From assembly GCA_017630395.1 (NCBI GenBank), contig JAGBVI010000065.1:33114-97113 (forward strand): a DNA stretch of 64,000 nucleotides. The letters are read 5' to 3'. Position 1 is the stretch's first letter. Each line of letters begins with the position of its first letter. A program made the translations under genes and the position numbers. Source of the DNA: Paludibacteraceae bacterium (GTDB lineage: Bacteria; Bacteroidota; Bacteroidia; Bacteroidales; Paludibacteraceae). This document shows positions 1 to 64,000 of this stretch, piece after piece. Under the pieces are notes generated by a model. It ran no database searches and was not told where the DNA came from. It saw only the letters and a list, made by a program, of their open reading frames with translations.

Positions 1-44
1 TAATCATTAATTTTGTTTAATTGAAAATTTAAAATTAGTTTAAT

Positions 45-1601
45 ATGGGTGGAGCGAAAAATTGTCCGGAAACCCCGAGACAGAAGATGATATCCATGAT
101 GTATTTGGTGTTGACTGCGATGCTTGCATTGAATGTGTCTGCCGAAATTTTGAATGGATATTCATTGGTGGATGAATCCATGCGCACGAACATAACTATT
201 GGCGAGGCGAAGGTTTCCTCACTTCAAGGTCAATTTGATGGTTTGTTGCAAACGGATTCAATTAAGGCAAATTTAGTTAAAAGTAAGATTGACTCAGTTA
301 TTTTGATGTCAGATCAAATGTGTGATGTTGTTAGTTCTATTCAAAAGAGGATGATTCTTTTGATTGATGGAGCTGAGGCTGATACACTTTCCAAGGATAA
401 AATGGGAGATTTGAACATTCCGAGTCAGGTAGGTATTCAAGAGAAAAGAGGTGCTGAGTTAAAGGCTAAAATGAACGAATATTCAGCGTTTATGGCATCA
501 GTTGTAGATTCAGCAAAAGCTCGATCAATTCTTAATACTTTTGCAACTCCTGACATCAAGAAGGGTGGAGAAACAAAATCTTGGGAATCGGGTGTATTTT
601 TGGATATGCCAGCTATAGCATCAATTACAGTGTTGGATAAAATCAAAAATGATGTTAAGAATGCTGAAGCAGATGCATTGTCTGCCTTGATTGGAGGAAT
701 GGATGCTAATGACTTCCGTGTAAATAAGATTACAGCTATGGCAGTTGCTAAATCTGGATATATCATGAGAGGTGCTAAGTATTCTGCTGAAATTATGTTG
801 GCTGCTATTGACTCTACAAAGAAACCTACTATTATTATTAATGGAGAGGAATTGAAAGATCCTAATCAAATGTATGAATTTACTTGTAATAAAGTAGGAA
901 CTCATAAGTATTCTGGAGAGTTGATTTTGCAAAAACCTGATGGTACACCTGTTAAATATCCTTTTGAACAAGAGTATACCGTTGGAGAGCCTACAGCTAC
1001 AGTGTCTGCGGATTTGATGAATGTATTATATGCCGGTTTCAAAAACCCTGTTAGTGTTTCTGTTCCAGGTGTAGCTGGTAATAATATCAGCATCAATGTG
1101 TCTAATTGTAAGAGTCAGGCAAAAACAGGTACTGGTTGGACAATTGTTCCTGCTAAAGTTGGTGTACCTTGTAAAATTTCTGTTTCTGCAAATATTGATG
1201 GTAAGTCTCAACATATCAAAACAGTTGACTTCCGTGTTAAGAAGTTGCCAGATCCATTAGCAAAGATTGAGTATACAAATGCTCAAGGTGTAAAAGAGTT
1301 GTATAAGGGAGGTAAAGCTATTGCAAAGAATCTTTTGATTACTGCTCGTAGAATTGTTGCTGAGTTGGATGATGCAGATTTGGAGGTTAAATACAAAGTA
1401 TTGGGATTCTCTTTGAATTATTTCGACTCAATGGGTAATACATTGGTTGAAAAAACAGATGGTGATAAATTAACTGATCGTCAGATGAGAGTATTTAGAG
1501 AGATGACTCGTCAAAAAACTGTCTTTGTTACTAATGTTGTTGCTTTAGGACAGGATAATTTGAAACGTTCATTGCCTCCTGTTGAAGTAAAAATTAAGTA
1601 A
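45..1601 (+). CDS. gldM: GldM/PorM, type IX secretion motor protein
   Basis: GldM (PorM) is the inner-membrane-anchored, mostly periplasmic half of the proton-driven T9SS motor; it partners GldL in the membrane and GldK/GldN at the outer membrane. The 518-residue product has a short cytoplasmic N-terminus, one hydrophobic helix at about residues 15-33 ending in LNVSAEIL, and a long periplasmic part with beta-rich C-terminal domains (from about residue 220) ending PPVEVKIK. Length and architecture match the family. The next gene is gldN, 17 bases on, the conserved order; gldK and gldL would lie to the left of the window. The identity is strong. Confidence 0.95.
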   Translation: MGGAKNCPETPRQKMISMMYLVLTAMLALNVSAEILNGYSLVDESMRTNITIGEAKVSSLQGQFDGLLQTDSIKANLVKSKIDSVILMSDQMCDVVSSIQKRMILLIDGAEADTLSKDKMGDLNIPSQVGIQEKRGAELKAKMNEYSAFMASVVDSAKARSILNTFATPDIKKGGETKSWESGVFLDMPAIASITVLDKIKNDVKNAEADALSALIGGMDANDFRVNKITAMAVAKSGYIMRGAKYSAEIMLAAIDSTKKPTIIINGEELKDPNQMYEFTCNKVGTHKYSGELILQKPDGTPVKYPFEQEYTVGEPTATVSADLMNVLYAGFKNPVSVSVPGVAGNNISINVSNCKSQAKTGTGWTIVPAKVGVPCKISVSANIDGKSQHIKTVDFRVKKLPDPLAKIEYTNAQGVKELYKGGKAIAKNLLITARRIVAELDDADLEVKYKVLGFSLNYFDSMGNTLVEKTDGDKLTDRQMRVFREMTRQKTVFVTNVVALGQDNLKRSLPPVEVKIK

Positions 1602-1618
1602 TTATTGTGAAAGCGTAA

Positions 1619-2524
1619 ATGAATTTAAAGTTTAACGTTATGAGTAAGTTTTTTAGATTTTGTTTTGTTGGTTTGATAGCTTTGTCTGTTAATTCAGTCT
1701 TTGCACAACAAGAAGACTCTTTCTTCGATGAGTTGGGAGAAGTTTCAACAGAGATTGCATCTAATATGCCGACAAGCGGTCCTAAAGATGGATTGGAACC
1801 TATTGAAATGGTAAATCCGCGTGCGGATGATATCTATTGGCAAAAGGTCGTTTATAGGACTATTGATTTGCGTGAAAAGATGAATTATCCTTTGTATTTC
1901 CCTGAAGAAGCTCAAGACAACAGACAAAGTTTCTTTACTCTGATGTTTAGACTAATTCAAGAGGATAAGATTAAGGTTTATGAGTATCTTGATACTAGAG
2001 AGATTTTTACAGACGACCACATTGTTACGTTTGCTGATCTAGTAAACAAGTATGAGTTAATTCATACAATTAAGGCTGATTCTTTGACTAATGATTCTGT
2101 TATTGTTGTTGAAGAAAGTGATATACCTAATAGAGATATTGTTAAGTTTTATGTAAAAGAAGTTTGGTTCTTTGATAAAATTACTTCTACTTTCAATGTT
2201 AGAATTATTGCTTTTTGTCCAATTATGGTTAAAGAAACTGACTTGGGTATTCAAAAGTTCCCTTTGTTCTGGATTCCATTTGAGACTTTGCGTCCATTCT
2301 TGGCTCAAACAGAAGTCTTGATTACTGATAAGAACAATGGTGCTAGACCATCTTTCGATGATATTTTTATTAAGAGAAGATTTTCTAGTTACATTTACAA
2401 AGAGTCTAACATCTACAACAGAAACTTAATCGAGTACAATACCGATGCTGCTGATGTTAGAAAAGAACAAGCAAGAGTTAAAACTTTATTGCTTAACTTT
2501 GAAAATGACCTTTGGGAATATTAA
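1619..2524 (+). CDS. gldN: GldN/PorN, type IX secretion periplasmic component
   Basis: GldN (PorN) forms the periplasmic ring with GldK that couples the GldLM motor to the outer-membrane translocon. The product has a signal peptide ending NSVFAQQ, then a soluble domain with the family pattern of paired motor-ring proteins (for example YWQKVVYRTIDLREKMNYPLY and a C-terminal region rich in Arg/Asn). An internal ATG at 1640 (MSKFFRF) gives a more typical signal-peptide start and may be the true one. It is cotranscribed with gldM, and a strong hairpin with a T-run follows at 2546-2583, closing the operon. Confidence 0.93.
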   Translation: MNLKFNVMSKFFRFCFVGLIALSVNSVFAQQEDSFFDELGEVSTEIASNMPTSGPKDGLEPIEMVNPRADDIYWQKVVYRTIDLREKMNYPLYFPEEAQDNRQSFFTLMFRLIQEDKIKVYEYLDTREIFTDDHIVTFADLVNKYELIHTIKADSLTNDSVIVVEESDIPNRDIVKFYVKEVWFFDKITSTFNVRIIAFCPIMVKETDLGIQKFPLFWIPFETLRPFLAQTEVLITDKNNGARPSFDDIFIKRRFSSYIYKESNIYNRNLIEYNTDAADVRKEQARVKTLLLNFENDLWEY

Positions 2525-2545
2525 TTTTTCCGTATAATTTAAAAT

Positions 2546-2583
2546 GAGAGCTGTATCAAGATTGATGCAGCTCTTTTTTTTAA
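2546..2583 (+). terminator. Rho-independent terminator after gldN
   Basis: A stem of GAGCTGTATC (2548-2557) against GATGCAGCTC (2564-2573), with one G-U pair and a short loop, is followed at once by a run of T. It separates the gld operon from leuS. Confidence 0.85.
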
Positions 2584-2629
2584 TAAATTTTTTAAAATTA
2601 CTTCTTTTCTCTTATTTAATTAAATTCTC

Positions 2630-2637
2630 TATCTTTG
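2630..2637 (+). promoter_or_regulatory. Putative -7 box for leuS
   Basis: TATCTTTG matches the Bacteroidetes -7 consensus TAnnTTTG and lies 17 bases before the leuS ATG. No good TTTG is seen at the -33 position, so the call rests on the -7 box only. Confidence 0.5.
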
Positions 2638-2653
2638 TGGCAAATTTGTAAAC

Positions 2654-5410
2654 ATGGAATATAATTTTATTGATATTGAAAACAAGTGGCGTTCTTATTG
2701 GCGCTCTGAAGAGGTTTATAAAGTTAATTTAGATAAAAATAAACCTAAGTATTATGTTTTGGATATGTTTCCTTATCCTTCTGGAGCAGGACTTCATGTT
2801 GGTCATCCGTTAGGTTACATTGCGTCTGATATATTTAGTCGATACAAAAGACTTCAAGGTTTCAATGTATTACATCCTATGGGATATGACGCCTACGGTT
2901 TGCCTGCAGAGCAATATGCAATTCAAACTGGTCAACATCCTGCTGTTACAACTGAAAAGAATATTAATCACTATCGTGAGCAGTTAGATAAGATTGGGTT
3001 CTCCTTTGATTGGGATAGAGAAGTTCGTACATGTGATCCCAAATTTTATAAGTGGACACAATGGGCATTCTTAAAAATGTTTAATTCTTATTATGATAAT
3101 AAGTTATCTAAGGCTATGCCCTTGTCTAATTTGATAGCTCATTTCGAAAAGTTTGGAACAGAGGGAATAGATGTAGCAGAATCCGAAGAAAAGGTATTCT
3201 CTGCTACTGATTGGAATAACTTTGATGATAAAGTAAGAAGTGAAATTTTGATGAACTACCGTTTAGCTTATTTAGCTGATACGAAGGTTAATTTCTGTCC
3301 TGCCTTAGGTTGTGTTTTGGCAAATGATGAAATTAGTGAAGGTCTGTCTGTAAGAGGTGGCCACCCTGTTGAACAACGAGTAATGCGCCAGTGGAGTTTG
3401 AGAGTTTCTGCTTATGCGCAAAGGCTTTTGGATGGATTAGATACGATTGATTGGACCGATTCGTTGAAAGATACTCAACGAAATTGGATTGGAAGGAGTG
3501 AAGGCGCTGAGTTGAAATTTTCTATAAAAGATAGTGACGTTTGTTTTGATGTGTTTACAACTAGAGCAGATACGATTTTTGGTGTAACATTTATGGTGTT
3601 AGCCCCTGAATCTATGTACGTTAATTTAGTGACGACTGATGCTCAAAGGGGGCAGGTTAATGCTTATTTGGACATGGTTAAACGACGTACTGAAAGAGAA
3701 CGAATTTCGGATCGAAGTGTATCAGGAGTTTTTACAGGGTCCTATGCTATTAATCCTGTAACAGGAAAAGAGATCCCGATTTGGATTAGTGATTATGTTT
3801 TAGCTTCATATGGTACGGGAGCAATTATGGCTGTTCCTGCTCATGATTCTAGGGACTATGCCTTTGCAAAGCATTTTGACTTGCCAATTATTCCAGTCAT
3901 TGAAGGTTGTGATGTCTCAAATGAGAGTTTTGATGCAAAAGATGGTATTATGACTAATTCAGGCTTTTTGAATGGTTTAACTGTAAAAGAGGCTATTTCT
4001 ACTGCAAAAAGATATGTGGAAAAAGAAAAACTGGGGAAAATAAAGGTTAATTATCGTTTGCGGGATGCTATTTTTAGTAGGCAAAGGTATTGGGGTGAGC
4101 CGTTCCCTATCTATTACAAAGATGGGGTTCCAACACCTATTGATGAGAGTATGTTGCCATTAGAATTGCCTGATGTTAAAGATTTTAAACCAACAGAAAA
4201 TGGGGAACCACCATTGGGGCATGCAGAAAATTGGTGTACTTCGGATGGCTATCCGTATGAATTAAATACGATGCCTGGATTTGCAGGATCATCGGCTTAT
4301 TATTTGAGATACATGGATCCTCATAATGAGGAAGCGTTAGTGTCAAAAGAAGCAAATGAGTATTGGCAAAATGTGGATTTGTATTTGGGTGGTTCAGAAC
4401 ACGCAACCGGTCACCTAATTTATAGTCGTTTTTGGAATAAATTTTTATATGACTTAGGTTATGTTGTTAAGGATGAGCCATTCCAAAAATTAATAAACCA
4501 AGGTATGATTCAAGGTCGTTCAAATTTTGTGTATCGCATAAAAGGTACAAACACCTTTGTTTCATTGAATTTGAAAGATCAATATGATGTAACACCTATT
4601 CATGTTGATATTAATATTGTATCCAATGATGTACTTGATTTAGAAAAATTTAAAAAATCTAATCCAGAATATGAAACGGCCGAATTTGTTTTAGAAAATG
4701 GCAAGTACGTTTGTGGTTGGGCTGTAGAAAAGATGTCAAAATCGATGTTTAATGTTGTGAATCCTGACGATATTGTTGCTAATTATGGAGCAGATACTTT
4801 GCGTTTGTATGAAATGTTTTTGGGTCCTTTAGAGCAATCAAAACCGTGGGATACAAATGGAATTGATGGTGTACATCGTTTCTTAAAAAAGTTGTGGGGA
4901 CTATTTTACAAAGGAGACGAGTTTATTGTTGCGGATGGGATTGCTACAAAAGAGGAGATGAAATCACTTCATAAGCTGATAAAAAAGACAACGTATGATA
5001 TTGAGAATTTTTCCTTTAATACTTCTGTATCAGCATTTATGATATGCGTAAATGAATTAACAAACTTTAAATGTAACAAAAAAGAAGTTTTGCAACAATT
5101 AGTAATTTTGTTGGCTCCTTTCGCTCCTCATATAGCTGAAGAATTGTACCATTTATTAGGCAATACAACAACTGTTTGTGATGCTAAATGGCCTATTTTT
5201 GATGAAAAATATTTGAAAGAAGATAGTGTTAAGTATCCTATTTCGTTTAATGGTAAGGTCAGATTTTTCATGGAGTTGCCATCTGATATGGATAAAAAGC
5301 AGGTTGAGGAAGTAGTGTTAGGTGATGAACAAACAAGTAAGTTTTTGGATGGGAAAGCAATTAAGAAGGTAATTGTAGTTCCAGGAAAGATTGTGAACAT
5401 TGTTTTCTAA
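2654..5410 (+). CDS. leuS: Leucyl-tRNA synthetase
   Basis: Class I aminoacyl-tRNA synthetase that charges tRNA-Leu in the cytoplasm. The HIGH signature appears as HVGH at residues 48-51 ([14 protein letters not shown]) and KMSKS at residues 693-697. Between them is the large CP1 editing domain, with [16 protein letters not shown]. The 918-residue length and an additional segment just before KMSKS fit the Bacteroidetes form. It is transcribed alone between the gldN terminator and the rplS promoter. A tRNA-Leu gene lies in the same window at 52.6 kb. Confidence 0.97.
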
Positions 5411-5442
5411 ATCAAGTAATGAAATTTTAATTCCAAGATGTT

Positions 5443-5608
5443 GTTTAAATTTTATTTCAAGCCTATTTGAGAGAGAATTTTAAATTAATTTTTATTATCG
5501 TTTTGTAGTAAATAGTGGACTATTATCAAAACAGAATAATACAAATTGGTTAAAAAGAATCTTAAAGATGCTGAGAATAGGAGTGCGAAACTCAAAATAA
5601 ATTTAAAC
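5443..5608. mobile_element. Miniature inverted-repeat element, copy 1 (166 bp)
   Basis: The 334-base gap between leuS and rplS contains a non-coding unit bounded by inverted repeats. GTTTAAATTTTATTT at the left faces AAATAAATTTAAAC at the right. The whole unit is repeated, with scattered differences, at 59469-59851, including shared internal blocks such as TATTTGAGAGAGA, AATAGTGGACT and ATCAAAA. No transposase is encoded, so this is MITE-like. It lies upstream of the rplS promoter and might carry readthrough-blocking or promoter activity, but that is inference. Confidence 0.7.
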
Positions 5609-5632
5609 GGCTTCTAAATAGTAGAAGAAAAA

Positions 5633-5664
5633 TTTGTAAAAAAATAAATTTGGTTGTAAATTTG
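5633..5664 (+). promoter_or_regulatory. rplS promoter, full Bacteroidetes -33/-7
   Basis: TTTG at 5633-5636 and TAAATTTG at 5657-5664 are separated by 20 bases, a near-perfect Bacteroidetes housekeeping promoter. A second TAAATTTG lies at 5645-5652. Transcription would start near 5671, leaving about 75 nt of leader before rplS. Confidence 0.75.
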
Positions 5665-5744
5665 CAACGTTTTTGCGCAATCTCTTATAAAGCGTAGGTA
5701 TTTGTAATATTGCGTCATGTTAAATTATAATTGAAACAAAGAAA

Positions 5745-6092
5745 ATGGATTTAATCAAAGTCGCTGAGCAAGCTTTTGCAGTAGGTAAAGAGCTTCCTAA
5801 GTTCAAGAGTGGCGATACTGTAACTGTTGCGTACAGAATCGTGGAGGGAAATAAAGAAAGAGTTCAGCAGTTTCGTGGTGATGTAATTCGCATTAGTGGT
5901 CACCAAGAAAAGAAACGTTTTACAGTTCGTAAAATTTCAGGAGGTGTAGGTGTTGAACGTATTTTCCCAATGGATTCACCTTTTATTGAGGAAATAATTG
6001 TCAATAAAGTTGGTAAAGTTCGTAGAGCTAAGTTATACTACTTGCGTAAGTTAACAGGTAAAAAAGCAAGAATCAAAGAAAAAAGATTTTAA
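5745..6092 (+). CDS. rplS: 50S ribosomal protein L19
   Basis: Ribosomal protein bL19, located at the 30S-50S interface. The 115-residue sequence has the family signature blocks [46 protein letters not shown] and the basic C-terminal [20 protein letters not shown]. Its length is typical. It is monocistronic, with its own strong promoter (5633-5664), a roughly 75-nt leader able to form a hairpin, and two terminator-like hairpins downstream. Confidence 0.98.
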
Positions 6093-6097
6093 TCATA

Positions 6098-6128
6098 AAG
6101 GAGAAACTTTTGTTTCTCCTTTTTTTTA
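6098..6128 (+). terminator. rplS terminator
   Basis: A perfect stem AAGGAGAAAC / GTTTCTCCTT (6098-6107 with 6112-6121) with a 4-base loop and a following T-run begins six bases after the rplS stop. Confidence 0.92.
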
Positions 6129-6133
6129 TAGGG

Positions 6134-6165
6134 TACGTTCATGTTGAAATGAACGTAATTTTTTT
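6134..6165 (+). terminator. Second hairpin plus T-run, overlapping next promoter
   Basis: TACGTTCA (6134-6141) pairs perfectly with TGAACGTA (6150-6157), followed by AATTTTTTTT. It is a back-up terminator for rplS, and its right arm and loop coincide with the -33 region of the next promoter. It could also be an operator-like palindrome. Confidence 0.6.
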
Positions 6166-6173
6166 TATATTTG
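6144..6173 (+). promoter_or_regulatory. Promoter of the chaperone/OstA operon
   Basis: TTG at 6144-6146 and TATATTTG at 6166-6173 are spaced by 19 bases, matching the Bacteroidetes consensus. The ATG of the parvulin gene lies about 43 bases further. Confidence 0.65.
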
Positions 6174-6216
6174 CACGTTAATAGAAATGTTAGAGTAAAT
6201 TGGAAATTATTCAAAT

Positions 6217-8139
6217 ATGAAAAATAAATTTAGAAGTTTGTTCGCATTGTTTTTGGCGATTCCTTTAAATGCGGTGTCGGGAGATTCTGAAGAGATTGTT
6301 ATGACTATTAATAAGACAGACGTAACAAAATCAGAGTTCGAGTATATTTATAACAAGAATTCAAAAGCTGTTGATAGGAAATCGATAGATGAGTATGTGG
6401 AATTATTTGTGAATTATAAATTAAAAGTAGAAGCTGCCAAGGAGGCAAAAATGCATGAATCACCTTCTTATTTAAAAGAATTTTCGTCATACAAAGATCA
6501 ATTGGCAATTCCTTATTTGAGAGACAAGGATAAAGAGCAAGATTTGTTGATGGAGGCATATAAGAGAGGAAAAGAAGAAATACATGCTAGTCATATTTTG
6601 ATTAAAGTTGCGGAAGATGAGAGTGATTCATTGGATGCATTTAATAAGATTTCAAAAATCTATGAAGAAATTAAATCTGGAGCAGATTTTTCTCGTTTGG
6701 CGCAAGATAATTCTGATTGTATGTCAAAGCGTAATGGTGGTGATTTAGGATTTCTACAAGTTTTTTCGACAATATATGAATTTGAAAATGTGATTTATAA
6801 TACTAAAATAGGAGAAATTAGCAAGCCATTTCGTTCTAAATTTGGTTATCATATAGTGAAGGTTCACGAAAGGAGAAAAGTGTTGAATGCTCCACGTGTT
6901 GCGCATATTTATATATCGAAATCAGAGCCTAAATACCAAGGAATTGTTGATTCTTTGATGTTAAAAATTAAAATGGGTGCAAATTTTGCAGAACTAGCCA
7001 AGAAGCATTCAATGGATATTGTAACAGCTGTGAATGGTGGGGATTTGGGCGTAATTGATGGAAATTCTTCATATCCAATAGATTTTAAGAATCATGTATA
7101 TTCATTATCAAAGGTAGGTGATGTTAAATTGATAGATAATGCCATTGGTGTGCAAATTATTTGTTTAACATCAGTAGGAGTACAACCAACTTTTCAAGAA
7201 CAAAAGGCTGAATTATTAGAAAAAATCAAGAAGAGTGATAGGGAAAAAGAAGTTGGAGTCTCCTATTTAAATGCATTGAAAACAAAGTATGGATTTGAAC
7301 TTTATGAAAAATCGTTGAAACCATTTGAAAAAATTATCAATGAAAAAGATGTAATGATTAATAAGTTGAATTCCCCTCTATATGAGTTCAAAGGGAATAT
7401 GTACCCGCAAAGTGAGTTCTATCCATATTTGAAGGAGCAAAAAGCAAGTTATGATTATGCTTATTCAAAGGGAGGGCAAAAGAAAAAGATGTCTGATAAA
7501 CAATTTATACAAAAGACTTTTGATTCGTATTTGACAAAGCTGTTAATAGCGGAGGAGAGACTGATATTGGAGCAAGACTGCACAGAATATAAAAATTTAC
7601 TACAAGAGTATTCTGATGGATTGTTGTTATTTGAAATTAGTTCAAAAGAGGTATGGGATAAATCTTCAAAAGATACTGTTGCTTTAAGTAAATTTTACCA
7701 AGAGCACAAGGCTGATTATACTTGGGATTCTCCTAAATTCAAGGGTGTTGTAATTCGTTGCAAAAATGATTCTGTGTTGAAGTTGGTTGAACAGATTATA
7801 AAATCTACTCCGTTAGATTCGGTTGCTAGTAAGGTGAATTTGCTATTAAGGAAAAAATATGAAAAATTGGTAAAGGTTGATGAAGGAGTTTTCCCTCAGG
7901 GTGCAAATAAGGTAGTTGATGAGAAGATTTATAAGATGGGTAAGTATGCGGATGATAAGTATCCGGTGGCAACAATTGTTGGAAGTATGCAGTCTCAACC
8001 GCAATCTTATTTGGATATAAAGGGTCCGGTAACAGCAGATTATCAGATGTACTTAGAAAAAGAGTGGATAAAATCTTTGAGGAGTAAGTATCCTGTTAAA
8101 TTGAATAAAAAAGTATTAAATACGATAAAAAGTAATTGA
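6217..8139 (+). CDS. Exported parvulin-type peptidyl-prolyl isomerase (PpiC/PrsA-like), 640 aa
   Basis: Likely periplasmic folding chaperone for outer-membrane or secreted proteins. A signal peptide (residues 1 to about 24) is followed by an N-terminal chaperone-like helical part. Next comes a clear parvulin domain at about residues 120-225 (HASHILIKV, NGGDLGFLQVF, FGYHIVKVHERR). A second, degenerate parvulin-like segment at about 230-330 keeps NGGDLGVI, and a long C-terminal helical region follows. It heads a run of tightly spaced genes with a lipoprotein and a second SurA-like protein, a layout that suggests an outer-membrane biogenesis operon. Isomerase activity is inferred from the family. 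Confidence 0.88.
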   Translation: MKNKFRSLFALFLAIPLNAVSGDSEEIVMTINKTDVTKSEFEYIYNKNSKAVDRKSIDEYVELFVNYKLKVEAAKEAKMHESPSYLKEFSSYKDQLAIPYLRDKDKEQDLLMEAYKRGKEEIHASHILIKVAEDESDSLDAFNKISKIYEEIKSGADFSRLAQDNSDCMSKRNGGDLGFLQVFSTIYEFENVIYNTKIGEISKPFRSKFGYHIVKVHERRKVLNAPRVAHIYISKSEPKYQGIVDSLMLKIKMGANFAELAKKHSMDIVTAVNGGDLGVIDGNSSYPIDFKNHVYSLSKVGDVKLIDNAIGVQIICLTSVGVQPTFQEQKAELLEKIKKSDREKEVGVSYLNALKTKYGFELYEKSLKPFEKIINEKDVMINKLNSPLYEFKGNMYPQSEFYPYLKEQKASYDYAYSKGGQKKKMSDKQFIQKTFDSYLTKLLIAEERLILEQDCTEYKNLLQEYSDGLLLFEISSKEVWDKSSKDTVALSKFYQEHKADYTWDSPKFKGVVIRCKNDSVLKLVEQIIKSTPLDSVASKVNLLLRKKYEKLVKVDEGVFPQGANKVVDEKIYKMGKYADDKYPVATIVGSMQSQPQSYLDIKGPVTADYQMYLEKEWIKSLRSKYPVKLNKKVLNTIKSN

Positions 8140-8149
8140 ATTTGTAAAG

Positions 8150-9028
8150 ATGTTATTTGACATAAAAACTAATATATATACTCGGGCATTAATCATTGAA
8201 TTAATAGTGCTAGTAGGGTTTTGTTTCTCATCTTGTGATAAGTTGAAGCATCCAATCTTAGAAACTGCTGTAGCAGAAGCGGGAGGAGAAGTTTTGACAG
8301 AACAGGAATTGTTTAATATGATTGATATGTCGTATGTTAATGGCAATGATAGTCTGAGAATTATTGATAATTATATCAAAGAATGGATTGCGAATAGTGT
8401 TATTTATGAAGAAGCGCAGAAATCAATTCCCAATCAAGGAGAGATAGATTCTTTGGTAGAGGTATATCGACATGCTTTAGTTGTGTATGGATATGAATCT
8501 CAATTGATAAAAGAGCATGTTGTTAGTCGTATTTCCCAAAATCAAATGATTCAGTTTTATCATGAAAATGCTTTGATGTTTAGGTTGGATGAACCTATTG
8601 CAAAGGGTGTTTTTTTGATTGTTCCGAGTTCGGCTCCTGATGTTCAGGTCTTGGAGACATTGATGGAAAGTCCGTCGGAGAGTAATTTAGATATAATAGA
8701 GTCGTTGAGTGTTAAAAATGCTGCAAGGTTTGAGTTCTTTAATAATCATTGGTTGTTTTTGTCTGAGATTCAAAAAAAATGTCCATTAATGTTTGATTTT
8801 GATGCATTGTCTTTGGGAGGAATGCAAGTTCAGAGAGATTCGTTATATTCTGCTTTTTTGTATTTATCAGAATTAAAGAAACCGGGGGAGATGCAACCAT
8901 TTGAATTTGTAGAAGATCGTATTCGTTCTATTTTAACAGAACAGAAGAAAATAGAATTTTTACGAGATTATAGATTGAATTTGTATGAAGAAGCTCTTAA
9001 AAGTGGAGCTGCAAAACGTTATAAATAA
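8150..9028 (+). CDS. Putative lipoprotein lying between two parvulins
   Basis: The 292-residue product begins with a basic/hydrophobic segment ending in a lipobox-like FCFSSC (Cys about residue 29), so it is probably lipid-anchored. The mature part resembles the N-terminal chaperone portion of SurA-like proteins (an EAGGEVLTEQELFNMI opening, then long helices), but no parvulin HILxK...GG motifs are present. It starts 10 bases after the preceding PPIase gene and ends 6 bases before the next. I infer a SurA-type chaperone lacking the isomerase domain; the family could not be confirmed by eye. Confidence 0.75.
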   Translation: MLFDIKTNIYTRALIIELIVLVGFCFSSCDKLKHPILETAVAEAGGEVLTEQELFNMIDMSYVNGNDSLRIIDNYIKEWIANSVIYEEAQKSIPNQGEIDSLVEVYRHALVVYGYESQLIKEHVVSRISQNQMIQFYHENALMFRLDEPIAKGVFLIVPSSAPDVQVLETLMESPSESNLDIIESLSVKNAARFEFFNNHWLFLSEIQKKCPLMFDFDALSLGGMQVQRDSLYSAFLYLSELKKPGEMQPFEFVEDRIRSILTEQKKIEFLRDYRLNLYEEALKSGAAKRYK

Positions 9029-9034
9029 AAGAAT

Positions 9035-10390
9035 ATGCGTAAGGAAATTTTAGGATTGATTTTACTTTTTGTGTTGCCAAACATTGTGACTTCTCAAAGC
9101 AATGTGATAGACGAAGTGGTTTGGGTTGTTGGAGATGAGGCAATATTGCGTTCTGAAGTGGAGGAGTATCGTCAAAAAGCGCGTTATGAAGGGACTGAAA
9201 TAGATGGAGATCCCTATTGTGTAATTCCGGAACAATTGGCATTACAAAAACTTTATTTGGATCAGGCTAAGATTGATAGTATTTACCCAGATGAAAGTAG
9301 TGTAAATAGTCAGGTAGAGATGAGAATAAACTATATGATTTCGCAGATTGGATCAAAGGAAAAGTTGGAAGAGTATTTTGGACAAAGTTTGAGTTCTATG
9401 CGAGATGAACTGAAAGAGATGGTTTCAAATCAGCAGGTTGTGCAACAAATGCAGAGAAAGATTGTTGGAACTGTTAATGCTACTCCTGCTGAGGTTAGTA
9501 CATTCTTTAAAACATTACCAACTGATAGTATTCCAACTATTCCAGCGCAAGTTGAGGTGCAAATTTTAACAATTGCGCCATCAATAAGTCAAAAAGCGAT
9601 TGACGATGTAAAATCTAAACTACGAGATTTCCAACAAAGGATAGAGAATGCAGAATCTGAATTTTCAACACTTGCGATTCTGTATTCAGAAGATACAGAA
9701 TCGGCTAAAAGGGGAGGAGAGTTAGGTTATATGGGTAAGGGACAATTAGTACCCGAGTATGCAGATGTGGCATTTGCGTTGCATGATAAAACAAAAGTTT
9801 CTAAAATAGTAGAATCGGAATTTGGATTTCATATTATACAATTGATTGATAAACAGGGGGATAAGGTTAATACTAGGCATATATTAATGAAACCTAAAAA
9901 TTCTTTTTTAGAAAAGAATCAGGCAAAATTACGCTTGGATAGTGTATTAAATGTAGTAAAGAGCAACGAAATTACTTTTGAGAAGGCTGTGTCGTTGTAT
10001 TCAACAGATAAAAACACCAAAAATAGTTCTGGTTTGTTGACCAATCAAGTAAATGGTACTTCCAGATTTCAAATGCAAGAGTTGCCTCAAGAAATAGCAA
10101 AGGCAGTATATGGGTTAAAAGCAGGAGAGTATTCATCCCCATTTGCAATGATAGATTCTAAGGGGAATGAGGTTTATGCAATTGTAAAAGTTAAATCTAT
10201 GTTGCCGGCACATAAAGCGAATTTGGAGAATGATTTTATTGCCATAAAAGGAGTTTATCAAGAGAAAAAAAATTATGAAATACTTCAAAAATGGATTAAA
10301 GAGAAGCAAAAAAGTATTTATGTGCGCATAGATGAAAAATGGCAAAATTGTGAATTTGAGTACCCTGGATGGATAAAAAATATTGAATAA
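9035..10390 (+). CDS. surA: SurA-like periplasmic chaperone/peptidyl-prolyl isomerase
   Basis: SurA escorts unfolded outer-membrane proteins across the periplasm to the BAM machine. The 451-residue protein has a signal peptide (ending VTSQ), then an N-terminal domain beginning VIDEVVWVVGDEAILRSEV, the SurA hallmark. A first parvulin domain lies at about residues 175-270 (KRGGELGYMGKGQLVPEYADVAF, FGFHIIQL) and a second at about 275-385 (TRHILMKP). The order matches SurA. Its stop lies directly before the OstA-like gene, consistent with one operon. The symbol is by homology to the family. Confidence 0.88.
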   Translation: MRKEILGLILLFVLPNIVTSQSNVIDEVVWVVGDEAILRSEVEEYRQKARYEGTEIDGDPYCVIPEQLALQKLYLDQAKIDSIYPDESSVNSQVEMRINYMISQIGSKEKLEEYFGQSLSSMRDELKEMVSNQQVVQQMQRKIVGTVNATPAEVSTFFKTLPTDSIPTIPAQVEVQILTIAPSISQKAIDDVKSKLRDFQQRIENAESEFSTLAILYSEDTESAKRGGELGYMGKGQLVPEYADVAFALHDKTKVSKIVESEFGFHIIQLIDKQGDKVNTRHILMKPKNSFLEKNQAKLRLDSVLNVVKSNEITFEKAVSLYSTDKNTKNSSGLLTNQVNGTSRFQMQELPQEIAKAVYGLKAGEYSSPFAMIDSKGNEVYAIVKVKSMLPAHKANLENDFIAIKGVYQEKKNYEILQKWIKEKQKSIYVRIDEKWQNCEFEYPGWIKNIE

Positions 10391-10391
10391 A

Positions 10392-11906
10392 ATGAAACAT
10401 ATATCATCTTTGCTACTATTGAGTTTTGTGTTTTGTTTTTCTTTGTCCGTTAGGGCTAAAGAGGCACAAAATGTCATTTTAGAGCAGTGCGATGAATTGA
10501 CGTTTGATAAGAATGCAAATGCCTCACGATCTTATCAAGTATTGCGCGGGAATGTTCGTTTCCGTCACGGAGATGCTTTGATGTGGTGTGATAGTGCTTA
10601 TTTTTATGATGGTGAAAATTCCTTTGATGCATTTGGACATATCAGAGTTAATCAAGAGCAGTCGTCCATGTTTGCTGATAGTCTGTTTTATGACGGGAAC
10701 ACAACCTTGATGAGGGTTCGTGGCAATGTAGTTCTTAATAGTAAAGAAATTTCTTTGTATACGAATTTTTTAGATTATAATCGGGAGAAAAAATTTGGTT
10801 ATTATTATGGCGGAGGGAAAGTCATAGAAACTCAAAATACTCTGACTTCCAGAAGAGGTTATTATTACCCTGATTCGGAGTGTTATTTGTTTTTGGATAG
10901 TGTTATTTTGATTCATCCTGATTACGAAATTAGAAGTGATTCATTGCGCTATTTTTCTACTCTTGGTACGGCTTATTTATATGGCCCCTCTCACATTTAT
11001 GGGAAAGATTATACAATTTTTACGACCAATGGTTGGACAGATACTAAAAACAATAAGGGGAAGTTGTACGATTATTCTGTTGTTACCATGAATGATGGTA
11101 AAAGGCTTACTGCCGACTCTATTTTTTATGACTCAAATTTAGGAAATGTAAATGCCTTTATTGGTGTGGATATTAAAGATTCATTGCAGAATGTTATTAT
11201 AAGGGGAGATTATGCTGAATATAATAGGAATTATCCAAGGAATGCTTTGGTGACCAAAAATCCATATATTTTAGAATTTTCTGATAAAGACACTTTGTAT
11301 CTATCTTCAGATACGGTGTTTTATTGTCAAGTTGATTCTATTCAAGATGAGGTTCGAGCCTATAGAAATGTAAAATTTTTTAGAGAGGATATGCAAGGGA
11401 AATGTGATTCGATGGTTTTTTATGTACAAGATTCTTTAGGAAAAATGTTCTATGATCCGATTCTCTGGTCGGAAGATAATCAAATGACAGGTGATAGAAT
11501 TGATATCTACATAAAAGAAAAGCGGCCATATAAGGTTCATATAACAAAAAATGCCATGATGTCTTCTTTTGAAAATGTCAATATGTACAATCAACTAGCA
11601 GGAAAGGAAGCATTTGCTTATATAGAAAAAAACAGGCTTAGGCGCATAGATATGAAAGGCAATGCAGAATCTATTTATTACACAAAAGATGATGATGGGG
11701 CTTATATTGGTGTTAATAAAGCTAAAGGGGAGGAAATGTCAATTTTTACAGACAATAATAAATTAGAAAAGATTGTCATGACTCCTGATTCAGAGGGGAT
11801 AATGTATCCACCGAATAAATTTCCTGAGGAAGAGAGGTATTTACGAAATTTTTCTTGGGAACAAGACCTGAGACCTAGAAGAAAAGAGGATGTTATTGGA
11901 AGATGA
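10392..11906 (+). CDS. OstA-like / LptA-LptD jellyroll protein
   Basis: Exported protein of the OstA (LptA/LptD N-terminal) family, predicted to be linked to lipopolysaccharide transport or outer-membrane assembly. A signal peptide (MKHISSLLLLSFVFCFSLSVRA) precedes repeated short beta blocks typical of the family: LRGNVRFRHGDALMWCDSAYFYD, RVRGNVVLNSKEISLYTNFLDY, LTADSIFYDSNLGN. The ATG at 10392, one base after the surA stop, is preferred to an upstream TTG at 10383. Its end overlaps the next gene by ATGA. Which exact Lpt role it has cannot be told. Confidence 0.85.
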   Translation: MKHISSLLLLSFVFCFSLSVRAKEAQNVILEQCDELTFDKNANASRSYQVLRGNVRFRHGDALMWCDSAYFYDGENSFDAFGHIRVNQEQSSMFADSLFYDGNTTLMRVRGNVVLNSKEISLYTNFLDYNREKKFGYYYGGGKVIETQNTLTSRRGYYYPDSECYLFLDSVILIHPDYEIRSDSLRYFSTLGTAYLYGPSHIYGKDYTIFTTNGWTDTKNNKGKLYDYSVVTMNDGKRLTADSIFYDSNLGNVNAFIGVDIKDSLQNVIIRGDYAEYNRNYPRNALVTKNPYILEFSDKDTLYLSSDTVFYCQVDSIQDEVRAYRNVKFFREDMQGKCDSMVFYVQDSLGKMFYDPILWSEDNQMTGDRIDIYIKEKRPYKVHITKNAMMSSFENVNMYNQLAGKEAFAYIEKNRLRRIDMKGNAESIYYTKDDDGAYIGVNKAKGEEMSIFTDNNKLEKIVMTPDSEGIMYPPNKFPEEERYLRNFSWEQDLRPRRKEDVIGR

Positions 11907-14332
11907 GCAAGTATTTTAACATTGGACTATTGACGTTGATGTTAATGTTTTTTCTTATGTCAGCGTCGTCGAAGGAGGTGCGAATATTCGGGGAAGTAAC
12001 GGATAATAGACAGCAGCCTCTTGAATATGTTAATATTTTGGTCAAAGGAACTACTTATGGAACAACCACGGATAGAAATGGAACCTATAATTTTGTTTGT
12101 TCTATTGATGAAGAAAAGAGAGATTCTATATGGGTTGTTTTTTCGTATATAGGATACAAAGAAGTATCTACGCCTATAGTAAATTTTAAGAACGATGAAA
12201 TTAAATTAGATGTACATTTAGAAGAAGAATCGGTTCTTTTAGGACAGTATGAAATGAATGTATATCGAAAGCAAGAAAATACTATTGATTTGTTGGATGT
12301 TGAACACTTACGAACGATGCCGAGTGCTTCCGGAGGAGGTATTGAATCTCTGATTTCTACGCAAGCCGGTGTTTCGATGAATAATGAGCTAAGTTCTCAA
12401 TACTCAGTAAGAGGTGGTAATTATGATGAGAATTGTGTGTATGTTAATTCTATAGAAATATATCGACCATTATTGATTCGTTCCGGAGAGCAAGAAGGGT
12501 TGAGTTTTGTGAATCCGGACATGGTGGAGTCTGTAGCTTTTTCCTCTGGTGGGTTTGGGGTTCAGTACGGCGATAAAATGGCTTCTGTCTTAGATATAAG
12601 GTATAAGCAACCAACAAAGTTTGAAGGTTCAGTGTCTCTTAGTTTCTTGGGTGCTACTGCATATTTAGGTACGTCTTCAAATAAATTTTCACAGATGCAC
12701 GGACTTAGATACAAGACCGCATCTTATATGTTGGGTGCATTAGAAACCGATGGAGAGTATAATCCTAATTTTATTGATTATCAAACATATATCACTTATC
12801 AATTTTCATCCAAGTGGCAATTGAATTTCTTGGGGAATGTATCTCGAAATTCGTATGAGTTTATTCCTAAGAGTCGGGAAACATCTTTTGGAACAATGAC
12901 AGATGTTAAGTCGTTTACAGTCTATTTTGATGGGCGAGAGGAAGATTTATTTATGACTTATTTTGGTTCTTTAGCATTAAAATATCAACCAACAAAGAAG
13001 ACTGAGTTAGAGCTATTGTCTTCTGCTTTTCATACTGCAGAAGATGTTTCGTATGATATTACCGGGTCATATTGGCTTAGTGAATCAGGAGGAGAGTCTT
13101 CGTTTAATGCTGCGTCAGGAGTAGGAACGTACCATGAGCATGCAAGGAATGGTTTGCGAGCAACTGTATTTAACTTATCTCATTTGGGAAATCATAAGAG
13201 TGGTAATAATGAGTTAAGATGGGGTTGTACCTATCAGAGAGAAACTGTACTTGATAAAATAAATGAATGGGAATGGCGGGATTCTGCTGGATATTCATTA
13301 CCATTAGATCCGACTGCGATGACCTTATATAATAATGTCAATTCAGACATAGATATGTACTCTAATCGTATTTCTGCCTATATTCAAGATAAATATGATC
13401 ACCAATTATTAAGAGGAAAGATGATATTTGAAGGCGGTGTACGTATGAGTTATTGGGATTATAATAAGGAATGGTTGATTAGCCCAAGAATATCTTTTGC
13501 CTTTTTCCCTAAGAAAAATTCAAATTGGGGATTTCGATTTGCGTCAGGAATTTATTATCAATCTCTTTTTTACAAGGAAATGCGTCAAATCTTAGAATTG
13601 GAGGATGGAAATCAAGTTGTTATATTAAATAAAGATATAAAATCGCCTCGTTCTTATCAGTTGTTATTCGCGAGTGATTATTATTTTAGGAAGTGGGATA
13701 GACCATTTAAATTCTCTGCAGAAGTATATGGAAAGTATATTGACAGAATTATACCCTATTTAGTAGATAATACTCAGGTAACTTATTTAGGAAAGAATTG
13801 TGCAGATGGATATGCGTATGGAGTTGATTTGAAATTGTTTGGTGAATTTGTTCCGGGGACAGACTCTTGGGTGTCTTTTTCGTATATGAAGACAGAGGAA
13901 AATATATATGGAGATGAAGTGGGTTATATTCCCCGTCCAACTGATCAGAGGTATAATATTTCACTTTTTTTTCAAGATTATTTCCCAAAGTTTAAGCAAT
14001 TAAAGTTTAATTTGAAATTAATTTGGTCTGATGGGTTGCCATTTGGACCTCCACAAAATATTAATTATAAGTCTGCCTTTAGAATGAATGATTATCGAAG
14101 AGTAGATTTAGGCGCAACCTATCAGTTGACAAGAGGGGTAGATCGAATCATGACGAAAAAGTTTTTCTCATGGATGAAAACATTATCATTCAATTTGGAT
14201 TTATTTAATTTGTTAGATATTGACAATGAAAATTCATTTTATTGGGTAACAGATGCTTATGGACAACAATATGCAGTTCCCAATTATTTGACAGGCAGAA
14301 GAATAAATTTTAAAATAGCAATAGATTTTTAA
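11903..14332 (+). CDS. TonB-dependent outer-membrane receptor
   Basis: Outer-membrane beta-barrel powered by TonB-ExbBD; the substrate is unknown. After a signal peptide comes a carboxypeptidase-regulatory-like domain at about residues 25-110 (VFGEVTDNRQQPLEYVNILVKGT, TTTDRNGTYNF). A plug domain follows at about 130-240 (TMPSASGGGIESLISTQAGVSMNNELSSQYSVRGGNYDENCVYVN, VQYGDKMASVLDIRYK), then a long barrel ending in an aromatic residue (INFKIAIDF). It lacks a SusD partner, so it is not a classic Sus pair. It overlaps the preceding gene by 4 bases, suggesting translational coupling within the envelope-biogenesis operon. Confidence 0.92.
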   Translation: MSKYFNIGLLTLMLMFFLMSASSKEVRIFGEVTDNRQQPLEYVNILVKGTTYGTTTDRNGTYNFVCSIDEEKRDSIWVVFSYIGYKEVSTPIVNFKNDEIKLDVHLEEESVLLGQYEMNVYRKQENTIDLLDVEHLRTMPSASGGGIESLISTQAGVSMNNELSSQYSVRGGNYDENCVYVNSIEIYRPLLIRSGEQEGLSFVNPDMVESVAFSSGGFGVQYGDKMASVLDIRYKQPTKFEGSVSLSFLGATAYLGTSSNKFSQMHGLRYKTASYMLGALETDGEYNPNFIDYQTYITYQFSSKWQLNFLGNVSRNSYEFIPKSRETSFGTMTDVKSFTVYFDGREEDLFMTYFGSLALKYQPTKKTELELLSSAFHTAEDVSYDITGSYWLSESGGESSFNAASGVGTYHEHARNGLRATVFNLSHLGNHKSGNNELRWGCTYQRETVLDKINEWEWRDSAGYSLPLDPTAMTLYNNVNSDIDMYSNRISAYIQDKYDHQLLRGKMIFEGGVRMSYWDYNKEWLISPRISFAFFPKKNSNWGFRFASGIYYQSLFYKEMRQILELEDGNQVVILNKDIKSPRSYQLLFASDYYFRKWDRPFKFSAEVYGKYIDRIIPYLVDNTQVTYLGKNCADGYAYGVDLKLFGEFVPGTDSWVSFSYMKTEENIYGDEVGYIPRPTDQRYNISLFFQDYFPKFKQLKFNLKLIWSDGLPFGPPQNINYKSAFRMNDYRRVDLGATYQLTRGVDRIMTKKFFSWMKTLSFNLDLFNLLDIDNENSFYWVTDAYGQQYAVPNYLTGRRINFKIAIDF

Positions 14333-14348
14333 TTAAGTAGTATAGAGT

Positions 14349-15752
14349 ATGAGCAACGAAAAGTCAAAAAGTTATTATTTCCCGTTAGTTACGTTAACGA
14401 CACTATTTTTTATGTGGGGTTTTATCACTTGTTTAAATGATATTTTAATACCCTATTTAAAAGATGTTTTTGAATTGACCCATTTCCAGTCAAATTTGGT
14501 TCAATTAGCATTCTTCTTAGCCTATTTCATCGTGTCATTGTTATACTTCATTGTTTCGGCACTATTTGGAGATCCGATTATGAAGATAGGTTATAAAAAC
14601 ACGATTGTTTTAGGCTTAGTGATATCAGCCATTGCGTGTTTCCTTTTTTTCTTGGAAGCAAGTTCTGAATCGCCGGCATTTTCTCAATTTTTATTAGCTT
14701 TGTTTCTCTTGGGTTCGGGTTTTACTTTTTTGCAAATTGCAGCCAATCCTTTGGTTGCTGTATTAGGTACACCAGAGACATCTTCTAGTCGGTTAAATTT
14801 ATCGCAAGCTTTTAATTCTTTGGGAACTACGCTTGCACCAATAATAGGCGGATATTTCATATTTGAATATTTTGATGCGGGGACGCAGGGGGCAACTGAG
14901 GTTCAGATTCCATATCTGTTTTTAACCAGTGTGTTATTGATTTTGGCAGGTGTTATTTTTATGGCAGATATTCCGAATGTACAGCCAGGAGTTGATGCAG
15001 ATGCAGTCAACATAAAGGCAGGAGCATTAAAATATCCACATTTGGTATTTGGAATGTTTGCAATTTTTTGTTACGTTGGGGCTGAAGTTGCAATTGGTAG
15101 TAATTTGGTTAGCTATATGGGTGGTTCACACGGAATTGCTAAGGAGTCGGCCAGTCAACTTTTGTCATTTTATTGGGGTGGCGCCATGATTGGACGCTTT
15201 ATGGGAGCATTGTCAATGAGTCAGTTACCAACATTTCGAAAAAGAATGTTCATGGTGTTAGTCGCGATAGTTACCTTTTTGTTGATATTTTTTATAACGT
15301 ACGAAAAATTATCTGCAAGTATAGATTATCGTGGTTATTTGTACTATTTAGGATTTTTAGTATTGAATTATTTTATGTTTATTTTAGCAAAATCAAAGCC
15401 ATCCAAAACACTTGGAATATTTGCCATTGTAAATATTTGTTTAATCGTTGCAATGTTGCTATTTAACAAAGAGTTTTCTTTGTGGTGTATATTGTCTGTA
15501 GGATTATTTAATTCAATTATGTTTTCTAATGTGTTTACATTAGCGATAGATGGATTAGGCAAATATACTTCGCAGGGGTCATCTCTTTTGGTTATGATGA
15601 TATTAGGCGGGGCGGTACTTCCTCCTTTGCAAGGGATGGTTGCAGATTACTTTGGAGTTCAGATGGCATTTTTTATTCCGATGATATGTTATGCATATTT
15701 AGTGTGGTATGGATTTATTGGATGTAATATTCGTAAGGATAAAAGTTGCTAA
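14349..15752 (+). CDS. Sugar MFS transporter, FucP/GluP type
   Basis: Inner-membrane sugar:proton symporter of the FucP family (L-fucose, glucose or galactose). The 467-residue protein is hydrophobic throughout with about 12 helices. It has the family motifs TTLFFMWGFITCLNDILIPYLK near the N-terminus, FLQIAANPLVAVLGTPE with SSRLNLSQAFNSLGTTLAPIIGG, and a C-terminal GGAVLPPLQGMVADYFG. It lies 17 bases after the TonB receptor gene and just before a ROK sugar kinase. Uptake of glucose or a related hexose followed by phosphorylation is therefore a sensible inference. The exact sugar is not determinable here. Confidence 0.9.
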   Translation: MSNEKSKSYYFPLVTLTTLFFMWGFITCLNDILIPYLKDVFELTHFQSNLVQLAFFLAYFIVSLLYFIVSALFGDPIMKIGYKNTIVLGLVISAIACFLFFLEASSESPAFSQFLLALFLLGSGFTFLQIAANPLVAVLGTPETSSSRLNLSQAFNSLGTTLAPIIGGYFIFEYFDAGTQGATEVQIPYLFLTSVLLILAGVIFMADIPNVQPGVDADAVNIKAGALKYPHLVFGMFAIFCYVGAEVAIGSNLVSYMGGSHGIAKESASQLLSFYWGGAMIGRFMGALSMSQLPTFRKRMFMVLVAIVTFLLIFFITYEKLSASIDYRGYLYYLGFLVLNYFMFILAKSKPSKTLGIFAIVNICLIVAMLLFNKEFSLWCILSVGLFNSIMFSNVFTLAIDGLGKYTSQGSSLLVMMILGGAVLPPLQGMVADYFGVQMAFFIPMICYAYLVWYGFIGCNIRKDKSC

Positions 15753-15926
15753 TTTGAGAAGTTGTTCAGATATTTGTAAAATAATTTTGGGAGGAGTTAT
15801 AAATCGGTTTTAGATCAATTTTGATATAAGACTACTCTTTAACAATTTGTAACATGATTGATAAATATTTTTAGAACGGAAAATTGTTGTAGTAATAGCA
15901 TAAATTTAAACTAAATATTATTAGAT

Positions 15927-16898
15927 ATGGCAAAAGAAATAAAGCCCTATGTTGTTGGAATAGATATCGGTGGAACAAACACTGTATTTGGTATTGTAGA
16001 TGCAAGAGGAAATGTCTTGGCATCAAGTTCAATAAAAACTCAGCGTCATCAACAATTTGATGATTACATTGCGGAATTGCATGAAGAACTTTCTAAGTTG
16101 ATAGAAGAGAATTGTGGGATTGAGCGCGTAAAAGGTATTGGAGTAGGAGCTCCTAATGCAAATTACTATACTGGGAATATTGAGCATGCTGCAAATTTAC
16201 CATGGAAGGGTATTATCCCTTTTGCGGAAGTAATGTCAAATAAATTTGGAGTTCCGGTAGCATTGACGAATGATGCCAATGCAGCTGCAATTGGCGAGAT
16301 GACATATGGGGCAGCAAGAGGAATGAAGGATTTTATCATGATTACGTTAGGAACAGGAGTAGGAAGCGGAATTGTTTCTAATGGACACTTGATTTATGGT
16401 CATGATGGTTTTGCAGGAGAGTTAGGTCATGTTATTGTTCGTCGTGAAAATGGCAGACAATGTGGATGTGGAAGCAAAGGTTGTTTAGAAACCTATACAT
16501 CAGCAACAGGTGTAGCAAGAACAGCAAGAGAATTTTTAGAAACCCGATCAAATGAAGATTCTATGTTGAGAAAAATTGCTCTTGACACAATAACGTCTAA
16601 AGATGTTTTTGATGCAGCTCAAGATGGAGATCAGATAGCAAAAGATGTGTTTGCCTTTACGGGGCAAGTTTTGGGTGAAGCCTTAGCTGATTTTGTTAAA
16701 TTTAGCAGCCCGGAAGCGATAATCTTGTTTGGCGGTTTAGCAAAATCAGGTGATTTGTTGATGAAGCCTCTTCGTCAATCAATGGAAGATAATTTAATGC
16801 CTATTTTTAAAGGGAAAGTTAAATTGTTATTTTCAGAAATGAAAGATGCTGATGCAGCTATATTAGGAGCATCAGCTTTAGCGTGGGAATCCAAATAA
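15927..16898 (+). CDS. ROK-family sugar kinase (glucokinase-like)
   Basis: Cytoplasmic ATP-dependent sugar kinase. The 323 residues hold the ATP-binding DIGGTN loop near the N-terminus (GIDIGGTNTVFG), the catalytic-region NDANAAA (LTNDANAAAIGE), the ROK signature LGTGVGSGIVSNG, an ExGH motif (GELGHVIV), and the zinc-binding CGCGSKGCLE. Its downstream position after the FucP-like permease suggests it phosphorylates the imported hexose. It is a ROK enzyme with no N-terminal HTH, hence a kinase and not a repressor. A shared bidirectional terminator follows. Confidence 0.92.
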   Translation: MAKEIKPYVVGIDIGGTNTVFGIVDARGNVLASSSIKTQRHQQFDDYIAELHEELSKLIEENCGIERVKGIGVGAPNANYYTGNIEHAANLPWKGIIPFAEVMSNKFGVPVALTNDANAAAIGEMTYGAARGMKDFIMITLGTGVGSGIVSNGHLIYGHDGFAGELGHVIVRRENGRQCGCGSKGCLETYTSATGVARTAREFLETRSNEDSMLRKIALDTITSKDVFDAAQDGDQIAKDVFAFTGQVLGEALADFVKFSSPEAIILFGGLAKSGDLLMKPLRQSMEDNLMPIFKGKVKLLFSEMKDADAAILGASALAWESK

Positions 16899-16926
16899 CG
16901 CGTATATCGCTTTTGAAAAGCATGTT

Positions 16927-16968
16927 AAAAGTCTCGTCAATGAATATTTCTTCTTGGCGAGACTTTTT
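16927..16968. terminator. Bidirectional terminator between convergent genes
   Basis: AAAGTCTCGTC (from about 16928) pairs with GGCGAGACTTT (ending near 16966), with A/T runs on both sides. It serves the ROK kinase on the plus strand. On the minus strand, the helicase stop codon sits at the base of the stem. Confidence 0.85.
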
Positions 16969-19378
16969 AATTGCTCTTTTTGCTTTTCTCCCAATACTCT
17001 TTTGTACATCTAATTTCAAACCATGAATAACCATCGCCTAGTTGTTCTTTGATTGGTTTTAGACGAATTTCTTCAGACATATTTTCTAATATGGAAACGA
17101 TGTTTTTGTAATGATCTTTGGGCACAAATGTTTCTAAAGGAATATATCCGTTACAAACAAGAGTGCACAAATGATTTTCTATGGTGCTGTTACTCAAATT
17201 TCTATTTTTTGCAATTTCAGAAATACTTTTGTCTTCGTTGAATAGTTTGAGAGTGAGGAGTTCTGTTGACTCTTTTTGATTAGTAGGTTTTGAAGAAGAA
17301 AACGAGTCTATATTTGATTCATATCCAAATTCAAAACAAGTCTCTTTTATTATTGAAAAAATCTCTTTACCATATTTTTTCACTTTACTTGGTGTTAATT
17401 TCTTGATTTGTAATAGGTTATTTTCATTTGATGGAATCCTTTCTGCCAAATCAAAAATAGTAACATCTTTAAGAATATTTGAAATGGAGGTTTTATTTTT
17501 GGTTGCAACCTCTTTTCTCCACTGAATTAAACGTTCCAATAATTTAGGATGAGCCGATTGCTCCTCTTTTTTAGGTTTAATAGTGAGAGTTCCGAGTAAT
17601 ATATTCGTTTTTGTTTTAAGATAATTTTGAGTAGAAAAACCATGTTGACCAAGAGGAAGTGTTGCAACTTTAATTTCATACTCTTTCTGATATTCAGACA
17701 ATAGTTCATTTACCTTTTTTTCACACTCTTTATCGCTGAAATCTTTGGTTGGTAGGGATTTAAGAGATTTATCAAATTGTTCTAATTTCTCTTGAAAATA
17801 CTCTCCACCCTTTTTAATTCTTTCATTTATAAATTGAGAATCATTTTTATTCATTAATTCTCGTAATTGTTTTTGAAATGAAATAGATACAGTATATATT
17901 TCATCGAGGAAGAAGTTATGTAGTTTTGTTAATGTTTGGAGTGTTGCCGTACTTTTTTTTCTATAATATACAGATAATTCGGAAACAATCTCGTCTAATA
18001 AAAATTTGATTTTTTCTGTCGAAAATAGTTCTAATAAAAGTTGGTTTTTGTACTCTGTAATCAGAGAGTCAATATGTTCTTCTTTAGCTCGGATAGATTG
18101 CATATATTGGTTGAATAGCTCCAATTTTTCATCTCGTTTAACTGCGTCCATGGTAATCGGGCCTCGTAGAAATAGTCCGTCCAATGATTTACATCTACTA
18201 AGTGCAACATATACTTGTCCGTGAGCAAATGAATGTTGCGCATCAATTACAGCATGTTCAAATGTTAAGCCCTGACTTTTATGAATAGTGATAGCCCAAG
18301 CGATCTTTAGAGGATATTGCTGGAACGTTCCATCAATGGTTTCTTCAATTTCTTTTGTGTCAGGAGAAAGAGAGTATTTAATATTATTCCATATACATTT
18401 TTCAACATGGATATAAGTCCCTGTTTTATCTTTAACCGTAATCCCTTCTTCAGAAATAGAGGTAATAGTACCAATTTTACCATTAAAATAAAGTTTTGCA
18501 GAGGAGTTGTCATTTCGAATAAACATTACTTGAGTACCCTCTTTAAGTTCTAAATTTTTTTCGGTAGGATAAGAATATTCAGGAAAATTGCCCCAAACAG
18601 ATGCCTCGAAAACATATTTTTTGCTATCTAATTCTTCCAATTTATTTTGATTAATTTGATTGGCAACAGAGTTGTGAGTGCAGATGTTAATTGGAGCAAA
18701 TTTTTCATATTGGTCAGAAGAAAGTAGACGTTTATTCAATGTTTCTAATTCAGTGGAGCTAATTGATTTGTTACGAATTTTATTGAGTATATCAACGAAA
18801 ATTTCGTCATTTTGGCGATATACTTTAGTTAATTCAACGCAAAGATAGTTACTATTCTTGAGTGCGATACTACTGAAGAAATAAGGTGTTTCGTAGTACT
18901 CCTTCAGCAACATCCATTCCTCATCTTTAACCACCGGAGGAAGTTGTTCAATGTCCCCAATCATTAGTAGTTGTACCCCACCAAAAGGCTTATGACTTCG
19001 TCTTATTCGGCGTAATGTATCATCTATGGCGTCAAGTACATCAGACCTAACCATACTTATTTCATCAATAACCAATAGATCAAGTGTTCGAATAATTTGA
19101 AGTTTTTCTTTTCGGAACCAGCCTTCCTTTTCTTTGTGTCCATTGGGTAAAAATGGACCAAATTTCAGTTGAAAGAAAGAGTGAATAGTCATGCCGCCGG
19201 CATTGATAGCAGCAACGCCTGTAGGGGCAAGCACCACCATTCTTTTAGTAACAGATTGTTTTAAATTTTTTAAAAACGTAGTCTTCCCCGTTCCGGCTTT
19301 TCCGGTGAGGAATAAATTTGCATTAGTTTCAGCTATTAATTTATTAGCTAATAAAACAGGTTGATTTGGTGATTCCAT
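16967..19378 (-). CDS. Pif1/RecD2-like superfamily 1 helicase with HRDC and HTH tail
   Basis: DNA helicase, probably 5'-3', in replication or repair. N-terminal SF1 core: Walker A GKAGTGKTTF (about residues 26-35), DEIS Walker B (LLVIDEISMVRSD), GDIEQLPPV (motif III), and C-terminal core motifs AITIHKSQGLTF and VYVALSRCKSLDGL. After a helical linker comes an HRDC-like domain at about residues 625-690 (LLERLIQWRKEVA...) and a helix-turn-helix of the RQC-linked HTH_40 kind at about 705-780 (SISEIAKNRNLSNSTIENHL). This combined architecture is known in Bacteroidetes. The gene is followed at its 3' end by the bidirectional terminator; prmA lies directly upstream. Confidence 0.9.
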   Translation of the reverse strand: MESPNQPVLLANKLIAETNANLFLTGKAGTGKTTFLKNLKQSVTKRMVVLAPTGVAAINAGGMTIHSFFQLKFGPFLPNGHKEKEGWFRKEKLQIIRTLDLLVIDEISMVRSDVLDAIDDTLRRIRRSHKPFGGVQLLMIGDIEQLPPVVKDEEWMLLKEYYETPYFFSSIALKNSNYLCVELTKVYRQNDEIFVDILNKIRNKSISSTELETLNKRLLSSDQYEKFAPINICTHNSVANQINQNKLEELDSKKYVFEASVWGNFPEYSYPTEKNLELKEGTQVMFIRNDNSSAKLYFNGKIGTITSISEEGITVKDKTGTYIHVEKCIWNNIKYSLSPDTKEIEETIDGTFQQYPLKIAWAITIHKSQGLTFEHAVIDAQHSFAHGQVYVALSRCKSLDGLFLRGPITMDAVKRDEKLELFNQYMQSIRAKEEHIDSLITEYKNQLLLELFSTEKIKFLLDEIVSELSVYYRKKSTATLQTLTKLHNFFLDEIYTVSISFQKQLRELMNKNDSQFINERIKKGGEYFQEKLEQFDKSLKSLPTKDFSDKECEKKVNELLSEYQKEYEIKVATLPLGQHGFSTQNYLKTKTNILLGTLTIKPKKEEQSAHPKLLERLIQWRKEVATKNKTSISNILKDVTIFDLAERIPSNENNLLQIKKLTPSKVKKYGKEIFSIIKETCFEFGYESNIDSFSSSKPTNQKESTELLTLKLFNEDKSISEIAKNRNLSNSTIENHLCTLVCNGYIPLETFVPKDHYKNIVSILENMSEEIRLKPIKEQLGDGYSWFEIRCTKEYWEKSKKSN

Positions 19379-19392
19379 AATAAGAATTTACA

Positions 19393-20238
19393 TTATTTTT
19401 CATATTTAAATTTTGCGGCAACCCAATTTTTTTTGCGTTTATGAGATACGTAAGAAAGATTATAATTAGCACACTCATTGCAAATATCTTCTAAATCAGA
19501 TTCATAGAATCCACTTAAATACAATTCCCCTCCTTTAATTAGAGTTTTAACATATTTTTTGATGTCGTTTAATAAAATATTTTTGTTGATATTGGCTAGT
19601 ACAACATTAAATTTCATTTCTTCGCTTAAAATTTCTGCTCCACCTAATTTTAGGTTGACATTAGAAATCTTGTTTATTGCGATATTTTCAATAGCATTAT
19701 TGTAAGCCCATTCGTCGATATCAACACCCATTACATTGGACGCGCCTAATAGAGAAGAAAGGATTGCCAAGATGGCAGTACCGCAACCCATATCAAGTAC
19801 AGATTTATCTTTGATATTATTCTCTAATAAAGATTCTATCATAAGAGAAGTGGTTTCATGATGTCCTGTACCAAAGGCCATTTTAGGGTCTATAAGAATG
19901 TCATACTGAGCCTTGGGGTAATCTTTATGAAAGGAACTGTGAATAACACATTTATCGCCAATAATGATGGGTTGGAAGAAGTTTTTTTCCCACTCTTCGT
20001 TCCAATCTTTATCCTCCATTTCAGTGTAAGAAAAAGCGATATTTTTCGCAAATTCAAATTCACAAAGAAGGTTGTTAATTGTTTCTTCAGAAAAGAGTTT
20101 TTGAGGGATATAGCCCAACAATGTTTGTTCTGATTCCGTAAAACTTTCAAAACCGATATCTGCTAATTGAGCAGACAATACATCTTTAACAAAGCCCTCA
20201 GCGGAGGGAAATGAAAATTCAACCTCAATATATTTCAT
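19393..20238 (-). CDS. prmA: Ribosomal protein L11 methyltransferase
   Basis: SAM-dependent methyltransferase that trimethylates ribosomal protein L11. The product has an N-terminal substrate domain and a Rossmann core with motif I VLDMGCGTAILAILSSLLGA, VMGVDIDEWAYNNAIEN, and the catalytic-region VVLANINKNIL. FGTGHHETT precedes motif I, as in PrmA. An ATG at 20238 (MKYIEVEF) is preferred over a GTG two codons earlier. It lies 14 bases upstream of the helicase gene, probably in one transcript. Confidence 0.93.
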   Translation of the reverse strand: MKYIEVEFSFPSAEGFVKDVLSAQLADIGFESFTESEQTLLGYIPQKLFSEETINNLLCEFEFAKNIAFSYTEMEDKDWNEEWEKNFFQPIIIGDKCVIHSSFHKDYPKAQYDILIDPKMAFGTGHHETTSLMIESLLENNIKDKSVLDMGCGTAILAILSSLLGASNVMGVDIDEWAYNNAIENIAINKISNVNLKLGGAEILSEEMKFNVVLANINKNILLNDIKKYVKTLIKGGELYLSGFYESDLEDICNECANYNLSYVSHKRKKNWVAAKFKYEK

Positions 20239-20342
20239 GTGCACAGTTATTTTAATTGTCTATAAAAAAGCCAAATTCGTCTAACTTAATTGTTTTATTA
20301 TTGGTTATTATATTAAATTGCAGTGTTTCAAAGAATGAGGAA

Positions 20343-20373
20343 TTTGGAATTTAAAAAAACTTCACTATCTTTG
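20343..20373 (+). promoter_or_regulatory. Promoter, full Bacteroidetes -33/-7
   Basis: TTTG (20343-20346), 19 bases, TATCTTTG (20366-20373): an exact consensus promoter for the Ser/Gly-rich exported protein gene, with about 50 nt of leader. A GGGAGG run about 10 bases before the ATG could act as a ribosome-binding site. Confidence 0.75.
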
Positions 20374-20431
20374 TTTCACTAAAACTAGACAAAGTTAAGT
20401 TATTTTTTTATATTTTAGGGAGGAATGCCTT

Positions 20432-21553
20432 ATGAAAATGAAGATTAAGTTAATAACGTTGTGCTTGTTTACAATGATAACAACACTACAAGTAGTTGCC
20501 GTGGACGATATTTATTTTTCTACATCCGATGCAGAGGCAGAAAAGGTTGCCTATGACAAAAAACGCAAAGAGGAGGTAAATGAATTACGTCAACAAACAC
20601 TTGTGATTAAAGCGAAAGAGCAACAGTTGGTAAAAGCAATTGGAGATACTATCTATGTTGAGGATACGTCAATTGTCGATAACAATTATTATATGGATAC
20701 AATAGTTATTCTGGATGATGATGATTTTCAATATACTCGTAGATTAAATGCGTTCCATGATACTGATTATGAAATTTATGACGCTGCAAATGATGGTGTT
20801 AACCTCTATGTGGTAAATGATTTTGGATGGAATTATCCTTATTATGACTATTGGTCTTATAGAAATTGGAGATATGGTTATTTGTGGGGTTATCCATACT
20901 ATTCTTACAACCCTTATTGGTATTGGGGACATAATTGTCATTATTATTGTCACCACCACCATCATCATAATCATCCGATTGCGAGACCTTATCCGGAGTA
21001 CAAACCATCTTTAGGGGGTGCTTCATCTGCGAGCAGAATTGGAGTTAGAACTTCTGGTAATAGACGTGTAGCATCTGCAAGTGCAGGAGGGGGTAGAACG
21101 AGTGTGGGAACTCGATCTACAGTAAGTAGAACCGGTTCGAGAGAGATTGTTCGTAGCGGAAGTGTAAGTAGTTCTCGTTCTTCATCCGGAGTAAGTGGAA
21201 CTCCGCAAAGAAGTGTGACTCGTAGTTCTGGTTATTCTTCAGGAGGAAGTACAAGAAGTTCCGTCTATTCAGGAAGTGGCAGAACAAGAAGTTCATCAAG
21301 TTATTCTAGAGGAAGTAGTAGCTCTTCTTATTCTTCCAGTAGTCGTTCTTCAAGTGGATACTCTTCTGGAAGTTACTCTTCAGGAGGTAGCTATTCCGGC
21401 AGTCGTTCTTCCGGCAGTTACTCATCCGGTAGCTCTTCAAGCAGTCGTTCTTCCGGTAGTTACTCATCCGGTAGTTACTCATCCGGTGGCGGAGGTCGTT
21501 CATCAGGAGGTTACTCTGGTGGCGGAGGACGTTCTTCCGGCGGAAGGCGATAA
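20432..21553 (+). CDS. Exported Tyr/His- and Ser/Gly-rich protein
   Basis: Function unknown. The 373 residues fall into four parts: a signal peptide (ending VVAVDD); a charged, coiled-coil-like stretch with KKRKEEVNELRQQ; an aromatic Tyr/Trp-rich block (YPYYDYWSYRNWRYGYLWGYP) running into a His cluster (HNCHYYCHHHHHHNH, about residues 168-182); and about 190 residues of Ser/Gly/Arg low complexity built of SSGSYSSGG-type repeats. The DNA of the tail is correspondingly repetitive (tcatccggtagttactc units). The His cluster could bind metal. The tail looks like a surface-exposed or adhesive linker. Similar proteins occur in Bacteroidales, but I cannot name a family. Confidence 0.85.
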   Translation: MKMKIKLITLCLFTMITTLQVVAVDDIYFSTSDAEAEKVAYDKKRKEEVNELRQQTLVIKAKEQQLVKAIGDTIYVEDTSIVDNNYYMDTIVILDDDDFQYTRRLNAFHDTDYEIYDAANDGVNLYVVNDFGWNYPYYDYWSYRNWRYGYLWGYPYYSYNPYWYWGHNCHYYCHHHHHHNHPIARPYPEYKPSLGGASSASRIGVRTSGNRRVASASAGGGRTSVGTRSTVSRTGSREIVRSGSVSSSRSSSGVSGTPQRSVTRSSGYSSGGSTRSSVYSGSGRTRSSSSYSRGSSSSSYSSSSRSSSGYSSGSYSSGGSYSGSRSSGSYSSGSSSSSRSSGSYSSGSYSSGGGGRSSGGYSGGGGRSSGGRR

Positions 21554-21594
21554 GTTGTAGTATAGTTTAATATTTAGAAATAAATCGATAGAAT

Positions 21595-23022
21595 ATGAAA
21601 AGAATATTTTTAGCAATTAGTGCATTGGCTATCTCTTTTGCTACTTTTGCGCAAAGTGCGTATGACGCATTAAATCTTAGCCAAACCAATCCGGTATTAG
21701 GAACTGCGAGGTATTCTGCTATGGCAGGTGCATTGGGTGCATTGGGAGGTAATGTCTCAACAATGAAAGATAATCCGGCGGGATTAGGTATATACAGAAG
21801 TTTTGATATAACTTTTACCCCATCATTTTCTATAAATAATGATGGAGAGATGGATTTCAATCTAAATAATTTTGGATTGGTTGTTAATTTTGGAAATAGG
21901 AATAAGAGTACTAAAGGTTATGTGACCTCTTCTTTGGGAGTATCCTTTAATCGTCTTAGAAATTATTCTCATTACAGTTCGTTGGCTGAAAGTTATATTC
22001 ATGGTAAAAATGAATTTCCATCGATGACCGATAATATGGGAAGTATATTAACACCTGATTTGATTTACGATGAGGCTATTGATTTAGGCTTGATAGGTGA
22101 GGATGGAAATTCTCTGTTCGGGTATGACGAAAATGGAAATTCGCTTGAATTTGATAAGTCTTGGAAATTCAGTGAATCCGGTCGTATCTATGAGTGGGAC
22201 TTCTCATACGGAATGAACATTAGTAATCGTTTTTATTGGGGTGTTTCAATTGGGGCGCGCTCTGTGCGTTATTCACAAAAGTCAATGTATGATGAAGCTT
22301 GTGTAGATGGTTCATCGTGGTATTTGGATAATTATTATCAAGCTACAGGAATAGGTGCGAATTTTAAGGTAGGAGCTATTGCACGTGCTACAGATTGGTT
22401 AAGGATTGGTTTTGCATTCCATACTCCTACATTCTATGATATGGAAGATGAAAGTAATATAGAGTTCGATTATAATGGCCAATTTGCTGATGAGCCTAGC
22501 ATAGCAAATGATTATTATGAGTATGCATTGCAAACACCGTTAAAATTGCAAGCTAGTTTAGGTTTTGTTATTGCTAAACGTGCGTTGATTGGTGTTGAAT
22601 ATAATTTTGAAAACTTCAAGTCGATGCGTTTAGAGATGAATGACATGGTTGTGGAAGATGAGGGAAGAGTAATTAAAGATGAGATGAACAAAAATAGTTC
22701 CCTTAAGATAGGTGCTGAAGTAAAGGTAATTGATGAGTTTTCATTGAGAGCAGGTTTTGCTTACGTAGGAAAACCTATGCAAACAATTACTTCGGACTTG
22801 TCTGAAAATATTGGGCTTTACATACCAGTATCCGTACCAAAGACGTCTATGTATATAACAGGAGGTGCAGGTTATAGCGGAGAGCATTTCTATTGTGATA
22901 TAGCATATATTTATAATAATCAAAAGAGGGATTTATATGTTTCAATGCCTACAGATAAACCTACTTTGGATTTGAAATATGCAAATCATGATATAATGGC
23001 TACTTTCGGATGGAAATTTTAG
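21595..23022 (+). CDS. FadL/OmpP1-like outer-membrane protein
   Basis: Predicted beta-barrel protein of the FadL/TodX/OmpP1 type, which transports hydrophobic compounds. The 475 residues start with a signal peptide (MKRIFLAISALAISFATFAQ) and the family-like N-terminus SAMAGALGALGGNVSTMKDNPAGLGIYRSFDITF. Alternating hydrophobic beta strands follow, ending in the aromatic terminal residue of barrel proteins (MATFGWKF). It could equally be a T9SS-associated PorV-like barrel, as these share the same fold; the first residues favour general OmpP1. It lies 41 bases downstream of the Ser/Gly-rich gene. Confidence 0.83.
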   Translation: MKRIFLAISALAISFATFAQSAYDALNLSQTNPVLGTARYSAMAGALGALGGNVSTMKDNPAGLGIYRSFDITFTPSFSINNDGEMDFNLNNFGLVVNFGNRNKSTKGYVTSSLGVSFNRLRNYSHYSSLAESYIHGKNEFPSMTDNMGSILTPDLIYDEAIDLGLIGEDGNSLFGYDENGNSLEFDKSWKFSESGRIYEWDFSYGMNISNRFYWGVSIGARSVRYSQKSMYDEACVDGSSWYLDNYYQATGIGANFKVGAIARATDWLRIGFAFHTPTFYDMEDESNIEFDYNGQFADEPSIANDYYEYALQTPLKLQASLGFVIAKRALIGVEYNFENFKSMRLEMNDMVVEDEGRVIKDEMNKNSSLKIGAEVKVIDEFSLRAGFAYVGKPMQTITSDLSENIGLYIPVSVPKTSMYITGGAGYSGEHFYCDIAYIYNNQKRDLYVSMPTDKPTLDLKYANHDIMATFGWKF

Positions 23023-23167
23023 TTGGGTAAAAAGATAGAATAAGTGTCAGAATTAGCGAGTTGTAGTTTTCTTCTTGTTAATTCTGACCTTTTTTATGTA
23101 TTGGTATTTCTATTTGAAGATAATTTAAGGAGAGTTCTAAAGGTCTTTATTGTTAATGAAAAAATCT

Positions 23168-23527
23168 ATGGCAGAACATAATGAATTAGGAAAAATTGGA
23201 GAAGACGAAGCTATTGCATATCTCAAGTCTAAAGGATATTCTATTCTATATCGTAATTGGCGCAGTGGAAAATTTGAGTTAGATATTATTGCTGAAAATG
23301 AAGAATATTTAGTTGTCGTTGAAGTTAAATCTCGGAAAGAAGGATATTTGTTGCATCCAATCGATAGCGTAGGAAAAAGTAAAATGCGAAATATTATTTT
23401 GGCTGCAGAGAAGTATATTTTTGCAAATGATGTTCAAAAGGAGACGCGCTTTGATATAATTTCAGTTGTTGTACAACCTCAAGGAAAGTTTTGCATTGAG
23501 CATATAGAGGATGCATTTCTACCCTAA
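23168..23527 (+). CDS. YraN-family (UPF0102) nuclease-fold protein
   Basis: Small endonuclease-fold protein. The 119 residues from MAEHNELGKIGEDEAI match UPF0102, with the Holliday-junction-resolvase-like pattern GE.EAIAYLKSKGYSILYRNWR, ELDIIA and VVEVKSR. These supply the E...D...ExK residues of a PD-(D/E)XK core. An upstream ATG (23156) and a TTG (23150) are in frame; the MAEHNELG start fits the family best. The biochemical role is unclear even for studied homologues. Confidence 0.88.
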   Translation: MAEHNELGKIGEDEAIAYLKSKGYSILYRNWRSGKFELDIIAENEEYLVVVEVKSRKEGYLLHPIDSVGKSKMRNIILAAEKYIFANDVQKETRFDIISVVVQPQGKFCIEHIEDAFLP

Positions 23528-23550
23528 CAATCAGATAATTTGAATATCTA

Positions 23551-23982
23551 TTAACGTCTTTTTTTGAAAAAATCTTTCATAATTGTGGAGCACTCTTCTT
23601 GTAGTACTCCTTTCGTTATTTGGCATTTGGGGTGAAGTGCATTGGGAGCAATGATTGAGAACCCCTTTTTTTCGTCTGATGTACCATAGACAACTCGTTC
23701 TATTTGAGCCCATCCAATTGCCCCTGCACACATGGCACAAGGTTCTACAGTAACGTATAATGTACAGTCGCGGAGATATTTTCCTCCAAGAAATTCGCTA
23801 GCCATTGTTATAGCCTGCATTTCAGCGTGTGCGGTTACGTCATTTAAAGTTTCTGTCAAGTTGTGCGCTTGTGCGATAATTTGATTTTGGCATACAACGA
23901 TGGCGCCGATGGGAATTTCATTTCTATTTGCTGCTATTTCGGCCTCTAGCAAAGCTATTTTCATGTAGTATTCGTCTGTCAT
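23551..23982 (-). CDS. tadA: tRNA adenosine(34) deaminase
   Basis: Zinc deaminase that converts A34 to inosine in tRNA-Arg(ACG). The 143 residues contain the catalytic HAE motif at residues 52-54 (TAHAEMQAIT) and PCAMC at residues 81-85, which binds zinc. Length is typical. Its start overlaps the stop of the small upstream gene by four bases (ATGA), so the two are translationally coupled. Confidence 0.94.
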   Translation of the reverse strand: MTDEYYMKIALLEAEIAANRNEIPIGAIVVCQNQIIAQAHNLTETLNDVTAHAEMQAITMASEFLGGKYLRDCTLYVTVEPCAMCAGAIGWAQIERVVYGTSDEKKGFSIIAPNALHPKCQITKGVLQEECSTIMKDFFKKRR

Positions 23983-24212
23983 CTCATCTCTTTTTCTGAA
24001 AATAGAGTAGGTGCATCCTCTTCAAATTTTTTTAAAATTGCAGACATTAAAGTTTCTCTAATCAATTTGCTTTTGTTAGTTATGTTATATTCTTCAAAAA
24101 AACGATTGAGCACCTTGAACTCCTTTTCGTTAAGTGCGATGTGCAAACGATGAATCCGATTCATATTATCGGCGTTTGACGGAGTTGTTTCTTTTATTTT
24201 GCCTTTGGTCAT
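23979..24212 (-). CDS. Small protein coupled to tadA, possible ribbon-helix-helix
   Basis: A 77-residue product from the ATG at 24212 (a longer start at 24248 is possible). It is basic, with a pattern LHIALNEKEFKVLNRFFEEYNITNKSKLIRETLMSAIL that looks like a strand followed by two helices, as in ribbon-helix-helix DNA-binding proteins or MobC-like accessory proteins. The ATGA overlap with tadA implies it is really translated. I do not recognise a named family; the DNA-binding idea is inference. Confidence 0.6.
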   Translation of the reverse strand: MTKGKIKETTPSNADNMNRIHRLHIALNEKEFKVLNRFFEEYNITNKSKLIRETLMSAILKKFEEDAPTLFSEKEMR

Positions 24213-24301
24213 GAGTAGAGAAAGATTTGTGTATCGAAATCTACGCATAAAGCTATTACACTTTATGGTAAATTTCGATATACAACTATTGTTTTATTCG
24301 A

Positions 24302-24976
24302 TTACTTGATAATAATTAGCTCATTATTATTCCTTTCAAGTTGAGTTTGAAGAATTTTTACATTGTTTTCTGCTTGTACCAACTCTTGTTGAAGACGTTC
24401 TAATTCAGCTTTTGTTGCCTTTTCTGCTTCAACCGCTTTTTCAATAGCTTTTACATCTTTTTGATATCCATTTCTTATGCTATTTAGCTCTGAGTCAGAT
24501 GTAATTCTGTTTCCTTGCATAAAATTGTTAGCAAATCCTTCTTCAGAACTATTTCTGACAATAACCCCTTTTTCCGGAGAAGCATAGATAAAGTTGAAAC
24601 TACCATCTTTTTCTATGTGTTGTACGATACCAACTTGTGTTGCGGTTTTGGTATTTTGACCATCGTGAAAAAATACGATATCTCCTGCTTCTAAGTTTTT
24701 AGGTTTTTTAATTTTGTTACCGGTTTTAAACAAATTTTCTTTTTCGTAAGGAACATCCAATCCAACTTGTTTGTAGGCATATACGATTAGACCTGTGGCA
24801 TCGAAAGATTCTTCTCCTTTAGCTCCTTCAGCGTATGGTTTTTGTTGTTGTTGAAGAATAGCTACCATCATTTGGTTGATGTTTTGAGATTTAGCATTAA
24901 GGACATCCAAGCGAGTTGCTGCAAATGTAGTGCTGCACGATAGAAGTGCAGAGACGATCATTAATTTTACTTTCAT
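24302..24976 (-). CDS. NlpC/P60-fold protein lacking the catalytic triad (pseudoenzyme)
   Basis: Exported 224-residue protein with a signal peptide (ending TTFAAT), an NlpC/P60-like domain at about residues 45-145 and a C-terminal coiled coil at about 170-222 (heptads of KATKAELERLQQELVQAENNVKILQTQLERNNN). NlpC/P60 enzymes cut peptidoglycan peptides with Cys-His-His (or Asn). Here the FDCSGL position reads FDATGL (Ala60, codon GCC), the HVGI His reads QVGI (Gln114) and FIHAS reads FIYAS (Tyr131). The fold remains (AGDIVFF, EKGV), but all three catalytic residues are gone. A binding or regulatory role is inferred. Confidence 0.82.
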   Translation of the reverse strand: MKVKLMIVSALLSCSTTFAATRLDVLNAKSQNINQMMVAILQQQQKPYAEGAKGEESFDATGLIVYAYKQVGLDVPYEKENLFKTGNKIKKPKNLEAGDIVFFHDGQNTKTATQVGIVQHIEKDGSFNFIYASPEKGVIVRNSSEEGFANNFMQGNRITSDSELNSIRNGYQKDVKAIEKAVEAEKATKAELERLQQELVQAENNVKILQTQLERNNNELIIIK

Positions 24977-25055
24977 TTTTTTTCTTTTTTCGTTCTAAAT
25001 AATAATACAACTTAAAATACTACTTTCTTCTCTATTCTTGGGAGAGAATATAGGT

Positions 25056-25076
25056 AACTTCTATAAATTACGATTT
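25056..25076 (-). repeat. Dispersed 21-bp repeat, copy 1
   Basis: These 21 bases are an exact reverse complement of 36727-36747 (core CGTAATTTATAGAAGTT). The copy falls in the long leader of the NlpC/P60-like gene. Confidence 0.8.
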
Positions 25077-25278
25077 GTAAATATTTTGTTTCGACTCTTA
25101 TTTTAGGAGCTTTTGAAACCATTATGTTTATTTCGTTTATATTCTTTTTCCCTTTTAATATAATCAAACTAAACAAAGTTTCTCCAAAGGTCCTCTTCCT
25201 CAATTTATAGATAATTTCAATTCGTGTGCGAATAGCCTGTATATAGCAGTCTAAACACGTAGAATTACATACCAATGA

Positions 25279-25309
25279 CAAAAGTAATTAATTAGTAGTA
25301 AATACCAAA
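25279..25309 (-). promoter_or_regulatory. Promoter for the NlpC/P60-like gene, long leader
   Basis: Read on the minus strand, TTTG (25306-25309) and TACTTTTG (25279-25286) are 19 bases apart, the exact Bacteroidetes form. Transcription would start near 25272 and give a leader of nearly 300 nt before the gene at 24976. No convincing ORF is seen in that leader. Confidence 0.6.
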
Positions 25310-25476
25310 TCTTTATCTTGGATTTTTTTGTACGGGGATATATGTTACTTTTGAGAGGCGTTTAAGCGATTTTTATCCCTCTCTTTTGATATCTATTCTA
25401 AAGAGTGTTGAAATATATGCAGAATTTTCATCAATAACTCTTTTTAGCGAGGTTTTCTATATTCATTTCTTTATTG

Positions 25477-25484
25477 TATATTTG
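25477..25484 (+). promoter_or_regulatory. Putative -7 box for cysS
   Basis: TATATTTG fits TAnnTTTG and lies 23 bases before the cysS ATG. The -33 element is poor. The 531-base gap between the NlpC-like gene and cysS thus holds two divergent promoters, a dispersed repeat and no gene I can support. Confidence 0.5.
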
Positions 25485-25507
25485 CAAGAGAATAATTTAG
25501 AATAAAA

Positions 25508-26974
25508 ATGGAACATAAATTAAAAGTTTACAATACATTAAGTAGAAAAAAAGAGTTGTTTGAACCCCTTAATTCGCCTCATGTAGGGATGTACGTATGT
25601 GGTCCTACAGTTTATGGAGATGGGCATTTAGGTCATGCAAGACCGGCAATTACTTTTGATGTTTTATTTCGTTTTTTGAAGCATCTGGGTTATCAAGTTC
25701 GTTATGTTCGCAATATTACAGATGTTGGTCATTTAGAGCATGATATGGATGAAGGCGAAGATAAAATCGCCAAAAAAGCGAGATTAGAGCAAAAGGAGCC
25801 TATGGAGGTTGTTCAATATTATTTGAACAGATATCACCATGCCATGGAGCGTTTGAATGTTCTTCCTCCGAGCATAGAACCTCATGCCTCCGGTCATATT
25901 ATTGAGCAAATAGAATTTGTTCAAAAGATATTGGATGCCGGTTATGCGTACGAGAGTGAGGGGTCTGTGTATTTTGATGTTCGCAAATATAACGCAGATC
26001 ATCATTATGGGAAATTATCAGGTAGGAATATCGATGATTTGTTAGAAACAACACGTAGTTTGGACGGACAAGATGAAAAACGATGTTCATTAGATTTTGC
26101 GTTATGGAAGAAAGCGCAACCCGTCCATATCATGAGGTGGCCATCGCCTTGGAGTGATGGATTTCCGGGTTGGCACATGGAGTGTTCTGCCATGGGAACA
26201 AAATATTTGGGAGAAGAGTTTGATATCCACGGTGGAGGAATGGATTTGGTATTCCCTCATCATGAATGTGAAATCGCTCAGTCAACAGCAGCATTAGGAA
26301 AGGAAACTGTGCACTATTGGATGCATAACAATATGATTACCATTAATGGTCAGAAAATGGGAAAATCATTGGGGAATTTTATTACGTTGGATGAGTTTTT
26401 TACCGGGAATCACCAACTTTTGGCGCAAGCCTATCATCCAATGACTATTCGTTTCTTTATTTTGCAAGCTCATTACCGAAGCACAGTAGATTTCAGTAAT
26501 GAAGCATTGCAAGCATCAGAAAAGGGTTTGGCAAGATTGATGGATGCATATGCTCGCTTGAAACGAATAACTCCTACTAAAGAGTCCTCTGTTGAAGTTG
26601 CCGACTTGAGAGCAAAATGTGAGGAGGCGATGTGTGATGATTTAAATACTCCTATGGTAATTTCTTACTTCTTTGAAGTGGCAAAGACAATTAATTTGGT
26701 GGCAGATGGGAAAGCAACTTTGTCTGAGAGTGATGTGACTGAGTTGAAAGAGTTGTTCCAAATTTATTTACAGGATCTTTTGGGGCTTGATTTGGAGGGC
26801 GCATCAGATTCAAGTAGTGACGCATATAAAGGTGCTGTGGATTTATTGTTGGAAATCAGAAAAAACGCCAAAGAGAATAAAGATTGGGCTACAAGTGACA
26901 AGATTCGTAATGAGTTGACTGCATTGGGATTCAATGTGAAAGATACAAAAGATGGTTACGAGTGGTCTTTATAA
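25508..26974 (+). CDS. cysS: Cysteinyl-tRNA synthetase
   Basis: Class I synthetase charging tRNA-Cys. The 488 residues hold the HIGH-type motif ([17 protein letters not shown]), the zinc-site region ([33 protein letters not shown]) and KMSKS as KMGKSLGNF. The C-terminal DALR-like part ends with [21 protein letters not shown], typical of CysS. The acyltransferase gene follows after about 30 bases. Confidence 0.97.
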
Positions 26975-27004
26975 GCAAGTTGTTTGAAGGAGGAGATTAA
27001 ATAT

Positions 27005-28075
27005 ATGAATGTGGCAAGGGGGATTTTAATCTCCCTTGTTGTTATTGGTCATATCGAGATTCCAACCAATATATCTCGATTTATTTATCTTTTTCATATT
27101 GCTGCCCTCTTTTTTATTAGTGGTTATTTTTCAACGGTAGATGTCACCTCTTGGCGAACGTCTTGCGTTTCATGTTTAAAAAGAGTTGGGAAGTTATACC
27201 TCTATTACCTTACGTATGAAGTCTTGTTTTTATTGTTTAAAAATCTCTTTTTTAAGTTGGGTTTTTATGCAGAAGGTGTGGTGTACGGAGGAAAAATGAT
27301 TCATCCGGACACATGGTCTGGTATAGCAAAAAATTTTGCATTAATTGTTATTGGAATGGGGAGAGAAGTGATGGCTTCCGCTTTTTGGTACTTTATTTCA
27401 TTGATTTTTACTATCGTAATTTTTACTTTTATTCGGTTTGTGGTTGTTAGACAGTCGCTGATTAAACCAGAGAGGTTAGAGTTGCTGTTGATTTTTTTTG
27501 TTTTTTCTCTGGGTTGTGTCTGTAACCATTGGAATATTTACTTACCTCGAATTGCCCCCGCATGCACTTTAATTTTGCCTTTCTATTGGGGATATTTGCA
27601 GGCAGAAGGAAGAATGAATGTGAAGTTTAATAACCTCATCGTATTGTTATTATCTTTCATAGGATTGGTTATATTGTCTAATTATGGGTCGATATCGATG
27701 AATGCCAATATGTTTCCCAATCCCCTCTTTTTCGTTTTGGCGACCTTCTGTGGCATTTACATGACAATAGCAACTTCTAAGTTGATAGAAGTTCGTTGTG
27801 GTTTCATTACAGACGTTTTTCGATACATAGGGAAAAGTTCCGTTGCTGTTATGATATTTCATATCTTTTCTTTTAAGATGGTTTTCCTTTTACAATACCT
27901 TATGGGAGAAATTCCATATTCTGCAGTAAGTCAGCTGTTAGGTAATCCTAATGGATCAATTCTCTGGTTTCTATTGTTTCTTTTATCGGGAATCTATTTT
28001 TCGATATTCTTATTTAGAGGTGTGGAAAAATTACTTTCTGTTTTAGGTACACAGATAAAGAATGTGTTAAGATAA
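27005..28075 (+). CDS. Acyltransferase-3-like integral membrane protein
   Basis: Multi-pass membrane acyltransferase of the acyltransferase 3 (OafA/YiaH/fucose-4-O-acetylase-like) family, which modifies sugars on surface polymers. It has about ten hydrophobic segments. The N-terminal motif RGILISLVVIGHIEIP has the conserved His of the family active site, followed by LFHIAALFFISGYF. The ATG at 27005 is chosen because AAGGAGGAG at 26987-26995 is a well-spaced ribosome-binding site, unusual in this phylum; the longer TTG start at 26984 would bury it. Acceptor unknown. Confidence 0.85.
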   Translation: MNVARGILISLVVIGHIEIPTNISRFIYLFHIAALFFISGYFSTVDVTSWRTSCVSCLKRVGKLYLYYLTYEVLFLLFKNLFFKLGFYAEGVVYGGKMIHPDTWSGIAKNFALIVIGMGREVMASAFWYFISLIFTIVIFTFIRFVVVRQSLIKPERLELLLIFFVFSLGCVCNHWNIYLPRIAPACTLILPFYWGYLQAEGRMNVKFNNLIVLLLSFIGLVILSNYGSISMNANMFPNPLFFVLATFCGIYMTIATSKLIEVRCGFITDVFRYIGKSSVAVMIFHIFSFKMVFLLQYLMGEIPYSAVSQLLGNPNGSILWFLLFLLSGIYFSIFLFRGVEKLLSVLGTQIKNVLR

Positions 28076-28080
28076 TATCA

Positions 28081-28430
28081 ATAACTTTTATGACAGAATC
28101 GACTTCAATGCCTTCTGTATAAGAGATTGTGACATCTTGTAGTATCCATTGATCTGCTCTCCGATGAGCAAGAAAGCCTGGTGGCTATATGATACGTTAT
28201 TTCATGGAGAGTGTCAGTCTGCAGAAAATTTTCGTTATCTTGACAAACTATACAATAGCCTGCAGGAACTTGTTCAGGAGGTCTGTGTGAGATATACCGG
28301 AGGATAATGACACGATAACAAAACATCTTTGCCTCACTATGGAGAGGGAGGTCCATATCATATCTCATCGACACTGATGACTGGTTAGAACTCTGATTTG
28401 GGTGACGCGAGGATAAAGTCTGGAAATAAT
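28081..28430 (+). pseudogene. Decayed coding remnant of unknown gene
   Basis: The 465-base gap between the acyltransferase gene and the CotH gene is less AT-rich than its surroundings and reads like a broken gene on the plus strand. One frame gives FYDRIDFNAFCIRDCDIL, a stop, then MSKKAWWLYDTLFHGECQ and on to VCVRYTGG before another stop at about 28301. A different frame then gives SLPHYGEGGPYHISSTLM before a stop near 28385. Protein-like residue use with stops and a frame change suggests decay. I do not recognise the family. A minus-strand ORF over the same stretch looks less like a protein. Confidence 0.4.
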
Positions 28431-28433
28431 ATA

Positions 28434-28453
28434 AAACGTAATTTATTGAAGTT
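28434..28453 (+). repeat. Dispersed repeat, diverged copy
   Basis: AAACGTAATTTATTGAAGTT matches the 21-bp repeat at 25056 and 36727 with a couple of changes. It sits at the right edge of the decayed remnant. Confidence 0.5.
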
Positions 28454-28455
28454 GT

Positions 28456-28504
28456 CTAAAAAAAGATGGATTTAGGCGTTTGCAATAAATACCTAATCCA
28501 TCTT
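28456..28504 (-). terminator. Terminator of the CotH/lamin-tail gene
   Basis: AAGATGGATTTAGG (28463-28476) pairs with CCTAATCCATCTT (28492-28504), with one bulge. On the minus strand it is followed by a run of T. It lies about 40 bases after the stop of the CotH gene. Confidence 0.85.
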
Positions 28505-28541
28505 CGTAGGTAACAAGATAATAATATCTCCTTAATCTTTA

Positions 28542-31500
28542 TTATTCTTCTTTGATAATCTTAGTTGTATATTGGAACGAATTATTATGAATTTTCAGTA
28601 GATACATACCCTTTTTTAGAGATGTAACATCTAATTGGGTTTTATTATCAACCATTTTTTCAATCAATATTCTACCTGAAATATCGCAGATTACAATCTG
28701 ACATCTCTCTTGAGTCATAGATATATGCAAGAAGTCGCGAACAGGGTTCGGATAAACTATGGCACTATTTTCATCTACAATAATGGTAGGAACATCTGTT
28801 TTTGCAGGATTTTCTTTATTAAATGTAGGCAATGATGTAACCTCCCATGAGTTCTCATTTTTGTTAAGAGAAAAACGAGCAAAGGATTCCCCTTTGAGGT
28901 GAGGTTTGTAACAAATTGAGTCGATGACAATAGTATCTCCATTTGCGATTTTAGATAAAGAAACAGTCTGAGTTCTAGATGTCGGTAGTGAAAAATTGGT
29001 GTGTAGTGGACCTTGTTCCGGTTGAGAATCCGCCCAAAATACCTTATACCCTTTAGCCGGAATGGTGGTTGCGACAGAATCTGTAGCAGGGATTTGGAAT
29101 TTTGTCAAATTCTTTCTTGCATCCGATAAGAAGTAACCGGCAAGATTTACGCTTTCCCAACCATCGTTGTAGATTTCAATCCAATCATTACTTTCTCTTG
29201 CTTCATCGACAAAAGTACTATTGGAGATGCAAATCTCGTTTAGATATAGATTTTCTTCTTTATTAAGTTCTTCATCCTCTGTCTCTTTTTCAAAGAAAGC
29301 ACGAAGAGTACCTCCAAAGAAATGGTCGTCATAAAAAGATTTTTCGTTGCAAACTTTTTTATGGATAATATCTTTTTGAGAAGTTTGAATATCCATGTCA
29401 AAATAGAGTGTATTACTAGTTTTAGTGTGGTTATGAACTTCAACTGCAATTATATTTTTCCCATTGCGGAATGCAGATGCAGGAAGAGTGATGTCATAAG
29501 TTTTGCGGGACGCACCAAAGTAAACTTTCGATTTGTCGTCATAAGCAATTTCTCCGTCAAGTAAATTTGCTCTAACAATTTCTTTCCCATTTAGGTAAAC
29601 AATAGCTGCATCATTAACGGTTGTAGATAAAGTGATGTCGCCAAATCCGGTGGTGTCATTAATCTGTAAATTGTATCTAAAATAAGCCGTTGTAATATAG
29701 TCTTCTCCGTTAGACTCGTGCATGTTTAGTTGAGAATCTGTGTTTTCGTATCCAAATCCCATTCGCCCATTTATATTTTTCCAATTATTACAGTCAAAAT
29801 CAATATTTTTCCAATTAGGATCGGTTATTTCTCCTCGGTCATAACACTTCCAATAGTAAGCATAAGAGTAGTAGGGCTCTCTTTCTGTAACCTCCCAGTG
29901 ATCAAATTTATATCCCGGAGGAACAATCGGTTCAACACTTAGTGGAAGGTTTTCAAAATAGTTGCTATACAAATTGGAAACATCAGCAGTTTCAAAGTGA
30001 TTGATTTTGTATTGAACCATAGGAATGTCACTAAGAATATTTAAAGCGCATGAGTCGCTATAGTAAAGTCCGTGAGAAGTGAGATTGAATAAGTTTTTAG
30101 GGCGCACTTTTGCGAATGCTTTAATTTTAGAGATTCCGTTACTATATCCACTCGCAGCCCCTTTTTGTCTTCTGAAGTAGTTTAATTCTGAAGAGATAAT
30201 GGAGGTAACACTATCCAATTGAGCATTTAGTCGTTTTTCAGAAAAAGTAGTAGGGAGGTGCACAACCATTTTGGTCATCAAGCGAAATCTAAAAAGGTCG
30301 TTTTTCAAAAAAGCGTCAAACAATTGATTCGATCTAGCATATTTGTAGGAGTTAGTATTTCTGTTGTCCTCATAAAGAGAAAATCCAAAGTCGGTATCAT
30401 ATAAAATCCATCTCCACTTGCCATTCTTTTTTTTCTTCCATGCTTTTATGTTACCTCTGGGCCAATCCCTATTGCAGAGATAGATTTCGGCAGTCAGATA
30501 GTTTAATAATTCTTCCACATCGACGTATGCACAAATAGAATCATACATACCATCAGCATTCATATCTTTCACATTGGTAAAATATTCAAACATATCACTA
30601 TAGTCAGATTCATTGCCAGCATTATCATATTTGTTGCTACCTTCATGGATATAAATACTATCTTCATCTAAACCATAATTAGAGAAAACGAAGTCTTCAC
30701 CGGTTCGTTCTCGTATATTTAGCATTCCGTAGTAGGAGCCGTTAATATATACCGCTGCAGGTTCGTAAGCTTGATGATCAATGTCCATTCTGCCAATCAG
30801 AGCAGATTGAAGAAAACCATCTCGAAGCATGGTTGAGCTATAATCATTCCCCGAATTTCTAAGAACGATGCTTTTCCACTTTAAATTAGGTTTTTCTTTA
30901 AATATTGGATAGTCAAAGCGATTATTGCCAAAGGTTTTATTTGCTTTGATTTTGATGGATTTCGTTTTGTTAGTGCGAGAACATCCCCCGAACCCCCCGA
31001 TACGAACCTCTTGATTCATCTGTTCATTTTTATCCAAGTCGTAGTATTCAAAATTGCAAGGACGATCCCAATCTTGCACGTAATTAGCGCGAGGAATACC
31101 TGCATTACAACCAGAAGAAACAGGAGCACCGTTTTTCCCAACCACTAAAAAGCCCAAACTATCGCCGTAAAAAAAATCATACTCAGAAACCAAAGATATG
31201 ACAGGGAGGGTTATTTGGCGAGTTTCAAAGAAATAACTACCGGTGGATATATCACTACGATGTTTTCCTTTTGTTATCGCAATTGCTCTGATAGGTGTAT
31301 TTTTTGTAAGGGTTATAGAATCTGTATATAACAATGAATCAATAGGTTGAGGCTCTGAACCATCTGTTGTATAGTAAATTTTTGCTGTAGAATCTTCACA
31401 AAATATTCTAATGTTTTGCGAGCCTTTATAGAATCCAGGAAGAGGTAAAAATGAGGGTTTAGGACATTGGTGGGTTATAATTGAAGTGGTATCATTTTCT

Positions 31501-31985
31501 CTATTAGGAGTAGGATTGGAAAATAGGACAATTTCCTCTTTGTTAGCAACCATTCTTCCGACAGACGAGTTTCGATAAGACTCTTTATAGGTGAATTTAT
31601 CCGAAACAGCTCCTTCTGCGGTAGTTAGGTAAATCGTTCCACCATCAGCCTCCAATTTAAAGTTTGCGTGGAAAGCTTGGTCCAATTTATCCATATAGAT
31701 AATTTTATAGGATTGAGGCGCTAAGATATATTCGGAAACATTTAAGGTGGAGTCGTATGGCATTTGCCATTTGAAAGGATTTTTAGCATCATCGGAAACA
31801 AATAGAGTAGATATGTCAACATCTTCATTCCCATTGTTGTACAATTCTATCCAACCTTCAAAATTAAAGTTAGAATTAATGTGGAAAGAAATATTTTTAG
31901 GCATAACTTCATTGATAATGACCGATGCGTTGCAATATAGGTAATTTATAAAAAGTAAAATTGATAAAAATAAAATTCTTCTCAT
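28542..31985 (-). CDS. CotH-kinase/lamin-tail-domain surface protein with T9SS sorting domain
   Basis: Large exported protein (1147 aa from ATG 31985). Signal peptide MRRILFLSILLFINYLYCNA. A lamin-tail domain follows at about residues 20-130 (SVIINEVMPKN, EGWIELYNNGNEDVDIS), then a chitobiase C-terminal-like domain at about 180-240 (IYYTTDGSEPQPID). A CotH kinase-like domain spans about 250-600 (RIGGFGGCSRTNKTKSIKIKA, MLRDGF, GNIKAWKKKKNGKWRWILYDTDFGF). A second lamin-tail domain lies at about 930-1050 (LNEICISNSTFVDE, NDWIEIYNDG). The C-terminus is a type A T9SS sorting domain (YPNPVRDFLHIS, KGMYLLKI, TKIIKEE). It is probably secreted by the T9SS and surface-attached. A strong promoter at 32049-32079 rules out the ATG at 32078. 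Substrate unknown. Confidence 0.9.
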   Translation of the reverse strand: MRRILFLSILLFINYLYCNASVIINEVMPKNISFHINSNFNFEGWIELYNNGNEDVDISTLFVSDDAKNPFKWQMPYDSTLNVSEYILAPQSYKIIYMDKLDQAFHANFKLEADGGTIYLTTAEGAVSDKFTYKESYRNSSVGRMVANKEEIVLFSNPTPNRENDTTSIITHQCPKPSFLPLPGFYKGSQNIRIFCEDSTAKIYYTTDGSEPQPIDSLLYTDSITLTKNTPIRAIAITKGKHRSDISTGSYFFETRQITLPVISLVSEYDFFYGDSLGFLVVGKNGAPVSSGCNAGIPRANYVQDWDRPCNFEYYDLDKNEQMNQEVRIGGFGGCSRTNKTKSIKIKANKTFGNNRFDYPIFKEKPNLKWKSIVLRNSGNDYSSTMLRDGFLQSALIGRMDIDHQAYEPAAVYINGSYYGMLNIRERTGEDFVFSNYGLDEDSIYIHEGSNKYDNAGNESDYSDMFEYFTNVKDMNADGMYDSICAYVDVEELLNYLTAEIYLCNRDWPRGNIKAWKKKKNGKWRWILYDTDFGFSLYEDNRNTNSYKYARSNQLFDAFLKNDLFRFRLMTKMVVHLPTTFSEKRLNAQLDSVTSIISSELNYFRRQKGAASGYSNGISKIKAFAKVRPKNLFNLTSHGLYYSDSCALNILSDIPMVQYKINHFETADVSNLYSNYFENLPLSVEPIVPPGYKFDHWEVTEREPYYSYAYYWKCYDRGEITDPNWKNIDFDCNNWKNINGRMGFGYENTDSQLNMHESNGEDYITTAYFRYNLQINDTTGFGDITLSTTVNDAAIVYLNGKEIVRANLLDGEIAYDDKSKVYFGASRKTYDITLPASAFRNGKNIIAVEVHNHTKTSNTLYFDMDIQTSQKDIIHKKVCNEKSFYDDHFFGGTLRAFFEKETEDEELNKEENLYLNEICISNSTFVDEARESNDWIEIYNDGWESVNLAGYFLSDARKNLTKFQIPATDSVATTIPAKGYKVFWADSQPEQGPLHTNFSLPTSRTQTVSLSKIANGDTIVIDSICYKPHLKGESFARFSLNKNENSWEVTSLPTFNKENPAKTDVPTIIVDENSAIVYPNPVRDFLHISMTQERCQIVICDISGRILIEKMVDNKTQLDVTSLKKGMYLLKIHNNSFQYTTKIIKEE

Positions 31986-32048
31986 GTCTTGAAACGTTAA
32001 CTTTATATATAAATAATTCATTTTAAGAGTAAAAAGAGACTCATAATG

Positions 32049-32079
32049 CAAATATATAGTATTTCTATACAATTTCAAA
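32049..32079 (-). promoter_or_regulatory. Promoter of the CotH gene
   Basis: On the minus strand TTTG (32076-32079) and TATATTTG (32049-32056) are 19 bases apart, an exact consensus. The start point near 32042 leaves about 57 nt of leader to the ATG at 31985. Confidence 0.75.
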
Positions 32080-32269
32080 ATTTTATTTAATTCTTTGTAT
32101 ATAAGATGAATACAGAGTTAAAAATAGTGATAAGAGATGTTTTCCTTGAATATAAATGAGATTAGCAAAAGAGAATTTTTAGTTAAAAGTGTTATAATTG
32201 GACAATAATTAAATAGGATTTGCGAATAAAACTTTTGTTTAAATTTTTCGTCACTCCACAAAATAGGAG

Positions 32270-32277
32270 TATTTTTG
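32270..32277 (+). promoter_or_regulatory. Putative -7 box for the giant activase gene
   Basis: TATTTTTG fits TAnnTTTG. It lies only 5 bases before an ATG at 32282, so transcription would begin at or after that codon. This favours the in-frame ATG at 32303 as the real start. A -33 match is not clear. Confidence 0.45.
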
Positions 32278-32302
32278 CGGAATGAATATAAAGGCTGTAA
32301 AA

Positions 32303-35300
32303 ATGGTAGAAAATAGTTACAGAATAGGGCTTGATGCTGGATCGACTACATTAAAATTGGTGGTAGTAGATAAAACAGGAGATGTTGTATATAAAGATTA
32401 TCGTCGTCATCATGCAGACGTATTAAATTCGTTGATAGATTCCCTTAATGCACTGAAATCTAAATTTGGTGATGTTGATGTAGCAATAAAAGTTACCGGT
32501 TCTGCCGGAATGGGATTATCTGAAAGGTATAAAATACCATTTATTCAAGAAGTAATATCTGCGACTAAAGTTATAGAGGAGAAGTATCCATCCGTTAAGA
32601 CATTAATAGATATTGGCGGAGAAGATAGCAAGATGATTTTCTTTGGTAAAGATATGCAGCCGGATATTCGTATGAATGGGAATTGTGCGGGAGGAACCGG
32701 TGCCTTTTTGGATCAAATGGCAGCTATATTGAATGTATCAGTATCAGAGTTGAATGATTTGGCGATGAATTCAACGTCAGTGTATCCTATTGCATCACGA
32801 TGCGGTGTCTTTTCAAAAACAGATATTCAGAATCTTATCGCATTGAATGTCAAGCGAGAAGATATAGCCTCCTCTATATTTAATGCTGTAATAACGCAAG
32901 TTATATCTACGTTGTCGCGAGGATGTGAAGTTGAGCCAAAATTATTTTTGTGTGGAGGCCCATTTGCCTATATTCCTTATTTGTATAAAGTATTAAAAGA
33001 AAAATTATCATTTTCTAACGAAGAAATTATCTTGTCAGATCATGCGTCAGTAGTTCCGGCATGGGGAGCTTCGCTATCATTAAAAGTTGGAGAATCATTG
33101 CAGAAAATCTCCTCTATCATAGCTTCGTTACAATCTCAGGAGAACTATTTTCGTCCTAAATCAAGTGGGCTACAGCCACTTTTTTCAACCTCTCAAGAAT
33201 TTGAGGAATGGCAACAAAAGAAATCTCAGAGTAAGATAGAGATAATATCCATCAATGAGGTTAAAGATGGGCTATGTTATATTGGGATAGACTCAGGTTC
33301 CACCACCACTAAAATAGTTGTAACCGATATAGAAGAGCGGATATTTTATACTTTTTATAAAAAAAATGGAGGTCGTCCGTTAGAGACTGTAAAAGAGGGA
33401 TTGTCTCTTTTGTTGCAAGAAGCCAAGAAGGCGGGAGTTTCTTTAAAAGTAGCCGGTAGTTGTTCTACTGGCTATGGAGAAGATTTAATAAAAACTGCCT
33501 TTGGATTAAATTATGGAATGGTGGAAACGATAGCACACTACACGGCAGCCTATAAACTCAATCCGAAAGTCTCTTTTATATTGGATATTGGAGGTCAAGA
33601 CATGAAGGCCATATTTGTAGAAAATGGAAGTATTAATCGTCTCGAAATAAACGAGGCATGTTCTTCCGGTTGTGGCTCTTTTTTAGATAGTTTTGCACAA
33701 TCATTAAATTGTCCGATTTCTGAATTTGTCAAGCAAGCATGTCAGAGTGAAAATCCTTCTGATTTAGGCACACGATGCACTGTTTTTATGAATTCAAAAG
33801 TTAAACAGTCTCTAAGAGAGGGAGCTCCATTGGCAGATATTTCAGCAGGATTGGCCTATTCGGTTGTAAAGAATTGTCTTTATAAGGTCTTGAAAATAAA
33901 GGATATGTCTGAAATGGGGCAACATATAGTGCTACAAGGGGGGACAATGAGGAATAGTGCTGTTGTAAGGGCATTTGAGTTATCTGTTAATAAAGAAGTT
34001 ATTGTTTCAAACATACCCGAATTGATGGGAGCATACGGGGCTTCACTTTTTGCTAAAAAGCAAAATGTGCAAATGTGTCCGGATGTTGTATTATTGGAGT
34101 CAATTGTTGATTTAAAAGATTATCTTTCAGAGCCACTAAGATGTGTGGGATGTGAAAATAATTGTCAGATATTAAAAAATACATTTGCAAACGGGAAGGT
34201 ATATTATTCGGGGAATAAGTGTGAAAAAGTATATACCAATAAGGGAGAAAAGGGAAGAGTTGCCTTTAATCTCAGTTTTTATAAAAACGAGATGGCATTT
34301 AAGAAATCCCTAAAAGGAAAATTGGAACAACCTTATATGACAATTGGCATTCCGAGGGCATTGAATATGTACGATAATTTCCAATTTTGGTATTATTTAT
34401 TTACTTTAAATAACATACAAGTAAAGTCATCATCGCGTTCAACATACTCTTTATATGAAAAAGGCTTGAACACGGTAATGGCAGACAATATATGTTTCCC
34501 TGCAAAGTTGTTGCATGGTCATATATTCGACTTAATGGGTAAGGGAATTGATAGGATCTTTTTCCCGTATGTGGTGTATGAAAAATTAGAAAAAGGGTCT
34601 CAAAATAGTTTTAATTGCCCTATTGTTGCAGGTTATTCAGATGTAATAAAGAGTGCTATCAACACTTCAAAGAGGTCTAATATCCCATTAGATTCGCCTG
34701 TAATTAATTTTAAAGATATAAAATTATTAGAGAAATCATGTCGATCATATTTAAAATCTCTATTGGCTGAGAATTATGATAAAAGGCGTTTTAAAGAGTC
34801 GTTTAAACAGGCGATTAAAGCCTCTGAAGATTTCTCTAAAAAAATTTCAGATAGAGCAACGGCTCTTTTAGACAAAGCAAAAAAAGAGGGAAGGTTTGTA
34901 ATTTTATTGGCGGGTCGTCCATATCATAATGACCCTCTGATACAGCATAAGGTTTCTGAAATCATTACTTCATTTGGAGTTGATGTAGTGACAGAGGATT
35001 TAGTCCGAATGGATGAGGTTGAACATCAAGATTCCCATGTCATAAAACAGTGGTCGTATGTAAACAGAATTGTGAGAGCTGCAGAGTGGGTAGCATCAAC
35101 AAATGAAAATGTTCATTATGTGCAATTAACTTCGTTTGGATGTGGTCCTGATGCTTTTATATTAGATGAGGTGTCAGATATCTTGAAACGAGGAGGAAAG
35201 AATTTAACCTTGTTGAAGGTGGATGATGTGAATAATGTAGGGTCATTGAGGTTGCGTATAAGGTCGTTGGTAGAGTCATTGTCATTCAAGAATAATGATA

Positions 35301-36556
35301 TGATGAGCATGCAGAAACAACCCTTTATGACCACTCCGGAATTTTTGGAGAAAGATAAAAACCGCAAGATACTGGTACCCTATTTTTCGGAATTTCATTC
35401 TCCGTATATTCCGGTATTATTTAAAATGTTAGGATATAATTTTGAGAATTTGCCACCAAGTGATGAAATTTCTTCTCAATTAGGACTAAAATATGCGAAC
35501 AATGAGGTATGTTATCCTGCAACATTAGTCATAGGGGATTACATAAAGGCGTTGCAATCCGGTAGATATCGTAAAGATGAGATAGCATTAGCGATAACAC
35601 AAACAGGAGGTCAATGTCGTGCAACAAATTATATTGCATTGATAAAAAAGGCTTTATTGGCTGCTGGGTATGGAGACATTCCGGTTGTTTCGGTTTCGAT
35701 AATGAATACGATTAACCAGCAATCCGGTTTTACTCTTAATGTTAAGAAAGTAGCTTTAATAACAACATATATGCTTTTTTTTGCAGACGCATTGTCAAAG
35801 ATATATTATTCTGCAGTTGTGCGAGAAAAAGAGAAGGGTCAGGCAGATGCGCTAAGAGATGAGTATATATTACGATCTATTCCTCTTGTTGAGGCGAAGA
35901 ACAGGAAGGCGCTTTTATCATTGTTAAGGGAGGCTGCACAAGCTTTTGATAAAATTATTGAGCATAAAGATGTCCCTCGAGTTGGTATTGTAGGAGAGAT
36001 TTTTATTAAATACAACCATTATGGTCAGCAGAATGTTGTAAATTGGTTTGTTCAAAATGGCATAGAACCGGTTATACCTCCATTGAATGAGTTTTTCTTA
36101 CAATATTTCCCTAATGCTAAATATAATGAGCACACAAATTTGGAATCAAAACGAGGTTTTAAGTCGCGATTGTTATCCTCAATAGGGGCTTCGTTATTGA
36201 AAAAAGTTATACGCTCTATAGATAAAGCGGCTGCTCATTATTCCTACTATGTTAAGATGTCCGATATGGACCATGAAGCAGAAAAGGCAAGTCGTATCGT
36301 TAATTTGGCGGCTCAATTTGGAGAGGGGTGGTTAATCCCTGCAGAAATTGCATCATTTGCCGAGAACGGTGTAAATGCGGTTGTAAGTTTGCAACCATTT
36401 GGATGTATTGCTAATCATGTAATATCAAAAGGTATTGAGAAACGAGTTAAGGATATTTATCCTGATATGAATATTCTTTATTTGGATTTTGATGGAGGAG
36501 TTAGTGAAGTGAATGTTTTGAATCGTTTGTACTTCATTGCACGCTCTGCAAAATAA
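32303..36556 (+). CDS. Giant CoA-enzyme-activase/2-hydroxyacyl-CoA dehydratase-like protein
   Basis: About 1417 residues fuse several units known from anaerobic radical dehydratases. Two ASKHA ATPase (BcrAD/BadFG) domains come first: GLDAGSTTLKLVVVDKTG near the start with GGEDSKMIFF and NGNCAGGTGAFLDQM, then at about residues 330-610 GIDSGSTTTKIVVTD, GGQDMKAIFVENG and NEACSSGCGSFLDSF. A Cys cluster follows (RCVGCENNCQI), then a DUF2229-like segment (IGIPRALNMYDNFQFWYYLF) and a dehydratase-like C-terminal half (LAGRPYHNDPLIQHKV, TQTGGQCRATNYIALIKKALL, QPFGCIANHVI). The Gly-Cys motifs would bind a [4Fe-4S] cluster. The true substrate is unknown for this large subfamily. The gene appears to stand alone. 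Confidence 0.88.
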   Translation: MVENSYRIGLDAGSTTLKLVVVDKTGDVVYKDYRRHHADVLNSLIDSLNALKSKFGDVDVAIKVTGSAGMGLSERYKIPFIQEVISATKVIEEKYPSVKTLIDIGGEDSKMIFFGKDMQPDIRMNGNCAGGTGAFLDQMAAILNVSVSELNDLAMNSTSVYPIASRCGVFSKTDIQNLIALNVKREDIASSIFNAVITQVISTLSRGCEVEPKLFLCGGPFAYIPYLYKVLKEKLSFSNEEIILSDHASVVPAWGASLSLKVGESLQKISSIIASLQSQENYFRPKSSGLQPLFSTSQEFEEWQQKKSQSKIEIISINEVKDGLCYIGIDSGSTTTKIVVTDIEERIFYTFYKKNGGRPLETVKEGLSLLLQEAKKAGVSLKVAGSCSTGYGEDLIKTAFGLNYGMVETIAHYTAAYKLNPKVSFILDIGGQDMKAIFVENGSINRLEINEACSSGCGSFLDSFAQSLNCPISEFVKQACQSENPSDLGTRCTVFMNSKVKQSLREGAPLADISAGLAYSVVKNCLYKVLKIKDMSEMGQHIVLQGGTMRNSAVVRAFELSVNKEVIVSNIPELMGAYGASLFAKKQNVQMCPDVVLLESIVDLKDYLSEPLRCVGCENNCQILKNTFANGKVYYSGNKCEKVYTNKGEKGRVAFNLSFYKNEMAFKKSLKGKLEQPYMTIGIPRALNMYDNFQFWYYLFTLNNIQVKSSSRSTYSLYEKGLNTVMADNICFPAKLLHGHIFDLMGKGIDRIFFPYVVYEKLEKGSQNSFNCPIVAGYSDVIKSAINTSKRSNIPLDSPVINFKDIKLLEKSCRSYLKSLLAENYDKRRFKESFKQAIKASEDFSKKISDRATALLDKAKKEGRFVILLAGRPYHNDPLIQHKVSEIITSFGVDVVTEDLVRMDEVEHQDSHVIKQWSYVNRIVRAAEWVASTNENVHYVQLTSFGCGPDAFILDEVSDILKRGGKNLTLLKVDDVNNVGSLRLRIRSLVESLSFKNNDMMSMQKQPFMTTPEFLEKDKNRKILVPYFSEFHSPYIPVLFKMLGYNFENLPPSDEISSQLGLKYANNEVCYPATLVIGDYIKALQSGRYRKDEIALAITQTGGQCRATNYIALIKKALLAAGYGDIPVVSVSIMNTINQQSGFTLNVKKVALITTYMLFFADALSKIYYSAVVREKEKGQADALRDEYILRSIPLVEAKNRKALLSLLREAAQAFDKIIEHKDVPRVGIVGEIFIKYNHYGQQNVVNWFVQNGIEPVIPPLNEFFLQYFPNAKYNEHTNLESKRGFKSRLLSSIGASLLKKVIRSIDKAAAHYSYYVKMSDMDHEAEKASRIVNLAAQFGEGWLIPAEIASFAENGVNAVVSLQPFGCIANHVISKGIEKRVKDIYPDMNILYLDFDGGVSEVNVLNRLYFIARSAK

Positions 36557-36560
36557 ATAA

Positions 36561-36618
36561 GCACCTATATCATCGTATTGTATATTTTCTACTTTGATAT
36601 AGGTGTTATTTTTTTTTG
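36561..36618 (+). terminator. Terminator of the giant activase gene
   Basis: CACCTATATCA (36562-36572) pairs with TGATATAGGTG (36595-36605) across a 22-base loop, followed by a long T-run. Confidence 0.8.
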
Positions 36619-36726
36619 AGTAGCTTTTATTTCTATGAATTTTTACATTCTTTTGGTATCTTCTGTAAATTAGGTTGAGATGTTTTTGAAGTGCAACCGA
36701 ACCGGGATTTATGATGTAAGTAATAA

Positions 36727-36747
36727 AAATCGTAATTTATAGAAGTT
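36727..36747 (+). repeat. Dispersed 21-bp repeat, copy 2
   Basis: Exact inverted match to 25056-25076; core CGTAATTTATAGAAGTT. It lies between the convergent activase and radical SAM genes. Confidence 0.8.
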
Positions 36748-36784
36748 CCCTTTAGAGAATCAGAGGGGATAGCCTGAATTTGAG

Positions 36785-37561
36785 TTATCCTGCTACAGAG
36801 ACAACGAATCCTAGTTCTTCTGCCTTTTGAGCGATTTTTGATAATTCTTGTTTTGATACCTTTTCTAAAGTTTTTACAGGAGTATCTCTATCAATAGAAT
36901 AAATCATAATTTGTTTAGGGCGAGTGATTTTTACAATTTCAAGCCATGCGTTCACTTCGTTTTCTGTAGTGTTGTCAATTCTTTTGCCATTAAAATCGCC
37001 TCTTAAGAACATCGTTTGCATGATAAAATCACCATTAAAGCACAACATTCCATTGATAACTGTGTCTATATCAAAATTAGAAGACGTTGGCTGATCAATC
37101 AATTTTATGGTTTCTAAAAGGCCTGAATCTAGTTTTAATATGTTGTTATCAACTTTAGACAGAGCATTTGTTACGCTTTCTCTATTAAGGGTTGTAGCAT
37201 TTGATAGCACGCTGATTTTTGAGTTAGGAAAGTATTGATTGCGTAGCAAAATGGTTGCATCAATTATTTCATCAAAGTTGGGGTGAAGCGTAGGTTCTCC
37301 ATTCCCTGCAAATGTAATAACGTCTAGATGTTTTTCATTTTGAAGCATCTCTTTCAGAACAGATTCCAAATTTTCGATTACAACGTTTTTTTCTGCAAAT
37401 TTACCATGTACATCATTTTGGGTAAACCCGCATTCGCAATAAACACAATCAAAAGAGCATATTTTTTTATTCAGAGCTAAAAGGTTTACTCCAAGTGAAA
37501 CCCCCAATCTTCGACTTTGGATAGGTCCAAATATAATACTATCGTAAAGTTTTGTAGCCAT
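36785..37561 (-). CDS. Radical SAM protein
   Basis: Radical S-adenosylmethionine protein of 258 residues. The cluster-binding motif is CSFDCVYC (CX3CX2C, about residues 35-42), followed by the GNGEPTLHP motif (ITFAGNGEPTLHPNF) that contacts SAM. The N-terminal FGPIQSRRLGVSLGVNLL is characteristic of a small family often annotated as wybutosine-like or MoaA-like radical SAM proteins. Reaction unknown. It is the last gene of a minus-strand run (murF, small membrane protein, LtaS-like sulfatase, this gene) with four bases between it and its neighbour. Confidence 0.88.
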   Translation of the reverse strand: MATKLYDSIIFGPIQSRRLGVSLGVNLLALNKKICSFDCVYCECGFTQNDVHGKFAEKNVVIENLESVLKEMLQNEKHLDVITFAGNGEPTLHPNFDEIIDATILLRNQYFPNSKISVLSNATTLNRESVTNALSKVDNNILKLDSGLLETIKLIDQPTSSNFDIDTVINGMLCFNGDFIMQTMFLRGDFNGKRIDNTTENEVNAWLEIVKITRPKQIMIYSIDRDTPVKTLEKVSKQELSKIAQKAEELGFVVSVAG

Positions 37562-37565
37562 AATT

Positions 37566-39371
37566 TTATCGTTTTGAAAAATCCTCGTATAAAAGTTGTA
37601 AATAAGCTTTCCCTATAGGTATTAAACTATCGCTATTGTGTATAGGATAATTTGCTGCGCAATCAAATATAGCAGTATCATTTGGTGAGATTAAGCCAAA
37701 CCCATCGATAAAAGAGTAGTATGCAAAGCCGGAATAATTCTTTTGCAAAATATTTTTACTAAATAAAAACTCTTGGGTATCAATGTCCATTTGAGAAAAT
37801 AGGGTAGCAGCTAAATCAATTTGAGAGCCCAATGATTCAATTTTTTCGATAGAGTTAACAGTACCTCCGGTCCAAATCATAGGGATTTTATAACGATAAG
37901 GATTAGAGTTTTCAATTGAATATGGGTATTTATAGCAGTGATCAGGAAGTATTATTATTAGAGAGTTTTCCCAGAAGTTACTCTTTTTGCAGAACGAAAC
38001 GAAATCTCCGATGCAACTATCGGCATAAAATACGGAGTTCAAATAGGGATCTTTAAGTTTTTTTGTAGGGACATCAAAAGGTTCGTGACTGTTTAATGTC
38101 AGTATTGTTTTAAAAAATGGTTTTTCTTCTCTTTTTTTTAAGTCTTCTTTTACGCGGTTGAATAGAATATGGTCGTATGCTCCCCATTTGGTAGAAAGCT
38201 CGTTCTTATCGAAATCCTTTTCAGAGATTATAGTTGTATAACCTGAATTTCGTAAGAACGAATTCAAGTTCGTAAAGTTGGCATCGCCACCATAATAAAA
38301 TGAGAGGTTGTATCCATTTTCTTTCAATTTTGCAGGAATACTCATAATAGATTCTGTTTTCTGCGGAAACTTCATTATTGAAGTAGTTGGCTGAGCAGGG
38401 TAGGCTCCCAGAATCGACATCAGCCCTCTGTCTGTTCTAAAGCTATTTGCGTAGAAGTTATTAAAGAATACCCCTTCTCCTATCAGTTTGTCTATATTGG
38501 GAGTAGCACCTACGGCACCGTTTAGAGACTCTATAGCGTTAGAACCAATACCTTCCATGATTAGTAAAATTATGTTAGGTCGTTTATTCTTGATAATGCA
38601 AATAGATTCATGTTCTTTTTTATCCTCAAAATTTTCTATGAGCATCTCGGCTTCATTTTTACTCATATAGTGATACCGCGCTTCGAAATCAGAACTTTTG
38701 ATTAAGGATTGAAAAAAGTTCCATGCAGGATTTATTGCCGCGTGATTTAAAAAAGTTTTATCGCTAAAGTAGACGAATCCGGTATTCATAGTTGAGACTC
38801 CAATTCCACCTCTTATACCAACGAATAAGCCCCCTATTAATAGCAATATAGGGATCGCATCTCCCCAGGATAATCCTGTGAATACTGCAATTTTTTTGTC
38901 GATATAAGTGTATGCTTTTAAGGCACAACCAATTAATATTGCGAATAAGCCAATTGCAATGAAATATTCAAAAAGAGAGCCGCTGGCAAAAGCCTCTTTG
39001 GGAGACTTTAAATAGAATAGGGGAGTGTCATCGATTCTGAATCCCCAATATCGGTATAAAAAAATATCTGCAATAATTATTAGGCATACGATAATTAAAG
39101 TTGTATAAGTATATTTACGGCAAAAAGATTTAACCCATGACGATGTTGGAGTGAAACAAGATATTAGTAAAACTACAGCAACAACAATGGAGAGATACCC
39201 GGCAGTGGATATATCCATGCTAATCCCATTCCAACAAACCTGTAAATACTCTTTAATTGAATGTTTTTCCCATTCTTGATATTGAAATAGTAAGAATAAT
39301 GGTTTTTGAATAATAAAGAAAAATAACCAAAATAGGAAATAAACTATTAAATATTTTAAGCGACTTTTCAT
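37566..39371 (-). CDS. LtaS-like membrane sulfatase/phosphoglycerol transferase
   Basis: Membrane enzyme of the alkaline-phosphatase/sulfatase superfamily, LtaS type. The 601-residue protein has about five N-terminal membrane helices (residues 1-195), then a periplasmic sulfatase-fold domain. This shows NIILLIMEGIGSNAIESLNG (first metal site), NSFRTDRGLMSILGAYPAQP with the catalytic-Thr region, LTLNSHEPFDVP and IILPDHCYKYP (metal ligands). In Gram-negative Bacteroidetes such proteins probably transfer phosphoglycerol or phosphoethanolamine to surface glycans. Its start overlaps the upstream small gene by 4 bases. Confidence 0.88.
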   Translation of the reverse strand: MKSRLKYLIVYFLFWLFFFIIQKPLFLLFQYQEWEKHSIKEYLQVCWNGISMDISTAGYLSIVVAVVLLISCFTPTSSWVKSFCRKYTYTTLIIVCLIIIADIFLYRYWGFRIDDTPLFYLKSPKEAFASGSLFEYFIAIGLFAILIGCALKAYTYIDKKIAVFTGLSWGDAIPILLLIGGLFVGIRGGIGVSTMNTGFVYFSDKTFLNHAAINPAWNFFQSLIKSSDFEARYHYMSKNEAEMLIENFEDKKEHESICIIKNKRPNIILLIMEGIGSNAIESLNGAVGATPNIDKLIGEGVFFNNFYANSFRTDRGLMSILGAYPAQPTTSIMKFPQKTESIMSIPAKLKENGYNLSFYYGGDANFTNLNSFLRNSGYTTIISEKDFDKNELSTKWGAYDHILFNRVKEDLKKREEKPFFKTILTLNSHEPFDVPTKKLKDPYLNSVFYADSCIGDFVSFCKKSNFWENSLIIILPDHCYKYPYSIENSNPYRYKIPMIWTGGTVNSIEKIESLGSQIDLAATLFSQMDIDTQEFLFSKNILQKNYSGFAYYSFIDGFGLISPNDTAIFDCAANYPIHNSDSLIPIGKAYLQLLYEDFSKR

Positions 39372-39823
39372 ACCTTAAACCGTCTTTCTTTCATGATTAA
39401 TAGCGCCTCTTCTCTAATTTTGTCGGGTAGTTCAATTCCTCTGATTTGTAAACTTTTCAGCCATCCTGCTACATCAAACTCTTTTAACGTGTAGAAAATG
39501 TTTTCAAAAACACGAATTTCTTCTTCTGTGTAGTTTTCTTGTTTTTTTCCGATGAAAAGATCCAACTCTTCGTCATCGTAATAGTCAGCAACGATTTTTG
39601 TATTGATTAAAGAGTCCCTTTCGCAAACTTCATGCTGTCCACAACACTCTTCATCAACGCTCTTTTCTTGTTTAATTTCAGTTGAATTATCTTTTTTACT
39701 TTCCTCAATGATTTCTGTTGCCTTTTTGTTCTCCTGCTTTTTCTTTTTTCTATAATTTATAAAAATCAGATAAGATACAAGAATTGCTATGAAGATAAGT
39801 AATAGTAAAACCGAGTTATTCAT
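39368..39823 (-). CDS. Small single-pass membrane protein, unknown function
   Basis: 151 residues: an N-terminal transmembrane helix (residues 5-22, SVLLLLIFIAILVSYLIF), a Lys/Glu-rich linker, a short cysteine motif ECCGQHEVC (about residues 59-67) and a helical C-terminal part ending AWLKSLQIRGIELPDKIREEA-like. The gene sits between murF and the LtaS-like gene with one base and a 4-base overlap, so it is translated in that operon. The Cys/His motif might bind metal. I do not recognise a named family. Confidence 0.75.
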   Translation of the reverse strand: MNNSVLLLLIFIAILVSYLIFINYRKKKKQENKKATEIIEESKKDNSTEIKQEKSVDEECCGQHEVCERDSLINTKIVADYYDDEELDLFIGKKQENYTEEEIRVFENIFYTLKEFDVAGWLKSLQIRGIELPDKIREEALLIMKERRFKV

Positions 39824-39824
39824 T

Positions 39825-41096
39825 TTAGAGATGATTTATGCACTCAATCAACTTCATGCTGTTTGAGCCTTTAATTAATATTAATTTGTTCTTAATAATT
39901 TCGTTGTCAAGGTATGCGATTAACTCATTTACATTTTCCAACTTAATAGCATGGTTGGATTTTGTTTTTTTAAATTCACATCCTACAACAATCACTTTTT
40001 CAATATTACAATTTTCTAGTTTGTCAATTATTTTTTGGTGTTCAATTTCAGAAATTGCACCAAGTTCTTTCATATCTCCAAGGATTACTATTTTGCCGGT
40101 TTCCTCAATAAGATTAAAATTATCGATAGCAGCATTCATACTTGTAGGATTGGCGTTGTATGCATCTATGATTAACTTGTTATGAGCAGTTTCTTTGAAT
40201 TGAGAACGATTATTTTGAGGGATATAACCTTCAATAGCGTCTATGATATCTTTTTTGTCAACTTTAAATGAGTGGCCTATCGCCACACTAGCCATGATAT
40301 TTTCCACATTATAGTTTCCAATCAAATTGGTATTTATTGTAGAGTCATCCCATTTTAGCACTAAAAACGGATTGTTATTCTCTATGGTAGCTGAAAATTC
40401 TGAGCCATTACCATATTCGATTACCTTTTCAATCTTCGTTGCTTTTGCTAATAATAGATCATTCCCTTTGTTGACAAAAGCTGCACCTCCGTTTTTTTCT
40501 AAGAAATCGTATAGTTCACATTTTGTTTTGATAACGCCTTCAAAAGAGCCAAATCCCTCTATATGAGCTTTCCCGACATTGGTTATAATACCATAGTTTG
40601 GTTCAACAATATCCACCAATGTTTTAATTTCGCCCGGGTGGTTAGCTCCCATTTCGACGATAGCAATTTCATGCCCTTCCTCCAATCGAAGTAACGTTAG
40701 AGGCACACCTATGTGATTGTTTAAATTTCCCTGAGTGTATAGAGTTTTGTACTTCTTTTTTAATACAGCAGCAATTAACTCTTTTGTAGTTGTTTTTCCG
40801 TTAGTGCCAGTTATTCCGATAATAGGAGTATTTAGTACTTTTCGATGGTGGTTGGCTAATTTTTGCAATGTTTCTAAAACATTTTCAACGTAAATGATTT
40901 TTTTGCCGTCTGCAAATTCCTTTTCATCCACAAAAGCGTAAGAGCATCCATTTTCAATGGTATCTTTAGCATAATGATTTCCATTAAATTTTTCTCCTTT
41001 CAGAGCGAAAAATAATGAATTTTCAGGACAATTTCTACTATCCGTTGTTATGATAGGATTTTGTTTAAAAATTTCGTATAGTTCTAAAATACTCAT
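39825..41096 (-). CDS. murF: UDP-MurNAc-tripeptide-D-Ala-D-Ala ligase
   Basis: Cytoplasmic Mur ligase that adds D-Ala-D-Ala to the peptidoglycan precursor. The 423 residues have the N-terminal substrate domain (ITTDSRNCPENSLFFALKGEKFNGNHYA), the ATP-binding GITGTNGKTTTKELI, EMGANHPGEI with the central-domain Glu, and the C-terminal Mur signature IDAYNANPTSMNAAI. It begins just upstream of the small-membrane-protein operon. The gldJ-type terminator lies immediately 5' of it, so its own promoter must be very close, but I see no clear one. Confidence 0.95.
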   Translation of the reverse strand: MSILELYEIFKQNPIITTDSRNCPENSLFFALKGEKFNGNHYAKDTIENGCSYAFVDEKEFADGKKIIYVENVLETLQKLANHHRKVLNTPIIGITGTNGKTTTKELIAAVLKKKYKTLYTQGNLNNHIGVPLTLLRLEEGHEIAIVEMGANHPGEIKTLVDIVEPNYGIITNVGKAHIEGFGSFEGVIKTKCELYDFLEKNGGAAFVNKGNDLLLAKATKIEKVIEYGNGSEFSATIENNNPFLVLKWDDSTINTNLIGNYNVENIMASVAIGHSFKVDKKDIIDAIEGYIPQNNRSQFKETAHNKLIIDAYNANPTSMNAAIDNFNLIEETGKIVILGDMKELGAISEIEHQKIIDKLENCNIEKVIVVGCEFKKTKSNHAIKLENVNELIAYLDNEIIKNKLILIKGSNSMKLIECINHL

Positions 41097-41110
41097 GGTT
41101 TTTATATATT

Positions 41111-41140
41111 AAAAAAGCCCCTCAAATAAGGGGCTTTTTT
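41111..41140 (-). terminator. Terminator of the GldJ/GldK-type lipoprotein gene
   Basis: AAAAAAGCCCCT and AGGGGCTTTTTT form a perfect 12-bp stem around a short loop, with T-runs on both strands. It follows the lipoprotein gene on the minus strand and precedes murF. Confidence 0.92.
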
Positions 41141-41156
41141 GTGAATCAGAATATCA

Positions 41157-42716
41157 TTATCTTACATCTCCATCTTCTGCACCAACCTTACTCATTGCGC
41201 AACGGAAACCGATATCGCTACGAGATTCAGTTTGTTCCAAGTATCTTCTTTGACCAGGATTCAACCAATAAGCACGATCTTTCCATCCACCACCTTTATA
41301 AACACGAGTTGTATTTGAGATCTTAGAAGTCAACATACCTTCTGCGTCGGTGTCAGGGTCATACAATTTCTTAGTAGAAACATCTGGATCAATAATAGTT
41401 TTCCATTGAGTTCTATCTAATGCACTTGCAGCATCACCATCTTTGTAGTTACGAACGTCCAATTTAGCATACTTAGCAGGGTCATCAGCCTTAGAAGCCT
41501 CGTAAGTAAATTTAACGCGACCTAAACTATCAATTTGAGGGACACGAATATTTTGGCCATCAACAGTAGTTTCTTCCATTTGAGGAATCATATATTCGTT
41601 ACCACGGAATGGGTTGTACTCTTGAACATCATCACTAGACAATACACGATATACATCCAATACCCACTCGTTAACGTTTCCTGCCATACAATACAATCCG
41701 AATTCATTAGGCCAGAATGCATCTACAGGAGCTGTGATAGTTGCGTGGTCATTAAGTTTTCCTCCCATACCCATCATATCACCTCGTCCACGAACGTAGT
41801 TTGCATACATTTCACCTTTTACTTTCTTAGCAGGGTTACGCATTTGGTGACCATACCAAGGATAAATTTTCTTTTCTTGGTAGTTTTCTTCACCCTCTAC
41901 AGCTTTAGTACCGTAAGCAGCGTACTCCCATTCAGCTTCAGTAGGGAGACGGAATTTTGGCAAAAGGACACCATCAGACATGTTTGTCTTTCTTGCGTTT
42001 CCATAAACGTCTGTCATTGGTTTCTTTCCATCTGTAGGTTTATAATCACTCTTCATGATATATTTTTGAGTACTGAAAATTTGGTTTTGAGCGATGTCAT
42101 CCATATCAGTATTTCCTTTCAACGCTTGGAAGTCTGTATATTGGATAATACCTTCTTCTGCCATTCTCATCTCGTTCACACGGTCTGTACGCCAAATACA
42201 ATAGTCAGCACATTGAACCCAAGATACACCTACAACCGGGTACCAATTGTATGCCACGTGTGAGAAGTAGAAGTCTAAGTAAGGTTCGTTGTAAGCCAAC
42301 TCTTCTCTCCAAACCAATGTATCAGGATATGCCTTCATTACGATGTTTATATCATTATGAAATACATTTCCCATCCAGTGCAAATACTCTCTCCAGTTTA
42401 CGTTGCTAATTTCATATTGGTCCATATAAAACGATGCAACAGTAACTCTTCTTGGAATATTATTCCAATCTCCAATTACATCTTCAATTACACGACCTTG
42501 AGTAAAGGTACCTCCCTCAATGAACACCATTCCCGGAGGAGTGTCTTGCTCATAGCCGTTAACTACTTGGAAACCTCCATTTTCTTTGTCATTGTACTTC
42601 CAACCTGTTGTGTTGGATGCTGTAGAATCTTTTAATTTCTTTTCCCCGCATGATGCTAATGTAGCACCTACAATCATTAACACTAATGCCGGTTTTAATA
42701 GCTTTATGTGTCTCAT
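41157..42716 (-). CDS. GldJ/GldK-family lipoprotein, SUMF1/FGE fold
   Basis: Outer-membrane or periplasmic lipoprotein connected with gliding/T9SS. A lipoprotein signal peptide ends VGATLASCGEKK (Cys about residue 23). The mature part has the formylglycine-enzyme-like fold: TPPGMVFIEGGTFTQGR, VASFYMDQYEISNVNWREYLHWM, PVVGVSWVQCADYCIWRTDR, RLPTEAEWEYAAYG, GLYCMAGNVNEWVLDVYR, RVYKGGGWKDRAYWLNPGQRRYLEQTESRSDIGFRCA. GldJ and GldK share this fold. Since gldM-gldN at 0-2.5 kb implies gldK beside them, this separate copy is more likely GldJ. It has its own terminator. Confidence 0.83.
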   Translation of the reverse strand: MRHIKLLKPALVLMIVGATLASCGEKKLKDSTASNTTGWKYNDKENGGFQVVNGYEQDTPPGMVFIEGGTFTQGRVIEDVIGDWNNIPRRVTVASFYMDQYEISNVNWREYLHWMGNVFHNDINIVMKAYPDTLVWREELAYNEPYLDFYFSHVAYNWYPVVGVSWVQCADYCIWRTDRVNEMRMAEEGIIQYTDFQALKGNTDMDDIAQNQIFSTQKYIMKSDYKPTDGKKPMTDVYGNARKTNMSDGVLLPKFRLPTEAEWEYAAYGTKAVEGEENYQEKKIYPWYGHQMRNPAKKVKGEMYANYVRGRGDMMGMGGKLNDHATITAPVDAFWPNEFGLYCMAGNVNEWVLDVYRVLSSDDVQEYNPFRGNEYMIPQMEETTVDGQNIRVPQIDSLGRVKFTYEASKADDPAKYAKLDVRNYKDGDAASALDRTQWKTIIDPDVSTKKLYDPDTDAEGMLTSKISNTTRVYKGGGWKDRAYWLNPGQRRYLEQTESRSDIGFRCAMSKVGAEDGDVR

Positions 42717-42921
42717 AGCACTAATTAATATAAGATAATGTTTTCTTTTTATTTTCTAAACTCTCATACCTTACTTTTATTGTATTCACGCCTTGTTTTT
42801 TTGTTTTGAGGGTGTGTTTCCGAGTAAAGTAGTGGACAAAGATATATATTTTATACATTTGTAAAAATTTTTTAAGGATAAATTTTAAGTTTTTTTATTT
42901 TTTTCTTTCTCTTAATTATTT

Positions 42922-42929
42922 TATTTTTG
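42922..42929 (+). promoter_or_regulatory. Putative -7 box for folP
   Basis: TATTTTTG fits TAnnTTTG. Transcription would begin around 42935, downstream of the TTG that opens the longest reading frame, which supports the ATG at 42951 as the start. No clear -33. Confidence 0.45.
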
Positions 42930-42950
42930 TATGCAAATAATAGAAAGTCA

Positions 42951-43757
42951 ATGATTTACGATGAAAAAAAGCCTCTAATTATGGGGGTGTTAAATATTAC
43001 AGATGATTCATTTTTTGATAAAAGTCGTATTTTGTCAAAAACAATGCTTTTTGATAAAATTAAAGAGATGCTTTCTTTAGGTGTCTCCATTTTGGATATT
43101 GGCGCTTGCTCTACTCGTCCAGATTCTTCGCCGGTCTCTTTAGAGGAGGAGTTGGCGCGTTTGGAGAGTGTTATGCCTTTTTTGAGAGAAGAGTTTCCTG
43201 ATATTCTTGTTTCTATTGATACATTTAGGTCTGAGGTGGCGCGAATTGCAGTTGAAGATTGGGGTGTTAATTGGGTTAATGATGTATATGCAGGAGATAT
43301 AGACTCTAATATGTTTAAAGTGGTGTCGGAACTTAAGGTCCCTTATGTTTTGACTCATCATTCAAAATCTAATTTAGATGGAATTGATTTAGTGAAAGAA
43401 ATTTTTGCTTTCTTTGCATCAAAATTAGAACGGTTGCGTTCTTGTGGTGTTGAAGAGGTGGTGTTGGATGTTGGTTTTGGATTCGGCAAAGATCTTAGGC
43501 AAAATTTCCAATTACTTCATTCCTTGAGTGAATTTAAAAAGTTGAATTGTCCGTTATTGGTTGGTTTGTCTCGGAAAAGGATGGTTTGGCAAACTTTGGG
43601 AATAACACCTAATGAGGCTCTGAACGGAACTACTGTTTTGAATACAATTGCTTTATTGAATGGTGCAAATATTCTTAGAGTACATGATGTAGCAGAGGCA
43701 AAGCAGGTTGTAGATTTAGTTTATGAATATAACAAGGCTAATAAAATAAATTTATGA
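42951..43757 (+). CDS. folP: Dihydropteroate synthase
   Basis: Joins p-aminobenzoate and hydroxymethyl-dihydropterin pyrophosphate in folate synthesis. From ATG 42951 the product is 268 residues, with the two DHPS signatures MGVLNITDDSFFD and DIGACSTRPDSSPVSLEEE, plus SIDTFRSEVA and VGLSRKRMV from the sulfonamide/pterin site. The N-terminus is short for the family but complete. It overlaps cdaA by 4 bases. Confidence 0.94.
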   Translation: MIYDEKKPLIMGVLNITDDSFFDKSRILSKTMLFDKIKEMLSLGVSILDIGACSTRPDSSPVSLEEELARLESVMPFLREEFPDILVSIDTFRSEVARIAVEDWGVNWVNDVYAGDIDSNMFKVVSELKVPYVLTHHSKSNLDGIDLVKEIFAFFASKLERLRSCGVEEVVLDVGFGFGKDLRQNFQLLHSLSEFKKLNCPLLVGLSRKRMVWQTLGITPNEALNGTTVLNTIALLNGANILRVHDVAEAKQVVDLVYEYNKANKINL

Positions 43758-44530
43758 GTGAGAGATTTGTTTTACGTTGGGTTGATGTTGTAGATGTAAT
43801 TTTAGTTGCATTTTTACTCTATAAGACTTATAAGATGTTGAATGGTACCACTGCCATCAAAGTTTTTGTAGGCCTTATTACTTTTATTTTTGTTTGGTGG
43901 GTCGTAACGGCAGTCTTTCAAATGCAATTGTTGGGCGCTTTTTTGGATCAAATTGTTAATGTGGGAGCAATTGCCTTGATTATTTTGTTTCAAGAGGAGA
44001 TCCGACAGTGGTTGACTATGTTAGGCTCTAAGCAAAATTTTGTCATGCGATTTTTAACTCGTATTTTTTCTTCCAAGAGTACTGCTCTTGAGGATTCTGA
44101 TGTTATGCAGATTGTTGTGGCTTGTAAAAATATGGCTAGAGGAAAAATCGGAGCATTAATTGTTTTGAAGAATGAAAAAGATCTTAAGGGAATTGAGGTT
44201 ACCGGAGAGCAAATAGATGCTTCTATTAATTCTCGTTTGATTGAAAATATCTTTTTTAAAAATTCACCTCTGCATGATGGGGCAATGATTATCTCAAAGG
44301 ATAGAATTGTTGCTGCCGGTTGTATTTTGCCTGTTTCTCATAGTTTTAATATACCTAAATCTTTAGGTTTGAGACATAGGGCAGCATTGGGAATGTCTGA
44401 ACGTTCAGACGCTATGTGTGTTATTATTTCGGAAGAGACAGGGCGTATTTCTGTCAGTAAAAATGGAGAATTAAAGTTGGATATTTCGCCAGAGGAATTG
44501 GAGAAAGAACTCTCCTCTTATAGTGAGTAG
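43754..44530 (+). CDS. cdaA: Diadenylate cyclase CdaA
   Basis: Makes cyclic di-AMP from two ATP at the membrane. The 258 residues have three N-terminal membrane helices (about residues 9-75) and a DAC domain holding the catalytic DGA motif (PLHDGAMIIS, about residue 175) and RHR (LGLRHRAALGMSERSDA, about residue 206). It sits in an operon with folP upstream and an ABC ATPase 3 bases downstream. Confidence 0.95.
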   Translation: MSERFVLRWVDVVDVILVAFLLYKTYKMLNGTTAIKVFVGLITFIFVWWVVTAVFQMQLLGAFLDQIVNVGAIALIILFQEEIRQWLTMLGSKQNFVMRFLTRIFSSKSTALEDSDVMQIVVACKNMARGKIGALIVLKNEKDLKGIEVTGEQIDASINSRLIENIFFKNSPLHDGAMIISKDRIVAAGCILPVSHSFNIPKSLGLRHRAALGMSERSDAMCVIISEETGRISVSKNGELKLDISPEELEKELSSYSE

Positions 44531-44533
44531 ATT

Positions 44534-45184
44534 ATGATCGAAGCAAAAAACATAACAAAGAAATTTGACTCTTTAACAGTTTTAGAAGGAGTAAATTTAA
44601 AGGTGGAAAAGGGAGAATTCGTCTCAATAGTTGGTGCTAGTGGCGCAGGAAAAACTACATTATTGCAGATTTTAGGGTCATTGGATTCTCCAACAGAAGG
44701 AGATGTGATTATAAATGATGTTTCCTTATTTTCTTTAAAGGAGAAAGAACTTTCTGAGTTTCGGAACAAGCATATTGGATTTGTTTTTCAATTTCATCAG
44801 TTGTTACCGGAGTTTACTGCTGTTGAAAATATTATGATCCCGGCTTTGATTGCCGGTAGAAAAAGTGATGAAGCAAAAGAGTCTGCAATGGAATTGTTGC
44901 AATACTTGAATTTGTCTGAGCGCGCAAAACATAAGCCTAATGAGTTGTCTGGCGGAGAGAGACAGCGTGTTGCAGTTGCACGCGCTTTAATTAACAGGCC
45001 AGATGTATTGTTGGCAGACGAGCCTACAGGAAGTCTTGATTCTAAAAATAAAGAAGAATTGAATCGTTTGTTTTTGGATTTAAGGTCCAAATTTAATCAG
45101 ACTTTGATTGTTGTGACACACGATATGGAGATGGCTTCAATTTCAGATCGTGTGATTAAAATGCAGGATGGCCGTATTTTGTAA
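44534..45184 (+). CDS. ABC transporter ATP-binding protein, LolD/MacB type
   Basis: Cytoplasmic ATPase subunit. Its 216 residues include Walker [12 protein letters not shown]-loop [14 protein letters not shown], the signature [15 protein letters not shown], Walker [13 protein letters not shown] and the H-loop VVTHDMEMA. The [12 protein letters not shown] sequence is characteristic of LolD-like ATPases for lipoprotein release. No permease gene is adjacent, so assignment to LolCDE is likely but not proven. It is coupled to cdaA (3-base gap). Confidence 0.88.
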
Positions 45185-45190
45185 ATTTAA

Positions 45191-45211
45191 AACGATAAAT
45201 TTATAGAACCC
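45191..45211 (+). repeat. Dispersed repeat-like end sequence
   Basis: AACGATAAATTTATAGAACC, followed by CACCTAAAA, resembles the right end of the nested element at about 59762-59782 (aatttatagaaccctcctaaaa) and more loosely the 21-bp repeat at 25056 and 36727. It is non-coding, just after the ABC ATPase stop. Confidence 0.5.
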
Positions 45212-45230
45212 ACCTAAAATTAAATTTTGA

Positions 45231-45260
45231 TTTGTAATTCGTTTTATTGTTATATATTTG
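45231..45260 (+). promoter_or_regulatory. Promoter upstream of dapB
   Basis: TTTG (45231-45234), 18 bases, TATATTTG (45253-45260). It gives a leader of about 150 nt before the dapB ATG at 45419; I see no gene in that leader. Confidence 0.55.
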
Positions 45261-45418
45261 CAAATAGATTTTAATACCCTTGAACACTATAGTTTATAAT
45301 TCTATATCGAATTTATTTGAAAGGAGAATTGAAACGTTGTAAGAAGTATTTTCTTAGAGGGTGTTTAAAGTGATTATAAATTTGAGGTATCATTCGTTTA
45401 ATATAGAAATTTGTGTAT

Positions 45419-46138
45419 ATGAAAATTGCGTTGATAGGTTATGGTAAAATGGGTAAAACCATTGAGAAAATTGCAAAAAACAGAGGTCATGAAATCGTTT
45501 CAATTATAGATATAGATAATTTGGATGATTTTGAGTCGGATGCTTTTAAAAGTGCGGATGTAGCAATCGAATTTACCCGTCCGGATGTTGCCATTTCAAA
45601 TGTAAGACAATGCTTCAAGGCTAATGTTCCGGTTGTTTGTGGTACAACCGGGTGGAATTTGCAAGAGGTAAAGGCCGAGTTGGAAGAGTCTGATGGGGTT
45701 CTATTTTGGTCCTCTAATTTTAGTTTGGGAGTGAATATCTTTTTTGCGGTAAATAAATATTTGGCGAAATTGATGAATAAATTTGACAACTATAATGTAG
45801 AGATGACAGAGGTACACCATATCCACAAGTTGGATGCGCCAAGCGGAACGGCAATTACTTTGGCAGAGGGTATTTTAGAGAATCTTGAGAGAAAAGAAGA
45901 TTGGGTGAAAGAGGAGGAAAAGAAAAAAACGGATTTAGCCATTAAATCTATACGTGAAGGGGAGGTTCCAGGCATTCATACGATAGTTTATGATTCGGAT
46001 GTTGATTCTATTACCATAACGCATGACGCAAAGAGTCGTGAAGGATTTGCATTAGGAGCTGTTGTTGCTGCTGAATTTACAGTAGGGAAGAGGGGATTGT
46101 TAGGAATGCATGATTTGTTTGATTTTCTTACTAAATAA
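45419..46138 (+). CDS. dapB: 4-hydroxy-tetrahydrodipicolinate reductase
   Basis: Lysine/diaminopimelate pathway enzyme, needed for peptidoglycan. The 239 residues begin with the dinucleotide-binding MKIALIGYGKMGKTIEKIA. They contain VCGTTGW, the NFSLGVN segment and the catalytic/substrate motifs EVHHIHKLDAPSGTA. ATG 45419 is chosen over an in-frame GTG two codons upstream because the N-terminal MKIALIGYGKMG is canonical. lepB follows after 3 bases. Confidence 0.95.
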   Translation: MKIALIGYGKMGKTIEKIAKNRGHEIVSIIDIDNLDDFESDAFKSADVAIEFTRPDVAISNVRQCFKANVPVVCGTTGWNLQEVKAELEESDGVLFWSSNFSLGVNIFFAVNKYLAKLMNKFDNYNVEMTEVHHIHKLDAPSGTAITLAEGILENLERKEDWVKEEEKKKTDLAIKSIREGEVPGIHTIVYDSDVDSITITHDAKSREGFALGAVVAAEFTVGKRGLLGMHDLFDFLTK

Positions 46139-46141
46139 TAT

Positions 46142-47572
46142 ATGGAATCTACAAAAAAGACTTTTACAGAGCGATTGTTGACAGCAGGAGCAAAACAATG
46201 GGTGAAATTTGCTCTTGTGGTTTTGATGCTTTTTCTTTTTCTTGCGTGGTCCGGAGCATGGTGGTTGCTATTGTTTATCCCATTGGCTTTTGAAGTTTAT
46301 ATAACTCGTTATGTTTCTTGGAGTGCATGGAAGGAGTCTAAAAATCCTATTCTTAAAAATATTGCAGAATTTGTTGATGCGATTGTCTTTGCTTTGGTTG
46401 CAGTTTATCTAATAAATATTTTTTTCTTTCAAAATTATGTGATTCCTTCTCCTTCGTTAGAGAAAACGTTGAAGGTGGGAGATTATCTTTTTGTTAGTAA
46501 ATTGAGTTATGGTCCGCGTTGTCCGATGACCCCGTTGTCATTCCCTTTGGCGCAACATACAATGCCGGGAACGGAAGATACAAAATCTTATGTTGAATGG
46601 ATAAAGTGGGATTATAAAAGATTATGTGGTTTTGGGACAGTGCAACGTAATGACATTGTTGTATTCAATTTTCCTGCCGGAGATACAGTTGCGGTGAAAG
46701 TTCAGAACCCCGATTATTATACATTGGTAAATGAAGTTGGGCGAGAACGAGTGTGGGGAGATCATGCAGTTTTTGGCGATATAATTGCCCGTCCGGTCGA
46801 TAGAAGAGAAAATTATGTAAAGCGGTGTGTTGCATTGCCGGGAGATACATTTAGTATTATTGATGGTATTGTGCATGTAAATGGGGTAAAACAAGATACC
46901 TTCCCGGGTCTTCAACACAATTATTTGGTTGAAGTGAAAAATCCAAGAGATATAGACTTTGATAAACTTGACGTTAGGAAACAAGATCGTCGATTAATTA
47001 ATAGAGAAAATCAGGGCGAAGCTTGGTTGGCTATGTTTGGCTATCTCGATACTTTGAGTGGAAAGGTTACGTCATTGGTATATGATATCCCGTTGACAGA
47101 AGGGGCATTGAAAAAGTTACAAAACAACAAATCAGTTCTATCAATAAGGAAAGAGTCTGATTTGATATCCGGAGGAAAACTATTCCCGTGGGGGATGGAC
47201 CATAAGTGGTCAAAAACAAATTATGGACCAATAGTTATTCCGCAAAAAGGTGCAACGGTACAATTAACAACTGCTACATTGCCATTGTATGAGCAAATAA
47301 TTAGGAATTATGAGTTGAATGATTTAAAAGTGGTAGATGGTCAAATCGTAATCAATGGAGAAGTTGTAGATAGTTATACGTTTAATATGGATTACTATTG
47401 GATGATGGGTGATAATCGGGATAATTCTGCCGATTCAAGGTATTGGGGTTTTGTGCCGGAAGACCACATTGTAGGGAAACCAATATTCATCTGGCTCTCG
47501 TTGGATGAGGATAAATCATTCCCGTCATCAATTCGATGGGACCGAATTTTTACCATGGTTCATCCTGATTAA
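46142..47572 (+). CDS. lepB: Signal peptidase I
   Basis: Membrane serine protease removing signal peptides. It is long (476 aa), as is usual in Bacteroidetes. Two or three N-terminal helices precede the catalytic Ser in IPSPSLEKTL (Ser105 by alignment with the usual SM/SL). The Lys general base is in ENYVKRCVALPGDTF (Lys227), and the C-terminal signature is MMGDNRDNSADSRYWGFVPEDHIVGK. The extra length lies between the Lys box and the C-terminal box. It is in an operon with dapB and probably the DUF3108-type gene. Confidence 0.93.
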   Translation: MESTKKTFTERLLTAGAKQWVKFALVVLMLFLFLAWSGAWWLLLFIPLAFEVYITRYVSWSAWKESKNPILKNIAEFVDAIVFALVAVYLINIFFFQNYVIPSPSLEKTLKVGDYLFVSKLSYGPRCPMTPLSFPLAQHTMPGTEDTKSYVEWIKWDYKRLCGFGTVQRNDIVVFNFPAGDTVAVKVQNPDYYTLVNEVGRERVWGDHAVFGDIIARPVDRRENYVKRCVALPGDTFSIIDGIVHVNGVKQDTFPGLQHNYLVEVKNPRDIDFDKLDVRKQDRRLINRENQGEAWLAMFGYLDTLSGKVTSLVYDIPLTEGALKKLQNNKSVLSIRKESDLISGGKLFPWGMDHKWSKTNYGPIVIPQKGATVQLTTATLPLYEQIIRNYELNDLKVVDGQIVINGEVVDSYTFNMDYYWMMGDNRDNSADSRYWGFVPEDHIVGKPIFIWLSLDEDKSFPSSIRWDRIFTMVHPD

Positions 47573-47583
47573 TCAATTGTGAA

Positions 47584-48402
47584 ATGAAAAAGAAGGTAGG
47601 TATAGTTATTTTGTTTTTGACGCTGTTATGTTCGTTGGCAGTGGCGCGAACTTTGTTTCAAGACGAACCTGCATTTTGTGTTGGCGAAAAGGCGCGATAT
47701 ACAATTTACTATAACTTGGGCTTTATTTGGATTCATGCCGGAGATGTTGATTTTTCGGTGTCGAAGAAAAAATATAAAGAAGAGGAGTGTTATCATTTGC
47801 AATTGATAGGATATACTACAAAGTCATTTGATCGTTTTTACCGTATTCGTGATACATTTTCTACCGTAATGCGAGTGAAAGATTTGCAGCCTTTGTACTA
47901 TAGAGAGGTAAAGAATGAGGATTCCTATTTTAGTGAGAGAGAATATCATTTTGATGGAGCAGGAGGGATTAGATGGAATAGGAATCGGCGAGGAGTATTA
48001 AGTGAAGATGCTGTTCAGGTAGGGAAGGATGTAATGGATTTAATTTCAATCTGTTATAGATTTAGGGGGATAGATACAAGAGTATTAGAGAAAAATGAAA
48101 CCATTCCGTTCAAACTCTTTTTTGACGAAGAGAAATATGAGTTAGGATTGACCTATAAAGGGAAAGAAGATATAAAATTACGCAATAAGAATAAATATAA
48201 ATCGTTGAAATTTGTACCGAAGTTGATAACCGGTGATTTATTCAAGCATGAAGACGACATGGCAATTTTTGTTTCGGACGATGGGAATCATGTACCATTG
48301 TATATAGAGGCGAAAATAAAAGTGGGTGCAGTTAAGGTAATGTTGGATTTTGCAGAAAACACGAAAGTTCCGATGTCTTCGGTTATTACGAAAAAGAAAT
48401 AA
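47584..48402 (+). CDS. DUF3108-like exported protein
   Basis: 272-residue protein with a signal peptide (MKKKVGIVILFLTLLCSLAVA). The mature part has a beta-rich pattern typical of DUF3108 proteins: FCVGEKARYTIYYNLGFIWIHAGDVDFSV, FDRFYRIRDTFSTVM, LQPLYYREVKNEDSYFSEREYHFD and VPLYIEAKIKVGAVKVML. Function unknown; a periplasmic or outer-membrane location is inferred from the signal peptide. It is close to lepB (11 bases) and to the sigma-54 regulator gene (3 bases). Confidence 0.8.
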   Translation: MKKKVGIVILFLTLLCSLAVARTLFQDEPAFCVGEKARYTIYYNLGFIWIHAGDVDFSVSKKKYKEEECYHLQLIGYTTKSFDRFYRIRDTFSTVMRVKDLQPLYYREVKNEDSYFSEREYHFDGAGGIRWNRNRRGVLSEDAVQVGKDVMDLISICYRFRGIDTRVLEKNETIPFKLFFDEEKYELGLTYKGKEDIKLRNKNKYKSLKFVPKLITGDLFKHEDDMAIFVSDDGNHVPLYIEAKIKVGAVKVMLDFAENTKVPMSSVITKKK

Positions 48403-48405
48403 ACT

Positions 48406-49572
48406 ATGTCAAAGATTTTAATTATTGATGACGAGAGAAGTATCCGAAATACATTAAAAGATATTTTGGAATTTGAAAAACACGAAGTAACTCTTGCAGA
48501 AGATGGTTTAGTAGGATTGGAGTTGTTGAAAACCGAATCTTTTGATTTGATTTTTTGCGACATCAAGATGCCTCGCATGGATGGAATAGAGGTATTGGTA
48601 AAGATTCGGGAAGAGGTTCCGGATCAAACAGTTGTAATGATTTCTGGTCATGGAACAGTTGATACTGCAGTAGAGTGTCTTAGGAAGGGTGCATTTGATT
48701 TTATTGTGAAGCCAATAGATCTTAATCGTTTATTGGTTAGCGTTCGTAATGGTTTGGAACGTAAAGATTTGGTTCAGGAAACGAAGATATTGAAGAAAAA
48801 GGTAGCACGAAAGATGGCGATGATTGGAGAGTCGGCACCAATGATGCATTTGAGGAGTGTGATAGAGCGAGTTGCCCCTACAGATGCACGAGTGTTGATT
48901 ACCGGAGAGAATGGAACCGGGAAGGAGGTTGTAGCGCGCGAATTATTTGAATTAAGTAATCGTGCATCAGCTCCTTTTGTAGAGGTGAATTGTGCAGCCA
49001 TTCCGTCTGATTTGATAGAGAGTGAATTGTTTGGTCATGAAAAGGGGTCGTTTACCTCTGCAATAAAACAACGAATAGGAAAGTTTGAACAAGCCCATAC
49101 CGGAACAATCTTTTTGGATGAGGTAGGAGATATGAGTTTGTCTGCTCAAACAAAGGTGTTGCGAGTTTTACAGGAGAAGGAGTTGACCAGAGTTGGAAGT
49201 GATAAGACGATTAAGGTAGATGTAAGGGTGTTTGCTGCAACGAATAAAGATCTTAGAAAAGAGATTGAAAAGGGTAATTTTAGAGAAGATTTGTATCATC
49301 GTTTGAGTGTGATTCCTATTCATGTGCCACCATTGAGAGAGCGAGTAGAAGATATTCCATTGTTGGTTAACTATTTCAATGAGATAATCTGTGAAGAGCA
49401 AGGTATCGCCTTGAAAGAGTTTGATGAGAGTGCTATAAACGAGTTGAAAAAATTACATTGGAGCGGAAACGTCAGAGAGCTAAGAAATGTGGTAGAACGT
49501 TTAATTATCTTATGCGGTAAGGTTGTAACAGAAGAGGAGGTAAAAGCGTTTGCCACTTTTTCGTCGTTGTAG
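48406..49572 (+). CDS. Sigma-54 activator (NtrC family) without DNA-binding domain
   Basis: Response regulator of 388 residues. The receiver domain has the phosphoacceptor Asp52 (DLIFCDIKMPRMDG). The AAA+ domain, about residues 140-370, has Walker A GENGTGKEV, Walker B TIFLDEVGD, the sigma-54-contacting loop as GSFTSA (usual form GAFTGA) and the sensor motifs RVFAATNKDL and LYHRLSVIPIHVPPLRER. It ends with NVRELRNVVERLI and a short tail (EEVKAFATFSSL). The C-terminal Fis-type helix-turn-helix is absent, and the bases after the stop do not encode one. No histidine kinase gene is adjacent. Confidence 0.9.
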   Translation: MSKILIIDDERSIRNTLKDILEFEKHEVTLAEDGLVGLELLKTESFDLIFCDIKMPRMDGIEVLVKIREEVPDQTVVMISGHGTVDTAVECLRKGAFDFIVKPIDLNRLLVSVRNGLERKDLVQETKILKKKVARKMAMIGESAPMMHLRSVIERVAPTDARVLITGENGTGKEVVARELFELSNRASAPFVEVNCAAIPSDLIESELFGHEKGSFTSAIKQRIGKFEQAHTGTIFLDEVGDMSLSAQTKVLRVLQEKELTRVGSDKTIKVDVRVFAATNKDLRKEIEKGNFREDLYHRLSVIPIHVPPLRERVEDIPLLVNYFNEIICEEQGIALKEFDESAINELKKLHWSGNVRELRNVVERLIILCGKVVTEEEVKAFATFSSL

Positions 49573-49619
49573 AGAATAGAATATAAGAAGAGTTTTCCAT
49601 AAATTTAATACGAGGTAAT

Positions 49620-52232
49620 ATGGCCAAAGTTGTAGAAACACCCTTGATGAAGCAATATTTTGAGATAAAAGAAAAGCATCCGGATGCAATCCTATTATTT
49701 CGTGTGGGGGATTTTTATGAAACCTTTTTGGAAGATGCTATTGCAGCTTCAGATATTTTAGGGATTACCTTAACACGGAGAGCCAACGGGTCTGCCCAAT
49801 CAGTAGAGTTGGCCGGATTTCCTCATCATGCGTTAGATACTTATCTGCCTAAGTTGGTGCGAGCCGGTCGGCGTGTGGCTATTTGCGATCAATTGGAAGA
49901 TCCAAAGTTGACCAAAAAGTTGGTGAAACGAGGAATTACAGAATTAGTAACTCCGGGAGTTTCTATCAATGATAATGTATTAAATCATAAAGAGAATAAC
50001 TTTTTAGCATCTTTACATATTGAAAAAAATAGGGCTGGTGTAGCCTTTTTGGATATTTCGACCGGAGAGTTTTTGACGGCAGAGGGGTCCTTTGATTATG
50101 TTGACAAACTTTTGAGTAGCATGACCCCAAAGGAGGTTTTAATAGAGAGGAGTAAGCGTAATATTTTTGAACAACAATTCAATATTCGTTCTTTTACTTT
50201 TGAATTAGAGGATTGGGTATTTACAACAGAGGCAGCGACAGATCGTTTGTTAAAGCATTTTGAAACCAAGAGTCTCAAAGGATTTGGTGTGCAAGATTTG
50301 AAGTTGGGAATTGTTGCTTCCGGTGCTATTTTGCACTATTTGGATATTACGCAGCACTTGCAGATTGGTCATATTACCCATTTGTCAAGGATTGAAGAGG
50401 AACGATATGTTTGGTTAGACCAGTTTACGATACGGAATTTGGAACTTTATGGGACAATTCATTCAGAGGGAAAAACGTTGGCCGACATAATCGATAGAAC
50501 CATCACTCCTATGGGAGCTAGATTGCTGAAGAGATGGATAGCCTTTCCATTAAAGGATGTAAAGCCTATTAGAGAACGGTTGGATGTGGTAGAGTCTTTT
50601 TTTAGGGAGCCGAATTTAAAAGAGGAGTTTGTTCGTTCTTTGTCTGTTATCGGAGATTTGGAAAGAATTATATCGAAGGTGGCAGTGGCAAGAGTTTCTC
50701 CAAGAGAGATGGTGCAGTTGAAAGTGGCATTAGAATCGATTGTTCCCATAAAAGAAGCCTGCTTATCAAGCGAGAATAGTGTTTTAAAGCGGATAGGCGA
50801 ACAATTAAATCCATGTTCATCGATTAAGGAACGCATAGAAAAAACAATCTATAATGATCCGCCTAATTTAATAAACAGAGGGGGAGTTATTGCAGAAGGG
50901 GTTGATGCCGAATTGGATGAATTGAGGAAAATAGCCTTTTCAGGTAAAAATTATTTGTTGCAGTTGCAGCAGCGTGAAAGTGATGCGACGGGCATTCCTA
51001 GTTTGAAGATAAGTTATAATAATGTTTTCGGCTATTATATAGAGGTTAGGAATACGCATAAAGATAAAGTTCCAGAAAGTTGGATTCGGAAGCAGACGTT
51101 GACGAATGCGGAGAGGTACATTACACAAGAATTGAAGGAGTATGAGGAAAAGATTTTAGGAGCGGAAGAGAAGATATTGTCAATAGAAGCAAGGATTTAT
51201 AATGAATTGGTTCTTGAGGTGTCAGAATATATACCGGCAATTCAGTTGAATTCTAATCTTATTGCGCAGTTGGATACATTAATTTCGTTTTCTCGAGTGT
51301 CGGAAGAGAATCATTATGTTCGTCCGGATGTAAATGATAGTGAAATTATTGATATCAAGCAAGGGCGTCATCCTGTTATAGAGAAGCAATTGCCGGTGGG
51401 GGAGAAATATATTGCCAATGATCTCTATTTAGATAGCAATTCTCAGCAAGTCATTATGATTACCGGGCCAAATATGGCGGGAAAATCAGCATTGTTGAGG
51501 CAAACTGCCTTGATTGTTTTAATGGCGCAAATAGGATGTTTTGTTCCGGCTGACGCAGCTTCTGTTGGCGTTGTGGATAAGATATTTACCCGTGTTGGAG
51601 CATCAGATAATATTTCGATGGGCGAGTCCACGTTTATGGTGGAAATGAATGAGGCAGCAGGGATTATCAATAACTTGTCTCATCGTAGTTTGGTTTTGTT
51701 TGACGAATTAGGACGGGGAACAAGCACATACGATGGAATTTCCATAGCGTGGGCTATTGTGGAGTATATTCATGAGCATCCTAAAGCAAGAGCCAAGACA
51801 CTTTTTGCCACTCATTACCATGAGTTAAATGAGATGGAAAGGTTGTTCTCTCGGATTAAAAATTACAATGTTTCTGTAAAGGAATCGAATGGGAAAGTAA
51901 TTTTTATGAGGAAATTGGTGAAAGGTGGAAGCGAACATAGTTTTGGTATTCACGTAGCAAAGTTGGCAGGGCTTCCTATGAATGTGGTGGATAGAGCTAA
52001 TGAAATATTGGCAGATTTAGAGAAAGGAAGTTCCAAAGGAAATGTTTCTAAGCCGAGTGTTAAGGGTGGAGATAGCAAAAGTGATGGAGTGCAGTTGAGT
52101 TTTTTCCAATTGGATGATCCTGTTTTGTCTCAAATAAGGGATGAAATCGTTAATATTGACGTAAATAACCTCACTCCGGTTGAGGCTTTGAATAAATTAA
52201 ATGAAATAAAACGGATAATTGTTGGAAAATAA
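49620..52232 (+). CDS. mutS: DNA mismatch repair protein MutS
   Basis: Mismatch recognition ATPase of 870 residues. The N-terminal mismatch-binding motif is present as [10 protein letters not shown] (residues about 23-32, with the Phe-x-Glu that stacks on the mispair). The ATPase has Walker [12 protein letters not shown] (about residue 616), a STFMVEMNE segment, Walker [16 protein letters not shown] and [10 protein letters not shown]. It ends with a C-terminal region typical of MutS1 ([16 protein letters not shown]). A tRNA-cluster promoter begins at its last codons. Confidence 0.97.
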
Positions 52233-52252
52233 AAAAAAATGTTATACATTTG
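52222..52252 (+). promoter_or_regulatory. Promoter of the tRNA cluster
   Basis: TTG (52222-52224), 20 bases, TACATTTG (52245-52252). It overlaps the end of mutS and faces the tRNA region. Confidence 0.6.
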
Positions 52253-52280
52253 CATCGCATTTCCGAAGAGGTGCAGATTT

Positions 52281-52479
52281 AGTAAAGCGTTACTATTGTA
52301 AAAAAAGAAATAATGCGAGAAATAGCATAATTGTGTAATGCGAAAATAGCTCAGTTGGTAGAGTACAACCTTGCCCCAAGGAATGGACACGAAAATCCAA
52401 CCTTGGCAAGGAAAAGGTAGTAAAGCGTTACTATTGTAAAAAAAAAGAAATAATGCGAGAAATAGCATAATTGTGTAAT
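52281..52479 (+). repeat. Tandem duplication of tRNA-Gly leader and 5' half
   Basis: About 95 bases from 52281 (AGTAAAGCGTTACTATTGTA onward) through the first 36 bases of a tRNA-Gly recur starting at 52419, with two additional A residues in the A-run and one C/T difference. The first copy is broken (see the pseudo-tRNA); the second runs into the intact tRNA-Gly at 52480. Confidence 0.85.
52340..52411 (+). pseudogene. Truncated, rearranged tRNA-Gly copy
   Basis: Bases 52340-52375 equal positions 1-36 of the intact tRNA-Gly except T for C in the D-arm region. The copy then departs into 21 unrelated bases. It then shows CCAACCTTGGCAAGG (52397-52411), an exact inverted copy of the intact gene's anticodon arm (52509-52523). 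There is no T-arm or 3' acceptor strand, so it cannot make a functional tRNA. It can instead fold on itself (CCTTGCC with GGCAAGG). Confidence 0.8.
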
Positions 52480-52555
52480 GCGAAAATAGCTCAGTTGGTA
52501 GAGCACAACCTTGCCAAGGTTGGGGTCGCGGGTTCGAGCCCCGTTTTTCGCTCCA
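52480..52555 (+). tRNA. tRNA-Gly (GCC)
   Basis: A complete 76-base cloverleaf: acceptor GCGAAAA/TTTTCGC, a D-arm with AGCTCAGTTGGTAGAGC, anticodon stem CAACC/GGTTG with loop TTGCCAA (anticodon GCC), T-arm GCGGGTTCGAGCCCCGT, discriminator T and encoded CCA. Confidence 0.97.
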
Positions 52556-52560
52556 ATGAT

Positions 52561-52645
52561 GCCGCAGTGGTGGAATCGGTAGACACGCAGGACTTAAAAT
52601 CCTGTGATCATTGCGATCGTGCGGGTTCAAGTCCCGCCTGCGGTA
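52561..52645 (+). tRNA. tRNA-Leu (TAA)
   Basis: Class II tRNA of 85 bases with a variable arm. Acceptor GCCGCAG/CTGCGGT, anticodon stem CAGGA/TCCTG around CTTAAAA (anticodon TAA), a long variable arm (TGATCATTGCGATCGT) and T-arm GCGGGTTCAAGTCCCGC. The 3' CCA is not encoded (CTC follows the discriminator A), unlike the neighbouring tRNA-Gly. Confidence 0.96.
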
Positions 52646-52652
52646 CTCGAAA

Positions 52653-52687
52653 AACAACCTGTCATTTATGGCAGGTTGTTTTTTTTT
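52653..52687 (+). terminator. Terminator of the tRNA cluster
   Basis: AACAACCTG (52653-52661) and CAGGTTGTT (52672-52680) form a perfect 9-bp stem followed by a T-run. Confidence 0.92.
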
Positions 52688-52886
52688 GTAAAAAGTTTAT
52701 GCAGTTTAAAATTTTTTATATTTTTGTTAATGAACGAAGTCAAAATGGAGTGTTTTAGGTTCAGAGTTTTGACAACAATATAAATGGGAGTTTAATAATT
52801 AAATAAGATTGAATTTATTAGTAACGGTAATTTAATAATATATTAAAATATAAAGCATTAGCTATTATTCGCATTCAAAAACAAAA

Positions 52887-53068
52887 GCCTCGGAAACTCT
52901 TGATTTTGAAACTGAAAGAGTAACAAGCTAATTCACGCAGGGCTGTCTGCCCACTGTTGCCTCATATAGAGTTGATGCTCATGCCGATAGGGTGTGGGCT
53001 AATTTCTAATGAGGCAACGGGGTTCACCGAGGCTCCTCGTGAATGCGATAGAAAGGCTCACACCTTTC
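52887..53068 (+). ncRNA. Candidate pseudoknotted RNA leader of the type III RM operon
   Basis: Between the tRNA terminator and mod the sequence is rich in long complementary arms. GCCTCGG (52887-52893) pairs with CCGAGGC (53027-53033). ATTCACG (52931-52937) pairs with CGTGAAT (53038-53044). GGGC/GCCC (52940-52943, 52949-52952) is a short hairpin. GTTGCCTCAT (52956-52965) pairs with ATGAGGCAAC (53009-53018). GGTGTGGGCT (52991-53000) pairs with GGCTCACACC (53056-53065, two G-U). GAAAGG/CCTTTC (53051-53056, 53063-53068) is a local hairpin that competes with the last pairing. The first two stems cross, so a pseudoknot is implied. The rest of 52690-52886 is AT-rich and shows nothing I can name. 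I could not match this to a known riboswitch or ribozyme. Confidence 0.6.
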
Positions 53069-53087
53069 TTTGTTCCTTTTTAGTGAT

Positions 53088-53109
53088 TGATAGTGAAATG
53101 CAACTATCA
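53088..53109 (+). promoter_or_regulatory. Hairpin just before the mod start
   Basis: TGATAGT (53088-53094) and ACTATCA (53103-53109) pair perfectly around an 8-base loop, ending 9 bases before the ATG at 53119. It contains the alternative ATG at 53098 and could influence translation of mod. Confidence 0.5.
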
Positions 53110-53118
53110 GTCAAAATC

Positions 53119-54771
53119 ATGGATAACATCAAAAAAGTAAAAGCAGACTTGATTGCCGAAATCGAGAAACGTGTTTCGGACAGAATTTTGGAGCAGACCA
53201 ATGCAGACTTGCTCATCAAGCTGATTAACAACGCAGACTCGCTCGACGAGGCGATAAATATTGCGGCGCTCGGCACAACCTACAAACGCACCGGCTTGCA
53301 CTTCGACAAACGTCTGGAGAAGATGAGCGACACCATCAAATATTTCAAAAAGAACGAAACGCTCTCTTTTCATACCGACGACAACAAACCTACTCACAAA
53401 CTTATCATAGGCGACAATTACGAAGCGTTGCAAAACCTTCTGATACAATACCGTGGCAAGGTCAATGTGATTTATATAGACCCGCCTTATGGCAAGGACT
53501 CCATGGGCGAATTTGCCGCAACCAACTACAACAACGCCATCACAAGAGACAATCTCCTCTCTATGCTCTACCCTCGTCTGCAACTCGCAAAGCAACTGTT
53601 GAGCGATGACGGGGTGATTTTTTGTTCGATAGACGATAAGAATCAGGCGTATGTGAAGTGTTTGATGGATGAGGTGATGGGGGAAGGTAATTTTATTGCT
53701 TGTGCACCACGAAAAACAGGTGCTGGTGATGCTGCAACAAGATCTTCTTCCGAACTTAGAAAACCTTTTGATTACTTGCTCATTTATAAAAGAGGAAATG
53801 ACACAGAACTGCAAAAGAAAATTGTAGGAGAAAAAGAATATAAATATTGTGACAAGTTGGGTAATTATAAATTGGATAAGTTTCAAGCAAGTGGTTCTGA
53901 CGCTACAAGAAAAGCACGTCCTAATTTATATTATCCAATTTATGTAACTAAAAACAGCTTGTTATCATTAAAAAAGACAGAGGATTGTATAAAAACAATA
54001 TTACCACAAAAAATTAATGGCGAGGATGGTCGTTGGATGTGGAAACCAGAAAAGTTCGAAATAGACAAAGATGATTATCTTTTTTGCGATGGAACATGCA
54101 TTTTTCGTAAGACATATTATGATGAAGAAGAGGACCAAAATATATATCAAGTAGAAAAAGCTTGGATTGATGGAGGCGAATTCCGAAATGCGAAAGGAAC
54201 TTCTGATTTGAGTGAAATAATAAGTAAAAACATATTCAAAAATCCAAAGCCAATAGCTTTAGTTGAGTGGTGTATAAATCTTGTACCTAAAAAGGATAAT
54301 CAAATAATCCTCGATTTCTTTGGTGGTAGTGGTACAACTGGGCATGCTGTTCTTGACCTAAATCGTTCAGAGAAAAAAGAGGGAAATTTACTCGAAGATA
54401 GCCAAGAAGAAGGCAACCGCACCTTTATCCTTTGTCAGCTAAACGAAAAGACAGAGACCACTCCTAACGGCATCGCCTACGATGTGACTTCAAAGCGTCT
54501 TAAACGCATCATGACCGGCGAATGCTACGACGGCACAAAAGACTTTAAGTGGCTCGAAAAGAATGAGCCTTACGGCGGCAATCTTGATGTCTATGAGATT
54601 GACAGCGTGAGCAACTTTGAATGGACAGAGGGCAAAACACCTTTTGACGTGATAGATGAAACACTCTACGGCAAAGAGAAATTTGCGACCGTGAGAGAGA
54701 AGATTGAGTGGGTTTGCGGCAATTTCGACAAAACACAAAAGTATCTGGAAAAGCTAAACGAGGAGGAGTAA
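53119..54771 (+). CDS. Type III restriction-modification methyltransferase (Mod)
   Basis: DNA adenine methyltransferase of the beta class; it sets recognition for both modification and restriction. From ATG 53119 it has 550 residues. The catalytic DPPY is at residues 121-124 (VIYIDPPYGKD), a central target-recognition region spans about residues 195-390, and the SAM-binding FFGGSGTTGHAVLDLN is at about 400-415. This is the order of type III Mod proteins. A longer frame from TTG 52957 runs through the structured leader and is not preferred; ATG 53098 is possible. The outer thirds are GC-rich, whereas the central recognition part is AT-rich, as if that part had been swapped. res follows 3 bases later. 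Confidence 0.93.
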   Translation: MDNIKKVKADLIAEIEKRVSDRILEQTNADLLIKLINNADSLDEAINIAALGTTYKRTGLHFDKRLEKMSDTIKYFKKNETLSFHTDDNKPTHKLIIGDNYEALQNLLIQYRGKVNVIYIDPPYGKDSMGEFAATNYNNAITRDNLLSMLYPRLQLAKQLLSDDGVIFCSIDDKNQAYVKCLMDEVMGEGNFIACAPRKTGAGDAATRSSSELRKPFDYLLIYKRGNDTELQKKIVGEKEYKYCDKLGNYKLDKFQASGSDATRKARPNLYYPIYVTKNSLLSLKKTEDCIKTILPQKINGEDGRWMWKPEKFEIDKDDYLFCDGTCIFRKTYYDEEEDQNIYQVEKAWIDGGEFRNAKGTSDLSEIISKNIFKNPKPIALVEWCINLVPKKDNQIILDFFGGSGTTGHAVLDLNRSEKKEGNLLEDSQEEGNRTFILCQLNEKTETTPNGIAYDVTSKRLKRIMTGECYDGTKDFKWLEKNEPYGGNLDVYEIDSVSNFEWTEGKTPFDVIDETLYGKEKFATVREKIEWVCGNFDKTQKYLEKLNEEE

Positions 54772-54774
54772 GTT

Positions 54775-56808
54775 ATGTTACAACAGGCTAAAGATCTACA
54801 AAACAGAGCGGTGACGCAATTGGTTAGCGCGCTTTCGCAAGGGAAGAAAGAGTACACCTTCCGCGCCCCAACCGGCAGCGGAAAGACCTACATGATGGCA
54901 GACTTCATGAATCGTATCCTTGCCACGCACAGCAATGTGGTCTTCTTGGTTTCGTCGCTCTCCAAAAGCGAGCTGGCGGAGCAGAACTACAACTCCTTTT
55001 GCGCATTGAGCCAGAACGGAACGTTCCCCAATCTGAACCCCCATTTGATAAACTCAGAGACAAGCGGAGAGGGCGCGTTGCATATCCCTACTGACCATAA
55101 CGTCTATGTCTTGCCGCGAGACCTATACAAGGAGAAGAGCCGACTAAAAGAGGAGGGGACTTTTCTGAACTTTCTGCAGACGATGAAAGGAAATTTGTTC
55201 AGCAAAACGGAGGAGAGTTTGGCCGGAAAGATTATCTATGTCATCAAAGACGAGTGTCATATAGCCACATCCAACTTAGATGAATTAGGCAATTACTTTT
55301 CCGTAATTATCAATTTTTCAGCAACGCCCAAGTTGTCCCGAAAACAATTGCCGGATGTAGAAATAACCAATTCAGATGCAGAAGAGGCAAAATTGATTAA
55401 ACAGGTTAAATTTCAGTCAGATACAGATTCGTTAGATGCCGCCCTTGATAAATTTGAAGAGATCAAAGCAGACTATACCAATCACTTGGAGGTAAATCCG
55501 TGCTTCATCATTCAGATTTCAAACAAAGACAAAGCAGAGGAGGAACTGACCAACAATATTTTTCCGGCTCTCGGCAATACAAAGCACCAAGATTTGAAGT
55601 GGGTTTACATCACGGGCGACAAGACTGGCAAAGGATGCAAAACCAATGACTCCGGACTGAACAAATTACCGGTATCAAAATGGAAAGAATATATGAAGCC
55701 CAAAGAATCAAGTATCTCTGTGATTATCTTCAAGATGGTGATTTCAGAAGGGTGGGATATACCTCGTGCATGTATGCTCTATCAGGTGCGAGACACGAAG
55801 AGCAAGCAACTCGACGAGCAAGTTATGGGACGAGTGCGTCGTAATCCACGCTTGTTGGATTTTGAGCATCTCACCAAAGAGGCACAAGATTTAGCTTCTA
55901 CTGCATGGATTTGGGGAATAGCTCCTAAAGAGGCAGGATTGCCCAAACAGGTCAATCTCTACAGAAATTATGATATAGAGAACGAAATCAAAGTAAAAAC
56001 AACAAAGTTGGAAGCGCAAAGAATCAAGGCAGATTTGAACATGACAAAATTGCTTGAAGAAGGAAAGGAGAAGGCAATCGGCGACAATATTTTTGAAATG
56101 TACCGAAAATTTATTCAATGCGAGAACGATATACAAGAACTTTGTTATGAATATGCAGACAGCTATCAAAAGTGGCGTTTGTTTGTTGAGAAAATAGTAG
56201 ATGTCAAGAAAAAATATTACACAGCGATTACTGATTATGAACAAAGCATGTGCGTATGTGAAGAAGCAAGTTTCCCATACGGAAGTAGTTACAATGAAAC
56301 AGACCAGAAGCTGACGATTGATGATTGGGTGTGGTATCGCAAAGAAGACAATATCATCTACGATGAATTTTCGTTTGACAGTGAAGCCGAGAGAAAGTGG
56401 GCAGAAATTTTGAAAGACATCCGTCAGAAGAGCATCAAACAAACCGATGTTTTGGGTGATAATAAGTTTTTGTGGGGTAAAAATTTTCCACTCAACTCAG
56501 AAATCAAGTTTGAATATTTTTCGGATGGTATTCACACCTCCTATCCGGATTTTGTGATGAAAGATACCCAAGGTCGCATTCACATTTTTGAAGTAAAGAG
56601 TGTAAACAAATCCTCATCGCTCAACATCAACGAAGAGGAGTATAAGGAAAAAATACGCTCCTTAAAAGAGTGTTACAAAGCCTGTTCAAAAAAGACGGAG
56701 CATATTTTTTATCTTCCAATTTTAGAAGGGAATACATGGAAAATCACAAAATTTGAAAAAGGGGAGGAGACAACGATAGATTTGCGTCAGTTTAGAGATA
56801 ATTTGTAA
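54775..56808 (+). CDS. Type III restriction enzyme helicase/nuclease subunit (Res)
   Basis: ATP-dependent restriction subunit that acts with Mod on unmodified DNA. The 677-residue protein has an SF2 helicase core with Walker A APTGSGKT (residues 31-38), the Walker B/motif II box DECH (159-162, where DEAH or DEPH is more common), FSATPK (motif III) and VMGRVRRNPR (motif VI). A C-terminal PD-(D/E)XK nuclease follows (SYPDFVMKDTQGRIHIFEVKSVNK). It is shorter than the roughly 970-residue EcoP15I Res but has all the expected parts. The first 500 bases are GC-rich and the rest AT-rich. Confidence 0.92.
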   Translation: MLQQAKDLQNRAVTQLVSALSQGKKEYTFRAPTGSGKTYMMADFMNRILATHSNVVFLVSSLSKSELAEQNYNSFCALSQNGTFPNLNPHLINSETSGEGALHIPTDHNVYVLPRDLYKEKSRLKEEGTFLNFLQTMKGNLFSKTEESLAGKIIYVIKDECHIATSNLDELGNYFSVIINFSATPKLSRKQLPDVEITNSDAEEAKLIKQVKFQSDTDSLDAALDKFEEIKADYTNHLEVNPCFIIQISNKDKAEEELTNNIFPALGNTKHQDLKWVYITGDKTGKGCKTNDSGLNKLPVSKWKEYMKPKESSISVIIFKMVISEGWDIPRACMLYQVRDTKSKQLDEQVMGRVRRNPRLLDFEHLTKEAQDLASTAWIWGIAPKEAGLPKQVNLYRNYDIENEIKVKTTKLEAQRIKADLNMTKLLEEGKEKAIGDNIFEMYRKFIQCENDIQELCYEYADSYQKWRLFVEKIVDVKKKYYTAITDYEQSMCVCEEASFPYGSSYNETDQKLTIDDWVWYRKEDNIIYDEFSFDSEAERKWAEILKDIRQKSIKQTDVLGDNKFLWGKNFPLNSEIKFEYFSDGIHTSYPDFVMKDTQGRIHIFEVKSVNKSSSLNINEEEYKEKIRSLKECYKACSKKTEHIFYLPILEGNTWKITKFEKGEETTIDLRQFRDNL

Positions 56809-56814
56809 ATTTCA

Positions 56815-56846
56815 AAAAAAGGAAGGTTTTATTCGCCTTCCTTTTT
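56815..56846. terminator. Bidirectional terminator between res and the Rpn-family gene
   Basis: GGAAGG / CCTTCC with an 8-9 base loop, with an A-run on the left and a T-run on the right, closes the plus-strand res gene and the convergent minus-strand gene. Confidence 0.8.
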
Positions 56847-56866
56847 ATCATGATTTTGAAGTTTAT

Positions 56867-57550
56867 TTATCGCAAAGCTTCAATTTCCTCCTTAGAGAGT
56901 CCCGAAATTTCAGCAATCAAGTCGATGCTCATTCCCATATTTAGCATCTTTTTAGCTGTTTCAATCTGATTCTCTTTTTTTTCCTCAACATGTCCTTCAG
57001 CATGTCCTTCGGCGTGTCCCTTTGCGTGAGCCTCTGCGGCGATTTTCACCTTTGCCTCCTCCAGCATCTCCTCGAAGTTGATTTCATCCTCAATAGCTTT
57101 CAGTCCGGCTTCATAGCGCGCAAGTTCATCATCTGTAAGATTACAGAATTGCGCTCGCTCGATTAGCTCCAATAGGGCGGGATCGGCTTTTTCATATACC
57201 GAAGGACTAATTTTATACATACGCTCTCCTAAGTTTTTGATAATTTCTATCCAACAATCTTTTGATGAGGGTTGTTCGATTTTTGCGAAGTCGAAATTCT
57301 CCAAAATGATGAAGTATTTCCGCATTCTATCCCAAAACTGAACTTTGTCGATTCGGTCGAACTCTTCCGTCTCCACAATGGATTTTCTCTCGTTACCAAA
57401 CCTTTTGTTGAGGAAGAATACCCCAATCAGATGGGGAATATCTTCTTTCATCTTGTTCCAATTGTCACCACGGTTTAAAACCTTGCTCATCAGGGTGTAA
57501 AGGTAGTAATTTGCCCGTGTTTTGAAAAATAATTGCGAATAATTTTGCAT
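56867..57550 (-). pseudogene. Truncated Rpn/PD-(D/E)XK transposase-family gene
   Basis: 227 residues matching the C-terminal part of the PD-(D/E)XK nuclease (Rpn, YhgA-like) family: a region resembling YSQLFFKTRANYYLYTLMSKVL, then VIGVFFLNKRFG-type strands, an acidic helical section (TDDELARYEAGLKAIEDEINFEEMLEEAK), a tandem AKGHAEGHAEGHVEEKK stretch and a short SGLSKEEIEAL end. The N-terminal nuclease motifs (Asp and ExQ) are missing, and the bases upstream of 57550 do not encode them in any frame I checked. It is therefore a truncated remnant, though its reading frame is intact. It converges on res. Confidence 0.7.
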
Positions 57551-57789
57551 CTCGCGGGATTAGTTGGATTGGGGAGAGAAAATGGATGGAAGAATTAATG
57601 ATTGGCCGTAGTTGTTGGATTAAAAAAGAATTTGGTTGATGGCAGTGCGCAACAAAATATTGTTTGGGTTTCATGTTAAAAGAAGCCTATCATATTAAAT
57701 TATGGCTATAAAAGTGTTATAATCAGAAGAAAATAAATATAAAACAAAAAAAATCTTCTGATAAATTACCAGATATGGGAATTTTTGTA

Positions 57790-57797
57790 TAATTTTG
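57790..57797 (+). promoter_or_regulatory. Putative -7 box for the toxin-antitoxin operon
   Basis: TAATTTTG fits TAnnTTTG and lies 28 bases before the toxin ATG at 57826. No good -33 was found. Confidence 0.4.
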
Positions 57798-57825
57798 CAG
57801 CAGGAAACAAAAGCTATTGACGCTT

Positions 57826-58155
57826 ATGAAAATTATTTTCAAAGATGAAGCGTTATCCCAATTGTATTCAAACGGTAAAACCGAAGACCGAAAGTATAAG
57901 AAACTTTGCAAGAACAAGAAGTTGGTTGAAGGTTACCAAAGAGCTGTCTCCATTATGTACGATGTGGATTCAACAGAAGAACTCAGGCCTTTCAGTTTTC
58001 TTCACTACGAAAAACTGAAGTACATGAAAGAACCTTTAAGCTCTGTGAGACTGGTGAACGGAATGGTTGAACGATTGTTATTTACAGAAACGGAGGACTG
58101 CATCGAAGTTGAACTTTTAGAAATAGATAGCACTCATTATGGCAACAAGAAGTAA
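57826..58155 (+). CDS. HigB/RelE-like toxin
   Basis: 109-residue small basic protein of the RelE/HigB-type toxin fold, whose family members cleave mRNA at the ribosome. It contains KKLCKNKKLVEGYQRAVSIMYDVDSTEELRPFSFLHYEKLKY, RLVNGMVERLLFTE and an EVELLEID strand near the end. ATG 57826 is used; a TTG three codons earlier is possible. Its stop overlaps the antitoxin gene by 17 bases, a tight toxin-first HigBA order. The exact catalytic residues were not identified by eye. Confidence 0.82.
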   Translation: MKIIFKDEALSQLYSNGKTEDRKYKKLCKNKKLVEGYQRAVSIMYDVDSTEELRPFSFLHYEKLKYMKEPLSSVRLVNGMVERLLFTETEDCIEVELLEIDSTHYGNKK

Positions 58156-59248
58156 CCGAATAGTTCCTGCCAGGGCAATCCACCCGGGAGAAATCTTGCG
58201 TGAAGAGTTGCAGGAACGTGGTATCAAACAAAAAGATTTTGCCCAAGCAATTGGCGTACAGGCGACCCACCTGAATGAATTCATCAAAGGAAAGCGAAAC
58301 CTGAATGAAGAACTAGCTATGAAGCTGGAATCTCAGTTAGGTATTCCATACAAGACTTGGATGAATCTGCACAACGGCTACATTTATGAATGCAAGGCTT
58401 TGGATGAAAAGAGAACAGAAGAACAGTATGCTCTTCAATTTGAAGATGCGTGTGCAAACATCTTTAATATTCAAGCCTTGTATAAACGTTTGGGGCTTAT
58501 AATGTTGTCTTGTTCGGAAAGAGTGAAGAGACTAAAAGAGTTGTTTTCATTTGACTTGCTCTCATCCAATGAACTCCGATTGCAGGTCGCTGGCATGTAC
58601 AAGCACAGCGAAAAGGTGCAGATGGATGAAAAGAACATGCTGACTTGGCTTATCCTCAACAAACTTGAAATCTCCCGTATCCAGCCATTGGACAATTACC
58701 AGAAGGGAAATGCCATAAAAGCGGCTGAGGTCATCGCACGCATGGCCAACGAAAGAGCGCTTACGACTGAATCCATCAAAGAATGCCTGAATGGCTATGG
58801 CATATCTTACATTAAGGTGGAGAAACTGGACAAGACTCCGATTGATGCTTATTCAACTTTCACTGGGGACATGCCGGTCATCACCGTAACTTACCGCTAC
58901 AATGACATGGACAAACTGGCATTTGATATTCTCCATGAGTTATGCCATATAGATCGCCACTTCTCGGAAGGGAACAAGGCATTCATTTCTATTGAAGGTA
59001 TCGAATACTCCAATGACCCGAGAGAGAAAGAGGCAAACGAGTTTGCAAGACAGATGCTCATACCTGATGAAACATGGGAAAACATCCTTAAAGTGGGATG
59101 TACAAGCCTTTCACCTTATAAGATTGTGAAGACCATTGCAAAAGAAGCCGAACGATGCGGTGTCAGTCCGTCCATCGCCATTTCGCGATATAAGCGTGAC
59201 ACCAATTGGTATCGCACATCCGCTTATAAATCTCCAAAGATATTCTGA
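58139..59248 (+). CDS. HigA antitoxin fused to ImmA/IrrE-type metallopeptidase domain
   Basis: 369-residue protein. An N-terminal Xre/HigA helix-turn-helix at about residues 10-75 (RAIHPGEILREELQERGIKQKDFAQAIGVQATHLNEFIKGKRNLNEELAMKLE) is followed by a long helical linker. Then comes a zinc-peptidase-like domain at about 240-330 with HELCH (about residues 266-270, fits HExxH) in AFDILHELCHIDRHFSEG and EANEFARQMLIP. The HTH should repress the operon and bind the toxin. The protease domain could degrade a partner or cleave the repressor, as in ImmA systems. The overlap with the toxin gene supports pairing. Confidence 0.88.
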   Translation: MATRSNRIVPARAIHPGEILREELQERGIKQKDFAQAIGVQATHLNEFIKGKRNLNEELAMKLESQLGIPYKTWMNLHNGYIYECKALDEKRTEEQYALQFEDACANIFNIQALYKRLGLIMLSCSERVKRLKELFSFDLLSSNELRLQVAGMYKHSEKVQMDEKNMLTWLILNKLEISRIQPLDNYQKGNAIKAAEVIARMANERALTTESIKECLNGYGISYIKVEKLDKTPIDAYSTFTGDMPVITVTYRYNDMDKLAFDILHELCHIDRHFSEGNKAFISIEGIEYSNDPREKEANEFARQMLIPDETWENILKVGCTSLSPYKIVKTIAKEAERCGVSPSIAISRYKRDTNWYRTSAYKSPKIF

Positions 59249-59293
59249 CAGTAGAATCTCATCTGCAGAGATAATCGATAAAGTAACAAATCC

Positions 59294-59329
59294 GACAAGA
59301 GGTATGGACGGCAGTTCATACCTCTTGTC
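59294..59329 (-). terminator. Hairpin after an orphan gene fragment
   Basis: GACAAGAGGTATG (59294-59306) and CATACCTCTTGTC (59317-59329) form a perfect 13-bp stem around a 10-base loop. It lies 3 bases past the stop of the minus-strand fragment and lacks a long T-run. Confidence 0.6.
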
Positions 59330-59331
59330 GT

Positions 59332-59468
59332 CTACTCTGCAGGTCCATGAAACAAGAATTCTCCTTTATCAGGCTTGTCCAGCTTGATGAATCCTTCATT
59401 TGCCTTATGGGTCAGGTTCTTCGCCGAGTAATCCGCTTCTGCGTTGCGGTAGATGTCAGGAAACAAAC
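59332..59468 (-). pseudogene. C-terminal fragment of a gene cut by a miniature element
   Basis: An open frame on the minus strand ends in TAG at 59332 and reads LFPDIYRNAEADYSAKNLTH-type residues ending FLFHGPAE. The residues look like a real protein C-terminus with GC-rich codons. The frame runs back into the inverted-repeat element whose left end is at 59469, and a stop appears within the element, so the gene seems to have been interrupted there. Family not recognised. Confidence 0.5.
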
Positions 59469-59851
59469 GTTTAAATTTTATTTCGAGCATATTTGAGAGA
59501 GATTTTTAAATCTATTTTTAATCTTCTTTTGCAGAAAATAGTGGACTCTTATCAAAAAAGGAGAATAAAAATAGGTTTAAGGTGAGTTCTATAAATTCTC
59601 CGTTTAAAATTTAAAAAGTGAAAATTGGAGGTTGATAAACTTTTCGGTAATTTTTGATTTGTTTCGGCAACTTGCTGCTTGTCATTCAATCACTGTGCTC
59701 GCACAGCTCCGTTCTTTCGCACAGCAATTTCCTCGAAATAAATTCAAAAATTCCTTGAAATGAATTTATAGAACCCTCCTAAAAGAATCTCAAAGATGCC
59801 GAAAATAAGAGAGTAAAACTCTAAAATATTTTTTAATAATAAAATTTAAAC
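59469..59851. mobile_element. Miniature inverted-repeat element, copy 2, with a second element nested inside
   Basis: The 383-base unit has the same ends as copy 1 (GTTTAAATTTTATT with AATAAAATTTAAAC) and shared internal blocks. It is interrupted by about 200 extra bases (about 59582-59782). That insertion is itself bounded by inverted repeats (GAGTTCTATAAATTC and GAATTTATAGAACC), so it looks like a second element inserted in the first. No transposase ORF is present. The rest of the 780-base gap (59852-59981) shows nothing I can support. Confidence 0.7.
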
Positions 59852-59981
59852 AGTTTCTTAAATGTGATTGCTCTGCTTGGGAGTGGCTCAAGAATAGAGA
59901 TTATAAAAGTAGCGGGTACAATCATAATTATGCGTATTTATGATATGTATAATCCTTTATAATATAAGGTGTTAAAGGGAT

Positions 59982-60018
59982 TTAAACAAGGTTGAGTATA
60001 ACGCAACCCAACCTTGTT
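59982..60018 (-). terminator. Terminator of the BspA-like gene
   Basis: AACAAGGTTG (59985-59994) pairs with CAACCTTGTT (60009-60018), located 11 bases after the stop of the leucine-rich-repeat gene. The trailing T-run on the minus strand is short (TTTAAA). Confidence 0.65.
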
Positions 60019-60028
60019 AGATTGCATT

Positions 60029-63000
60029 CTATTTTATAATAAATCTGAAACTCTTATTGTTGGCAACAATAATATAAACACCTGTAACAAGATGTTTGCA
60101 TTTACCTAAATTTTGACCATTTAAGGTGTAAATTGTATAATCGTCAATGCCATCAACAACAAGTTGATTCCCATTCATGTAAATTTTCATAGGAGTAACT
60201 TGGGGTAATTCAACCTCTGTGGTTAATGAACTTTCAAAGATTGCTTTCAAATTAATGTCCTGAGTTAATTTAATCTCTCTTGGATTGTCTGTGTTATCAT
60301 CACTCCATGATGAGAATACAAAGCCTTCATTAGGAATGGCAGAGATTATTATTGTTGAATCGGCAGGTAAAAATCCGCCACCTTTCACAACTCCATTTTC
60401 TCCGGATGTATCTACAGAATAACAACCAATTATATTTCTAAATGCGTTCCATAAAAAAGAATTTTTGTACTGATTTATGGCATCTTTAGGGACGTATAAA
60501 GGAATATCTTTATTTACCATCTCAAAGGCATTTTGAGATAAAGTTGCAGGAATTTCCCCTATACAAGTAATGCTCTTAACATTTTTACAACTACTGAAGG
60601 CCGACTTTTCAATTGTATTTACACTTTCCGGGATTGTGATAGATTCCAAATTTTCACAATAGTAAAAAGCAGCAGTTCCAATATTTTTTACGCCGTTAGG
60701 TATTACAATACTCTTTAACCCGAAACAGTTGGCGAATGCTTTTTCACCTATTGAGTCTATAGTCGAAGGAATTTCTACACTATTCAAATCATAGCAATAT
60801 TGAAATGCATATTCTGAAATTTTATTTACAACATATTCATTTCCCTCATAAGTTATTTTTGATGGGATGACAATATCTCCTGTATATTTTTCTCCCGAAG
60901 GAGCCAAACTAGCAGTGAAAGAGTTAGCATCCAGCAGGTAATAAAGCCGGTCAACTGAAATCGGAATTGGAAGCACATTAAATCTCTTCCAATCGTCATG
61001 ATTTTTATAATTATATAACGATGTGTAATTAACATAAATAATAGGAAGAATGTTTCTATCACTGAATGCGTTTTTACCTAAGAGGGGAGGAAGATCACTT
61101 AAGATTTTTATCGGAACGTTATCTCCAACGTTATAAAAAGCGAAATCACCTATTTCTGTTACATTTTTGGGAATAGTTAATGATGACAAATTAGGACATA
61201 AATTAAATGCTTTCATCTCTATTTTTGTTAAACTCTCAGGGAATTCAATAGATGATAAGCTACTACAATTTTCGAATAGGCCATTAGCAATAGTTGTAAT
61301 TCCTTCCGGAATTATTACAGTCGATAATTTACTGCATTCTGCAAAAGCCTTTTCTCCGATAAATTCTAATTCAGCCGGAATTTCTAATATTTCAATGTTG
61401 CTACAACCAAGAAATGCCAACTCTCCAATTTCCAAGATACCCTCTGGAAAATTCAGTTCAGTCAGACCGGAACAATATTGAAAAGCCTTAGTTTTTATCT
61501 CCGTCAAACTATTCGGAAAATTTAATCGCTTTAAATTTTGGCAATATTCAAAAGCTCCCTCTTCAATCGTTTTTAAATTATTGGGAAATGTAATACTTGA
61601 TAATTGCCTACATCCGGAGAATGTATATTTCCCAATCGATGTAATTCCCTCTGGAATGGTTATACTTGTAAGGTTGAAACAATTATCAAAAGCACTATCT
61701 CCAATTTTCTTTAAAGAATTTGGTAATTTAATTGAATTCAATTTTTCGCAACCATAGAATACATAATCCCCTATCAAACTCAAGTTGTCAGGTAACTCAA
61801 CTCGCACCAAATTTTTACATTCATAAAATGTATATGCATCTAGTGATTTGATGCTATTGGGAATAACAACGCTGCTTAAATTTGTATGTGCAAATGCTTT
61901 TGTGTCGATTTGATTTACTATATACTCTTCTCCGTTATGATTAATCATACGGGGAATATCTATATCTCCGGAATACGGAATAATTCCTTTGACAACCGTA
62001 GCAGAATGGGTTAACGAATCTAAAATATAGTAAATTCCATTTTCGTAAATTGAAAAACTTAAGATGTTATATTGATTCCAACTTGCATCTTCAAGGTAAT
62101 TATTAACGGATTCAGAAGGAACAAATATTTTTAAATTTTTGCTTGTATAGTCAAATGCATTTATCCCTAAATTCGCAGGTGTTATGTTTTTACAATCAAT
62201 GAGTTCTAATTTCCTACAATATTGAAATGCAGACTGCCCAATTTTAGAAACGGATTGGGGCAATTCTATTGTCGTAAGGTTCTCGCAATTATTAAATGCA
62301 TATTCGTCTATCACCCTTAAACTATCTGAAAGATGTAATTCTGACAATTGTTTACAGTAAAAAAAGGCTCTGTTACCAATAAATTTAGTTTGTTTTGGAA
62401 TTGTTATACGAATTAAACTATCGCATTCGCTGAAAGTGTATTCCTTTATTGAATCTATGTTCTCAGACAATTTTACACGTTTCAAGGATTTACATTTTTC
62501 AAACGCCCTTGCGCCAAGACTTTTTACACTATTAGCAATTGAAACGTCTGTTAAGTTTAGTGAATATTTAAATGCATTATCTTCAATAACCTCAACATTA
62601 TCCGGAATCGTAATGTTTCTTAAACTATCACAATGCATAAAAGCAGATTCTCCTATTATTTTAACTTTGTTTGAAACGTTATATTCTTTCCAACTCTTTC
62701 CGCAAGGGTATTGTATTAATTTACTTTGAGATTTATTGTAAAGAATTCCATCTTCCGAAGAATAATAAGGATTAATCTCCGAAACAACAATATTTTCCAA
62801 TCTTGAACAATCAACAAAAGGAGAAATGCCAATTTTTGTTATGTTGCTAGAAATATAAATTTCACGCAAATTAGAGCAGCGAGAAAAAACTCTATCTCCT
62901 AATTCCGTAACATTTTTAGGAATTTCTATGGATGTTAAATTACAACAACATTCAAAAGCTTCTTCACCTATTCTCGTTACAGTTTTCGGTATAGTAAAAC

Positions 63001-63388
63001 TTTTTAGAGCATGACAACCATAAAAAAGGCTGTCTTCGATTTCTGTAATGGTTTCCGGAAGTGTGATACTATCCATGCCATAACACCATGTAAAGGCTCC
63101 TGCCCCTATTTTCGTTACTGTTTCTGGTATAATTATGCTTGTAACATACATACAATCCCAAAATGCATTCGAATCAATTTCTGTTACGATATACTCTTTT
63201 TCATTATAGATAATTTTAGGAGGAATAACTATTTTTCCTGTATACTCTCCACTCCCTGACCAACTTGCTACGCTAACTGAAATAGAATCGCTGTTAAAAT
63301 TGTAATAGATCTTGTCAATTTTAAAATCGTATCCCCATAAATTTATAGACATTAAAACGAATATAAAACTTATTACTGTTTTTCTCAT
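60029..63388 (-). CDS. BspA-like leucine-rich-repeat surface protein
   Basis: Exported protein of 1119 residues (ATG 63388). After the signal peptide (MRKTVISFIFVLMSINLWGYDF) come two or three long arrays of about 23-residue LRR_5/BspA repeats of the form ...IPNSVTxIGxxAFxxCxxLxSI. These are separated by short degenerate spacers that each begin IYYxLDS and end GDIVIPxxIxxNGxEYxVxxI. A B-repeat-like domain (GFVFSSWSDDNTDNPREIKLTQDINLKAIFE) and a terminal T9SS-type sorting tail (TIYTLNGQNLGKCKHLVTGVYIIV) follow. BspA-type proteins bind host proteins. The promoter at 63462-63492 supports this start over an upstream ATG at 63415. Confidence 0.9.
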   Translation of the reverse strand: MRKTVISFIFVLMSINLWGYDFKIDKIYYNFNSDSISVSVASWSGSGEYTGKIVIPPKIIYNEKEYIVTEIDSNAFWDCMYVTSIIIPETVTKIGAGAFTWCYGMDSITLPETITEIEDSLFYGCHALKSFTIPKTVTRIGEEAFECCCNLTSIEIPKNVTELGDRVFSRCSNLREIYISSNITKIGISPFVDCSRLENIVVSEINPYYSSEDGILYNKSQSKLIQYPCGKSWKEYNVSNKVKIIGESAFMHCDSLRNITIPDNVEVIEDNAFKYSLNLTDVSIANSVKSLGARAFEKCKSLKRVKLSENIDSIKEYTFSECDSLIRITIPKQTKFIGNRAFFYCKQLSELHLSDSLRVIDEYAFNNCENLTTIELPQSVSKIGQSAFQYCRKLELIDCKNITPANLGINAFDYTSKNLKIFVPSESVNNYLEDASWNQYNILSFSIYENGIYYILDSLTHSATVVKGIIPYSGDIDIPRMINHNGEEYIVNQIDTKAFAHTNLSSVVIPNSIKSLDAYTFYECKNLVRVELPDNLSLIGDYVFYGCEKLNSIKLPNSLKKIGDSAFDNCFNLTSITIPEGITSIGKYTFSGCRQLSSITFPNNLKTIEEGAFEYCQNLKRLNFPNSLTEIKTKAFQYCSGLTELNFPEGILEIGELAFLGCSNIEILEIPAELEFIGEKAFAECSKLSTVIIPEGITTIANGLFENCSSLSSIEFPESLTKIEMKAFNLCPNLSSLTIPKNVTEIGDFAFYNVGDNVPIKILSDLPPLLGKNAFSDRNILPIIYVNYTSLYNYKNHDDWKRFNVLPIPISVDRLYYLLDANSFTASLAPSGEKYTGDIVIPSKITYEGNEYVVNKISEYAFQYCYDLNSVEIPSTIDSIGEKAFANCFGLKSIVIPNGVKNIGTAAFYYCENLESITIPESVNTIEKSAFSSCKNVKSITCIGEIPATLSQNAFEMVNKDIPLYVPKDAINQYKNSFLWNAFRNIIGCYSVDTSGENGVVKGGGFLPADSTIIISAIPNEGFVFSSWSDDNTDNPREIKLTQDINLKAIFESSLTTEVELPQVTPMKIYMNGNQLVVDGIDDYTIYTLNGQNLGKCKHLVTGVYIIVANNKSFRFIIK

Positions 63389-63461
63389 AATTTGATTAGT
63401 TTTTTGGTAATACATTCTGGTTGTGGAAAATAATGTTTATTCCACTTCTTTCCTATAATGC

Positions 63462-63492
63462 CAAAGATAAAGAAATATATTAGCCATTCAAA
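63462..63492 (-). promoter_or_regulatory. Promoter of the BspA-like gene
   Basis: On the minus strand TTTG (63489-63492), 19 bases, TATCTTTG (63462-63469). This leaves a leader of about 67 nt to the ATG at 63388. Confidence 0.75.
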
Positions 63493-63609
63493 ATAAATCT
63501 GTGGAATTTTTAGGTATCCCTCTGAATTTTTTAAACCTTGATGATAAAAATAATGGCTTGATTCAATATTTGTTCAGACTGTTACATTTTAGAACTCTCC
63601 TATAATAGA

Positions 63610-63648
63610 AACGGAGAGCAACCTTTTCTGTTACTCTCCGTTTTTTAT
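63610..63648 (-). terminator. Terminator of the gene at the right edge
   Basis: AACGGAGAG (63610-63618) and CTCTCCGTT (63634-63642) form a perfect stem about 20 bases past the stop of the edge gene. The T-run is clear on the plus strand and weaker on the minus strand. Confidence 0.7.
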
Positions 63649-63663
63649 GAAGATTAAATAGGG

Positions 63664-64000
63664 TTATTTCACAACCATCTTCTCAATGTAGCTATTACCT
63701 TCAGCAGTTAGAATTCTTACGAAATAAGCACCTTCTGCCAAATTAACTTTGATATTTGCATCTGAACTTACTGCAACAATTTGTCCCATTAAGTTTAGGA
63801 TTTCAATAGTTTCAATAGTTTCAGACGTAAATATTGTGAAGTTTCCGTCTGATGGGTTTGGAGCCAATTTAACGCCTTCTGCATCATTTTCTGTCAATTC
63901 GTTTCCTACATTTTCTCCCGGAGTTGTAGCTCTTGGAGTAACATCGATAGTAACGTTGTAAAGTTGGCAATCTTCAAATGCAGTGATTGTAGTTGACTCA
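63664..64000 (-). CDS. C-terminal part of a T9SS-secreted protein (cut by window edge)
   Basis: The frame is open to the window end, so this is the 3' part of a larger gene continuing to the right. The last 77 residues form a T9SS type A sorting domain: KLAPNPSDGNFTIFTSE, IEILNLMGQIVAV, KVNLAEGAYFVRILTAEGNSYIEKMVVK. Before it the sequence reads TVTVDVTPRATTPGEN-like linker residues. The passenger domain lies outside the window, so its function is unknown. Confidence 0.9.
   Translation of the reverse strand, partial: ESTTITAFEDCQLYNVTIDVTPRATTPGENVGNELTENDAEGVKLAPNPSDGNFTIFTSETIETIEILNLMGQIVAVSSDANIKVNLAEGAYFVRILTAEGNSYIEKMVVK

Follow-up and report, generated by a model that had tools for sequence, protein, structure and literature searches.

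Among described leader elements, EAR and ops with RfaH precede surface-polysaccharide operons. For restriction systems, it is a long-standing question how they stay harmless on arrival and are tuned later. The parts of PMC3874152 drawn on here describe control exerted by the modification enzyme itself, by a protein linked to it, or by antisense RNAs of single systems, and in the EcoRI and Eco29kI restriction-modification systems these antisense RNAs arise from reverse promoters within the one system. Structured RNAs of the Bacteroidetes were collected in a 2010 survey, whose motifs include, in the portion of PMC2864571 used here, Bacteroidales-1, Bacteroides-1, Bacteroid-trp, Flavo-1 and 6S-flavo. 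Here we analyse a leader in a 64,000-nucleotide stretch of Paludibacteraceae DNA (the window), which lies directly upstream of the type III methyltransferase gene mod.

Results

The leader and its helices

The preliminary description had placed four long pairings and local hairpins upstream of mod, and all of them are present there. Its start at 52887 has to be moved outwards, as the conserved element begins at window 52855 with an unpaired segment. This 5' edge begins GCATTAGCTATTATTC, which is identical in 17 of 17 homologues aligned with their flanks but not in the wider set, where the unpaired segment varies somewhat (e.g. GCATTGGC or GCATTAC) and short forms of the RNA open with GCGTTAGCTTTTATTC-like sequence. 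The 3' edge in the homologues aligned with flanks is the U-tract at 53065-53071. Two covariance models were used, R1 (17 sequences, hand-drawn structure) and R2 (91 sequences). With R2, whose training set includes the window copy, the core at 52855-53071 (+) scored 197.4 bits (cmsearch, E 6.1e-46). The 196-nt stretch 52880-53075 has a minimum free energy of -77.6 kcal/mol (z = -6.06), and 0 of 200 dinucleotide shuffles were as low. A TTG-initiated frame spans the leader, but its translation as part of Mod was rejected as unlikely, because relatives vary there by compensatory, helix-preserving changes and by indels.

Pairing was counted in an alignment (A3) of 91 rows, 89 of them distinct. In A3, which was aligned to a hand-drawn structure of P0, P1, P3, P4 and P5 and favours those helices, PK2, P6 and PKa being absent from the model used, the six helices P0, P1, P3, P4, PK2 and P6 (44 pairs) had 90.6% of cells paired versus 72.0% in shuffles, 41 of the 44 pairs changed on both sides, and a covariation of 0.543 versus 0.226 in shuffles. 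Controls in which the same six helices were slid gave 36-50% paired cells. APC-corrected covariation, computed on A3 itself with the 80 rows left after removal of near-duplicates at 93% identity, placed the top 22 of all column pairs in P0, P1, P3, P4 and P5; pairs of PK2, P6 and PKa ranked lower, mixed with non-helix pairs. With PKa left aside, G.U cells exceed A.C cells by 521 to 41 in A3, which points to the + strand as the folding strand. PKa is the weaker helix, with 47 A.C versus 22 G.U cells.

Each of the four long helices first described (P1, P4, PK2 and PKa) has pairs changed on both sides in A3. The fold is therefore real in the sense claimed, all four pairings recurring in relatives with compensatory changes. 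The set needs amending in two respects: the outer helix P0 (52869-52876 with 53041-53048) had been missed, and not all pairs can coexist, because P0 and PKa, like P5 and PK2, share strands and cannot form simultaneously. Judged by comparison of homologous sequences, the leader is a structured, multiply pseudoknotted RNA and very probably regulatory, as had been proposed. Table 1 lists its parts and the genes behind it.

Table 1. Features of the leader and the adjoining operon, in window coordinates. Paired cells and changed pairs refer to alignment A3.
Feature	Position	Strand	Basis
Conserved RNA core, whole model (model position n = window 52854+n)	52855..53071	+	R2 score and homologues
Conserved unpaired 5' segment GCATTAGCTATTAT	52855..52868	+	positions 1-16 invariant in 17/17 rows
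P0 5' strand TCGCATTC, partner 53041-53048	52869..52876	+	99.7% of cells paired; 7/8 pairs changed on both sides
P1 5' strand AGCCTCGG (GCCTCGG/CCGAGGC), partner 53027-53034	52886..52893	+	95.7% paired; 8/8 changed on both sides
PKa 5' strand ATTCACG, partner 53038-53044 (CGTGAAT), rival of P0	52931..52937	+	76.8% paired (four pairs), 85.2% (three pairs)
P3 local hairpin (GGGC..GCCC)	52940..52952	+	87.4% paired
P4 5' strand, very variable, partner 53009-53018 (GTTGCCTCAT/ATGAGGCAAC)	52956..52965	+	83.8% paired; 9/9 counted pairs (of 10) changed on both sides
P5 hairpin GCTCATGCC..GGTGTGGGC (52977-52985 with 52991-52999); 3' strand common to PK2	52977..52999	+	97.1% paired
P4 3' strand	53009..53018	+	A3 pairing counts
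P6 hairpin (CGGGG..CCTCG), P1 3' strand in loop (pseudoknot)	53018..53039	+	79.4% paired; innermost pair fails in 38/89
P1 3' strand CCGAGGCT	53027..53034	+	A3 pairing counts
P0 3' strand GAATGCGA; GAAT common to PKa	53041..53048	+	A3 pairing counts
PK2 3' strand GGCTCACACC (GGTGTGGGCT/GGCTCACACC), partner 52991-53000, rival of P5	53055..53064	+	91.8% paired; 9/10 pairs changed on both sides
U-tract (TTTCTTT), directly 3' of PK2	53065..53071	+	at least 5 T in 8 nt in 150/150 distinct copies
Pre-start hairpin GATTGATAGT..ACTATCAGTC, end 6 nt 5' of mod ATG	53085..53112	+	stem counts in copies
mod, type III DNA methyltransferase; possible in-frame start 53098	53119..54771	+	Pfam N6_N4_Mtase; PADLOC MTase_III 6e-68
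res, type III restriction subunit	54775..56808	+	Pfam ResIII; PADLOC REase_III 8e-24

Competing pairings and the terminator-like end

In model numbering, residues 137-145 have two conserved partners, the upstream strand of P5 (97.1%) or the U-tract-adjacent strand of PK2 (91.8%). Residues 187-190 likewise pair with 19-22 (P0, 99.7% for the helix) or with 77-80 (PKa, 76.8%; the three pairs below, 85.2%), and positions 21, 79 and 188 change together, reading TTA in 45 of 89 rows and CCG in 18 of 89. A single static fold was rejected, since two strands each own two covarying, mutually exclusive partners, and we read the RNA as having two states.

Two features of attenuators were found, namely mutually exclusive conserved helices (P5/PK2 and P0/PKa) and a terminator-like helix followed by a U-tract. 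The strands of PK2 are separated by ~55 nt, which is unlike the usual short-loop terminator. A control stretch placed 30 nt further upstream never exceeds 4 T per 8 nt in the 150 distinct copies. A small AAAGG/CCTTT hairpin of the window was rejected as a conserved terminator, because it is lost in part of the family (e.g. L090) while PK2 and the U-tract are kept. The helix pairs with shared strands, together with a U-tract in every distinct copy, suggest an attenuator.

Drawing on these features and on those of the genes and flanks described below, we consider it reasonably likely that the RNA is a new family of cis-acting, two-state, attenuator-like mRNA leaders for unrelated barrier genes. 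In one state, the 3' strand of P5 and the U-tract-adjacent strand would form PK2, which with the U-tract would act as an intrinsic terminator and stop transcription before the gene. In the other, the P5 hairpin would hold its 3' strand and polymerase would read through. The choice between the two would be tuned to a signal by the RNA body, comprising P0-P4, P6 and the unpaired segments that are conserved, and translation would be controlled additionally by the hairpin preceding the start codon. One such leader would serve many barrier genes, for DNA methylation/restriction or surface-glycan enzymes, and would be exchanged with them or kept as genes swap.

Genes behind the leader

The operon of the window is a type III restriction-modification system with both Mod and Res subunits (PADLOC, Pfam); mod probably starts at 53119, with an in-frame ATG also at 53098. 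On the 3' side of the operon lie a PDDEXK_2-family transposase-like gene (window 56867-57550, -) and an HTH plus IrrE-like gene (58139-59248, +).

Genes were surveyed at 179 loci holding 150 distinct cores: 91 first-round loci (20 from BLAST, 11 from R1 and 60 hand-picked for diversity from the R1 matches listed), 18 from the search of the order and 70 of 73 genome-record matches. Left out were short forms and repeats from the order search and three genome-record matches, two of which are truncated at the end of their sequence and one of which is a double on the reverse strand; among the loci kept, L098 is a short form and L198 is weak. Genes were clustered by BLASTP and named by Pfam on cluster representatives, L098 and L203 lying outside the Pfam scan. 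Among these loci, which were chosen by likeness to the RNA, lean to relatives of the window copy and are those to which the enrichment applies, 111 of 147 genes belong to DNA methylation/restriction (types I, II, IIG and III), 27 are surface/envelope genes, 6 are small HTH genes and 3 are other.

The methylation/restriction class is dominated by EcoRI-type adenine methyltransferases (87). The remainder comprises MmeI-type IIG (4), type I (4), type III Mod (2), D12-class (3), Tsp45I (1), a ResIII-HNH helicase-nuclease (1), C5-plus-Eco57I fusions (2), L055 and kin (N6/N4; 2), L181 and kin (3; no Pfam family of their own, a DCCAGTGN and an NPPY motif seen by eye) and L113/L180 (2; also without their own Pfam family, the next gene of L113 being an Eco57I-type methylase). 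Surface/envelope genes encode sulfatase-fold proteins akin to EptA and LtaS (11, below NCBI cut-offs), acyltransferases (5), GT2 (4), DUF2334 deacetylase-like (3), GINT1-like (2), GT25 (1) and GT1-like (1, below the Pfam cut-off) proteins. The tie to type III systems drawn in the preliminary description is not supported, because the same RNA precedes several methyltransferase/restriction types and surface-glycan genes. The target genes have no metabolite in common, and the gene content suggests no single one.

The gene following the EcoRI-type methyltransferase was readable in 71 of 87 cases. It resembles a PADLOC type II restriction enzyme in 59 of the 71 (Pfam GmrSD_N plus HNH in two members examined) and does not in 12, so some of these methyltransferases may be solitary. 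When EcoRI-type loci were instead sought by Pfam in 61 genomes, 19 of the 30 found had the RNA and 11 did not; several of the latter are contig-end fragments, three come from the window's own genome, and at the long genes L311, L312, L318 and L319 R2 gave no match. Contig C113 of the window's own genome carries three EcoRI-type methyltransferase genes (L313, L321 and L324) in loci without an R2 match.

The gene content bears on a second explanation, that the RNA brings a NusG paralogue or other antiterminator protein to polymerase and promotes read-through of the operon, with no small ligand being sensed. Surface/envelope genes, 27 of 147, rank second among the classes, leader elements are known before surface-polysaccharide operons, and a conserved unpaired 5' segment would suit such recruitment. 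Against this, the EcoRI-type targets seem to form units of one or two genes and not long operons, the two competing pairings by the U-tract suit a local attenuator at least equally well, and no Rfam match was obtained, JUMPstart included. We regard protein recruitment as rather unlikely.

Upstream signals, the pre-start hairpin and spacing to the gene

A TAnnTTTG box, which we take to be the Bacteroidetes -7 element, lies at most 130 nt upstream of the RNA in 82 of the 141 copies having 250 nt upstream, versus 8.65 in mononucleotide shuffles, with a peak 60-79 nt away. The window's candidate box (52719-52726) is farther from the RNA than this peak, and a sigma-70 scan gave no useful promoter. 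In many copies of one genus (L069, L077, L079, L081, L087, L088, L108 and others), the upstream flank has a GCGCAAAGCGTTGCGC-like hairpin followed by a ACATATTAACA-like stretch and then the core.

On the 3' side, an uninterrupted stem of at least 9 bp occurs within 60 nt of the RNA in 127 of 149 copies versus 7.1 of 149 dinucleotide shuffles. By a laxer criterion, which 98 of 150 mononucleotide-shuffled sequences also pass, TTGATAG lies inside 103 of 144 pre-start stems and the next in-frame ATG is -1 to 8 nt from the stem in 106 of 144; L091, L107, L131 and L197 keep the stem with mostly different letters. In the window, the loop of this hairpin contains an ATG (53098) that shares its frame with the mod ATG (53119), 21 nt further on. 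In many relatives this position is taken by a TGCRCAAA-like loop, some with ATG and some with TTG.

An open reading frame that has 40 aa or more, or that runs off the end of the sequence, starts at most 130 nt downstream in 147 of 150 distinct copies, at a median distance of 44 nt (middle half 37.5-47). As for the other three, L071 shows none, and the sequence still available is just 35 nt at L174 and 219 nt at L187. This arrangement is one-sided: frames of 150 aa or more begin no further than 130 nt away in 133 of 144 copies on the downstream side versus 3 of 131 on the opposite side, and those of 40 aa or more in 143 of 144 versus 41 of 131.

The preliminary description had also allowed for an independent non-coding RNA, which in its explicit form would be a small RNA ending at the U-tract and acting in trans, the gene being reached by read-through or from a second promoter. 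Its strong fold, the terminal U-tract in 150 of 150 copies and the finding of RNAs up to 99% identical between unrelated upstream sequences would fit. What makes an independent RNA less likely is the start of an open reading frame at a narrow distance and on one side only; in addition, a hairpin stands right before the start codon, and the copies in G378 precede different genes (L034 and L058). We judge it improbable.

Exchange of leader and genes

Comparison of the window with a locus of the same genus (G006) illustrates how genes can change behind the leader. The stretch of mutS, tRNAs and leader is 92-94% identical and the DNA from window 56810 on is 94.6% identical, and between ~53103 and the res stop at 56808 the window has type III and G006 type I genes behind the same leader. 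The breakpoints, 53103 in the pre-start hairpin and 56808-56810 at the res stop codon, make this a nearly exact swap of the coding region. G015 carries, at this tRNA site too, a short form of the RNA (41.6 bits) before a different type III system. In this copy (L277:1764-1971), a 21-nt copy of the 5' part of the RNA (GCAACAGAAATTTCGCCAAAA) abuts the start codon and could compete for the 3' strands of P0 and P1. Direct repeats shared by RNA and start region were rejected as a general device, as only L277 among 164 sequences has a long one (21 nt; the next two, 12 nt). In seven other loci of the genus with some kilobases past the tRNAs, the RNA search was negative at E up to 0.1, and no restriction genes were recognised by eye.

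Across the family, 68 of 184 pairs of cores at least 85% identical precede different gene clusters. Among 115 pairs at least 88% identical and with enough upstream sequence, the upstream 150 nt are less than 0.55 identical in 87 and at least 0.8 identical in 19, and RNAs up to 99% identical were found between unrelated upstream sequences. Ungapped identity in those 87 pairs is ~0.2-0.8 before the RNA, 0.9-1.0 from its first base, and falls after the U-tract. Gapped BLAST extends the homology 14-100 nt upstream of the RNA start in pairs with unrelated flanks, which shows that the left border is not exact. Among 19 pairs read in detail, some share leader and gene between unrelated flanks (L155/L183 and L073/L079), and others share the upstream side and leader and differ in the gene (L051/L058 and L063/L162); recombination within the leader would explain the latter. 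The copies in G378 precede an EcoRI-type gene at L034 and a type I gene at L058. On the RNA tree we counted 24 changes of class and 51 of gene cluster, a descriptive count made with no shuffled control.

Such mobility raises the question of a DNA-level exchange site, that is, a folded recombination or insertion site carrying cassettes, for which the fold of the transcript would be secondary. Genes swapped behind a fixed leader, and the 87 of 115 similar RNAs with dissimilar upstream DNA, are what such a site would give. The helices nevertheless keep G.U over A.C (521 versus 41, without PKa), which favours RNA, the homology runs 14-100 nt beyond the RNA start with no exact left border, and an unsystematic look noticed no adjacent recombinase or right-hand motif. 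A DNA site therefore seems very improbable.

Distribution and relation to known families

The window's own genome has one copy, the remaining 13 BLASTN matches being chance-sized. With a 251-base query against 101 genomes, BLASTN found further long matches, those listed reaching down to 69% identity, and 19 loci with E up to 3.7e-11 were used. Within the window's family, R1 had matches in 160 of 358 genomes, spread over 19 of 33 genera (E up to 0.01, training sequences included). R2 found the RNA in 64 of 393 genomes sampled from the order and, counting the genome of the window, in 6 of 395 sampled from the phylum. Among named genome records, 80 loci were listed for the exact 5' pattern, and R2 matched 72 of them (E up to 1e-4); two of the 72 are truncated at the end of their sequence, and L198 is weak (31.9 bits). 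These 72 records are assigned to Bacteroidales, Bacteroidia, Paludibacteraceae, Salinivirgaceae, Bacteroidaceae, Prevotella or Ca. Colimorpha, and rumen or gut is the source of many. The 8 with the pattern and no R2 match are from Endozoicomonas, two Pelagibacter-type records, Methanobrevibacter, Rhodobacteraceae, Butyrivibrio, Neolewinella and Saprospiraceae.

The order also contains a short form of ~152-170 nt that lacks the P2/P3 arm, and five genomes of the phylum draw show it in further families of the class. Some genomes have several copies, with five listed places in G529. Nine of the 14 short-form loci read (L098 and L137-L149, of which L149 lay below the search cut and was read via genome coordinates) have a signal-peptide- or lipoprotein-like gene at most 90 nt away, as judged by eye.

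Rfam 15 gave no match on the element at the gathering threshold in the window and 25 further loci, with ribozymes and JUMPstart (RF01707) included. Elsewhere in those loci the matches were tRNAs, together with RNase P in L107. With E allowed up to 10, window 52650-53250 gave 13 weak matches on the hairpin after the tRNA genes and an S15-leader match from 53071 on (19.8 bits versus a threshold of 39.5). Membership of a known RNA family was rejected on these searches, as the preliminary description had anticipated, and none of the outcomes it had named as counting against its proposal (no compensatory changes, an Infernal match, translation within Mod) was borne out. Nested pseudoknots occur in some ribozymes, but a self-cleaving or otherwise catalytic RNA is extremely unlikely with no Rfam match, ribozymes included, on the element.

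A structured leader of restriction-modification genes was not found in the literature searched, the 2017 survey of 224 motifs lying outside the comparison. As far as Rfam 15 at the tested loci and this literature go, the leader RNA is an undescribed family. The window leader had no blastn match in 72,556 plasmid and 50,697 phage records, a search that divergent copies could escape. The 5' pattern occurs in 5 viral contigs, none convincing, of which only L290 scores (23.5 bits over 53 nt). Neither search supports a phage or plasmid origin.

Discussion

We conclude that the leader probably works as a common on/off switch for genes that keep out foreign DNA and viruses. Its proposed role in delaying restriction or sensing phage is a guess. 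A broader and more tentative possibility is a barrier regulon, in which one RNA family would throttle several methylation/restriction types and surface-glycan enzymes on one cue (infection, envelope damage or DNA uptake), while its DNA would double as a homology arm for plugging in new barrier genes.

If the attenuator-like leader is borne out, its being common to unrelated methylation/restriction and surface-glycan genes would be a general RNA-level answer to the question of how restriction systems are kept harmless and tuned. Adsorption and restriction, two lines of defence, would fall under one kind of switch. It could also explain how such genes can be exchanged with no need for new regulation to evolve.

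The closest likeness is to riboswitches and intrinsic-terminator attenuators, which share with this leader a structured 5' region, mutually exclusive helices, one of them by a U-tract, and a narrow distance to the start codon. The present leader differs from them in having no Rfam 15 match and in that no pathway or metabolite unites its targets. JUMPstart/ops with RfaH and EAR are also leader elements preceding surface-polysaccharide genes, whereas the element described here is ~210 nt long, multiply pseudoknotted, found in Bacteroidales and mostly placed before DNA methylation/restriction genes, with no match to RF01707. The antisense control of EcoRI and Eco29kI, as described in the parts of PMC3874152 drawn on, is similar in acting at the RNA level on a restriction-modification system; here, in contrast, the RNA is a structured sense leader common to unrelated systems. 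The Bacteroidetes motifs of 2010 are, like this one, structured RNAs of the same phylum obtained by sequence comparison. They differ in that the main text of PMC2864571, the part of that source considered, contains neither 'restriction' nor 'methyltransferase', and those motifs with Rfam models gave no match on the element.
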